Assembly: GCA_013388835.1 (NCBI GenBank)
Contig: JACAEL010000052.1
Coordinates: forward strand, 1 to 41,104
Source of the DNA: Candidatus Thorarchaeota archaeon
Lineage (GTDB): Archaea; Asgardarchaeota; Thorarchaeia; Thorarchaeales; Thorarchaeaceae
Reading direction: 5' to 3'
DNA length: 41,104 bases
The translations under genes were made by a program, and so were the position numbers. Under the pieces are notes generated by a model, which did no database searches, was not told the DNA's origin, and saw only the letters and a list, made by a program, of their open reading frames with translations. This document shows, in pieces, positions 1-41,104 of the stretch; positions within the stretch are counted from its first letter, which is position 1, and the number at the start of each line of letters is the position of its first letter.

Positions 1-707
1 AGGTAGTGTTTCTCGGCCTGTTCGAATTGCCCCTCATAATTGCATATGTTCCCTCTCAGGTTCTCGACAAGAGCACGGAAGGCGCGGTGCTTCTTTCTCT
101 CAGCCATTCCCTCCAGCGTGTCCGCTAGTCTCGTCGCTCGACTTGTCTGTCCCACCTCGCGTAGCAGTGCTCCGACGACATAGAGCGCGAACATGGTCTC
201 TGTGAGCGGGGATTCAACTTGGTCTGGATACTCCTCAAGAAGGCCGTCGAATTCCATTACACACTCTATGACACTTGTATCGTGCTTTGCTGCTGCGTAG
301 AGGACCTTGGCAATGCTCAGTCTGACTCTGTCCGTCGCGCTTGAGTTGTCATTGATGAGACTTCCCAATCTATTGACTACCTTCATGAGTCCCTCAACGT
401 CACTGAGTGTGAACAATACCACTGCCTTCAGGCTGAGTACGGTCGGGCTGTCACTCTCAGCCGACATGAACAGGGCCTCAGGGAACCTGCCTCTTACCAG
501 GCAGACCTCCATTCCAAGGGCCAGCACCGTTTCATTAGGCTCTGTCTTCATGCTCTCCGCGGAGGCGACTTCAATCACCGCGTCTGTGAATGCCTGAAAT
601 TTGCCAACTCCCTTACTCCTAGCCTTCTTCTTAATGAGCTCGGCTATCTCGTCCCATGGCACATCCGATGCTCCTTCAAAATGTGTAAACTCAGCTGGTA
701 TCTCCAT
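1..707 (-). CDS. Helical TPR-like repeat protein, C-terminus off the window
   Basis: The reading frame stays open from an ATG at 707 to the left edge, giving about 235 residues with no stop. The protein starts MEIPAEFTHFEG and is almost entirely helical, with many Ala, Leu and Glu residues. The last visible stretch, around residues 215-235 (NICNYEGQFEQAEKHYL), looks like one tetratricopeptide-type helical hairpin. Earlier segments have similar helix-turn-helix spacing but weak consensus. I see no signal peptide or membrane segment, so it is probably a cytoplasmic scaffold or protein-interaction protein. A GAGGAG lies 11 bases before the ATG. The next gene is divergent, across a 266-base gap. 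Function cannot be assigned; the TPR call rests on pattern only. Confidence 0.75.
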   Translation of the reverse strand, partial: MEIPAEFTHFEGASDVPWDEIAELIKKKARSKGVGKFQAFTDAVIEVASAESMKTEPNETVLALGMEVCLVRGRFPEALFMSAESDSPTVLSLKAVVLFTLSDVEGLMKVVNRLGSLINDNSSATDRVRLSIAKVLYAAAKHDTSVIECVMEFDGLLEEYPDQVESPLTETMFALYVVGALLREVGQTSRATRLADTLEGMAERKKHRAFRALVENLRGNICNYEGQFEQAEKHY

Positions 708-973
708 TAAGTAGAGTACTCCTCTATTACATCACATCTCGAAGAATGCTGGGCAGACGGTGCATATGATGTTTTCCTAGCTATGCCAACCTAACAGTGC
801 TTCGTTGACACGACATCTTTTACAGACCACTCGCTTTCAAGAGGTGTGCGTGTGGAAGTTGTCATCGGTCAGTTGATAGGAGCTGTGCCATGTTGTTCCC
901 GACGTGACTGGCAGGCAAAAGGATATGAGCGGAGGTCCGAGTCTGCTCATAGAAACGGGGTGAAGGAAACCCG

Positions 974-3900
974 ATGCATGGAAGGCTGCTCCTGACTCTG
1001 ATACTACTTACTCTCATCCTCCCGCTCAGTTCCATGACAGTCTGGCCGGCTGAATCAACCAGCCAGACCACTGCATCCCTGTGCGTGATTGACCCCCGTC
1101 TTGAGATGTCACTGTCCGAGTTCGATGAGAGTTCGCGAAAGCCGACAAGTGCCATTCTGCAGTTCGCTGCGGAGCTCTCTCCTGCTCAGATTGCTCGGGC
1201 AGAGCGTAACGGAATCTGTTTTGTCAGGAGGGCGGGCGAAGTGGTCCACGTGGGCAGGGTCTACTCTGTGAGGCTAATGGACAAGTCCGCTTTGGATACA
1301 GCCGGGTCGCTTGGTCTCGTGCATGCATCCTCGGGTGACAAGCAGTTCTTTCCTTCACTTCTATCCTCCGTCCCTGCTACTGAAGCTCCAACAGTGTGGT
1401 CATCTCTCAAGGTTTCGGGAGTCCCCCTTCGTGGGACTGGCAGTCGAGTGGCTGTCATTGACACAGGTGCAGCGTGGCTTCATCCGGCATTTTGGAGAGT
1501 TACGACGGAAGCCGTCGATGTGATTCAGTCAGGTGGGCGGTTCTATGCGGACCTGAATGGGAATGCGGTGACAGACACAGGAGAGGGTCCAATCCGACAC
1601 ATCGATGTGAGTGACTACGGAGTCATCAACACGCTCAACGAGTACCTGTTTATCGATACAGGGGACGATGGCCAGTTCGACTATGCCGAGGGCGATAGAT
1701 GGCTCGCAGGTGTGGACTCTGACTCGAATGGCATAATCACACTTCCCGGTGAAGACGTGGTTGTCCTCGGCGAGCCGAAGATAGCAGCTCTGTATGATCA
1801 AATGACGAGCAGTGTCTACCTTCGTGGCACAAACCTGACTTCGCTCGCTCTCTCAGTTGGCGACACGAAAGGTCATGGTACGCATGTGGCATCCACTGTG
1901 GCAGGAGGCCAGATTGGCTACACATCAATGCTGGGTATGGCACCCGACGCGGACCTGATCATCATCCGGAGTTCACTGACTTCCGCTGAGATACTGGATG
2001 CCATCAGTTTTGCAGTGTCACAGGGTGCAGATGTGATCAACATGTCCTTCTCGAGCTTCATCGGTTTCCTTGACGGCACAGACATTGAGGACATTGCCAT
2101 CAATGAGGCCTTTCGAACATGGGGTGTCCTGTCAACACTGGCTGCCGGGAACCTGGGTGGGACTTCGAAGCACGCAAGGTTCTCCGTGCCTCAGGAATCT
2201 GAGGAGTCTGCGGTCTTGTCCGTGTCAAGCCCTCCGAGCGGCTCATTCCTGAACATCCTGTGGAATAGCGAGGACTCTGACGAGGCCATCCGACTGGTGT
2301 CGCCATCGGATGAGATTGTCGACCTTGGGAGTTTCGCTTCGCATCATGGTGTGGCCTTTGAAGTCAATACTGACGACCTTAAGGCGTACGTGTTTCCAAG
2401 CACCAGCGTCCGGGGCACGAACCGACTCGTAGTTCAGGTGGTCACAGGGTCTCATCTTTGGAAGTCTGGATCTTGGGACGTTGTTGTTTCAAACCCGTCG
2501 GGAAAGCCCGTAGTGGTCGACATGTATGCATGGGACACCTACTGGTCGGGCACTAACATGAGATTCAGTACAAAAGTAGACAATGAGCACACGGTGAGCT
2601 CGCCGGCCACTGCCGATCTGGGCATTGCGGTGGGCTCATGTGACGATGGCGGCTCGTCCATATCTTCCTCCTCTGGTAGGGGTCCGAGGATTGACGGAGT
2701 CTTCAAACCCACTGTGGCTGCTCCCGGTCAAGGGATTACGGCCGCAAATACCAGCCTGTCCAAACTGTGGCAAAGTCTAAGCGGTACGAGTATGGCATCC
2801 CCTCATGTTGCAGGGCTTCTGGCACTGCTTGGTCAGGCCTTGAACGGCTCTCCCGGCTGGCGGGGGCTTAGTGCTCTCTTCCAAGGTGCAGGACGTAACG
2901 GAGTCCACTACTCCCCTCCTGTGTCCGACTGGGGCTACGGTGCCATCAACGCACTGGGATCGGCAAGACTCCTCGTCCCGCTTGCGACTCACGGGGGCAT
3001 ATCTGACTGGGCGGGAGTCGACACAGTACATCAGGACCCGTTGGACCCATCCCTACCAAGCAGTCTCGATATCCGAGCCATCCGCTTCTATCCAACCGTC
3101 AGCAGTCTGAGCGTCGCAGTGTCATTGACTGACATCGCGGACTTCTCGGGTACGAATGAGCTGCGTATAGACTGGGACACCGACTCAAACTCAACCACGG
3201 GCCAGAGTGGGGTTGACCTTCGTCTGACCCTGACAGGTGGTGTTATGGAAGTGCTACGATGGTCTGGGTCTGCATTCGAACCCGCCCCTCTTGGGTCTGG
3301 CTTCTGGAATAGCTCTACAAGTGTCTTCGTCTGGGTCGAGAAGACTGCGGACATGTTCGGTAACCTGTCCGTCAGCACTCGCGCTCCGGGCTACTCGCCT
3401 GCGGACACTACGCCTGTCCTCGAGGTGGAGGACGTATGGAGACCTCTCATAGGTGTCGTGACAGTCACTCCATTGACAGAGGCCATCTTTGTCAGTGCGG
3501 AGGTGGTTGACACCGACAGCAGCAGTCAGAGTCTGTCCATCGGTTGGTCCGTGGTGGATGGGGCGATGGCAGTCCTTGAGTCAGGGATGACAACTGGTTC
3601 TCGTAACAGCAGTTTCAGTGTAACAAGGCGTGTGTCCACTCACGGCCAGAGAAGTGTTCTCTTCAATGTGACCGACGGTGATGACTACCTGTACATCCCG
3701 CCGGTGTTTCTTCTTGCGACCTCGACGGCTGTCAGAATAACTGATGCGAGTCTCGACTCTGATACCATCGTGGTTGGTCCGTTTGTCAGCACTTCTATAA
3801 CTGGTCGTGTGGTGGTCGAGGGGTATGAGTGGGTCAGTTCAGTCACAGTTGCCATTCGTTCCAACAACTCCTATTGGCTCAACTTCACCCTTACAGGGAC

Positions 3901-4138
3901 TGAGGGAGTCTATCCGTTCAAGATTAGCAGCGCTGGGTTCGCTGAAGGTCAATACACAGTCTTTGCAGTGGTCGTCACAGCCGAGGGCGAGAGCATAGTG
4001 GAGGCGTTCGGTATTCTGACTGTTGTCCGCGACAACACGGTGCTCTTCTTGATTGGACTGGGCGTGGTCGGAGTCATAGTTATATTCTCGGTCCGCACCC
4101 GTCTGGCTTCCAAGACCACTTCGGAGGCTATCAAGTGA
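974..4138 (+). CDS. Membrane-anchored subtilisin-family (S8) protease with calcium-loop insert
   Basis: This encodes a 1054-residue exported serine endopeptidase. Residues 1-25 form a signal peptide. The catalytic triad is Asp163 (AVIDTGA), His301 (GHGTHVA) and Ser606 (GTSMASP), with the oxyanion Asn393 in AAGN. The Asp-His spacing is long, and residues 193-261 contain acidic loops. The best, DSDSNGIITLPGED at 248-261, resembles an EF-hand or dockerin calcium loop. About 200 residues separate Asn393 from Ser606, so an extra beta-rich domain is inserted inside the protease fold. Residues from about 680 to 1015 are beta-sandwich-like and rich in Ser, Thr and Val. One membrane helix (about 1021-1042) and a short basic tail anchor the C-terminus. 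AAGGA lies eight bases before the ATG. The stop overlaps the start of the next gene as GTGA, so the two are probably co-translated. Family assignment is secure; substrate is unknown. Confidence 0.93.
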   Translation: MHGRLLLTLILLTLILPLSSMTVWPAESTSQTTASLCVIDPRLEMSLSEFDESSRKPTSAILQFAAELSPAQIARAERNGICFVRRAGEVVHVGRVYSVRLMDKSALDTAGSLGLVHASSGDKQFFPSLLSSVPATEAPTVWSSLKVSGVPLRGTGSRVAVIDTGAAWLHPAFWRVTTEAVDVIQSGGRFYADLNGNAVTDTGEGPIRHIDVSDYGVINTLNEYLFIDTGDDGQFDYAEGDRWLAGVDSDSNGIITLPGEDVVVLGEPKIAALYDQMTSSVYLRGTNLTSLALSVGDTKGHGTHVASTVAGGQIGYTSMLGMAPDADLIIIRSSLTSAEILDAISFAVSQGADVINMSFSSFIGFLDGTDIEDIAINEAFRTWGVLSTLAAGNLGGTSKHARFSVPQESEESAVLSVSSPPSGSFLNILWNSEDSDEAIRLVSPSDEIVDLGSFASHHGVAFEVNTDDLKAYVFPSTSVRGTNRLVVQVVTGSHLWKSGSWDVVVSNPSGKPVVVDMYAWDTYWSGTNMRFSTKVDNEHTVSSPATADLGIAVGSCDDGGSSISSSSGRGPRIDGVFKPTVAAPGQGITAANTSLSKLWQSLSGTSMASPHVAGLLALLGQALNGSPGWRGLSALFQGAGRNGVHYSPPVSDWGYGAINALGSARLLVPLATHGGISDWAGVDTVHQDPLDPSLPSSLDIRAIRFYPTVSSLSVAVSLTDIADFSGTNELRIDWDTDSNSTTGQSGVDLRLTLTGGVMEVLRWSGSAFEPAPLGSGFWNSSTSVFVWVEKTADMFGNLSVSTRAPGYSPADTTPVLEVEDVWRPLIGVVTVTPLTEAIFVSAEVVDTDSSSQSLSIGWSVVDGAMAVLESGMTTGSRNSSFSVTRRVSTHGQRSVLFNVTDGDDYLYIPPVFLLATSTAVRITDASLDSDTIVVGPFVSTSITGRVVVEGYEWVSSVTVAIRSNNSYWLNFTLTGTEGVYPFKISSAGFAEGQYTVFAVVVTAEGESIVEAFGILTVVRDNTVLFLIGLGVVGVIVIFSVRTRLASKTTSEAIK

Positions 4139-5415
4139 GAGTTCTCGTTGTTGGATACGGCCCCGGCGGTGTCTCAGCTGCATCTGCGGCGCGGACCTTC
4201 GCACCCGATGCTGAAGTGGTGGTCATCACAGCAGAGAGCACCCCGGCTCACAGACGACCTGGTGCGTCTCTGGGGCTTGAGTTTCCCTACACACGCGACC
4301 TGGACATCCGCGACTGGTCCTTCGAAGGTCTCCGCAAGAGAAGAATCGAGGTCTGGCGTGAGAGTCTAGTTGTCGATGGTGACCTCGATGCAAAGACCGT
4401 CGAGGTGATTCACCGAGGGACCAAACGAACTGAGAGATATGACCGACTCATCCTCGCGATGGGCGGAACGCCCGTTGTGCCAAGCATTCCGGGCACTGAT
4501 CTTGAGGGCGTCTATACGATGCAGAACCTGTCGGATGCTTCAAGGGCAGGAAGACACTTGGCGGGCTGCAAGAGTGTCTTCATAGTGGGTGCCGGATTCA
4601 GTGCTCTTGAGGTTGCAGAGCGACTCAGGTCCATGAAGAAGAAGGTGCACCTCATGGTTCGCTCGCGGCTCATGCGACGACAGCTCGAACCTGAGATGAG
4701 CGAGGAACTCCTCTCACGTCTGCCTGATGATATTGATGTGCATATGGGTCGCGAGCCGACTAGAATCAATGGTTCTGTGCGTGTGGAGAGTCTGGAAGCC
4801 GGAGGCGAGACATGTCCGGCAGAGTCCGTCCTGTTGATGACCGGAGTGCGTCCCAACACGAATCTAGCGAAGAGGCTTGGTCTGGCGATTGGAGGACTTG
4901 GTGGCATCTCTGTAAACAGCAGAATGGAGACGTCTCATCCCGACGTGTATGCGGTCGGAGACTGTGTGGAGATGATTGATGCTGTCACAGGGAAGCCCTC
5001 CCTGATGCCGGTTGGCAGTGTTGCTGCTCGTGCAGGTCGCCAAGCGGGTGTTCTGGCAGTGGGCGGCAATCGCATCTACCCGGACACATCGCTTCGATTC
5101 CAATATGACCGGCTATTCGGGTGCGACATCTGCTGTGTGGGCCTCTCCACTGACTTTGCCTCTATGATGGGAATGGAGACTCGGGTCCAATTCCTCGAGG
5201 ACAGCTCGGAGTACTCCAAGATTGCACTGGTGACAGACTCTCAGGAGCGGCTTGTGGGTGGACAGGTCCTCTCCGCTAGGATGGGTGCGCGACTCGGCTT
5301 CCAGATACTTCAACGCGTTGAGGCGCACATGGTGCTTGCCGAAAACCCCATCCTCAGGTCACGTCATGAACAGATGCACGCCCTGTTGGAACGCACCTTG
5401 GGTCCTATTCGATAG
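4135..5415 (+). CDS. FAD/NAD(P)-dependent pyridine nucleotide-disulfide oxidoreductase, no redox cysteine at the CoADR position
   Basis: This is a 426-residue two-dinucleotide-fold flavoprotein of the NADH oxidase/CoA-disulfide reductase/rhodocoxin-reductase superfamily. The N-terminal FAD motif is GYGPGG near residue 8, the second nucleotide-binding motif is VGAGFSALEVAE near residue 150, and YAVGDC near residue 275 contacts FAD. CoA-disulfide reductases and NADH oxidases carry a redox Cys near residue 43. Here the equivalent stretch is HRRPGASLGL, with no Cys, so a thiol mechanism at that site is unlikely. The start is GTG at 4135, sharing GTGA with the stop of the upstream protease gene. 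Its 3' end overlaps the opposing protease gene by 11 bases. It has no signal peptide and should be cytoplasmic. Pairing with an exported protease is unusual, and the electron acceptor is unknown. Confidence 0.88.
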   Translation: MRVLVVGYGPGGVSAASAARTFAPDAEVVVITAESTPAHRRPGASLGLEFPYTRDLDIRDWSFEGLRKRRIEVWRESLVVDGDLDAKTVEVIHRGTKRTERYDRLILAMGGTPVVPSIPGTDLEGVYTMQNLSDASRAGRHLAGCKSVFIVGAGFSALEVAERLRSMKKKVHLMVRSRLMRRQLEPEMSEELLSRLPDDIDVHMGREPTRINGSVRVESLEAGGETCPAESVLLMTGVRPNTNLAKRLGLAIGGLGGISVNSRMETSHPDVYAVGDCVEMIDAVTGKPSLMPVGSVAARAGRQAGVLAVGGNRIYPDTSLRFQYDRLFGCDICCVGLSTDFASMMGMETRVQFLEDSSEYSKIALVTDSQERLVGGQVLSARMGARLGFQILQRVEAHMVLAENPILRSRHEQMHALLERTLGPIR

Positions 5416-8308
5416 ACGGTGGCGTCCCGTCATAGACGGGTACTTCCCATTCCGCCTCGGGTGTGCGTCTTCTTGTGCTGCCCTTTGCTCGCGAGCCGAA
5501 CTTCAGTAGCACCACATACCCAAGGCCTACAGCAACAACTGTTAGCAGCGCTAAGGTCACCATAGCAGTCAGCTCCGGGTCTACGGGAACGGCAGTGACG
5601 AGGACTGTCTTCTTGTACGTCCTGTTGTGTCCGGCATCGTCTGAGGCAGTGACCGTGACCTCGTAGAAGCCGCTGACAGGCAGTATGTACTCTCCTGAGA
5701 ACTTGTATCCAAGTGACTCTGTCGTTGTGCCCTTGATGACGGTCCCATTGGGAGCTCGCACTGAGACCTCGACTTGTGCTAGGTCATTGTCGAAGACATA
5801 GGCAGTGACTCGGGCAAGTTCTCCGGATCCGCCCCTAGTGATGCTCACGTTGAATATCTTCGGGGAGTCGGACTTCATGTAGGCAGCAAGATTCCTCAGA
5901 AGCATCAGATTGTCCGCGCCTGCGAGGACTGAGTCGAAGACCGTGCTATCATACACCATCGAGCCGTCCGATATGACAACCACTCTTCCAAGCCCTGACT
6001 GTGCTACGGCGACCAGTGCTCTCTGTGCCGAAGAGTCAATCCAGAAGAGGCCTTTCGTTCCGGGGACCGACTCGTTCACAGACAGAGTACTACCCGCGAA
6101 GACGTACAGGTTGTTGACTCCCTGCGTCAATGGATGGGCAACTACAGAGCCGCCATAGTCGGTGCCGTAGGTCACTCCGAACTCGTCACCCACAGTGCCG
6201 CCAATACCGTACTCCTGACACTGAATGCCATAAGGTGCAAGTATTCTGTTGTAGTACTCAATTCCGAAGCTGGCCTGCTGGGCGATGTTGTCGTAGAACT
6301 CGGAGAAAATCAGTAGGGTACCGCCATCATCTACGAACTGGTGCAATGCGTCTATCTCGGACTGATAGTACTCGGTCTCAGTGTCCATTACCATGAACAC
6401 ATCTGCCATAGCCAATGTTTCCGTCGATATCAGCTTTGAGGACGAGGGGTACCCGAAGTCGCTCATCACGATGCCATGCTCACGGAGCGAGTCATCAAAG
6501 TACTTGTAGTAGGATGCCTCATCCACGTCGTCGTAGCTATGGTGGGTCATGTCGACCAACAGTCTTCCTCCAAAGGTCGTGATCACAAAGCGGAGGTTGA
6601 TGCTGCAAAGGGTGTCGTTGCCTGCCACAACACGCAGTTGACCCAAGTATCTGCCGACTGCGGTAAGTGGCAATTCTTCGGGGATACTCAGATTGATGTC
6701 GAAGTGGCTGTATCCCTTCTGAACAGTCAACTGGGAAACAGATGAGGTCACGTACGCGCTGGCATTTCCGGTCATGTTGATTGTGGCTGTACCCCTGTGC
6801 ACTGTTGAGATGATGGTGACCTTCTGTTCCGGTCTGCTGTCTCCAACTATGAACACACTCTGGCCCCATGGGAGGGTTGGGTAGACGGTCGGTGCAGCAA
6901 TGGTTATCCTACCATGTGTGCTCATCAAAGCCTCATCCGTTCTTGAGACATTGGCTATTCCGAAACCCTGAGCCATATAGTCTGAGTCCAGCGGAGTGGC
7001 TCCGGCCATGAGACTGGCCTTCAGATCAAGGGGGCTAAGTGTACTGTTCTTATCAAGCAGGAGGGCTATCAGGCCTGCTACCAGCGGGGTGGCCGCTGAG
7101 GTGCCGGACCACCTCGTGTAAAGGGAACCATATTGCGACTCGTTGTAGGTTGGAAACTCGTACGTGTTTGCCATGTCCCATCTTCCTGAGACCACCTGAT
7201 AGCCGGGGGCCAGCAGGTCTGGCTTGGCGTAGATTCCCAGTGGCGCAGTCTGGGTTCTTGTGACTGGTCCTCGACTGCTGAACGATGCGACCCCTGTGGA
7301 ACCTTCAGATGCACCCGCTGTTATGGCCTCTTCTAGGATGCCCGGGGCGTTGATTGTTTCTGCTGCGGGTCCGCTGTTGCCAGCCGCTACAACGACGCTC
7401 ACTCCTGCATCCACAGCTGCCTTTGCGGTCTGAATGGAAGGATCGGTGTAACTGGAATCGACCCAATCGCCTCCCAAGCTCAGACTGATGACATCTACAC
7501 CCTGCGACACTGCGAATTCGATACCTTGAGCGACAACCGAGTCGTCCGCGGAACCTGAAGAGTCGAGCACCTTGATGACCAAGACCTTAGCGCCCGGTGC
7601 CATGCCCGTGTAGACTCCTCCAAGACCGCTACCCGACCCGACCACAAGCCATGTACAGGCAGTCCCATGACCATTGTCATCGTAGGCATTGACTCCATCA
7701 CTAGGGTCCATGTCGTCTCTGTTCTTCCTGACAAAGTCCTTGAAACCTACAAGCCTCCCACTTAGATCTGGGTGATCGCCGTATGCGCCGCTGTCAACCA
7801 CTGCAACCGTCACGCCAGAGCCGTTGTAACCCTGTGCCCACATGGCCTCGACTCCAAGGATCGCATCTGGATGGACATATCCGGGGTGTCCATTGATGAG
7901 GAGTTCATCAGGACTCCCAATCACTGGAGCGACGGACCTCTTGACGTCGCGGTCCACGCGGACAACTCCATTGATGGTTGTCAGGGCGCGTACCGACTGC
8001 GCATCTGCGTAGAGGGACACGACCGGGATGATTTGGAACACATGTCTTATCTCAATGTCATCGACACCGGAGCGCTCAACTGCGTGTCGCATTGTGTCTT
8101 GGTCGGTGCCCGGTGCGAACTGTAGAATCACGGGTATTCGCTCACTGCTGTCTGCAATCAATGCTGCAAGTTCGCTCGATATGACGGACTCGGCGGTTGT
8201 TCCTGTGCTGTGCAGCAACGAGACTGGAGGCACACAGATTGGCAGCACTAGCAATGACACCACAAGAAGCAGGTAGATTCGTTGAGTAGCAATGCGGTGA
8301 CGCGTCAT
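5405..8308 (-). CDS. Membrane-anchored subtilisin-family protease with site-1-protease-like C-terminal module
   Basis: This 967-residue exported S8 protease begins with a signal peptide (about 1-35). An I9-type inhibitor propeptide follows at about 58-122. The catalytic domain has Asp172 (VVDSGA), His214 (NGHGTA), oxyanion Asn311 (AAGNSGP) and Ser404 (SGTSAATP). After a beta domain (about 465-578), residues 579-812 form an alpha/beta module like a class-I glutamine-amidotransferase/ThuA fold. Its motifs GGRLLVD, MVMDTETEYY, FVDDGGTLLIFSEFY and GLGRVVVISDG match in order those I remember after the catalytic domain of human MBTPS1. An Ig-like domain (813-905), one membrane helix (about 912-936) and a 30-residue basic-then-acidic tail follow. 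GGGAGGA precedes the ATG. The gene converges on the oxidoreductase gene with an 11-base overlap. The protease call is secure; the site-1 relation is a recollected similarity. Confidence 0.94.
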   Translation of the reverse strand: MTRHRIATQRIYLLLVVSLLVLPICVPPVSLLHSTGTTAESVISSELAALIADSSERIPVILQFAPGTDQDTMRHAVERSGVDDIEIRHVFQIIPVVSLYADAQSVRALTTINGVVRVDRDVKRSVAPVIGSPDELLINGHPGYVHPDAILGVEAMWAQGYNGSGVTVAVVDSGAYGDHPDLSGRLVGFKDFVRKNRDDMDPSDGVNAYDDNGHGTACTWLVVGSGSGLGGVYTGMAPGAKVLVIKVLDSSGSADDSVVAQGIEFAVSQGVDVISLSLGGDWVDSSYTDPSIQTAKAAVDAGVSVVVAAGNSGPAAETINAPGILEEAITAGASEGSTGVASFSSRGPVTRTQTAPLGIYAKPDLLAPGYQVVSGRWDMANTYEFPTYNESQYGSLYTRWSGTSAATPLVAGLIALLLDKNSTLSPLDLKASLMAGATPLDSDYMAQGFGIANVSRTDEALMSTHGRITIAAPTVYPTLPWGQSVFIVGDSRPEQKVTIISTVHRGTATINMTGNASAYVTSSVSQLTVQKGYSHFDINLSIPEELPLTAVGRYLGQLRVVAGNDTLCSINLRFVITTFGGRLLVDMTHHSYDDVDEASYYKYFDDSLREHGIVMSDFGYPSSSKLISTETLAMADVFMVMDTETEYYQSEIDALHQFVDDGGTLLIFSEFYDNIAQQASFGIEYYNRILAPYGIQCQEYGIGGTVGDEFGVTYGTDYGGSVVAHPLTQGVNNLYVFAGSTLSVNESVPGTKGLFWIDSSAQRALVAVAQSGLGRVVVISDGSMVYDSTVFDSVLAGADNLMLLRNLAAYMKSDSPKIFNVSITRGGSGELARVTAYVFDNDLAQVEVSVRAPNGTVIKGTTTESLGYKFSGEYILPVSGFYEVTVTASDDAGHNRTYKKTVLVTAVPVDPELTAMVTLALLTVVAVGLGYVVLLKFGSRAKGSTRRRTPEAEWEVPVYDGTPPSIE

Positions 8309-8477
8309 CAGATGACAATCCTCCCGTCCGATGAAACCTGAATTGCCTCATTAAGGTTCCTTTGAGTGCCGACCGATACGGCGTCCGCATGACTCGTTCT
8401 TGGCGAGAGAGGAGGTCAAAGCACTTTGCAGTCATTTATTGATGGGCAGAAGAGCCCGAGCAAGGAGTGAGTTCAAT

Positions 8478-8768
8478 ATGGTGACAAAGTCCCCCAATTA
8501 CGAACGGAGACTACAGATCAAACACTTCTTTGATGACCGCACGAGCGGGCAGACACGAAGGACATGGCTAGAGATACAGATGCAGCCGCCAGAGCGCACT
8601 GATGAAGGATGGGTCAACGACGGTAAGATTCGCCTCACACTAGGTGAAGAGCGTGACGTTAAGGGCTCATTTCTTCTGTCAATCGCCGAGGCTGCACGGC
8701 TGTACAAGTGTCTCGAGGTGTTGATCGAAGACCACGAGCTGAAGATCGCTCAGTTATGGCGTGAATAG
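8478..8768 (+). CDS. Small uncharacterised protein (96 aa)
   Basis: This is a 96-residue soluble protein I do not recognise. It is charged throughout. The first two thirds look beta-rich (LEIQMQPP, KIRLTLGEE, GSFLLS), and the last third is a long amphipathic helix (AEAARLYKCLEVLIEDHELK) ending at the C-terminus. The ATG at 8478 was chosen because AAGGAGTGA ends seven bases upstream and a TATA-like TTTATTGATG lies about 45 bases upstream. In-frame extensions from 8442 (ATG) or 8400 (TTG) exist but lack such signals. It has its own apparent promoter, divergent from the protease gene upstream. A beta-sheet-plus-helix layout like this would suit a small nucleic-acid or protein-binding domain, but nothing shows which. 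Confidence 0.7.
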   Translation: MVTKSPNYERRLQIKHFFDDRTSGQTRRTWLEIQMQPPERTDEGWVNDGKIRLTLGEERDVKGSFLLSIAEAARLYKCLEVLIEDHELKIAQLWRE

Positions 8769-8883
8769 GTCCCGCTTCCTGTCTTGTTGCACGAGGGGAT
8801 GCCATCTGCGCCCTGTTATCTGAGCCAGCAACAGATTTATCCTCAATTACCCACTACTACGGTGCCATCTAGGAGGTTTCTGA

Positions 8884-9996
8884 ATGACTGGTCATGGTCT
8901 ATCATCCGTCTTGAGCCCGGCGATTGACTTTCAGTTTCCGATGGGCGACATAGCTGCAGTCGTGCCCTATGCTCTGCCACTCGCTTTCGTCGGAATACTC
9001 ATCCTCCTATATCAGAGGTTCATGAAGCAGACTGAATTGAACAGGAACGTTCTGTTCGTCACGTCCGTACTCTGCCTCCTGTCATCATTCCTGCTGGTCT
9101 TCTATGCAGGCTTTGGTCCGACCCTGTGGGGTCCGATGGGCCCCACATTCGGTTCTTGGTGGACCTTTGTGGGCGGTCTCCAAGCAATCACCGATGCTGT
9201 CTTTGGGAGCGTTGCGACGGCCGTGCTCTTCCTATTGGCCGTGACCGTGGTTTCCGGCTATGTTGCATTCAGGGTCATTGTGCCTCCGAATCCTGACTTC
9301 GTCGCCCTGAGGGAGCAACTGAAGAGCGCTCAGGACGCGTCGGGCCGAGTCAAGAGCGACATAGAACGGTTGGAGCGCGAGAAGAAGGAGCTGACCGAGT
9401 TTGTTGCTGAGAAGGAGCAGCGACTTCAGGTTCTGCAGACAGAGCTTGATGGTCTGAAAGAGCTTGTGAGCGAGGGTGAGAAGGCCAGGAAGGCTCTCGA
9501 AGTACAGCTGAAGGAGGCTGCAAGTTCCGCGGGTGCTGCCTCTGACGCAGAGCAGGAGCTCTTGGACACAATCGCGAAGAAGGACCAAGCGATTGGTGCA
9601 CTTCAAGCTCAGATTGAGGAGCTGCGCAAGAGTATGAAGACCCCTGCGATTGCTGCGGTCGCGACTGGGGGCGAGGCGACGAAGACTGACACCAAGACGC
9701 GAGAGTTGGAGGCTCAGCTTATGGAGATTCGCCGCCGTGCTGAGACCGCTGCTGACTTTGCTCAGAGCGTCATTACCGACTTGCCCGAGCTGGTATCAGA
9801 AGTGCAGGCGAGTGCTCTCGATCCCTCTGCAAAGATAGCTCTTAGCACGCTTCTAGAGAACATTGTGAAGGCCATTGATCGGGTATCTCGTCCACCCGGC
9901 GACAAGACTCAAGAAGGACCCAGAGTTGAGATGATTGGTGCCGTGATGATGGCACACGAGATTGCCGATGGGATCAAGAAGATGGCCCGCAGGTAG
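8884..9996 (+). CDS. Membrane protein with three N-terminal helices and a long coiled coil
   Basis: This 370-residue protein is of unknown function. Hydrophobic segments lie at about 24-44, 54-76 and 105-130. The loop between the second and third is rich in Gly, Pro and Trp (GPTLWGPMGPTFG). Residues 140-250 form a heptad-patterned, Glu/Lys/Gln-rich coiled coil, followed by a low-complexity Ala/Thr linker. A helical C-terminal domain (about 270-370) ends in a basic KKMARR. It most likely projects a cytoplasmic coiled-coil stalk from the membrane, as scaffold or cell-shape proteins do. A strong AGGAGGT lies eight bases before the ATG, and a TATA-like GATTTATCC about 50 bases upstream. It sits between two exported-protease genes but has no protease motif of its own. 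Confidence 0.85.
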   Translation: MTGHGLSSVLSPAIDFQFPMGDIAAVVPYALPLAFVGILILLYQRFMKQTELNRNVLFVTSVLCLLSSFLLVFYAGFGPTLWGPMGPTFGSWWTFVGGLQAITDAVFGSVATAVLFLLAVTVVSGYVAFRVIVPPNPDFVALREQLKSAQDASGRVKSDIERLEREKKELTEFVAEKEQRLQVLQTELDGLKELVSEGEKARKALEVQLKEAASSAGAASDAEQELLDTIAKKDQAIGALQAQIEELRKSMKTPAIAAVATGGEATKTDTKTRELEAQLMEIRRRAETAADFAQSVITDLPELVSEVQASALDPSAKIALSTLLENIVKAIDRVSRPPGDKTQEGPRVEMIGAVMMAHEIADGIKKMARR

Positions 9997-10384
9997 TCTC
10001 TTTGTCACCTGAGTGCAGTCCTCATCGGGTGTCTGCAGTGCATCGGCACAATTCAAGTGAGGTGTTCGCTGCCATGGGCGGCACTGCATGTCATGCTGGT
10101 GAAGCCGGACAGACTGAGACCCCTTTGCCATCCGCCTCGGTCTCCCGCGGACCGTTCTGGGGCGCCATCAGACAGATTCAGGAGTTGCGTAACGCTTAAT
10201 AGTCGGGCAACAATCACTTCTGCTCCAATCACACCGATTGCAGAGAACGCCGACACGAGGAGAAGGCCCTCGGTACAGCCGAAGGTCATGGAGGTTTTGT
10301 CATGCTGAGTATATGTCACGCCTTACGTGACAGTTAACTCAGTGTTATGTTCTCTCGATCAACTTGTGAGGAGAAGAAGAAACG
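9997..10384 (+). other. 388-base intergenic region ahead of the giant protease gene
   Basis: No convincing gene is present. Short open frames on both strands lack ribosome-binding signals and protein-like composition. The useful content is at the right end: a TATA-like AGTATATG at 10309-10316, a perfect palindrome at 10314-10332, and the purine-rich GAGGAGAAG before the ATG at 10385. Nothing resembling a tRNA or strong terminator was seen. Confidence 0.6.
10314..10332. promoter_or_regulatory. Perfect 7-bp inverted repeat overlapping the core promoter (candidate operator)
   Basis: TGTCACG and CGTGACA flank a five-base spacer, CCTTA. The left arm begins inside the TATA-like AGTATATG, so a dimeric protein bound here would cover the region between TATA box and expected transcription start of the giant protease gene. 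The 12-base centre-to-centre spacing suits a winged-helix dimer. The repeat is seen directly; operator function is inferred. Confidence 0.5.
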
Positions 10385-13300
10385 ATGAACTATAAGCGAA
10401 GCACAGCTGTTCTGCTCTTCATGGTGGCACTGACCCTGTCAGTGTTCTTTTCACCAGTTGGCCCTGTGGCCAAAGCAGAGGTTGCTGACTCGCCCATTCT
10501 CTCTCCTGAGGTCGTCGAGCAAGTGAACCAGTTCAATGAGCTCGTCTCGCAGCCTGGTTACACTGCCAAGGTCGACCCCCTCATTGCAGAGTGGAAGAAT
10601 GGTGCTGTCAGCGACAAGGTCGTAACCAAACCCGACGGCTCTGTGAGCGCATTGCTTGTCTGTACCCCATGGGTAGATGACGCAGCAATTCGCAACCTAG
10701 TCACTGTGGAATGGGCAGCCGACCTCATACTATTCAAGACCATGCAGGTGACCCTGCCATCGTCTGACGTGATTGACGCTCTTGCCAGCATACCCGGCGT
10801 TGGCAGCATCGATGCGGACATCTACAGAGATGGCTTCGAGAGAAGCACCGAAGATTTCGCAAAGGCATTCTCTGATCCTAGTATGCCAGAGGTAGGCACT
10901 GACATGTACCACATCAAGGAGGTTGTCGGTGCGACAACGAGCCCCGCATCGAGCTACGATGGCTCTGGTATCTACGTCGGTCACATCGACACTGGTGCCG
11001 ACTTCGGTCATCCAGATCTGGCTGGAGCGTACGGATGGGCATATGACCCCACAGGGTTTGGGCTCACCCCGACATTCTATCATGCCAACTCAACTCCCGT
11101 CGCAAACCTCACGGAGTGGTTCGAGAATGGCTACCTGCTCACATACGAGGACGAAGGTGACACCTACCTTGCTCTCTCAGCCTCTGTGGTTGTGAACAAG
11201 TCCTCTGGTGCTCAGCTGTTCCCATGGCAGAACCAATCATGGGCCAAGACTATCAGCTACAGCTGGGACCCAATCGTGAACAATGAGAATAGCCCACGGT
11301 ATCTCATCGGTGATGGTGACTACACCACCCCGTACCGCGACAGAGTCGGTTTCATCTGGCTGTACGCATACTACTGGGGCATCGAGGGCGTAGACAACCT
11401 GTTCTACAACTATCTCTGGAATGACTGGAAGCTGCCAGATCCATCCACAGTCAACGGAGACTACCGAGTTGGATGGGTCCATCAGTACCACCGAGCGACA
11501 TATGGTGTTTCTCCATACGCGAGAATATTCGCTCCATCGCTCGTGTACAACTCCTCAAGCACCAAACAGTGGAATCTTGTCATCAACTGGGATGACACAA
11601 TGGGTTGGAACTACTTCTGGACTGGTGGCTTCTACTACGAGTCACTCGACTTCACAAACATCATAGACGCATACCATGTGATTGAGCAGTTCGACTGGGA
11701 CTTCACTGACGAATCTGCTTTCAATCTGGCCAATCCGATTGTCAACCACGACTACAGCGGTGACAGCATCGCCGACTTCAGCCTGGGTGCTCTCGCAACC
11801 TGCTACGATGCTGGTGGATGGTTCGACGATGACCCGTACTTCGTAGGCTTCAGGGCAGATGGTGATGCCTTCGCTCTGTACTACGATGCTGGCAACCACG
11901 GCACTGCAACTGCTGCTCATGTTGCGGGCCAGGGTGTTGTCGACTACGAGAATGTCGACACCGGTGCGGTGTTCCAGCTTGAGGGCATCGCCCCAGGTGC
12001 AGACCTGTACTCAGCCAGGTTCATCACAAGTGGTGGCTACTATGGTGCTCAACTCTGGACCTGCGGCTTTGACATGAATGAGACCTCAGGTTACTGGTAC
12101 TACACAGGCAACCACCTCAGTGACATCTCCACGAACTCATGGGGCTGGGTCACTTCGTCTGCAAGTGTGCTAAACTATCTCAGCCTGACGTGGGATCTCC
12201 TGTCCGTACCGGGAGTACTGAGTGCTACCTATCCGGGAGTTCTCCACGTAGTGTCGGCTGGTAACGAAGGCTCTGGTTTCCAGACCATAGGGCCTCCTGG
12301 TTCTGCTGCCGCCGTGTTGACTGTTGGTGCATCCACCACGAGCCACTGGCTCGAATACCTCTACGGTCCAACACAGCCTTATGAAGGAATAGCATCCTTC
12401 TCCAGCAAGGGTCCAGACGTGATTGGCTACTCCAAGCCCGACGTTCTCGCCCCGGGTCTGGCAGGCTATTCGGCTCTGCCTTGGTACAGCCAGTACATGG
12501 GGCCTATCTGGGGCGCTGTGGATGACGAGTACTGGGTGTTCTCCGGTACAAGCCAGTCCGCCCCTGTTGCAGCCGGTGTTGCCGCCCTGCTCTACGAGGC
12601 TATCGCCGTCAACGTGGGTGGTTGGCTCTCTCCGTTCGAAGCGAAGATGATTCTCCAACAGACCGCTGATGACTTGGGCTACGACCCAGCCACACAGGGT
12701 TTCGGTAGAATCAACGCGGCGAACGCCATAGATTTCGTAGAGAATGGAGGATGGGTTTCGTACAGTGTCGGCTCTTGGAACAACTACGCCGCGATAATCC
12801 AGCTTTGCTGGGAAGAGTGGGGTCACCTTTCGAAGAATGTCTTCGGCACCTACGTGAACGAGAGCGTTGTTTCCTTCCCGACTGACTTCTGGGAGGGCTC
12901 GCTATACTTTGGTAACGTCTATCCGGGTACAACCACAACCATTCACCAGAGAATCTACAGTGACTACTTCACTACACTTGACACTGGAGGTGTAGGTACT
13001 TGGACAGTCAGCCAGTACGAGTGGCGGAAGGCTGAAGTGTACCGCTTCTCAGGCAAGACCTTCTGGTACAATGATACTGGCGTCTACCACGCGACAGCCG
13101 AAGAACGAAAGGCCTATGGCTGGTTCAACCTGCGTGATGCACTCGGACCTACCGCGTATGATGCCGCGATGAGCACGTACACCTACATGACCATCGGTGT
13201 GTCATTCAAGCAGTCCGAAGTCGCAAACAATTACCCGTGGATGTTCTTGTACGACTGGGAGGACAACAACGTCACTGACTTGATGCCCAACCTGTGGAAT

Positions 13301-15253
13301 GGAACCGACGGTGACGAGCTGCACAGGCTCACTAGCGCCGCGAACCCGAGCAACACCAACATGATGTCTTGGGCAACGACGGACACGGACTTGGCAGCGG
13401 CTCTTGCTGGCAACATGACCATGGTCATCCATGACCCAATCCATGACACCAACCCATCTCACACGGGTCACTGGTTCAACGCTACCGTGATCTTCTGGGA
13501 GGCGGCGTCTGCTGGTGCCATATCGGTTGCCGACGGCGGAGCTGCAGGCTCTCTGAACATCTCACTCAGTGCTCCAGTTGGTGATGAGTACGGCATCCAT
13601 CAAGGTTACCTTGTCCTTCAGAAGGGCATTGGTGAGCTGAGACTGCCCTACAGCTATATGCTGACAGTCGATATGACTGCAGACAGTGATGGTGACAAGT
13701 ACTCGATTGTGAGTGGTGTCGGCGCGAACCTGAACCCATACGACGCTCCAGTGTACGGCTGTATGGACAGCGACCCTGATACGTGGGACTTCAGGAGCTA
13801 CGCAGTGCATGTCTCAAACACGACTCACGCCTACTACCTAGGCGTGCGTGTGGAGTTCAGTGACCCCGGCAACAACATGTATGTGTCAGTCTACGACGAG
13901 GTCGGCAACGAGCTGGCCTACGGTTCAGCAAAGACCGCCACTAGCACTGCAGTCATTGCAGAACTGTCGCGTGGAGCTGGCATCTACTACATCCATGTCC
14001 ACCCGATCGCACTGAACGGAACCGAGTTCCTACCTGTGAACTACACGCTGGAAGCCACATGGTATAGCGCTCTGACAACCCAGCCTCTCGCCACGACCTA
14101 CACGGCAAACGACATAACGACTCCGATACCCGTCGCCGGTAGCGTCGACACTTTGACTGGCGACCATGTTGTACTGAGTGCCCACTACCCGGACTTCAAC
14201 CTGCCCAACATGCCGGAGTACGAGGTTGTGAGTATGGAGATGCAGTTCCTCTCAGGTGTGTACTACGTACATACTCAACCTCTCATCGTGCCTAGTGGTT
14301 CGTACGATCCATTCTCAGGTCCAATCGACACCTCTCAGTTCAGCTGGGAGTTCGTTGATGGTATCAAGGCCGGTGACAACGTCAGAATCTCCGTCACGTT
14401 CACGAACGGTGACTGTGACATAATGGTCTGGTGGGCTGACACCGACAACTCGACTTGGGCGTACAGCAACAACCTTGTCGGTTCACAGATGGCCACCGGT
14501 GCGAAACCAGAAGTAGGTTCGTTCATTGCATCCCGATCTGGCAAGATTGCCATCGGTATCTTTGACTACGACCAGCAGACTGGTACATCCACGACCACTG
14601 TTGACACCCGAGCTGGCATCACAATCACTAGGAACGACAACACTGTGACCTACGACACGTACCAGTTCCTGAAGAATGGTACATTCTCGGTCCAGATCAA
14701 GGCATACACTCAGACCAACATCGAGTTCACGACCAACTACGCAGCCCTGACGTTCGAGAACTTCTTCTCGCCCGTCATGGGTTCCGTGAACGTCACTTCG
14801 CTTGGTTCCAACCGGTTCAACATCACTTGGGCCGCGTCTGACCGCAACGCTGGCGATGACCTCTACTACGAGATCTACGTTTCAGCAGACCAAGGTCAGG
14901 CCGGAACATACCAGCTGTTAGCCGTCAACCAGACGAAGACGTTCTATGTCTGGGACTCGACCGGTTTCACACAGAAGACCAACAGCTACAGAGTCAAGAT
15001 CGTTGTCTTTGACAACGACCCTGACGAAGGTGCTGCCGTCCCAGGTGAATACTGGATGGGTCTGAGCGATGAAGCTGAGTCTGGGCTCTTCACAGCCGGA
15101 AGTGTAGTGATTACAACCACTACCACCACCACAACTACTACTACAACGAGCGTGCCGCCTCCGCCAATCGACCCGCTGTTGGTTGGTCTGCTAGGTGGTG
15201 TTGGAGTCGGTGTTGTGGTCCTCCTAATCCTCTTCCTAGTGAAGAAGAAGTAA
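10385..15253 (+). CDS. Giant membrane-anchored subtilisin-family protease (1622 aa)
   Basis: This is an exported serine protease with a signal peptide at 1-32. The triad is Asp202 (HIDTGAD), His505 (GNHGTATAAH) and Ser723 (SGTSQSAP), with oxyanion Asn627 (SAGNEG). The Asp-His distance is about 300 residues, against about 30-40 in classical subtilisins. That insert is rich in Trp and Tyr and has several Asp-rich turns. About 850 residues of beta-rich modules follow the catalytic domain; one near 1240-1340 looks like a pre-peptidase C-terminal domain. Twelve consecutive Thr codons, a Pro-rich PPPPID, a Gly/Val-rich membrane helix (about 1598-1619) and a terminal KKK form a stalk and anchor typical of archaeal surface proteins. 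GAGGAGAAG lies about eight bases before the ATG. A hairpin terminator follows. It may be a structural surface protein as well as a protease. Confidence 0.94.
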   Translation: MNYKRSTAVLLFMVALTLSVFFSPVGPVAKAEVADSPILSPEVVEQVNQFNELVSQPGYTAKVDPLIAEWKNGAVSDKVVTKPDGSVSALLVCTPWVDDAAIRNLVTVEWAADLILFKTMQVTLPSSDVIDALASIPGVGSIDADIYRDGFERSTEDFAKAFSDPSMPEVGTDMYHIKEVVGATTSPASSYDGSGIYVGHIDTGADFGHPDLAGAYGWAYDPTGFGLTPTFYHANSTPVANLTEWFENGYLLTYEDEGDTYLALSASVVVNKSSGAQLFPWQNQSWAKTISYSWDPIVNNENSPRYLIGDGDYTTPYRDRVGFIWLYAYYWGIEGVDNLFYNYLWNDWKLPDPSTVNGDYRVGWVHQYHRATYGVSPYARIFAPSLVYNSSSTKQWNLVINWDDTMGWNYFWTGGFYYESLDFTNIIDAYHVIEQFDWDFTDESAFNLANPIVNHDYSGDSIADFSLGALATCYDAGGWFDDDPYFVGFRADGDAFALYYDAGNHGTATAAHVAGQGVVDYENVDTGAVFQLEGIAPGADLYSARFITSGGYYGAQLWTCGFDMNETSGYWYYTGNHLSDISTNSWGWVTSSASVLNYLSLTWDLLSVPGVLSATYPGVLHVVSAGNEGSGFQTIGPPGSAAAVLTVGASTTSHWLEYLYGPTQPYEGIASFSSKGPDVIGYSKPDVLAPGLAGYSALPWYSQYMGPIWGAVDDEYWVFSGTSQSAPVAAGVAALLYEAIAVNVGGWLSPFEAKMILQQTADDLGYDPATQGFGRINAANAIDFVENGGWVSYSVGSWNNYAAIIQLCWEEWGHLSKNVFGTYVNESVVSFPTDFWEGSLYFGNVYPGTTTTIHQRIYSDYFTTLDTGGVGTWTVSQYEWRKAEVYRFSGKTFWYNDTGVYHATAEERKAYGWFNLRDALGPTAYDAAMSTYTYMTIGVSFKQSEVANNYPWMFLYDWEDNNVTDLMPNLWNGTDGDELHRLTSAANPSNTNMMSWATTDTDLAAALAGNMTMVIHDPIHDTNPSHTGHWFNATVIFWEAASAGAISVADGGAAGSLNISLSAPVGDEYGIHQGYLVLQKGIGELRLPYSYMLTVDMTADSDGDKYSIVSGVGANLNPYDAPVYGCMDSDPDTWDFRSYAVHVSNTTHAYYLGVRVEFSDPGNNMYVSVYDEVGNELAYGSAKTATSTAVIAELSRGAGIYYIHVHPIALNGTEFLPVNYTLEATWYSALTTQPLATTYTANDITTPIPVAGSVDTLTGDHVVLSAHYPDFNLPNMPEYEVVSMEMQFLSGVYYVHTQPLIVPSGSYDPFSGPIDTSQFSWEFVDGIKAGDNVRISVTFTNGDCDIMVWWADTDNSTWAYSNNLVGSQMATGAKPEVGSFIASRSGKIAIGIFDYDQQTGTSTTTVDTRAGITITRNDNTVTYDTYQFLKNGTFSVQIKAYTQTNIEFTTNYAALTFENFFSPVMGSVNVTSLGSNRFNITWAASDRNAGDDLYYEIYVSADQGQAGTYQLLAVNQTKTFYVWDSTGFTQKTNSYRVKIVVFDNDPDEGAAVPGEYWMGLSDEAESGLFTAGSVVITTTTTTTTTTTTSVPPPPIDPLLVGLLGGVGVGVVVLLILFLVKKK
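15113..15148 (+). repeat. Twelve consecutive Thr codons (glycosylatable stalk)
   Basis: The ACN codons at 15113-15148 are mixed (ACA, ACC, ACT, ACG), so the tract is a protein-level repeat and not a pure nucleotide microsatellite. It lies just before the Pro-rich linker and the membrane helix of the giant protease. Thr-rich tracts in this position of archaeal surface proteins are commonly O-glycosylated spacers. Confidence 0.8.
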
Positions 15254-15279
15254 GGGCCCGCACGGCGTAGTATCAGTCT

Positions 15280-15311
15280 AAGGGGGCTTTGTCCCCCTTC
15301 TCCTCTTTTTC
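15280..15311 (+). terminator. Hairpin terminator after the giant protease gene
   Basis: AAGGGGG at 15280-15286 and CCCCCTT at 15293-15299 form a perfect seven-pair stem with a six-base loop. A pyrimidine tract with five T residues follows (CTCCTCTTTTTC). It lies 27 bases after the protease stop codon on the same strand. Confidence 0.8.
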
Positions 15312-15538
15312 TTGCTCTGTTCAACTAGCTGGTACCATCCATACCATGACTCACGAGTGAGGAGAGCATGAATGAATTGCAGAATCATGAACTCGAACAG
15401 TCTCTGCTCCCGGTTTCGGGGCATAGTGTGTTAACTGGATGATTCCCAAGTATGTGCTTGAGTCAAACAGAAACCGACTTTCTCAGGCATGCGGGAGATG
15501 CACAGATGCCCCATTCACTATGTGTGTCAAGAGTGCAC

Positions 15539-16543
15539 TCATGTTCTGAGAACGACTCTGCGAAGAACTTTTGGGTTGACGAGATTGGGCGGTGTTCTTC
15601 CATGCAGAGCTGCAACGAGATTCTCGACGCACATCGCAGCCATCCTGTTTCGTGTTGAGTGGCTAGCACTGCCGATATGAGGTGTCAGAACAACTCTTGG
15701 AATCGACAACAGCGGATTCGAGAGGGGAAGCGGCTCAGCTTCAAAGACATCGAGTCCAACCCCAGCCAGATGCCCTGAGGTAAGCACACGAGCAAGTGCG
15801 TTCTCGTCTATCACCGGTCCTCTCGAAGTGTTGACCAATACTGCCGAAGGCTTCATCATTCTGAGCTCTCTCTCTCCAATCAATGCTCTCGTCTGGGTGT
15901 TCAGTGGAACGTGAATCGAGAGTATGTCCGATTCTCGGAGAAGAGTCTCAAAGTTGACCCTCCTGGCCCCGGTTGTGGCTTCGGCCTCTCTAGTTATGTC
16001 TGTTTCCGAACGTGAGAAGTAGAGTATCCTCATGGAGAAGCCCATGGCTCTGCGAGCGACAGCAAGACCGATTCTCCCCATGCCCAAGATTCCGAGGGTT
16101 GACCCGCAGATGTCATTGCCCAGGAATGTACTGGGCGTCCACGCGACCTTCCACTCTCCCGCTCGCACGTAGCGGTCTGCCTCTGCTACCCTCCTGGATG
16201 CCGCCATTATCAATGCCCAAGCCAGGTCCGCGGTGGTCTCGGTAAGCACTCCCGGCGTGTTTGTGACTAGTATTCCTCTCTCCGTAGCTGCAGACAGGTC
16301 AATGTTGTCGACTCCTGCTGCATACTGCGCAATGACTTTGACCTTGCACAAGGACTGGAGGAGCTCGCGATCAATCCGGTCCGATAGGAGCGTGACCAGA
16401 CCCTGTGCATTCTTTGCCCTGCTGATGATTTCACTGACTGATGGCGGCTCTTCTCGCTCCCACACATCGACACTGAACTCCTCAGACATCATTCGAAGCC
16501 CAACGTCGGGTATCTGCCTTGTCACAAACACGCTCTGTTTCAA
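15539..16543 (-). CDS. gyaR: Glyoxylate reductase-like D-2-hydroxyacid dehydrogenase
   Basis: This 334-residue NAD(P)-dependent dehydrogenase would reduce glyoxylate or hydroxypyruvate to the D-2-hydroxyacid in the cytoplasm. The Rossmann motif GMGRIG is at 154-159. The family's catalytic residues are Arg241 (NTSRGPVID), Glu270 (FEAEP) and His289 (TPHIGSA). The N-terminus (VFVTRQIP), the YAAGVDNID segment and the TETTADLAWAL segment closely match archaeal glyoxylate reductases such as those of Thermococcus as I know them. There is no C-terminal ACT domain, which argues against a regulated 3-phosphoglycerate dehydrogenase. The start is TTG at 16543, preceded by AAGGGCG and aligning with the usual N-terminus. 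It is a single gene, divergent from the winged-helix gene. Exact substrate remains uncertain. Confidence 0.88.
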   Translation of the reverse strand: MKQSVFVTRQIPDVGLRMMSEEFSVDVWEREEPPSVSEIISRAKNAQGLVTLLSDRIDRELLQSLCKVKVIAQYAAGVDNIDLSAATERGILVTNTPGVLTETTADLAWALIMAASRRVAEADRYVRAGEWKVAWTPSTFLGNDICGSTLGILGMGRIGLAVARRAMGFSMRILYFSRSETDITREAEATTGARRVNFETLLRESDILSIHVPLNTQTRALIGERELRMMKPSAVLVNTSRGPVIDENALARVLTSGHLAGVGLDVFEAEPLPLSNPLLSIPRVVLTPHIGSASHSTRNRMAAMCVENLVAALHGRTPPNLVNPKVLRRVVLRT

Positions 16544-16861
16544 CTGATGGACGCCCTTTGCAAGCTCGAAGGCACTTCCTCGTCACATAGCTCGTCCTCA
16601 TTTGCATTGTGGTTATAGTCAGTAGAGTACGAGGTGCTCGGCTTCCAAGACGACCCGGACAATCTGCAGCGACACTCTGACCCGCCTGCATCATCCCTGA
16701 AACGCGTCGCTCTCAGGACTGCCCGTCGATGCATGCCTTCTCTGGAACGGCGGGCAAGTTCGTCCCACCCTTAGCAATCACATCATGCGGAAACAACATG
16801 CCTTATATGACACTGACCACTAGTCATATATTGGGGCTGCAGACCCCATGGGTGGCCAAGT
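16544..16861. other. 318-base divergent intergenic region
   Basis: It separates the dehydrogenase (leftward) from the winged-helix gene (rightward). Open frames here are short, lack ribosome-binding signals and do not look like protein. The only structured element is the palindrome at 16804-16830 described separately. Confidence 0.55.
16804..16830. promoter_or_regulatory. 8-bp inverted repeat over the TATA box of the winged-helix gene
   Basis: TATATGAC (16804-16811) and GTCATATA (16823-16830) are exact inverted copies separated by 11 bases. The right arm is itself the probable TATA box (CATATATTGG), about 32 bases before the ATG at 16862, so the transcript would be nearly leaderless. A dimeric regulator bound here would block TBP access, which suggests autorepression by the adjacent gene. 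Confidence 0.55.
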
Positions 16862-17134
16862 ATGAATGCGTCCCTTGACTTGCCAAGAAGTGCTATTTTA
16901 GTACTGAGTAGGCTATCGTCAGAAGGGCCCTTGACTCCCAAGGACCTCAGTGCGAGGGTAGACCTAGCCCCAAGGACTGTTTCCTTTGCATTGAGAAAAC
17001 TGATGGGACAGCATCTGTGCCGGAAGATACCGAATCTCCATGACATGAGACAGCCGCTCTATTCGATTGACCCTGAACGATTCAATGAGATCAAGATGAA
17101 GTACGAGCATGTGTTTCGGCAGGTGTTGGTCTAG
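16862..17134 (+). CDS. MarR-like winged-helix transcription regulator (90 aa)
   Basis: This small DNA-binding protein is essentially one winged-helix domain. Residues 8-20 form the first helix, and GPLTPKDLSARVDL (about 21-34) the helix before recognition. APRTVSFALRKLMGQ (about 35-49) is the recognition helix, and CRKIPNLHDMRQPLYSID (about 52-69) forms the wing. A short C-terminal helix (70-90) may dimerise. There is no ligand domain. The palindrome covering its promoter suggests it controls itself. Leaderless expression is likely, since the TATA box is about 30 bases before the ATG and no Shine-Dalgarno is present. Targets are unknown; the two small membrane proteins and the CitG-like gene nearby are candidates by position only. 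Confidence 0.85.
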   Translation: MNASLDLPRSAILVLSRLSSEGPLTPKDLSARVDLAPRTVSFALRKLMGQHLCRKIPNLHDMRQPLYSIDPERFNEIKMKYEHVFRQVLV

Positions 17135-17211
17135 CTCCTCAGACTACCATCCATGTGCTCCCCGTTTTGTTTATAGCACTGACAGTTTCCTTATCATCTC
17201 GGTGAAACTGG

Positions 17212-17397
17212 GTGCCGCACGAACCACTGGCAACTGGCCTTGTCATACTTGGATTCCTGCTTCTTCTTGGCTACTATCTAGGGCCCAGAACGGAAATCAG
17301 GAAGGTCAAGAGAACCGAAGGGATGGTGATGCTCGTGCCAACCGGCGCACTGCTCTTCCTGATGGCCACTGTCATCTTCTCGGGCATTCTGGGCTAG
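17212..17397 (+). CDS. Two-helix small membrane protein (61 aa)
   Basis: Residues 7-24 (ATGLVILGFLLLLGYYLG) and about 39-60 are hydrophobic helices joined by a basic loop (RTEIRKVKR). Topology is probably a hairpin with the loop in the cytoplasm. The start must lie after the in-frame stop at 17203; GTG at 17212 follows GGTGA at a spacing of six bases, and a TATA-like TTTATAGC lies about 40 bases upstream. The 3' end overlaps the opposing CitG-like gene by 26 bases. The protein resembles DUF131-type small archaeal membrane proteins in size and layout, but I cannot place it firmly. Confidence 0.65.
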   Translation: MPHEPLATGLVILGFLLLLGYYLGPRTEIRKVKRTEGMVMLVPTGALLFLMATVIFSGILG

Positions 17398-18379
17398 GGT
17401 GGTAGTACAGCGCTGTAAGTCTGCACAGCAATGCAGCCGATATCAGATCCGCTGTGGTACCCGGATTGAGGCGATTCCCGTCAACCCTGAGGACATTGTC
17501 CAGCTGCTCTAGGAGTTGTGTGACGTCCTGATGATTCTTCATCTCCCTCACTATTCCCATTGCGAGACGCCTGACCCTTTCTGCAGCCATCCGACCAGCC
17601 TTCTTCACTATCAGCCCATCAGGACGTTCTGAGAGCAGCCATATGAACGCCCTCACGACGCCCTCTTCCAAGTCGTCCAGTCCCGATGAGTGGGCCTCCA
17701 GAACAGGAAGCGTCCTGAACAAGGTGGTCTCGAAGTATTGCGACCACTCTTTCGATATCTCATCCACCTGAGCAGAGAGGTCGAACAGTCTCTTGAGGGT
17801 CATGTTGTCCTCCTCTATTGCCCTGTCGACGTTGGGGTTATCAATGTCATATCTGCTGTGTTGCTCAGTCCATGAGTCCGTGTCCTTTCTACTGCTTCCA
17901 ATGGGTCCGGCCAGTCGAAACGCCCTGTAGACCTCAATGGTGTCGTGTACCGTCGTCGCATCTACAAGACATCTCATCCACTGTCCCACACCATACGGAT
18001 CGAACACTCCGCTTTCTCGGATGGAGGCGGCCGATGCCATAAGTATTGGCACGTGTAGTAGCACAGACCCCAGAATGGCATTGCTCCGGTTGATTCCTCC
18101 AAAGACGTCTTGGATGCACAGACGTACTACCTCTCCCATGCCGACTCTCTCTGGACTCAGGCTGGCTTCTGCGGCCTGTATGCCCCTTGAAGCGGCAAGA
18201 TGAAACCCTCTGCCTGCAAGAGCCGCGCTTGCTAGGAAGTGCCTGTATCCGGTGTCGGAGAACCTCCGAAGCCTGTTGACGTTTCCCGGCTTGGGAGAGC
18301 TCGCCTCCAGCAAGATTGCCAGCTGGCCCAGACTTGCAAGTGTCCAGGCCATGTCCCACTCAACATGCGGGTTTCTCAT
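17372..18379 (-). CDS. CitG/MdcB-like triphosphoribosyl-dephospho-CoA synthase family protein
   Basis: This is a helical protein of about 335 residues. Near its N-terminus, ASSPKPGNVNRLRRFSDTGY is the signature of the CitG family, which makes the prosthetic-group precursor of citrate lyase or malonate decarboxylase from ATP and dephospho-CoA. GINRSNAILGS and a C-terminal GNRLNPGTTADLISA are further conserved segments, the last matching the family's NPGTTADL active-site motif. The open frame runs back to 18481, but the ATG at 18379 gives the usual family N-terminus. It also avoids overlapping the divergent gene and lies about 35 bases after a TATA-like CATAAAACA. No citrate lyase or malonate decarboxylase gene is in the window, so the substrate may differ in archaea. 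Family call is firm; the reaction is uncertain. Confidence 0.82.
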   Translation of the reverse strand: MRNPHVEWDMAWTLASLGQLAILLEASSPKPGNVNRLRRFSDTGYRHFLASAALAGRGFHLAASRGIQAAEASLSPERVGMGEVVRLCIQDVFGGINRSNAILGSVLLHVPILMASAASIRESGVFDPYGVGQWMRCLVDATTVHDTIEVYRAFRLAGPIGSSRKDTDSWTEQHSRYDIDNPNVDRAIEEDNMTLKRLFDLSAQVDEISKEWSQYFETTLFRTLPVLEAHSSGLDDLEEGVVRAFIWLLSERPDGLIVKKAGRMAAERVRRLAMGIVREMKNHQDVTQLLEQLDNVLRVDGNRLNPGTTADLISAALLCRLTALYYHPSPECPRR

Positions 18380-18450
18380 GTGATCCAAGAATCGGTCTAC
18401 TCCTCGAAAGTGTTTTATGCGCAGCGAGAGCAGGCCCCTCGGTTTCACAG

Positions 18451-18780
18451 ATGAGTCTGTCGGCCAGATTGACGTTTTCACAGGTTGGTCTCTTCGTTTC
18501 GATACTCGACTATCTCGTTGTCAGAGGCCTCTTCGTTGTGTTCACCAGGGGTCCTCTCTGGACTCAGCCTGGAAGCTACCTTGCTATTGCCTTTCCCCTT
18601 CCGGTAGTAATAGTGTTTGGTTTTACCGCTTGTGTAGTGTCCTACGGCTATTCATATCTTGGTCTCTGGTTACTAGACCATGATGCGCACACGCTCGGTG
18701 TACTCGCAATCATTGCAGGTGTGCTTGTGATACCGGGGGCACTTGCCGCATACTCATGGCTTGGGTTCCCACACGACTAG
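18451..18780 (+). CDS. Small membrane protein with three helices (109 aa)
   Basis: This is an uncharacterised hydrophobic protein. Membrane segments lie at about 8-27, 42-63 and 83-103. The open frame extends upstream to 18316, but that part is the antisense of the CitG-like gene. The ATG at 18451 fits a TATA-like GTTTTATGC about 35 bases upstream, so leaderless or near-leaderless transcription is likely. The stop codon shares the palindrome CTAG with the stop of the converging Sir2 gene. No known motif is visible. Confidence 0.65.
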   Translation: MSLSARLTFSQVGLFVSILDYLVVRGLFVVFTRGPLWTQPGSYLAIAFPLPVVIVFGFTACVVSYGYSYLGLWLLDHDAHTLGVLAIIAGVLVIPGALAAYSWLGFPHD

Positions 18781-19523
18781 AACTGCGTGATTAGAGGGAG
18801 TACCTGAGCAGCCCGTCCCCTGATTACAACATCTGCAACGTTGTCTTTGTTAGCGCCTTCGAGGTCAATGAGCACTATCTTGGCTCCGGAGTTCTTTGCG
18901 ACCTGCGGCAGAAACGCAGCTGGATACACCTGTAGGCTTGTTCCCACTACGAGCATGAGGTCTGTGTTTCGGCATATGGCTATTGCTCTCTCCATGGCCT
19001 TCTCTGGAAGTGGCTCACCGAATAGGACTGCCTCTGACTTGAGGACTCCCCTGCACTTCTCGCACCTTGGTGGTATATCACCCTGCGCCACTCGCCTGTG
19101 GACCGCATCTCCGATGTACTCCATTCCACAATCAAGACAGAACGCTCTCAGATAGCTCCCGTGGAGTTCGACAACACTCCGGCTCCCCGCCTTCTGATGC
19201 AGGTTGTCGATGTTGAGGGTTATCACACCCACAAGACGCCCTGACTCCTCGAGCCTGGCAAGTGCCAAATGGGCCTCATTTGGTTTCGCTTTCAGGATGA
19301 CCTCTGCTATCTCCCTCCCCATCGTCCAGAACTTTGTGGGGTCCTGAAGAAACCCCTCGTAGGTGGCATACTCGAGGGGATCATATCTCTTCCACAGTCC
19401 CCCCTCTGACCTGAAGTCCGGAATGCCCGAGTCAACACTTATCCCGGAGCCGGTGAATGCAGAGATTCTTTGGGAAGACCGGACAAGCCTCCTTGCCTGT
19501 TCGATTGGACTCTCTGAACTCAT
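18777..19523 (-). CDS. cobB: Sir2-family NAD-dependent protein deacylase
   Basis: This 248-residue sirtuin removes acyl groups from protein lysines using NAD. The NAD-binding motif is FTGSGISVDSGIPDFR (23-38), with Ser in place of the common Ala in GAGIS. TLNIDNLHQKAG (102-113) carries the NID motif, and His121 in ELHGS is the catalytic base. A structural zinc site is formed by Cys129-Cys132 and Cys154-Cys157. VVGTSLQVYPA near 192 completes the Rossmann fold. The length is normal for bacterial and archaeal class U/III sirtuins. The ATG at 19523 is divergent from the Hsp70 operon. Targets could include chromatin proteins such as Alba or acetyl-CoA synthetase, but this is family knowledge, not shown here. 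Confidence 0.93.
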   Translation of the reverse strand: MSSESPIEQARRLVRSSQRISAFTGSGISVDSGIPDFRSEGGLWKRYDPLEYATYEGFLQDPTKFWTMGREIAEVILKAKPNEAHLALARLEESGRLVGVITLNIDNLHQKAGSRSVVELHGSYLRAFCLDCGMEYIGDAVHRRVAQGDIPPRCEKCRGVLKSEAVLFGEPLPEKAMERAIAICRNTDLMLVVGTSLQVYPAAFLPQVAKNSGAKIVLIDLEGANKDNVADVVIRGRAAQVLPLITQF

Positions 19524-19764
19524 GGGCTCGCTTGATGCGAAACCATTGATAACGGTTGTTGAAGGCGATGTTGTATCTGTCGAAAGCTTTTTCTCTGAAT
19601 CTTGAACGACTAGGGGCGAGAGTCATAAGGGTTCAGGCTCGTGACCTGTTCCCCGTGCCAGCAACAGGCATAGTCTGTTTTCTGTACGTGCATTTCAGAC
19701 AGGGTCATCTAGGATACTATTGGATGTGTCGGCCATGCGTGAAGACGAGAGGAGAAACGGAGCG

Positions 19765-20346
19765 ATGAGAGAGCACACAAGTGTAGACACGACCTCCGGT
19801 GGACTCCATGACGACTTAGCTGAGATTCCAGTCGTTGATCCTCTTGAGGTCGAACGAGAGAAGAACAAGGTGCTGTCCGAGCAGCTAATGAGGACTCAGG
19901 CGGACTACGAGAACTTCCGGAAACGAAGTGAGAGTAGATACCAAGAGGCTGTACGGTACGCAAGTGAGGGCATTCTCTTGCGGCTTCTCGAAGTCCATGA
20001 CAACTTGGAGCGAGCCTTGGAGAGTGACTTTGCGGACCCGAAGGCAGCCAAGGAAGGGGTTCGAGCAATATGCCAGCAGATGACCAAGCTGCTAGAGCTC
20101 GAGAGTGTTCGGCCCATCGAGTCCGTCGGAAGACCGTTCGATCCGTACTATCACCATGCTGTGGCAAAGGGCAATGACCCCAACTCTCCCGAGGGTATCA
20201 TCCTTGCGGAGTACCAGAAGGGATACATGTTGAGGGAGAAGGTCTTGAGGCCAGCCCTTGTGCTTGTGAACCGGCACCTCCAAGAGTCGCAAGAAGCGAC
20301 AGGTATCCCAAGCGAGGACACTAGTGAAGGTGGTGACAATCCGTGA
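19765..20346 (+). CDS. grpE: GrpE nucleotide exchange factor
   Basis: GrpE exchanges ADP for ATP on DnaK in the cytoplasm. The protein has a long N-terminal coiled coil containing [16 protein letters not shown], the conserved GrpE helix. Next comes the four-helix region ([15 protein letters not shown]), then the beta domain with [11 protein letters not shown] and the ending [16 protein letters not shown]. The ATG at 19765 was chosen because AGAGGAG ends about ten bases upstream, giving 193 residues. ATG 19735 or TTG 19720 would add 10 or 15 residues but lack such a site. Its TGA shares GTGA with the start of dnaK, so the two are translationally coupled. It is the first gene of grpE-dnaK-dnaJ. 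Confidence 0.92.
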
Positions 20347-22223
20347 CAATTGTAGGAATTGACCTGGGTACTACGAACAGCGGTATTGCGTACATGGAGG
20401 GCGGCAAGCCAACCATGATTCCCAATGCTGAAGGAAAGCGCCTGACCCCATCTGTGGTTGGCATTACTCCAAAGGGCGAGGTGGTTGTTGGAGAGCTGGC
20501 CAAGCGTCAGGCTGTATCGATGCCCGAACGTACTGTGCGCTCTATCAAGAGGAAGATGGGACAGGACTACCGAGTCAAGATAGGTGACAAGGAGTACACT
20601 CCCCAGGAGATTTCCGCCATGATTCTCCGCAAGATGAAGAACGACGCGGAGGCGTTTCTCGGGCAGAAGATAACTCAGGCCGTAATCACTGTGCCCGCTT
20701 ACTTCAACGACTCACAGAGGCAGGCCACAAAGGATGCTGGCAAGATTGCAGGTCTAGAGGTCCTTCGAATAATCAATGAACCGACAGCGTCCGCGCTTGC
20801 CTACGGACTCGACAAGGGCAAGGAGTTGAAAGTGCTCGTCTATGATCTTGGAGGCGGAACGTTCGATGTTTCCATTCTGGACATCGGCGACAACGTCTAT
20901 GAAGTCCTAGCCACCAGCGGGAACACTCGGCTGGGTGGCGACGACTGGGACGAGCGGATTGTTAACTGGGTTGTCGAGCAGTTCAAGCGTGACACGGGCA
21001 TCGACATCACAAAGGACCTCTCCGCGATGCAGCGGATTCGCGATGCCAGTGAGCAGGCGAAGATTGAGCTGTCGACCGTAATGCAGACCACTATCAACTT
21101 GCCCTACATTACTGCTGACAGCTCTGGTCCAAAACACATCAGTCTGGAGCTCACGCGTTCGCGCTTGGAACAGATGACCGACGACCTAGTTCAAGCGACC
21201 GTCGGACCCGTGCGACAGGCCCTTGCAGATGCCAAGCTCGAACCAGAGGACATCGACAAGATCCTTCTCGTCGGTGGTGCAACCCGTATGCCCGCGATAC
21301 AGAAGATAGTCCGAGACCTCTTCGGAAAGGAGGGTGACAAGACAATCAATCCTGACGAGTGTGTCGCGTTGGGTGCCGCAGCTCAAGCTGGTGTGCTATC
21401 CGGCGAGGTGAAGGACATCGTATTGCTCGATGTAACGCCGCTCACACTGAGCATAGAAACCCTTGGTGGTGTTGCGACTCCTCTGATTCCTCGGAACACA
21501 ACCATTCCCACCCGCAAGAGCGAGATCTTCACGACTGCAGCAGATGGACAGACTGCCGTTGACATTCATGTGGTCCAGGGTGAGCGCCCAATGGCCAAGG
21601 ACAACATGACTCTTGGGAGATTCCAGTTGGTCGGCATACCTCCTGCTCCAAGGCACACTCCGCAGATTGAGGTCACCTTTGACATAGATGCGAACGGCAT
21701 CGTCAACGTGACAGCAAGGGACAAGGCAACAGGGAATCAGCAGTCAATCACGATAACTGCCACGACGAACTTGTCTCAAGACCAGATTGACAAGATGATG
21801 AAAGAGGCTCAGGCGTACGCTGAAGAAGACGCCAAGAGAAAGGCTCAGGTCGAGGCAAAGAACCATGCTGACTCTCTGATCTACCAGGGCGAGAAGACAA
21901 TCAAGGACCTTGGCGACAAGGTGCCAGCAGACCTCAAGACCAAGTTTGAGGAGAAGGCGAAGAAGCTGCGCGAGGCGATAGAGAAGGACAACTACGGTGA
22001 GATAAAGTCACTGAGTGAAGACCTGCAGCAGACCCTCTACCAGATTGCCGAGAAGGCATACGCTGCGGGTGGGGTTCCACCACCGGGCGCAGCGGGCTTT
22101 GACCCCAGTCGAATGGGCACGAGTGCTGGACGTGGCAAGGCGAGCTCGCAGAAGGGCGGTGCCAAAGACTCAAAGGAAGCCGAGGAAGACGACGCGGTGG
22201 ACGTCGACTTCGAAGACCTCTAG
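20343..22223 (+). CDS. dnaK: DnaK (Hsp70) chaperone
   Basis: This is a 626-residue ATP-dependent chaperone acting with GrpE and DnaJ. The ATPase domain has the phosphate-1 motif GIDLGTTNS (5-13), the phosphate-2 motif [12 protein letters not shown] and the adenosine motif [13 protein letters not shown]. The interdomain linker VLLDVTPL is intact, and a beta substrate domain and helical lid follow. The Gly/Lys/Ser-rich tail ends VDVDFEDL, like the acidic ends of bacterial DnaKs. The ATPase domain is the short form without the roughly 23-residue insert of proteobacterial DnaK, so it resembles Firmicute and other archaeal DnaKs. It starts with GTG overlapping the grpE stop, with GGTGGTGA six bases upstream. 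All catalytic motifs are present. Confidence 0.97.
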
Positions 22224-22240
22224 TGGGACGGTGAGATTCC

Positions 22241-23272
22241 TTGGCCGAAGATGACTACTACAGCATACTCGGTGTGCCAAAGACGGCCACCACTGAGGAA
22301 ATCAAGAAGGCATATCGACGTCTGGCCAAGGAGCTCCATCCGGACCTGAATCCAGGCGACAAGGCCGCCGAGGAGCGACTCAAGAAGGTCAACGAGGCAT
22401 ATGATGTTCTCAGTGATGCTGAGAAACGGGCGAACTACGATCGGTACGGCACAGCCGATGCTTCAGGAATAAACATCGATGGATTTGGTGACCTGTTCCG
22501 CGAGTTCTTCGGCGGCATTGGAGGCTTCGGCTTTGGCAGGGAGGAGAGGGGTGGGCCCCCTCCAGGTGACAATCTCCGAATCAACATCCGACTGAGCTTC
22601 GAGGAAGCCTTCTTCGGCACAAAGAGGAACATTGCATTCAACCGTCAGGTCAAATGCAAGACCTGTGGCGGGTCCGGAGCAAAGCCGGGGAGTTCTCCCA
22701 CGAGATGTAGGACCTGCGGCGGCAAGGGTCAAGTGCTACGCACAATGGGATTCATGTCCGTCGCCCAGACGTGTCCGACTTGCCAAGGTATGGGTGCGGT
22801 GATAAGCACTCCGTGTCCTGATTGTCGCGGTTCTGGACTCATGGCAGAGCGCATGGAGCTGACAATCCCCATTCCTCCCGGTGTCGAGGATGGAATGGCC
22901 CAGAGGATTCGCGGAGGCGGCAATGCGGGCTACAGAGGTGGTCCGCACGGCGACCTGATTGTGATGTTCTCAGTGGACTCACACGATCGGTTCGTCCGGC
23001 GAGGACTGCATGTGTATTCCGAAGTGGCAGTTAGCTTCTCGAAAGCAGTGCTGGGTGGAGAGATTGAGGTAGACACGATGTGGGGTCCAGCCCGAATGAG
23101 AATCAACCCCGGCACAGAACACGGGACGCTCTTTCGCATGCGGGGCAAGGGAGTCCATTCTGATGATGGTCGGCAGGGTGACCAGCTCGTGAGAATCAAC
23201 ATCCAAGTACCGACGAAGCTGACCAAGGAACAGCGCGAGTACCTTGAGCGCTTCGAAGAGGTATTCGGCTAG
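22241..23272 (+). CDS. dnaJ: DnaJ (Hsp40) co-chaperone
   Basis: This 343-residue type A Hsp40 stimulates DnaK ATPase and delivers substrates. The J domain occupies 5-70, with His33-Pro34-Asp35. A Gly/Phe-rich linker covers about 75-108. Four CxxCxGxG zinc motifs lie at Cys139-142, Cys156-159, Cys178-181 and Cys192-195, and the C-terminal substrate-binding beta domains follow. The start is TTG at 22241 with GGTGA six bases upstream, just 17 bases after dnaK. The C-terminal region is slightly shorter than in E. coli DnaJ (376 residues). The stop shares CTAG with the converging PK-C-like gene. Confidence 0.96.
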   Translation: MAEDDYYSILGVPKTATTEEIKKAYRRLAKELHPDLNPGDKAAEERLKKVNEAYDVLSDAEKRANYDRYGTADASGINIDGFGDLFREFFGGIGGFGFGREERGGPPPGDNLRINIRLSFEEAFFGTKRNIAFNRQVKCKTCGGSGAKPGSSPTRCRTCGGKGQVLRTMGFMSVAQTCPTCQGMGAVISTPCPDCRGSGLMAERMELTIPIPPGVEDGMAQRIRGGGNAGYRGGPHGDLIVMFSVDSHDRFVRRGLHVYSEVAVSFSKAVLGGEIEVDTMWGPARMRINPGTEHGTLFRMRGKGVHSDDGRQGDQLVRINIQVPTKLTKEQREYLERFEEVFG

Positions 23273-23835
23273 AACTCCAACGGTCGGCAGATGCAGGCCT
23301 TCATCTTCAGCGTCGGGAAGTCACTGGTGTAGGCGGGTCGAACCACCCACGCCGTGTCCGCACCATGTCCGGTACCTCCTACTGCTACCACGTCTCGGTC
23401 CACTTGCACGAGACCGGCATCTGCCGCCATCATGACGATCTCCGCGCACACCTTCGTCCCCTGACCAAACGTCCTGTAGGCCACGGCAAGAAGTTCGTTG
23501 ATAGTCCATGTTCCGAGTGTCTTCCTGATCCCTCTCCCAACTCCTGCAAAGGCATGCGTCGCAGTCAGGACTGTAGCACCTGCTTCAGCTATCCTGCTCC
23601 GCATCTCCGCAGGCATCTCATTGTGGTTGGGGCGAACAAAGCCGCTCTGATGACTAACGACAATCACGCCTCTATGGGGAAATCTCTGCGCAAACCTGAG
23701 CCCCGTACCGCCCTCGGTTGAGGCCACAACTATCTTGTCCAGCGGTTCTTCACTGCTTAGATAGCGGTCCACTGCCTCTATGACAGCGTCAGTGTTCTGC
23801 GGGCCCGGTTGAGCGAAGTGAACTGTGATTGTCAA
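23269..23835 (-). CDS. Pyruvate-kinase C-terminal-domain-like protein (stand-alone)
   Basis: This protein of about 188 residues is made of one alpha/beta domain resembling the allosteric C-terminal domain of pyruvate kinase, a stand-alone archaeal family (COG1751). NTDAVIEAVDRYL starts the first helix, and KIVVASTEGGTGLRFAQRF is the signature strand-loop-helix. RGVIVVSHQSGF and the ending DVVAVGGTGHGADTAWV give the rest of the fold. No pyruvate kinase catalytic barrel is present, so enzyme activity is not expected. The open frame runs to 23904, but TTG at 23835 has GGAGGA nine bases upstream and avoids overlap with the gene before it. It is the last gene of a PadR-HAAS-PKC unit, 28 bases after the HAAS gene. 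It may sense a phosphorylated metabolite; this is inference. Confidence 0.82.
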   Translation of the reverse strand: MTITVHFAQPGPQNTDAVIEAVDRYLSSEEPLDKIVVASTEGGTGLRFAQRFPHRGVIVVSHQSGFVRPNHNEMPAEMRSRIAEAGATVLTATHAFAGVGRGIRKTLGTWTINELLAVAYRTFGQGTKVCAEIVMMAADAGLVQVDRDVVAVGGTGHGADTAWVVRPAYTSDFPTLKMKACICRPLEF

Positions 23836-23863
23836 ACTCTCGTGTCCTCCAGACCTTTCAACT

Positions 23864-24316
23864 TCAGTTGTGCGCTGCCATTCCACTCTGCCACTCTCTG
23901 ACAAAGTACTCTGCTATGGCAAGTACGAGGAGTGTGACGAAGGCCAACCAGAAGTCAATGCTGATACTCTCAATGTTTGAAACAAGCCACGCGGCCAAGA
24001 CAATGACCATGACCTTGAACAACCACTTTGCCGCCTCTCGTGCCAGTCTGTTGCCCTCTTTCTCATCTTGGTCAGCCAGCATTGTGGTCTGACGGTACTC
24101 CCTCGATATGGTCTCGGGATCTCCCAGCTCGCTAATCACCTCCGCGAGGAGTCTGTGCCTGTCGTCATGAGGTCTGCTGTCTGCCTTGGATGCAAGGGCT
24201 TCCATTATGTGTTCTCTCAGGTCTTCAATGAGGTCCTCGGTGTGAAGGTCATCGGGAAGTGCCTTCCTGACGCCTCTGAGATATGTGTCAATCTCCTTGT
24301 CAATCTCATCACTCAC
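23864..24316 (-). CDS. HAAS/DUF1700-like membrane protein paired with PadR
   Basis: This is a 150-residue protein. The N-terminal helical domain (DEIDKEIDTYLRGVRKAL, then LIEDLREHIMEAL and AEVISELGDPETISREY, about 3-75) has the pattern of HAAS/DUF1700 domains, which are typically encoded beside PadR regulators. Residues 95-112 and about 122-139 are membrane helices, with a short outside loop between them. It starts with GTG at 24316, inside the last codons of the PadR gene (8-base overlap), so translation is coupled. By analogy with bacterial PadR-HAAS pairs it may transmit an envelope signal or be the regulated product. Direct role unknown. Confidence 0.82.
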   Translation of the reverse strand: MSDEIDKEIDTYLRGVRKALPDDLHTEDLIEDLREHIMEALASKADSRPHDDRHRLLAEVISELGDPETISREYRQTTMLADQDEKEGNRLAREAAKWLFKVMVIVLAAWLVSNIESISIDFWLAFVTLLVLAIAEYFVREWQSGMAAHN

Positions 24317-24665
24317 TTGTCAGTTCCTCCAGTTTACTAAACATCAGTTCGAGTGTGACGGTCAGCTCTCGGTAGACGCGGTCCCCTTCTCCGGTAAGCA
24401 CATACACCTTGCGACTTGGTCCTGCATCCGACCTCTCAACCCGAACGTTCAGCAGCCTTTCCTGCTTCAGCCGGTGCAGTATCGGATAAAGAGTACCCTC
24501 CTTGACCTCAAGCAGGCCGTCTGTCTTCTTGTGGAGCTCGCGAGCAATCCCATACCCGTGAATGCCCTGCTGGTATCGTCTTACGACTGCAAGCACTGCA
24601 TACTGAAGCAGGCCTCTCCGAAGCTCTATCTTCCAGCCTTCCTCGAAAGATGGTCCTGTCTTCAA
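24309..24665 (-). CDS. PadR-family transcription regulator
   Basis: This is a winged-helix repressor-type protein. LRRGLLQYAVLAVV begins helix 1, HGYGIARELHKKTDGLLEV covers helices 2 and 3, and EGTLYPILHRLKQERLL is the hallmark PadR recognition helix. SRKVYVLTGEG is the wing and is followed by a dimerising C-terminal helix. The TTG at 24665 was chosen because GGAGA lies about ten bases upstream and the resulting 118 residues are typical of the family. The open frame extends back to 24749 with other possible TTG or GTG starts. It overlaps the HAAS gene and is probably self-regulating, but I could not find a clear operator palindrome in the 211-base region upstream. Confidence 0.88.
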   Translation of the reverse strand: MKTGPSFEEGWKIELRRGLLQYAVLAVVRRYQQGIHGYGIARELHKKTDGLLEVKEGTLYPILHRLKQERLLNVRVERSDAGPSRKVYVLTGEGDRVYRELTVTLELMFSKLEELTSE

Positions 24666-24876
24666 GTAGCGGTCTCTCCGTAGTTGTCCTTCGAGAACAG
24701 ACGTGGTCAAGCTTATCTCTGTTTTCTTCACAAAGTACGTGCATAGCAAGCTGAGACATAGTCTGGTAAGCGTGCAGCGCTTCGTCTTGACTGTCAGAGT
24801 GACCCGAATCGGCCAAGTACTGACGTACCATGTCAGGGTATCTCAACCTCTCGGACTCCTCATCGAACGGAGCACT

Positions 24877-26229
24877 TCAGAGACTGTCTGCATCGTGGCG
24901 TTTCCGGTTCACAAGGTTATGGAGCTCTCTTCTGACTGTGGAGACGTACACTCTTGGTTCCCTGAGCCGGAAGTACATCAATGAGGCGACTACTCTCAGA
25001 ATTGCACTGAGGACGAGCATTGCGAAAACTGCAATCTCAAGACCAAGACTGGGAACTAGGGCTTCCCCGAGAATACCCGCGACAAGTGATCCCAAGAGGA
25101 ATATCACGCCGGTGAACGTGTTGTACACCGATATGTGGGTACCCCTCTCTCCTTCGGGCGCCACATCGTATATGTAGGCGGTGGTCGCATTCATCGATGC
25201 CGCTGTCGCTATGCCCGCTATGACATTCGAGATGTAGACCAAGACTGTGTCACGAACGAACAACACGGCCGCGTAAAGGGCGGGGACGAGAAACAGGAGT
25301 GCTCTTCCCAAGATGATCAGTGGGCGTCTTCCCACCCTGTCACTGAGTTTGCCAAAGGGCACAGTGAGTACCACCATCGAGATGGTCATGATTGCTGATG
25401 CCAGTGCTATCTCAAACAGGCTGTTCTTGAGCCATGTTCGCTGGACTACGATGAAGAACGGCCATGCCATGGACATTCCAAAGGAGAAGAAAGTAGCGAC
25501 GAAGCACAGTCTTCTAAAGTCACCTGGGCGTCTGAGCAGTTTCAGCACCGGCGGGAACGTCCTCTTCTGTGTATGTGGTCGCCGTTTCTCCATTATTGTC
25601 AGTGAGGCCAGTGAAGAGCAGATGCCTACAACTGCAGTCATGTAGAAGGGCAAGTAGTAGCTCTCGGCGATGGGGTTTCCGGGTGGGAGAAGAATGGGAC
25701 CTAGACCTCCCAGTGCCAGTCTCAGTGCAGGCAAGAGCGACGGTATGCCTGCCATGAAGCCCGCCCAGAGTGTGGCAACCAGTGAGGCGATGTTCGTGGC
25801 CATTCCTAATCTGCCCAACTCCTGTCCTCTCTCGCGTTCGCCCATCAGTCCTCCGATAAGTGAGAGCCAGGTTGGTATTTGAATGCTGAAGAGAATGGAC
25901 TGAATTGCATAGAGTATGATCATGTCAAGTGGGGTATGCGCCCAGACAAAGAGATAGACCGTGAACAGCCCCATGAGTGTCCCTGTGACGACGAATGCCT
26001 TGTTGTGCCCAATCCTGTCAGAGGCCGCTCCCCAAGCGGGCTGCATGACCGTTGGGGCAACATTTCCAACCGCCCTGAACGCCCCTATCTCTGCATAGTT
26101 GGCACCCATGTCGATGAGGTATGAATTGAGAAAGGGAGAATGTAGTCCCACAGCGAACTGAGTCAGAGAACCAACGATGAAGACCCTTCGTGGCAGTCTT
26201 CCGTTGCTGACTGCTTGAGCTTCATCCAT
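24877..26229 (-). CDS. Major facilitator superfamily transporter
   Basis: This 450-residue multi-pass transporter has about 12 membrane helices. MFS motif A copies appear between helices 2 and 3 (GAASDRIGHNKAF) and between helices 8 and 9 (GKLSDRVGRRPLI). GERERGQELGRL and APEGERGTHISVYN are the equivalent loops after helices 4 and 10, typical of drug/metabolite exporters of the MFS_1 type. The central loop carries a basic segment (MEKRRPHTQKR). The ATG at 26229 is preceded by a TATA-like GTTAAAAC about 35 bases upstream. It is a single gene, divergent from the Xaa-Pro peptidase. Substrate cannot be inferred. Confidence 0.9.
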   Translation of the reverse strand: MDEAQAVSNGRLPRRVFIVGSLTQFAVGLHSPFLNSYLIDMGANYAEIGAFRAVGNVAPTVMQPAWGAASDRIGHNKAFVVTGTLMGLFTVYLFVWAHTPLDMIILYAIQSILFSIQIPTWLSLIGGLMGERERGQELGRLGMATNIASLVATLWAGFMAGIPSLLPALRLALGGLGPILLPPGNPIAESYYLPFYMTAVVGICSSLASLTIMEKRRPHTQKRTFPPVLKLLRRPGDFRRLCFVATFFSFGMSMAWPFFIVVQRTWLKNSLFEIALASAIMTISMVVLTVPFGKLSDRVGRRPLIILGRALLFLVPALYAAVLFVRDTVLVYISNVIAGIATAASMNATTAYIYDVAPEGERGTHISVYNTFTGVIFLLGSLVAGILGEALVPSLGLEIAVFAMLVLSAILRVVASLMYFRLREPRVYVSTVRRELHNLVNRKRHDADSL

Positions 26230-26357
26230 GGCTTGGTACCGCTCGGGTGGTCATGGCAACGGTGTTTTAACTCTGGTCCTTGGTACAAAGAGGTTGGGCC
26301 ACCGAATGGATTATCAGGCTCTGATATGCGTTCTCGATACCAGTGTGAGTGCTGAGT

Positions 26358-27467
26358 ATGCTTGAGGATAGGGTCTTCAGAGAGCGAGAGGAGCGAGTCA
26401 GAGAGTTCCTCAGGCGCAGTGGCGCGACATTCGCGGTCGTCACTCCATCTCCCAACTTCCAGTACTTGACCGGACTTCACTATGTACTGCGTGAGCGGCT
26501 CGTGGCCTTGATACTCAGCCCAACCAATGAGCCCATCCTGATTGTCCCATCCTTTGAGTTGTCGGAAGTCAAGTCGAGGACATGGGTTCGCAGTGTGTAT
26601 GGGTGGGATGAAGACCAGAACCCCTACAGTCTTCTTGCCAGACTCGTTGGGACTTCCGGTGATGACCACGTTGCGTTCTTTGAAGACTCGATGCCTGTCA
26701 GCATCTTCTGGTCGATTCGTGACTCTGTATCGCGCATCAGGGAGAGTAGGTCCTTGGGGCAGGCTCTCAGCAGCATGCGCCTCCGAAAGTGCGAGGCGGA
26801 GGTGGAACTGATGAGGAAGGCCGGTCATGTCATTGACGCTGCCGTGATGAAGGCATTTCGAAGCGCGAGGTTGGGCATGACCGAAGCTGAGTTGTCACAG
26901 GTGGTGCAGAACGAGGTCATTCGGCTAGGAGCCGAACCCACATTCTCCACTGTGCAGTTTGGTGAGCGGAGCGCGCACCCTCATGCTGACAGCAGTAATA
27001 GGGCGCTCAAGGATGGTGATCTAGTCCTTCTTGACTGCGGGTGTTCGGTCGGGGGCTACAATACTGACATGACAAGAGTTGGTGTGGTTGGGCCGCCAAC
27101 TGCTGACCAAGAGAAAGTGCACTCCATAGTATTGCGTGCTGAGGAGTCTGCCATTGAGAAGATATCCTCCGGACTCTCATGCGAGGAAGCAGACGGTCTG
27201 GCACGGCGAGTCATCGAGAATGAGGGCTACGGCGAGTGCTTTACACACCGCCTGGGGCATGGTGTCGGGCTGGAAGTCCACGAGCCACCGTATCTGGTCC
27301 GCAATAGCAGTCAGGTCCTCGAGCCCGGTATGACCCATAGTGTGGAACCGGGGATATACATTGAAGGACGGTTTGGCATCCGCATCGAGGACTTGGTCTG
27401 CGTGAGGGACGAGGACTGTGAGGTCTTGACCTACTCGCCCAAGGACTTGTTCGTCATAGAACCCTAG
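26358..27467 (+). CDS. pepQ: M24-family Xaa-Pro aminopeptidase/dipeptidase
   Basis: This 369-residue cytoplasmic metallopeptidase cleaves next to proline. An N-terminal creatinase-like domain (1-135) precedes the pita-bread catalytic domain. The five metal ligands are all present: Asp226 (LLDCGC), Asp237 (YNTDMTR), His301 (LGHGVGLEVHEPP), Glu330 (SVEPGIYI) and Glu344 (IRIEDLV). The length fits prolidases of Thermococcales and similar archaea. ATG 26358 was preferred to the GTG at 26349 because a TATA-like GATATGCG lies about 30 bases upstream, implying a short leader. The stop codon shares CTAG with the converging YkgJ-like gene. PepQ versus PepP specificity cannot be decided from sequence. 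Confidence 0.92.
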   Translation: MLEDRVFREREERVREFLRRSGATFAVVTPSPNFQYLTGLHYVLRERLVALILSPTNEPILIVPSFELSEVKSRTWVRSVYGWDEDQNPYSLLARLVGTSGDDHVAFFEDSMPVSIFWSIRDSVSRIRESRSLGQALSSMRLRKCEAEVELMRKAGHVIDAAVMKAFRSARLGMTEAELSQVVQNEVIRLGAEPTFSTVQFGERSAHPHADSSNRALKDGDLVLLDCGCSVGGYNTDMTRVGVVGPPTADQEKVHSIVLRAEESAIEKISSGLSCEEADGLARRVIENEGYGECFTHRLGHGVGLEVHEPPYLVRNSSQVLEPGMTHSVEPGIYIEGRFGIRIEDLVCVRDEDCEVLTYSPKDLFVIEP

Positions 27468-28111
27468 TCCTTGTTACTTCCCTGCGCAGAATCCTGTGTC
27501 TTCCCATCCGGTGCCTTCGACAGAATCTCTTGGATCTTCTTCCGGTCCTCTTCAGAGAGACTACTCATTGTTGCAGCCGACTGCTGCATCATCTCCCCTA
27601 CTATTAGCGCATAGAGTGGTGGCAGTGCGCTGGCCGTCTCTAGCCGCTCCTTATACTCCTCCTCTGCAAGCGCTCTGGCTTCCTTCAGGGCCTCTGGTGT
27701 GACCTCGCCCTTGCCGATTCCTGGGCATGCCTTGTTGCTCACACGAAACTTCTCCCCATCGTACTGGAGAGGAAAGGTCCTGCACGATATGGGGCGTGAG
27801 AATCTTATGGCACATCCGTTGGACTCCTCAATGAAGAAGATGCACGATGTGTTCTCTGGCGACTTGGCCAAGGGTTTGCGTTTCGTCTCGAGATACACTT
27901 GGTCCTCCTCGTTCTGTGTGACAAGAGTGAGCGCCGGTAGTATCTGCCCAATATGGTTCTGGGTTGTCCATCTTGAGAGGTCGCCAAGCGTCACGTTAAC
28001 CCTGTCACGTGTGCAACAGACTCTGTTTGAGCACGTCTGTTCCATGCACTTGAAGCTGTACTTGGTCTTCTCCGTCAATGTTCTCACCAGAATGGGTTTT
28101 GTCGATGGCAT
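27464..28111 (-). CDS. YkgJ-like cysteine-cluster (Zn/Fe-binding) protein
   Basis: This 215-residue protein has eight Cys in the YkgJ/CxxCxxCC layout: Cys22, Cys27, Cys32-Cys33, then Cys90, Cys100, Cys110 and Cys129. The stretch RPISCRTFPLQYDG is the family's typical C-R-x-F/Y-P segment. Such domains are annotated as zinc- or iron-chelating, and some bind an Fe-S cluster. The last 75 residues are a charged helix and a polar tail. The ATG at 28111 follows a TATA-like GCTTAATC by about 25 bases, suggesting a leaderless transcript. It is a single gene converging on pepQ. Biochemical role is unknown. Confidence 0.82.
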   Translation of the reverse strand: MPSTKPILVRTLTEKTKYSFKCMEQTCSNRVCCTRDRVNVTLGDLSRWTTQNHIGQILPALTLVTQNEEDQVYLETKRKPLAKSPENTSCIFFIEESNGCAIRFSRPISCRTFPLQYDGEKFRVSNKACPGIGKGEVTPEALKEARALAEEEYKERLETASALPPLYALIVGEMMQQSAATMSSLSEEDRKKIQEILSKAPDGKTQDSAQGSNKD

Positions 28112-28520
28112 ATGTGTTTCGAGATTAAGCTTTTCGACATGAACCAGCCGGTATCAGTGTGTTGAGTCGCCTCCAATCCCGATGGCCCATTGGTTTCTTC
28201 CTTGTGGTCCTCTATGGGATTTCGGACCGGCTTTGCAGGCATCTGGACGAGCGCACAACACTCGGACCTGATCTTCATTGCGATTCGTGTCGGTGAAGGC
28301 AGTACATCTGTCAGCATGGGCCCTTCACAGTTGAAACTTCCTCCCCAGACGCGTTCAATCCGAAAGGTATATGATGCGCTCTCTGACCACGGCACCGATG
28401 ACCCCACACGGACGTGACTTCGATTGGAGTGTCAAACTTGTCGTTAGGCGCTTATCCCTTTCCGACCAAACCCTCTTCAAAGTGCTCTCTGCCACCTGAC
28501 CCACGGAGGGCGTAGCTCTC
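28112..28520. other. 409-base intergenic region between divergent genes
   Basis: It holds the promoter of the YkgJ-like gene at its left end (minus-strand GCTTAATC). At the right end lie a TATA-like GCTTATCC near 28450 and GGAGGGCG, the likely ribosome site of the P-type ATPase. A weak 67-residue frame in the middle is listed separately. No RNA gene was recognised. Confidence 0.5.
28214..28417 (+). CDS. Possible small protein (67 aa), doubtful
   Basis: This short open frame starts at ATG 28214. Its middle part (SDLIFIAIRVGEGSTSVS, then SIRKVYDALSDHG) reads like real protein, with a beta hairpin and a helix. However, there is no Shine-Dalgarno or nearby TATA box, and the opposite strand is open over the same span. 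It could be a decayed fragment or chance. No family recognised. Confidence 0.22.
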   Translation: MGFRTGFAGIWTSAQHSDLIFIAIRVGEGSTSVSMGPSQLKLPPQTRSIRKVYDALSDHGTDDPTRT

Positions 28521-31259
28521 ATGGAAGAGAACTGGCATGCAATGGACGCGGAGTCTGTCCTGCATATTGTGGGTTCCTCGCCTGAGGGCTTGACCAGTGA
28601 GGAGGCGAAAGCTCGCATCGTCCAGTCCGGACCAAATGAACTGGCGGTAAGCGCAGGCAACTCTGTTCTGGGCCTATTCCTCGGGCAGTTCAAGAACATC
28701 CTCACCATAATCCTAATCCTTGCCGCGATAGTCTCAATAGTGGTTGATGAGGTGGTGGATGCAATCCTGATCCTCATCATCGTGTTTGTCTCCGCCCTTC
28801 TTGGTTTCTCACAGGAGTATCGTGCAGAGAAGGCCCTTGACGCACTGCGTCAAATGCTACGCCCGACCGCGGTTGTGCTTAGAGATGGCAGACCAACCAC
28901 GGTTCTCACAAGGGAGATTGTTCCCGGGGACATCTTGATTCTGAAGGAGGGCGAGCGTCTTCCTGCAGACGGTCGTGTCATAGAATCCGTAAATCTGAAG
29001 ATTGGTGAAGCTGCGATAACTGGTGAGTCTGTCCCGGTCCAGAAGACCACTGCAACGCTGCCAATCGACACTCCACTTGGTGACCGACGAAACATTGTCC
29101 TGTCCGGTACTGATGTCACTTATGGCAAGGGCATGGCCGTCGTTGTCGCGACTGGATTGAAGACTGAGTTTGGCCGCATTGCCAGTCAGGTGGCGTCGGT
29201 CCGAAAGGAGAGCACCCCGCTTGAAATTCGAACTAGAGAGATTGGGGTGTGGCTGGGGACTGTCTGTCTTGTTGTCTGTGCTGTTGTGGTCGTGTTTGGT
29301 CTGCTGGAGCACTTCTTCCTGAGCGGTTCCCTCACACCAGATTTCATACGTACCATGTTCCTGTTTGGCATTGCACTCGCTGTCGCCTCGGTTCCAGAGG
29401 CACTTCCCGGTGTCGTAGCAGGAAGTCTGGCCATTGGTATGCACCGCATGGCTCATGAGAACGCCCTTGTACGGAGAATGGCTGCAGTTGAAACCCTTGG
29501 ATGTACCAGCGTAATATGCTCGGACAAGACTGGGACCATAACTCGTGGAGAAATGACAGTGCGGCAGGGATACGTCGACGACGTACTGCTTGCCGTGTCA
29601 GGTGAGGGGTACGAGCCAGTAGGCGAGATTCTGCCCATGGATGGCAAGCCTTCTCCTGTGGGAGAAGACCATTTCCGCATGCTCATGGAAGGCTGTGCAC
29701 TCTGCAACGATGCAACAGTCGAGCGTGTCGACGGTAGATGGAAGGTGATGGGAGACCCCACAGAAGGAGCGCTCTTGGTGCTCAGTATGAAGGCCCACAC
29801 AGATGTCATACAGCTGCGTGAGCGCTGTGCACGGATTGGCGAAATCCCGTTCAGTTCCGAAAGAAAGCGAATGAGCACAATTCACGACACGCCAAGCGGC
29901 TCAAAGATACTGTACATGAAGGGTGCTGCCGAGATAGTCCTTGAGAGATGCGCGCACTATGCAACAGCCTCTGGAGTTCAGGAGTTGACCAACGAGGTCA
30001 AGCTGTCACTCCTTGAAAGGAACTCCCAGATGGCATCTCAGGCATTGCGTGTGCTAGCAGTAGCATACACCCCGAATCCGAATATGGACGCTTCAGATGA
30101 AGATGCTGTGGAGAGAGACCTCACCTTTCTTGGGCTGGTTGGGATGATTGACCCTGCACGACAAGATGCAATTCAGGCTATTGGAGTCTGTACGTCCGTC
30201 GGCATAAGGCCCGTCATGATAACGGGTGACCACAAGCTCACTGCTGTTGCGGTCGCCAAGGAGGTTGGAATCTACAAGCCTGGCGACCTTGTGCTGACCG
30301 ATAGTGAGCTGGGGAGTCTCACTGACCAAGAGTATGACAAGATTGTCGACCAAGTGACAGTCTATGCTCGTGTCTCGCCAAGTAGCAAGCTTCGGATAAT
30401 CCAAGCATGGAAACGGCGTGGAAAGGTCGTCGCCATGACTGGAGACGGCGTCAACGATGCTCCTGCACTGAAGCAGGCAGACATTGGAGTCGCTATGGGC
30501 ATAACGGGCACCGACGTGACGAAGGAAGCGTCTGATCTGGTTCTTGCAGATGACAACTTCGCTACGATTGAGAAGGCGATTGAGCTCGGCAGATGGATAT
30601 ATGACAACATCAAGAAGTACCTTGCCTATCTGTTGCAGGCTAACCTTGTTGAGATCATTGTGCTCTCACTTGCAGTGTTCATGGGCTATCCATTGCCTCT
30701 GCTACCAGCTCACGTCCTCTACATCAACCTAGCGACCGACGGTCTGCCAGCCATTGCATTGGGACTCAGTCCACCCGACCAGGACATCATGAAAAAACCG
30801 CCTCGCAATCCAAGAGAGAGCATCTTCTCACGAGATGTAAAGGAGTTCTACCTGATTACGGTACTGGTCCAAGTACCCCTGTTCCTTCTCATATTCATGG
30901 GCATAGCTCCGCCGGGCACCGCTGAAGACGCGCCCGCCTTTGAGAGAGCGCGTACGGTGTTGTTCTTCCTGTTTGTGTTCTTCGAGCTGACCTTGTCTCT
31001 AACCTGTCGCTCGCTCAGACAACCCCTCTGGAGAGCACTTCCCCACAAAATGCTCTTGGCGTCGGTAATCTTCAATGCTTTGCTGACAATCATTCTGTTC
31101 GGCATGGTGCCTGGGGTGGCTGCAGCCTTTGCGTTGGTCCCCCTTGACGTTGTGGATGTCTTTGTCATCGCGGGAATGTGCGTATTGACACTTCTAATAG
31201 TGGAAGCATTCAAGGCCTTCTTGCGTTGGCAGGAGTCACATGGGAGCCGGGCCGACTAG
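28521..31259 (+). CDS. P2-type cation-transporting ATPase (Ca2+-ATPase-like)
   Basis: This 912-residue ion pump is energised by an aspartyl phosphate. The N-terminal cation-ATPase domain contains SPEGLTSEEAKARI. The A domain has TGES at 167-170. Asp335 in CSDKTGTITRG is phosphorylated, and TGDGVNDAP at 640-648 closes the P domain. The ion-site helix M4 reads VPEALP (291-296), where classic Ca2+ pumps have PEGLP. M6 reads NLATDGLPA (Asn736, Asp740), matching Ca2+ pumps. About ten membrane helices are present, with a cation-ATPase C-terminal domain of four. GGAGGG lies about ten bases before the ATG. Calcium is the best guess; Mn2+ or monovalent ions remain possible because of the PEALP change. 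Confidence 0.94.
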   Translation: MEENWHAMDAESVLHIVGSSPEGLTSEEAKARIVQSGPNELAVSAGNSVLGLFLGQFKNILTIILILAAIVSIVVDEVVDAILILIIVFVSALLGFSQEYRAEKALDALRQMLRPTAVVLRDGRPTTVLTREIVPGDILILKEGERLPADGRVIESVNLKIGEAAITGESVPVQKTTATLPIDTPLGDRRNIVLSGTDVTYGKGMAVVVATGLKTEFGRIASQVASVRKESTPLEIRTREIGVWLGTVCLVVCAVVVVFGLLEHFFLSGSLTPDFIRTMFLFGIALAVASVPEALPGVVAGSLAIGMHRMAHENALVRRMAAVETLGCTSVICSDKTGTITRGEMTVRQGYVDDVLLAVSGEGYEPVGEILPMDGKPSPVGEDHFRMLMEGCALCNDATVERVDGRWKVMGDPTEGALLVLSMKAHTDVIQLRERCARIGEIPFSSERKRMSTIHDTPSGSKILYMKGAAEIVLERCAHYATASGVQELTNEVKLSLLERNSQMASQALRVLAVAYTPNPNMDASDEDAVERDLTFLGLVGMIDPARQDAIQAIGVCTSVGIRPVMITGDHKLTAVAVAKEVGIYKPGDLVLTDSELGSLTDQEYDKIVDQVTVYARVSPSSKLRIIQAWKRRGKVVAMTGDGVNDAPALKQADIGVAMGITGTDVTKEASDLVLADDNFATIEKAIELGRWIYDNIKKYLAYLLQANLVEIIVLSLAVFMGYPLPLLPAHVLYINLATDGLPAIALGLSPPDQDIMKKPPRNPRESIFSRDVKEFYLITVLVQVPLFLLIFMGIAPPGTAEDAPAFERARTVLFFLFVFFELTLSLTCRSLRQPLWRALPHKMLLASVIFNALLTIILFGMVPGVAAAFALVPLDVVDVFVIAGMCVLTLLIVEAFKAFLRWQESHGSRAD

Positions 31260-31357
31260 ACACAGGTGTCTTGTTCCGGAGCTCGGGTGTTAGCAGTGGA
31301 TTGACTCAGCCGGAGGGCCCATGCTGCAACGTGAGTCATAACGGTACTCGGGCAGGC

Positions 31358-32200
31358 CTATGAGACAAGTCGCTTCTCTAGCCATGCTTCCATGTCTTCC
31401 AACACGCGTTCCTTGCCAATCTCCGCGTGAATCTCATGGTATAACCCCTCGTAGAGTTTCCACTCCTTGTCCTGGGATGCAAGATTGTCATGGAACTCCT
31501 TCGCCTTTTCAGCAACCACTACTCTGTCATCCCCAGCCTGTTGTATCAGTGCTGGTGTCCGGATGAACTTCGCCAGTCTCATTGCCTTCTTGGCTGCATC
31601 CAGCCCGGAGATACCAAGCCGCGGTGTGACCTTGTCAAACCTCAGAGGGTCATTCTCGTGAGCTCTGACGACCTCCGGATCATGACTTGCAAGTGAGAAG
31701 TCGAGCTTGGTCTGGACGTACCGCTTCACGTCCATGAGAGAAAGGACTCGAGCTGCTAACCTCGTCATCCGACCCACCGGCAGTCGCTCGGCTAGGCCCG
31801 GACACGAGATCACGATACCATCCACTGACTCCGGATACACCGCCACGTATCGTATCACATGCAGAGCCCCCATTGAGTGACCGAAGAGATACGTGAGCCT
31901 GTTGGGGTATTTGTCCTTGGCCTGCATGACTATGTTCTGCAAGTCCTCTACGTACTCGTCGAAGCTTATCACATGTCCCTTTCTGCCGGTGTAGTGACCA
32001 AATCCTCTCATGTCGGGAGCCAGTACAGCGAGGCCTCTCTGCGAGAAGTACTCCCCAATGTTCTTCATCGTCTGTCCGTGACTTCCCAGACCATGAATCG
32101 CAATGAGCAGCGCCCTTGGCTTGTCATCATCTGGTAGCCAAGCACACATGTACATCCTGGTGCCGTCGTAGCCGACATACTGATCCTCATGGAACTTCAT
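31358..32200 (-). CDS. Alpha/beta hydrolase, monoacylglycerol-lipase/lysophospholipase type
   Basis: This is a 280-residue serine hydrolase (Hydrolase_4/S33 type). The nucleophile is Ser109 in GHSMG. The acid is probably Asp225 in AGDDRVV, and His255 in LYHEIHAE completes the triad. IHGLGSHGQ near residue 36 supplies the oxyanion hole. A helical lid covers about 135-205. No signal peptide is present, so it is likely cytoplasmic or loosely membrane-bound. The open frame goes back to GTG 32269. ATG 32200 was chosen because GAAGGA lies ten bases upstream and a TATA-like ACATATCC lies further upstream, within the longer frame. It follows the 3-hydroxyacyl-CoA dehydrogenase gene on the same strand, with a hairpin between them. 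A lipid ester is the expected substrate. Confidence 0.88.
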   Translation of the reverse strand: MKFHEDQYVGYDGTRMYMCAWLPDDDKPRALLIAIHGLGSHGQTMKNIGEYFSQRGLAVLAPDMRGFGHYTGRKGHVISFDEYVEDLQNIVMQAKDKYPNRLTYLFGHSMGALHVIRYVAVYPESVDGIVISCPGLAERLPVGRMTRLAARVLSLMDVKRYVQTKLDFSLASHDPEVVRAHENDPLRFDKVTPRLGISGLDAAKKAMRLAKFIRTPALIQQAGDDRVVVAEKAKEFHDNLASQDKEWKLYEGLYHEIHAEIGKERVLEDMEAWLEKRLVS

Positions 32201-32272
32201 ATGTACTGCATCCTTCATCCGGACAGTCCGTGCCAAAGCAGGATATGTCTTTCTAGGATGCTTATGCACTCG

Positions 32273-32305
32273 GCACCCCGTAGGATGTCTTATCCTACGA
32301 GGTGC
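32273..32305. terminator. Long imperfect hairpin between two same-strand genes
   Basis: GCACCCCGTAGGA (32273-32285) pairs with TCCTACGAGGTGC (32293-32305) at 12 of 13 positions around a seven-base loop. It lies after the 3-hydroxyacyl-CoA dehydrogenase gene and before the hydrolase gene, both on the minus strand. No T-run follows the stem, so it could be a terminator, an RNA stability element or a protein-binding palindrome. The word GCACTCGG occurs on both sides (near 32266 and 32310). Confidence 0.5.
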
Positions 32306-32338
32306 TTGGCACTCGGGTGCAAAACCCCACAGATGAGC

Positions 32339-33220
32339 CTAGAATCTCAGTGGAGTTGGTGGCTCAGTGGAGTAGTCGTAGAACCCTCTGCCACTCTTTC
32401 GGCCAAGCCAGCCTGCCCGGACCATCTTTCTGAGCAAGGCTGGAGCCCTGTACTTGCTGTCCTTGAACTCGTCAACGAAATAGTCGGATATGTAGAGGAG
32501 TGTGTCCAACCCAACGAAGTCTGCGAGCGTGAGCGGTCCCATGGGCCAGTTGAGTCCCAGCTTGATGGCAAGATCCATGTCCTCCACCAATGCCACATGC
32601 TCCTGAATCGCAAACACCGCCTCGTTGATGGCGGGCACAAGTAATCTGTTGACTGCGAATCCGGGTGCCTCATTCACGACGACGGTCTGTTTGCCAATCT
32701 TCTGAGAGACCTGTTTCACGACCTCCACAGTGGAGTCATCTGTCGCCTGTCCCCTTATTATCTCGACCAGCCCCATCACGGGCACTGGATTGAAGAAGTG
32801 CATCCCGATGAATTTCTGGGGTCTCTTTGTCACGGCAGCCATCTGGGTGATGCTGATACTCGAAGTGTTGGAAGCGAGGAGTGTGTGAGAGGGAGCGGCG
32901 CCATCCACCTCCTTCCAAGTGTCGAGCTTGAGCTTGACTATCTCAGGAATCGCTTCGATGACCAAGTCTGCATTTCCTACTGCGGCCTTGAGGTCGAGCA
33001 CACAGTTGATTCTTCCAATGATCTTGTCCGCCTCCTCCTGAGACATCTTACCTTTTGCAACACCCCGTCCGAGGTTCTTCTTGATGGTGTCCATCCCCTT
33101 GTCAAGAAACCTCTGTTCGATGTCGCGCATGACAACTTGATAGCCTGCCTGTGCGCACACATGAGCAATACCGTTGCCCATCTGCCCTGCGCCCAGTACT
33201 GTAATGTTTCTTATTTCCAA
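32339..33220 (-). CDS. hbd: 3-hydroxyacyl-CoA (3-hydroxybutyryl-CoA) dehydrogenase
   Basis: This 293-residue NAD-dependent enzyme interconverts 3-hydroxyacyl-CoA and 3-oxoacyl-CoA. The Rossmann motif is LGAGQMGNGIA (9-19). Ser120 in SNTSS, the His141-Glu153 pair (GMHFFNPVPVMGLVEII) and Asn191 (APGFAVNR) are the catalytic residues. The C-terminal dimer domain contains LGLNWPMGPL and ends GRGFYDY. The length is typical of clostridial-type Hbd and archaeal homologues; no crotonase domain is fused. The ATG at 33220 is divergent from the ArsB-like transporter. No thiolase or crotonase gene is in the window, so its use in beta-oxidation or the 4-hydroxybutyrate-type path is open. Confidence 0.94.
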   Translation of the reverse strand: MEIRNITVLGAGQMGNGIAHVCAQAGYQVVMRDIEQRFLDKGMDTIKKNLGRGVAKGKMSQEEADKIIGRINCVLDLKAAVGNADLVIEAIPEIVKLKLDTWKEVDGAAPSHTLLASNTSSISITQMAAVTKRPQKFIGMHFFNPVPVMGLVEIIRGQATDDSTVEVVKQVSQKIGKQTVVVNEAPGFAVNRLLVPAINEAVFAIQEHVALVEDMDLAIKLGLNWPMGPLTLADFVGLDTLLYISDYFVDEFKDSKYRAPALLRKMVRAGWLGRKSGRGFYDYSTEPPTPLRF

Positions 33221-33370
33221 GACACGTAGCCTCCGGCTGTTCTACCTTTCCGCCGTACTGCGATGACGCGTTACCTCGCTATATCTCTGACGCATGGCCG
33301 CAGAAGTCACCAGCACAGTTTTAGGTCTGTATTGAGAACAGCATGCCGTAAAGACGAAGTGTGATGAGCT

Positions 33371-34678
33371 TTGGACGTCCTTAGTAACGCTGTACTGATC
33401 ATCTTCATTGTGACGTATGTCGCGATATCTACCGAGAAGGTTCACCGGACTGCGCTGTCGATGTGTGGGATGAGCGCGGTCGCATTCACCCTGTATGTTG
33501 CTGCATTGCTGGGCCATCCAAATGGTGCAACATTCACCGAACTTGTCCACGCAATCGAATGGACTACCATCCTGTTCGTCACCGGCCAGATGATCATAGT
33601 CACAGTCGCTCGTGCCTCGGGAATGTTCCAGTATGTCGCGCTACGGTTGTCGTCCACCGCCTGCGGTGAGGGTAGGCGTCTATTCTCGATATTCTTGGTC
33701 TTCGTGTTTTTCATCTCTCTGTTCTTCGACACGACATCCACAATGCTGATCATGGCTCCACTCACGGTGGAGGTCTGTGGTGCAATGGACTTGGACATCA
33801 AACCCTTCCTGATATCCGAGGCTCTGGTTGCGAACTATGCATCAATACCGTCGATTGTGGGAGATGTGCCGAATCTTGTCATTGCCTCGTCCACAAACAT
33901 CGACCCTGCCCTAATGTTTGTCTCACTGATACCGCTCTCGACACTCTACTTCATCATCACGACGCCTATTCTTCTCAGAGTCTTCGAAGACAAGCTCGTT
34001 CCAATACATGCTGACAGAGTGGATGAGATGGCTTGCATTGACCCCGTTTCCATGATAAAGTCTCGAAGAGACTTCTATGCCTCTGTCGTGGCGATGTCGG
34101 TCCTCGTGCTTGGCTTCACAATTGGTCCCAGTGTGTCGAAGGAAGTGCCGCTTGAAGCCTCTCTGATAGTCTTCGCCATCGCCTCCTTCATGCTTGTGCT
34201 CAAACAGAGCGATGTTGACAAGCATTTGGCACAAGTGGGCTGGGGAACCATATTCTTCCTCATAGGTCTCTTTGGTCTCGTGTCCGCATTTCACCTGACT
34301 GGTATCATAGACGAACTTGTGTATGCAGTGAACTCGATGATAGGTGGTAGTGAGAGTGCTGCAACACTGTTCATCACCGTTGTGCCGGCTATGATATCTG
34401 GTGTTATCGACAACGTCCCCATCGCCGCCGTGCTCGCGCCACTCGTGGTAGGGATTCACAACATGCCTATTCTACCACTTGCGCTGGTCGTGGCCGTAAA
34501 CGTTGGGGGATGCCTACTACCAATCGGGTCCCCAGCAAATGTTCTTGCGTTGGCTTACTCAGAACACGAAGGCGACCCAATCGGGCTCTTCCGTTTCGCG
34601 AAGATAGTTTCTCCAATTGCCGTTCTGATGCTTCTGACCGCAGTTGGATACCTCTTGCTACTGAGCCTAATAATGTGA
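33371..34678 (+). CDS. ArsB/NhaD-type ion transporter (IT superfamily)
   Basis: This 435-residue membrane protein has about 11 helices and clearly belongs to the ArsB/NhaD/SLC13-like ion-transporter superfamily. YVAISTEKVHRTALSM near residue 16 is the typical opening. SLFFDTTSTMLIMAPLT (about 116-132) and PSIVGDVPNLVIASS form the first half-site. In the second half, VIDNVPIAAVLAPL and VGGCLLPIGSPANVLAL form the mirror half-site, showing the inverted repeat of the fold. The start is TTG at 33371 with GTGATG shortly upstream; an ATG at 33364 is out of frame and stops at once. Substrate could be arsenite, Na+/H+ or a carboxylate; no arsenic genes are nearby. Confidence 0.88.
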   Translation: MDVLSNAVLIIFIVTYVAISTEKVHRTALSMCGMSAVAFTLYVAALLGHPNGATFTELVHAIEWTTILFVTGQMIIVTVARASGMFQYVALRLSSTACGEGRRLFSIFLVFVFFISLFFDTTSTMLIMAPLTVEVCGAMDLDIKPFLISEALVANYASIPSIVGDVPNLVIASSTNIDPALMFVSLIPLSTLYFIITTPILLRVFEDKLVPIHADRVDEMACIDPVSMIKSRRDFYASVVAMSVLVLGFTIGPSVSKEVPLEASLIVFAIASFMLVLKQSDVDKHLAQVGWGTIFFLIGLFGLVSAFHLTGIIDELVYAVNSMIGGSESAATLFITVVPAMISGVIDNVPIAAVLAPLVVGIHNMPILPLALVVAVNVGGCLLPIGSPANVLALAYSEHEGDPIGLFRFAKIVSPIAVLMLLTAVGYLLLLSLIM

Positions 34679-34862
34679 TTCTTATTGTCAGCCTGCCGGG
34701 TCCTCACCAGACGCTAGTAACGTCTTGTGACCTCTTCTGGCGACCTCAGAAAGTGGCTCCGCATTATAAGACGGTGCGCGTTCTCCTAGCCATGAGGCGA
34801 ATCGTCCTCCGATTGTGAGCGAACATAGTAAGATGGTGTGCAGAACAAATGCTTTCCAAGCC

Positions 34863-34875
34863 AAACCTTTATATC
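34863..34875 (+). promoter_or_regulatory. Strong BRE/TATA promoter
   Basis: AAACC (34863-34867, BRE-like) is followed directly by TTTATATC (34868-34875). It is the best archaeal core promoter in the window. The expected start of transcription, about 26 bases past the TATA centre, falls at 34897, next to an ATG at 34898. This puts it about 180 bases ahead of the MFS gene. Confidence 0.7.
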
Positions 34876-34897
34876 AAACTACGTGCCAGAACTGAAC

Positions 34898-34957
34898 ATG
34901 CAACTGTTCACACACTCTGTGTGTCACGGGCTCTGCCCAAGGAGCGAGACGACGTGA
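34898..34957 (+). CDS. Possible leaderless leader peptide (19 aa)
   Basis: The ATG at 34898 coincides with the predicted transcription start. It opens a 19-residue frame (MQLFTHSVCHGLCPRSETT). A six-pair hairpin (CACACA/TGTGTG) lies within it. Its TGA shares GTGA with the start of the next short frame. This could be a regulatory leader peptide or chance; nothing but position supports it. Confidence 0.25.
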   Translation: MQLFTHSVCHGLCPRSETT

Positions 34958-35082
34958 CTCACCACAGAGAATCTCGTGCTTCTGTCATTTCGTCATTGAG
35001 TGACCAGTCGTGTGACTGCACCCTCTCATTGTTGGCGGATCGAATAGCAGCTATGACGGAGTGTGGGTTGGAGTATGAATAG
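34954..35082 (+). CDS. Possible small protein (42 aa) coupled to the MFS gene
   Basis: The GTG at 34954 has AAGGAG nine bases upstream and overlaps the preceding frame's stop. The 42-residue frame begins MTHHRESRASVISS, is polar and ends with an amphipathic helix (TLSLLADRIAAMTE). Its TAG overlaps the ATG of the MFS gene (35075-35082), a layout typical of translational coupling. No known domain. Confidence 0.3.
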   Translation: MTHHRESRASVISSLSDQSCDCTLSLLADRIAAMTECGLEYE

Positions 35083-36517
35083 AGTTTCAGCCTTCTTCGG
35101 TTTCAAGAACCCCTCGCCAGAGCTGGTCGGCATCTCAATGAAGATGGCGTCCCTGCTTCCAGTCACCAGTATTGCAATGAGTCTGAGTTCCTCATTCTAT
35201 ATCATATACATCGCTGAGGCACTAGTGGGGGGACATTGGCTTGGAGGAATGGCTCTTGTGGGCACATTGATAGCTGTTCAGATGTGCATCCAGATCATGC
35301 TCGACTACCCGACGGGCGCGGTGGGCGATTGGATTGGTCAGCGGTACATCATTCTCTCGGCCTTTCTCTGCATGGGGGCTTCGTTCTATGTGTTGTCCAC
35401 AGTGACGAGTCACTCACCTGTCTGGGTTGTTCTGTCAGTGTTTGTACTTGCAGGAATTGGCGAGTCTCAGCTGAGTGGTGCTTTCCAGTCTTGGTTCGAT
35501 AACAACTATCGAATCGCCGTCCCAGAAGATGTGGACCGGTCTCAGTATGGAGTCTTCTGGGGAAAGGTGAACATGCTCTTCAGCCTCACAGGGACACTTG
35601 CGCTCGTGCCGGGTAGTGTGATGGCAGTTGTCGTGGGCAGAGCTTGGGTATTCCAGCTCCAAGCAGTGCTCTCAGTATTGATTGCTCTCATTGGATTCTT
35701 TACTATCACTGACTTGCCTGCTGTCGCGATGCTCCGCGAACGACGGCCGTCGATTGGGAGGTACAAGACCCTGCTCGGCGATGGTGTACGCTATCTGGTC
35801 AGTAGTCGCTTCGTCACGCTAATAGTCCTTGGAACCACTGTCGCCAGCAGTGTCGGCTACGTGTGGGGATCACTTCTGCTGTTCCCGATGTACTTTAGCT
35901 ACTTGGGCAACGAAGTCACAGTGTCCTCCTACAGGACCGTGCTGTTCCTAATAGGCGTCGTGCAGGCGGAGCGTGCCTCAGTGCTGTCTAGGAGATTGGA
36001 CCCGACCAAGTGGCTCCCTCGCGCAATGATGCTGATGGGATCGGGCTTCGTCTTCTTTGTGAGCTTCGCTCTCATCATGTTCTTCCTCCCTGGGACTCAA
36101 GGTGACGAGATGGTCTCCCTGACACTGCCGTTCACGGATGTGATCGTGTTCAGTCTCCCTGCATCGTCTGTGGCACCAACAGTACTAATCCTCCTAACAT
36201 TTGCGGTGAGTGGAGTCTTTGGCACTCTAGTGGGTATCCTCAGTCAGCGTCTGGTGGTCGATGCAATTCCCAACCGGATTCGGAACAGCATGTATTCTCT
36301 CATTCCCACGATATCGATGGCACTTGCTATACCACAGATGGTGTTCTTCGGCTGGTCCCTGACCAGCATTGGATTTCCATTCACAATGGCCTCTTGTGCA
36401 TTGGTTGCACTGCTCGGAGCACTAATGGTCCGTCAAGGAATGACCTATCCGAGGCCAGTGGTTTCTGAGGATAGTACTAGGTCTATCTCTATCTCCCAAG
36501 CGGCCCCTACCGAGTGA
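35075..36517 (+). CDS. Major facilitator superfamily transporter
   Basis: This is a 480-residue transporter with 12 or so membrane helices. The motif A loop after helix 2 reads GAVGDWIGQRYIIL, preceded by the LDYPTG segment common in MFS_1 permeases. A wide loop between helices 4 and 5 (DNNYRIAVPEDVDRSQYGVFWGK, read here in two parts around Pro) recalls the GxxR/K regions that couple gating. The C-terminal tail (30 residues) is polar. ATG 35075 was chosen over GTG 35063 because it sits at the end of the upstream short frame, as expected for coupled translation. The gene is unrelated in detail to the MFS gene at 24877. Substrate unknown. Confidence 0.88.
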   Translation: MNRVSAFFGFKNPSPELVGISMKMASLLPVTSIAMSLSSSFYIIYIAEALVGGHWLGGMALVGTLIAVQMCIQIMLDYPTGAVGDWIGQRYIILSAFLCMGASFYVLSTVTSHSPVWVVLSVFVLAGIGESQLSGAFQSWFDNNYRIAVPEDVDRSQYGVFWGKVNMLFSLTGTLALVPGSVMAVVVGRAWVFQLQAVLSVLIALIGFFTITDLPAVAMLRERRPSIGRYKTLLGDGVRYLVSSRFVTLIVLGTTVASSVGYVWGSLLLFPMYFSYLGNEVTVSSYRTVLFLIGVVQAERASVLSRRLDPTKWLPRAMMLMGSGFVFFVSFALIMFFLPGTQGDEMVSLTLPFTDVIVFSLPASSVAPTVLILLTFAVSGVFGTLVGILSQRLVVDAIPNRIRNSMYSLIPTISMALAIPQMVFFGWSLTSIGFPFTMASCALVALLGALMVRQGMTYPRPVVSEDSTRSISISQAAPTE

Positions 36518-36534
36518 AACATGGCGGGGGCCGC
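36500..36534 (+). terminator. GC-rich hairpin across the MFS stop codon
   Basis: GCGGCCCC (36500-36507) pairs perfectly with GGGGCCGC (36527-36534). The 19-base loop contains the TGA stop. No T-run follows. It may act as a weak terminator or mRNA 3' protection; it could be chance in a Pro/Ala-coding stretch. Confidence 0.35.
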
Positions 36535-36802
36535 ACCATTCACTGTCAGATGAACCGGCAAGACCATGATACTCTCTCGCTCATGCAATATAGCACCGGG
36601 ACTGCTCCGGGAGGTCAGTCTAGTCGTCGGAAGCCCTCATGCTCTCTGTTCCTGTGATTGGTCACGTGAGAGTCGTACGGAACAAGAACAAAGTCCAACT
36701 GCCGGGTGCCTGCTGACGTTTTCCGGTCAGTCATGGTGTCCGTTAATCCCGCTCACCGGAGAGGTTAATAACACTCGCCCATAATCATCTGGTGGTGAAT
36801 GA

Positions 36803-37681
36803 ATGTCAGACAGACCCGGCTTTCTAACTGTGAGCTATGGTGGTTCTGGTCTACAGACCATGGGCTATGAGAAGAGGATGATTCGCGAGAACGACGTCAA
36901 GTTCGATAACGAAGATGGCTCGTTCGAGCTTACAGATGTCCGTTTGGTTTGGTATCGTAAGCCCGGGGCTGCCAAGGGTGGGAAGCTGAAGAAGTTCGGC
37001 GCACTCGCGGGCGCAATCGCGGGAGCTGCTGTACTTGACAGTGTGGGCAGTAGGATAGGCGGGATTGGCGGAAGTGCAATCCGGGGAGTCGGAAGAGGGA
37101 TTGCAGGAGCCGCAGTCTACTCCGCTTTCACCTCATGGACGGCAGAGAACTTCTACAATGTGGACCCCAATGGTAACACTGAGAGCCTCGCAGTTCCGAT
37201 TGTGGCGATATCCAATGCCGCTCAGAGTGGCAGCAACCTTGTGGTGGAATTGAAGTCAGGCGGCACCATGAGCTTCAGTTTCAAGCAGAGCAAGGTGATT
37301 CCCTCTGTGATAGCAAACATCACACAGGCACAGACAGTTGGCAAGTGTCCGTACTGTGGAGCCAACGCTGGTCGAGCCGCTAGGTGTCCCAAGTGCGGAG
37401 CGTCGATTGATGCAGGCGGGGGCGAGGCACATGTACATGAACAAGAGGACGAGGGACCCGAGTCCGCTACACTCCGCTACTCCGGTGGTGCAGGGCGGGG
37501 CGATCCTGATAGTGTGACCATATCCTTTGGTCGAACCGGCCGGGGAGGTCAGCCTGATTCAATGACAATTCAAGTTGACCAGCCAGCAGGGGCCAAGGGC
37601 AGTGGAAAGTTCTGCATGAACTGTGGAAGTCCACTTCCTGCAGGCGCGAAGTTCTGCAACAATTGCGGACAGAGAGTATAG
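36803..37681 (+). CDS. PH-like domain protein with two C-terminal zinc ribbons
   Basis: This is a 292-residue protein. Residues 1-55 (FLTVSYGGSG, DVKFDNEDGSFELTDVRLVWYRK) and 110-175 (SLAVPIVAISNA, VELKSGGTMSFSFK) look like the two halves of a PH/GRAM-type beta barrel. They are split by a Gly/Ala-rich segment (64-105) that resembles a glycine-zipper hairpin and may insert in or bind membranes. Two zinc ribbons follow: CPYCGANAGRAARCPKCGAS near 187, and a final one with CMNCGSPLPAGAKFCNNCG near 271. The linker is rich in Gly and acidic residues. A TATA-like TTAATAAC lies about 35 bases upstream, and GGTGGTGA precedes the ATG. It may tether protein or nucleic acid to the membrane. Function unknown. 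Confidence 0.82.
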   Translation: MSDRPGFLTVSYGGSGLQTMGYEKRMIRENDVKFDNEDGSFELTDVRLVWYRKPGAAKGGKLKKFGALAGAIAGAAVLDSVGSRIGGIGGSAIRGVGRGIAGAAVYSAFTSWTAENFYNVDPNGNTESLAVPIVAISNAAQSGSNLVVELKSGGTMSFSFKQSKVIPSVIANITQAQTVGKCPYCGANAGRAARCPKCGASIDAGGGEAHVHEQEDEGPESATLRYSGGAGRGDPDSVTISFGRTGRGGQPDSMTIQVDQPAGAKGSGKFCMNCGSPLPAGAKFCNNCGQRV

Positions 37682-37685
37682 TTCT

Positions 37686-37718
37686 GATAGAGTGGGGGAG
37701 CTCTCTCCCCCTTCTATC
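37686..37718 (+). terminator. Hairpin terminator after the zinc-ribbon gene
   Basis: The inner stem GGGGGAG/CTCCCCC is flanked by the outer complementary arms GATAGA (37686-37691) and TCTATC (37713-37718), giving 13 pairs in total with a four-base loop. A pyrimidine-rich CTTCTTCTTCTTT follows. It begins five bases after the stop codon. Confidence 0.8.
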
Positions 37719-37794
37719 ACATGACCTTCTTCTTCTTTGGTTTCCGTGTCGTCTTGCCTACTGCGGAAACAGGCCACTAAGGGAGAGAGTGTGT

Positions 37795-38673
37795 TCATCT
37801 GAACAGGTCTTCTTCTCGCGTGCGCGGTATGTCCTTTCCGCGTTCACCTCCCTGTTCGTAAGAATAGCCTCTCACAACCACTACTGGAGTGCCCTCTCCT
37901 GCCTGTCCCATGAGAGGTTCTGCAGCTGCCGCAATCTCGTCTACATGGCAGACTGTAGATCGTTCCAAGATTCGCCCATGCAGGTCTGTTCTCCCCCGAT
38001 TGTACCTGAATGCCGCTATTCCTGAGCATCCAATGGCAAGGTTGACTCCTCCCTTTCTCCACGGGCGCCCTTGTGTGTCAGATATGATGACTGCAACACG
38101 AACACCCACACTAACTTCCACACACTCCCTGATTCTGTCGGCACTCTTGTCCGCATCGATGGGCAAGAGCACGAAGGACCGGTCGGGCGCGTTCGACCTG
38201 TCCACCCCACTAAAGTTGCAGACCATTCCATTCTTGGCTTCAGTTATGAGCACCCCGTGGTCTCTCAAGACACGGCGGCATTCTCTCAGGGCGAGCTCTA
38301 CATGTACTGGGTCAAACCCATTTCGTCTTGCAATCTCTAGAGCACGAAGACTGGGCTCTACAGCATCACAATGCGCCACTCTTCCTTCTGCTTTGGAGAC
38401 AACTGTGTGAGCAACGACCAGAATGTCCCCGTCCTCCAGGTTGATGCCGCTCTTCTGTAGTGACTGAACGATCACATCACCAAGGTTACAAACATTGTCC
38501 ACTCTCGGAATGTTCTGGAGTGCGAAGAGCCTAATGTGGTTGTCTGGGTGTCGGGTCGGAATGTTGTGGCCCCCGTGCAGGCTGTACTTGGACCATATGA
38601 CGCGCAGACGGGAAAGTAATAAATGCTGACCTGAAATAGGTCTGTATGTTTCAAAGAGCAAAGGGCAACACAA
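37795..38673 (-). CDS. cofE: Coenzyme F420-0:L-glutamate ligase (CofE)
   Basis: CofE adds gamma-linked glutamates to F420-0 using GTP. The CofE domain runs from about residue 46 of the open frame to the end. LEDGDILVVAHTVVSKAEGR (79-98) is the signature opening. RVLRDHGVLITEAKNGMVC and IDSDAD-like PIDADKSADRI follow. ISDTQGRPWRKGGVNLAIGCSG matches the family's DTxGRPxRxG motif. The open frame is drawn from TTG 38673. A TATA-like GCATTTATTAC at 38616-38626 lies inside it, so the true start is probably lower, near 38597, where no ordinary in-frame start codon exists. Its presence implies F420-dependent redox enzymes in the cell. The gene is divergent from top6B. Confidence 0.9.
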   Translation of the reverse strand: MCCPLLFETYRPISGQHLLLSRLRVIWSKYSLHGGHNIPTRHPDNHIRLFALQNIPRVDNVCNLGDVIVQSLQKSGINLEDGDILVVAHTVVSKAEGRVAHCDAVEPSLRALEIARRNGFDPVHVELALRECRRVLRDHGVLITEAKNGMVCNFSGVDRSNAPDRSFVLLPIDADKSADRIRECVEVSVGVRVAVIISDTQGRPWRKGGVNLAIGCSGIAAFRYNRGRTDLHGRILERSTVCHVDEIAAAAEPLMGQAGEGTPVVVVRGYSYEQGGERGKDIPRTREEDLFR

Positions 38674-38755
38674 AACGGAGAGCCAACATGCTGGCCTCCA
38701 GTTGTGTGTGAGTCATACTGCATAACGGACCGACTTCATCAAAGGAGTGAGTCAA

Positions 38756-40723
38756 TTGGGTCAAGGTAGCACTGTTCCCCGTGTGTCAGACAGTGGGGAC
38801 ATCAAAGAAGGTACAATCGCGAAGTTCATGCGAAAGAGGACTCAGCTAGTTGGTTTCGAAACTGGACTCAACAAGCACACGCAGTACGCAATAGAATTCT
38901 TGGACAACTCGATTGACGCACTAGAAAGCTACTTCTGGAAGTCCAAGAAGCGTCCACGCTTGACCGAGCAGCTAGACCCAGAGATAATCAAGGAGATTCG
39001 TGAGAAGCTGGCGCCGGATCTGACTGACTCCATAGCCTATGGAAAGCAGATTGAGAAAGACATGAAGGACGGCAAGCCGATAGCCCTTCCTCCCACCCCA
39101 AAGGAGAACCTCGAAGAGCGTCTCAGGAGGTTCAGGAAGTTTCTCACGCCGTTCAGAACACTCCTGAAGAAGGACGAACCCTTTGTTGCCATTCAGCTGA
39201 CAGAAGTCCTGATGCCCGACCTCATTCCCATTGATGACCCGGAAGGGACCAAGGTCTATGAGTTCACATGCTTGGACAATGGTGTTGGCATGGTCCCAAA
39301 TGACCTTGAGAAGTATGGGATCTATCTGGCATCTAGCAAGTCCGAGAAGCTGAGACAGACGAGAGGAAGTCAAGGTTTCGGTGCACCGTCTGCTTTCAGT
39401 GATGCCCAGAACACTACTGGCAAACCGATATTCGCTGTTACCAAGCGCTTCAATTCTGAACTCGCCGTAGTAGCGGACTTCTACACGACCACTGCTAACA
39501 CGAAGGAATACGTTGCAGGTCCTCTTGAGATGGACCTGCCAATCGAGCATGGGACCTATGTACGGCTCAACTACCTAAACATACAATATCGACGCGGTTA
39601 TGCAGACATCTACTGCGAGATGGCGTCGCTTCTCAACTCGCATGTCACGATAATATTCATAGATCCCTACGGAACTGTGAACATCTATCCACGAAGGGTA
39701 GATGTCTTTCCTGAAGAACCCAAGTACGCACAGCCACACCCCGCAAGCATCCGGATTGGTGAGTTTCAGGACCTCTTGCGCGAGACGCCAGAACGAACAC
39801 TTGGGGGTTTCCTTACACATGCATTCTGCAGACTCAGTCCCAACAAGGCTGAAGCAATCATTAACGCGGCAAATGCCGAGCTGGGTCGTCGGCATCTTGA
39901 GAAGCTGAGCCTGCGAACGCCCACTGACACTCTGGACAAGACCGAAGTGGAACTCCTTTATCGTGCATTTGCAAACGAGGAGTACATAGCTCCTCCCACC
40001 GACACAGTGGTCCCGGTTGGGGAAGAGGTCTTCGAGAAGACTATAGCAGAGGCCTACAAGCCAGAGTTCGTCGCAGCTGTCACTAGGAAGCCAACATCGG
40101 GAAAGGGGCTGTCCTTTGCCGTGGAGGTCTGCATTGCATACGGTGGGGAGATTAAGCCTGCCACATCTGCACCCATGGTCCTCTGGCGGTTCGTGAACAG
40201 GGTGCCCAAGCTACGGGACAACAGTGACTGTGCCACATGGAAGGCCTGTACCGCTGTGAACTGGAAGAACTACAAGCTCCAGGTGTTTGACAATGGTATT
40301 CCACGAGGCCCCGTCATGGTATTCATTCATGTCTGTGGTGCATATGTTCATGTGATGTTCAAGGGACAGAGCAAGCAGGCGCTGGCAGAAGATGAGGTGT
40401 TGCTCCGAGAGATCAAGCTGGCCCTTGAAGATGCAGGACGGAAGTTCAGGAGGTTCATTACCCGTCACGAGACCGCCAGGAGAAAGGCAAAGCGAGCTGG
40501 TATCTTGGCCATGTACGCAGACCAGTTCGCTCAGAGCCTCGTGACCATCGCAAACACAGGAAGAGGCAGGAGTCTCTTTGACGCAGAGACCATTGCATGC
40601 AAGATTCGTGACTCCATATCTGGCTATGAGAGCGCCGACGAGGCCGAAGAGGGGGAGGTTGAAGACGACGATCTTACCGATGACGAGTTAGAAGCCGGCA
40701 TCCCAGATGTGGGCGGTGAATAG
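38756..40723 (+). CDS. top6B: DNA topoisomerase VI subunit B, with ATPase-domain insertion
   Basis: This 655-residue GHKL ATPase subunit of the archaeal type IIB topoisomerase relaxes and decatenates DNA together with subunit A. The N-box is IEFLDNSIDALE (Glu47, Asn51), the second box is CLDNGVGM (Asp174) and the lid motif is TRGSQGFGAPSAFSDAQ (about 202-218). The transducer domain has the WKACTAVNWKNYKL segment with its switch-lysine region, followed by a C-terminal helix bundle and an acidic tail. From Asn51 to Asp174 is 123 residues, against 34 in the Sulfolobus enzyme as I recall it, so about 90 extra, mostly charged and helical, residues are inserted. TTG 38756 was chosen because AGGAG ends eight bases upstream; GTG 38747 would sit right on it. 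The next gene starts three bases after the stop. Confidence 0.93.
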   Translation: MGQGSTVPRVSDSGDIKEGTIAKFMRKRTQLVGFETGLNKHTQYAIEFLDNSIDALESYFWKSKKRPRLTEQLDPEIIKEIREKLAPDLTDSIAYGKQIEKDMKDGKPIALPPTPKENLEERLRRFRKFLTPFRTLLKKDEPFVAIQLTEVLMPDLIPIDDPEGTKVYEFTCLDNGVGMVPNDLEKYGIYLASSKSEKLRQTRGSQGFGAPSAFSDAQNTTGKPIFAVTKRFNSELAVVADFYTTTANTKEYVAGPLEMDLPIEHGTYVRLNYLNIQYRRGYADIYCEMASLLNSHVTIIFIDPYGTVNIYPRRVDVFPEEPKYAQPHPASIRIGEFQDLLRETPERTLGGFLTHAFCRLSPNKAEAIINAANAELGRRHLEKLSLRTPTDTLDKTEVELLYRAFANEEYIAPPTDTVVPVGEEVFEKTIAEAYKPEFVAAVTRKPTSGKGLSFAVEVCIAYGGEIKPATSAPMVLWRFVNRVPKLRDNSDCATWKACTAVNWKNYKLQVFDNGIPRGPVMVFIHVCGAYVHVMFKGQSKQALAEDEVLLREIKLALEDAGRKFRRFITRHETARRKAKRAGILAMYADQFAQSLVTIANTGRGRSLFDAETIACKIRDSISGYESADEAEEGEVEDDDLTDDELEAGIPDVGGE

Positions 40724-40725
40724 AT

Positions 40726-41104
40726 ATGAGTCCTAGAGAGAGGAAGACAGACGGCAAGACCATTCAGATGACCCTGGGTGTAGACTCTGGTCCGGGCAGC
40801 AAGGAATCAAGAGGAGGGTCTCCTGACAAGGCTGTGAAGATGCAGTCGAAGCCACCGAAAGGAAAGCCGGCAAAGTCTGCTGCCAGAGAATCGGCACCTA
40901 AGAAGGGAGCTGTTGCTGTCGCTGAAGGCGCCGCGCCCAAGGCAGTTCAGTCCGCAGGAGTAAAGAAGCCTGCGAAGGACGCCTCAAAGAAGCCTCCCGC
41001 CAAATCCACACAGAAGAAACCCACAGAGTCGAAGTCTGCAGAGAAGCCTACAAAGAAGCCCGCAGAGAAGCCTTCAGGGAAGAAGCCTGCAAAGAAGCCC
41101 GCAG
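40726..41104 (+). CDS. Start of a Lys/Pro/Ala-rich protein, probably topoisomerase VI subunit A; runs off the window
   Basis: The frame opens at ATG 40726, with GGTGA six bases upstream, and stays open to the right edge (126 codons). It starts MSPRERKTDGKTIQMTLGVD. From about residue 40 it becomes a low-complexity, highly basic tail with repeated KKPA, EKP and KKP units, similar in composition to the tail of eukaryotic histone H1. In archaea top6A normally follows top6B directly, so this is probably a long disordered N-terminal extension of subunit A, whose catalytic part would lie beyond the window. It could instead be a separate H1-like DNA-binding protein. No folded domain is visible in the available part. 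Confidence 0.72.
   Translation, partial: MSPRERKTDGKTIQMTLGVDSGPGSKESRGGSPDKAVKMQSKPPKGKPAKSAARESAPKKGAVAVAEGAAPKAVQSAGVKKPAKDASKKPPAKSTQKKPTESKSAEKPTKKPAEKPSGKKPAKKPA

Follow-up and report, generated by a model that had tools for sequence, protein, structure and literature searches.

The topoisomerase VI locus

The window, meaning the whole stretch of DNA that was analysed, is the entire contig C52 of a Thorarchaeota genome, 41104 bases long. It carries a complete gene for subunit B of topoisomerase VI (Top6B), followed by the beginning of a gene for subunit A (Top6A). The main features of the locus are the following.

38747..40723, + strand: Top6B, insert type; open frame with a GTG start, 658 aa
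38867..38941, + strand: N-box helix, residues 41-65, with E50, D53, N54 and the clade-invariant W64 (AlphaFold2, AF2, model)
39275..39292, + strand: G1 box, D177-N-G-V-G-M182 (sequence, invariant columns)
39755..39973, + strand: helices 337-409, consistent with the H2TH domain (AF2 model, alignment with PDB Top6B)
39992..40492, + strand: transducer domain PF09239, with WKNY (506-509) and Lys543 (Pfam, alignment)
40726..41104, + strand: start of Top6A, with a Lys-rich N-terminus, cut by the contig end; the remainder is likely at the start of contig C16

The window Top6B is 69-79% identical to Thorarchaeota proteins. Pfam finds PF09239 at residues 416-582, with 147.5 bits against a cut-off of 24, and HATPase_c_3, barely above its cut-off; the top PDB matches, by sequence as well as by fold, are solved Top6B chains throughout. 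The GHKL residues E50, N54, D177, G179 and G181 are invariant across 42 sequences, as is the transducer Lys, K543; both WKNY and this switch Lys align with known subunits. The presence of an H2TH domain is indicated by helices 337-409 of the model, and by an alignment running along full-length PDB Top6B chains. In many insert-type Thorarchaeota Top6B (L006, L007, L026 and others) the G1 box reads D-T-G, not D-N-G. The Top6B of S. shibatae and M. mazei (PDB 1mu5, 2zbk, 2q2e, 9o0g) share with the window the GHKL-H2TH-transducer order, the N and G1 boxes, the WKxY motif, the transducer Lys and the pairing with a Top6A gene; identity is about 24% (Foldseek), and the two differ in the spacing between the boxes, 32-34 residues against 123.

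Two related enzymes were considered and ruled out. Topo VIII is a B-A fusion, while B and A genes are separate in the window and in its relatives; it is also, for the most part, a homodimer with a short extension at the C-terminus (PMC8185306). Topo VIB-like proteins (MTOPVIB/TOPOVIBL) have no H2TH domain, and their N-box is degenerate or missing (PMC11302465): the window Top6B has an intact N-box and H2TH-like helices.

Top6A directly follows Top6B in most relatives whose locus extends that far. The likely partner in this genome, joined from C52 and C16, has retained the YY tyrosine motif as well as the toprim Glu and DSD; the assembly break between the two contigs falls at its KKPA repeats. 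Since ATP-binding, transducer and DNA-cleavage motifs are kept, the topoisomerase VI of the window should be active, and from these motifs we infer that the insert-type enzyme is a working topoisomerase. The Thorarchaeota insert-type Top6A (L137:1-2034, L053:7962-10190) is extended at its N-terminus by a Lys-rich segment containing two HhH domains.

The same genome encodes a second Top6B (contig C55, L002), placed after RIO-like and KH genes and adjoining its own Top6A. A DNA gyrase B C-terminal domain was not found in this genome, in a search run with positive controls.

Extra length between the N-box and the G1 box

Counted from the GTG start, 123 residues separate N54 of the N-box from D177 of the G1 box. 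The corresponding spacing is 34 in S. shibatae, 32 in M. mazei, 31 in Natronorubrum, and 32 in the second Top6B of the same genome. The excess over the references, about 89-91 residues, agrees with the about 90 extra residues that an earlier note on this DNA had placed between the first two ATPase boxes; its residue numbers, 51 and 174, are shifted by three with respect to the GTG start, with no effect on the distance. The span then proposed, 38933-39250, corresponds to residues 63-168 and does contain the extra length, not as the single insert assumed but as two sites joined together: a helical insert at residues 66-143 and a lengthened hairpin turn at residues 155-168.

38942..39175, + strand: insert proper, from the N-box helix to the next beta strand, residues 66-143 (spacing, alignment, AF2)
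38978..39067, + strand: Thorarchaeota-specific helices 78-91 and 95-107 (AF2); in other Asgards, the length-variable middle of the insert
39110..39169, + strand: core helix of the insert, residues 122-141, with the near-invariant P135 (AF2, pLDDT 92-95)
39176..39181, + strand: invariant Glu144-Pro145, directly before beta strand 146-154 (alignment, AF2)
39209..39250, + strand: lengthened beta-hairpin turn, residues 155-168, the second and smaller site of extra length

Every one of the 20 distinct Thorarchaeota proteins measurable by motif search has a spacing of exactly 123, and 17 aligned Thorarchaeota sequences show zero gaps relative to the window across residues 40-184. Because of this constant spacing and gapless alignment, the insert is neither a chance event nor an annotation artefact.

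A monomer model of the window Top6B was generated by AlphaFold2 from 42 aligned relatives (mean pLDDT 79, pTM 0.77). The predicted order is N-box helix 41-65, helices 78-91, 95-107 and 122-141, and strands 146-154 and 169-177, so that the insert is indeed helical, as had been read from the letters. Within it, ten-residue blocks have pLDDT values of 71-95, most of them 82-95; the ATP-lid residues 193-202 and 207-214 fall below 50. A second model, for a protein of another Asgard family with a spacing of 96 (L069, genome G038), features the N-box helix (36-59), one insert helix (88-102, pLDDT about 91) and both strands. Helix 88-102 is the counterpart of the core helix 122-141, and helices 78-91 and 95-107 have none: the insert is thus composed of a conserved core helix and a lineage-specific middle.

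Conservation follows the same layout. W64, E144 and P145 are invariant in 42 of 42 sequences, and P135 nearly so; overall, the insert is 51% identical within Thorarchaeota, against 80-86% for its surroundings, and 16% identical across other Asgards, against 54-59%.

In the GHKL fold, the nucleotide pocket lies next to where the N-box helix ends. Since the insert adjoins this helix, topology places it beside the pocket, which is the ground on which its suggested proximity to the nucleotide holds.

Distribution and history of insert-type Top6B

The Asgard insert-bearing group is here given the working label type II Top6B, defined by an FMRKRTQLVGF-type N-terminal motif, a W after the N-box helix, an EP before the strand and a spacing of at least 95; the window Top6B has all of these. 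Besides Thorarchaeota, the type is present in ten other Asgard families, with spacings ranging over 95-307: 95-122 in f3, f6 and f9-f12, 102-104 in f25, 121-307 in f2 and f26, 95 and 164 in f27. It was not seen in Heimdall-like and some other families (f4, f5, f7, f13-f22, f24), where Top6B spacing is 32-78 in the members read; among non-Heimdall Asgard lineages, most have it. The Loki and Heimdall labels attached to coded families are inferred from genome counts and literature.

Some Loki-like insert-type Top6B (L060-L062, L077-L099) are encoded by frames of about 800-1250 aa. Their matches to the window protein are interrupted between residues ~380-410 and 425-440, and the C-termini of L060 and L062 run past that of the window Top6B; these match breaks and longer C-termini indicate further extra sequence.

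A wider search covered 392 genomes, about 200 of them archaea outside the Asgard phylum. Among the matches listed, non-Asgard ones are at most about 35% identical to the window Top6B and begin at residue 145 or later, with the exception of G213. Of 46 non-Asgard Top6B sequences drawn from the searched genomes, 45 have a spacing of 30-45. The exception is again G213 (L151), a genome of 0.6 Mb in which an independent hairpin-turn extension of about 80 residues brings an otherwise canonical Top6B to a spacing of 115; f13 (L115) features another independent extension. A viral source of insert-type Top6B is without support: neither a scan of viral contigs based on the type II alignment nor a tblastn search against phage records returned a match.

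The earlier note had allowed that the insert could be general and already described. It is general across the 11 sampled Asgard families, it was not seen at this site in the other archaea sampled, and no description of insert or clade was found in the open-access literature, subscription journals and preprints being mostly outside that search; the nearest papers treat C-terminal Top6B extensions together with gyrase (PMC9348778) and the helical region of the eukaryotic subunit (PMC11302465). The insert is real and defines a clade, and the topoisomerase VI that bears it is a new variant, in which the insert has a putative function. It is a clear marker separating two B lineages in Asgard genomes, and the solved archaeal topoisomerase VI structures (S. 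shibatae, M. mazei) are without this module or the divergent B.

Inteins have been reported in some archaeal Top6 sequences (PMC9348778), and the extra length might derive from a mini-intein, from what is left of one, or from another mobile sequence. Such an origin is extremely improbable: every type II sequence has the insert at the same single site, its length is co-linear and graded, a helix with conserved residues would not persist in a remnant, and no Pfam intein domain is found in the window protein at E 0.001.

Two B trees were built with the insert columns removed. In both, insert-bearing B form one clade (support 100/100) on a long stem (2.7 or 1.76 changes per site). The larger tree places this clade outside another, likewise supported at 100/100, that unites TACK B with all remaining Asgard B, those of Heimdall-like families among them. 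In the smaller set, of 56 rows, constraining insert-bearing and Heimdall-like B to group lowers the log-likelihood by 25.6 units (AU p 0.011). The A trees group the partner subunits with Heimdall-like A (100/100 or 100/99), on a stem of just 0.07-0.12. The partner A is an ordinary Asgard A, and the A and B trees disagree. Either a foreign lineage replaced B, or B evolved very fast and its long branch misplaces it; a firm choice between the two cannot be made. A possible history, put forward with some doubt, is that most non-Heimdall Asgards have a chimeric topoisomerase VI with a vertically inherited A, in which a foreign, deep-lineage B replaced the original one and gained a helical module regulating the gate, canonical copies persisting in several lineages.

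Eukaryotes have their closest known relatives in the Asgard archaea, and the Spo11 machinery of meiosis descends from topoisomerase VI: the conflict between A and B trees matters where topoisomerase VI serves as a marker for eukaryote origins.

Several other subunits were noted along the way. The non-Asgard genome G288 (L192, f79) has a Top6A sister to the Asgard A clade (100/100) and a very divergent Top6B, with an unusual N-box, GVQNAADA; its grouping with the insert clade in a quick tree is not trusted, both branches being long. In some families, Heimdall-like Top6B is located at the N-terminus of very long frames, from 1118 to about 4300 aa (L100, L101, L102, L103, L105, L108, L119; families f15, f17-f20, f22); in L100, L105 and L108, Pfam finds HhH-type domains (RAD51D_N, HHH_5) behind the transducer.

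Possible roles of the insert

One reading treats the extra length as a surface insertion that is tolerated without serving a specific role, the product of drift in a fast-evolving subunit. The long stem (1.76-2.7 changes per site), the spread of spacings from 95 to 307 and the independent extensions in f13 and G213 fit with it. The Thorarchaeota length, however, is fixed at 123 with zero gaps, the fold is confidently predicted, and near-invariant W, P and EP residues are kept across 11 families, all of which makes drift unlikely.

A contact with DNA, which the earlier note had suggested, either with the T-segment in the cavity or with the G-segment arms, is less likely still. The insert had been described as highly charged: this is correct for Thorarchaeota, where its net charge is +4 to +7, while the sign differs among other Asgard families, being positive in f9 (+11/+6) and negative in f12 and f6 (-6/-7) and in most Loki-like rows (-13 to -26). 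Top6B is known to contact DNA through the KGRR loop, through WKxY with the stalk, and through H2TH (PMC5922973). The type II clade has a shorter KGRR loop, which aligns as only partly basic, and R188/R189 of the M. mazei loop have no aligned counterparts in the window Top6B; another contact could compensate for this loss, and the positive charges in Thorarchaeota and f9 would suit it. WKxY, a known DNA-binding element (PMC5922973), is kept on the other hand, and a net charge spanning +11 to -26 makes a general DNA-binding role unlikely. That general reading was set aside on charge; direct binding of DNA by the insert is improbable.

A role in modulating the ATP gate, or in docking a partner, would fit better than general DNA binding, with docking nearly as likely as gate tuning. 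A docking surface might receive a regulator, a chromatin protein, or the Lys-rich, HhH-containing N-terminal extension of Thorarchaeota Top6A. An insert whose middle is lineage-specific and whose core is kept would be compatible with such a surface; eukaryotic topoisomerase VI requires the accessory proteins RHL1 and BIN4 (PMC11302465), and in the gyrases of E. coli and M. tuberculosis the inserts of both subunits touch each other (PMC7956263). The insert is, however, also present in relatives with a short Top6A, and no candidate partner gene was identified, leaving docking a rather doubtful explanation. The HhH-bearing Top6A was rejected as a general reason for the insert, since other insert-bearing families have a short Top6A, of about 400 aa. 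Gyrase content was similarly discarded, Loki lineages having gyrase (PMC9348778) and insert alike.

The tentatively preferred reading, drawn by analogy, is that the window Top6B is the ATPase subunit of an Asgard-specific topoisomerase VI whose insert tunes the ATP gate. It is favoured because the insert extends from the end of the N-box helix, by the nucleotide pocket; by topology it lies between helix 41-65 and strand 146-154, and is confidently modelled there. The single helix kept in L069, the invariant W64, E144 and P145 with the near-invariant P135, and the 100/100 support for one clade also speak for it. The core helix would brace the end of the N-box helix beside the pocket, and, together with the lineage-specific extension, might tune gate closing, gate opening and ATP turnover, as inserts do in gyrase. 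The faster evolution of the insert speaks against gate tuning, as it also fits a tolerated loop. As a concrete element that can be deleted, the insert offers a way of probing how the ATP gate of topoisomerase VI is tuned.

Species-specific inserts of DNA gyrase, one of them in the GyrB GHKL domain, modulate its activity (PMC7956263). Like the Asgard insert, those known, including that of Corynebacteriales GyrB (PDB 6gav; PMC7956263), are lineage-specific, and the M. tuberculosis one is located in the GHKL domain; gyrase is a type IIA enzyme and the M. tuberculosis insert is short, and homology to the Asgard insert is not expected.

Eukaryotic TOP6B also has an extra alpha-helical region adjoining GHKL, for which Allen and Maxwell (2024, PMC11302465) proposed a contact with the GHKL domain opposite, an idea similar to the gate reading given here; extra helical sequence near GHKL is what it shares with the window Top6B. 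An Arabidopsis TOP6B sequence that does not come from a database provides a lead only: its spacing is 100, with the extra length in the hairpin turn instead of the helix-strand junction, and it is most similar to insert-free Asgard Top6B, L114 ranking first. The Met by the GXG motif is at 197 in this sequence, against the published 198 (PMC4112631). Homology to the eukaryotic region was not adopted, on the position of the extra length and on these insert-free best matches; the two are likely to be independent.

A third topoisomerase VI pair occurs in Thorarchaeota (L120, L123, L125, L127, L129) and in f5 (L110). Its Top6A is very divergent (stem 3.56), with D-x-S replacing the toprim D-x-D and the tyrosine motif kept; the spacing in its Top6B is 37-44. 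Elsewhere in the window, three large subtilase-family (Peptidase_S8) proteins are encoded within 15 kb, at 974-4138 (+), 5405-8308 (-) and 10385-15253 (+).
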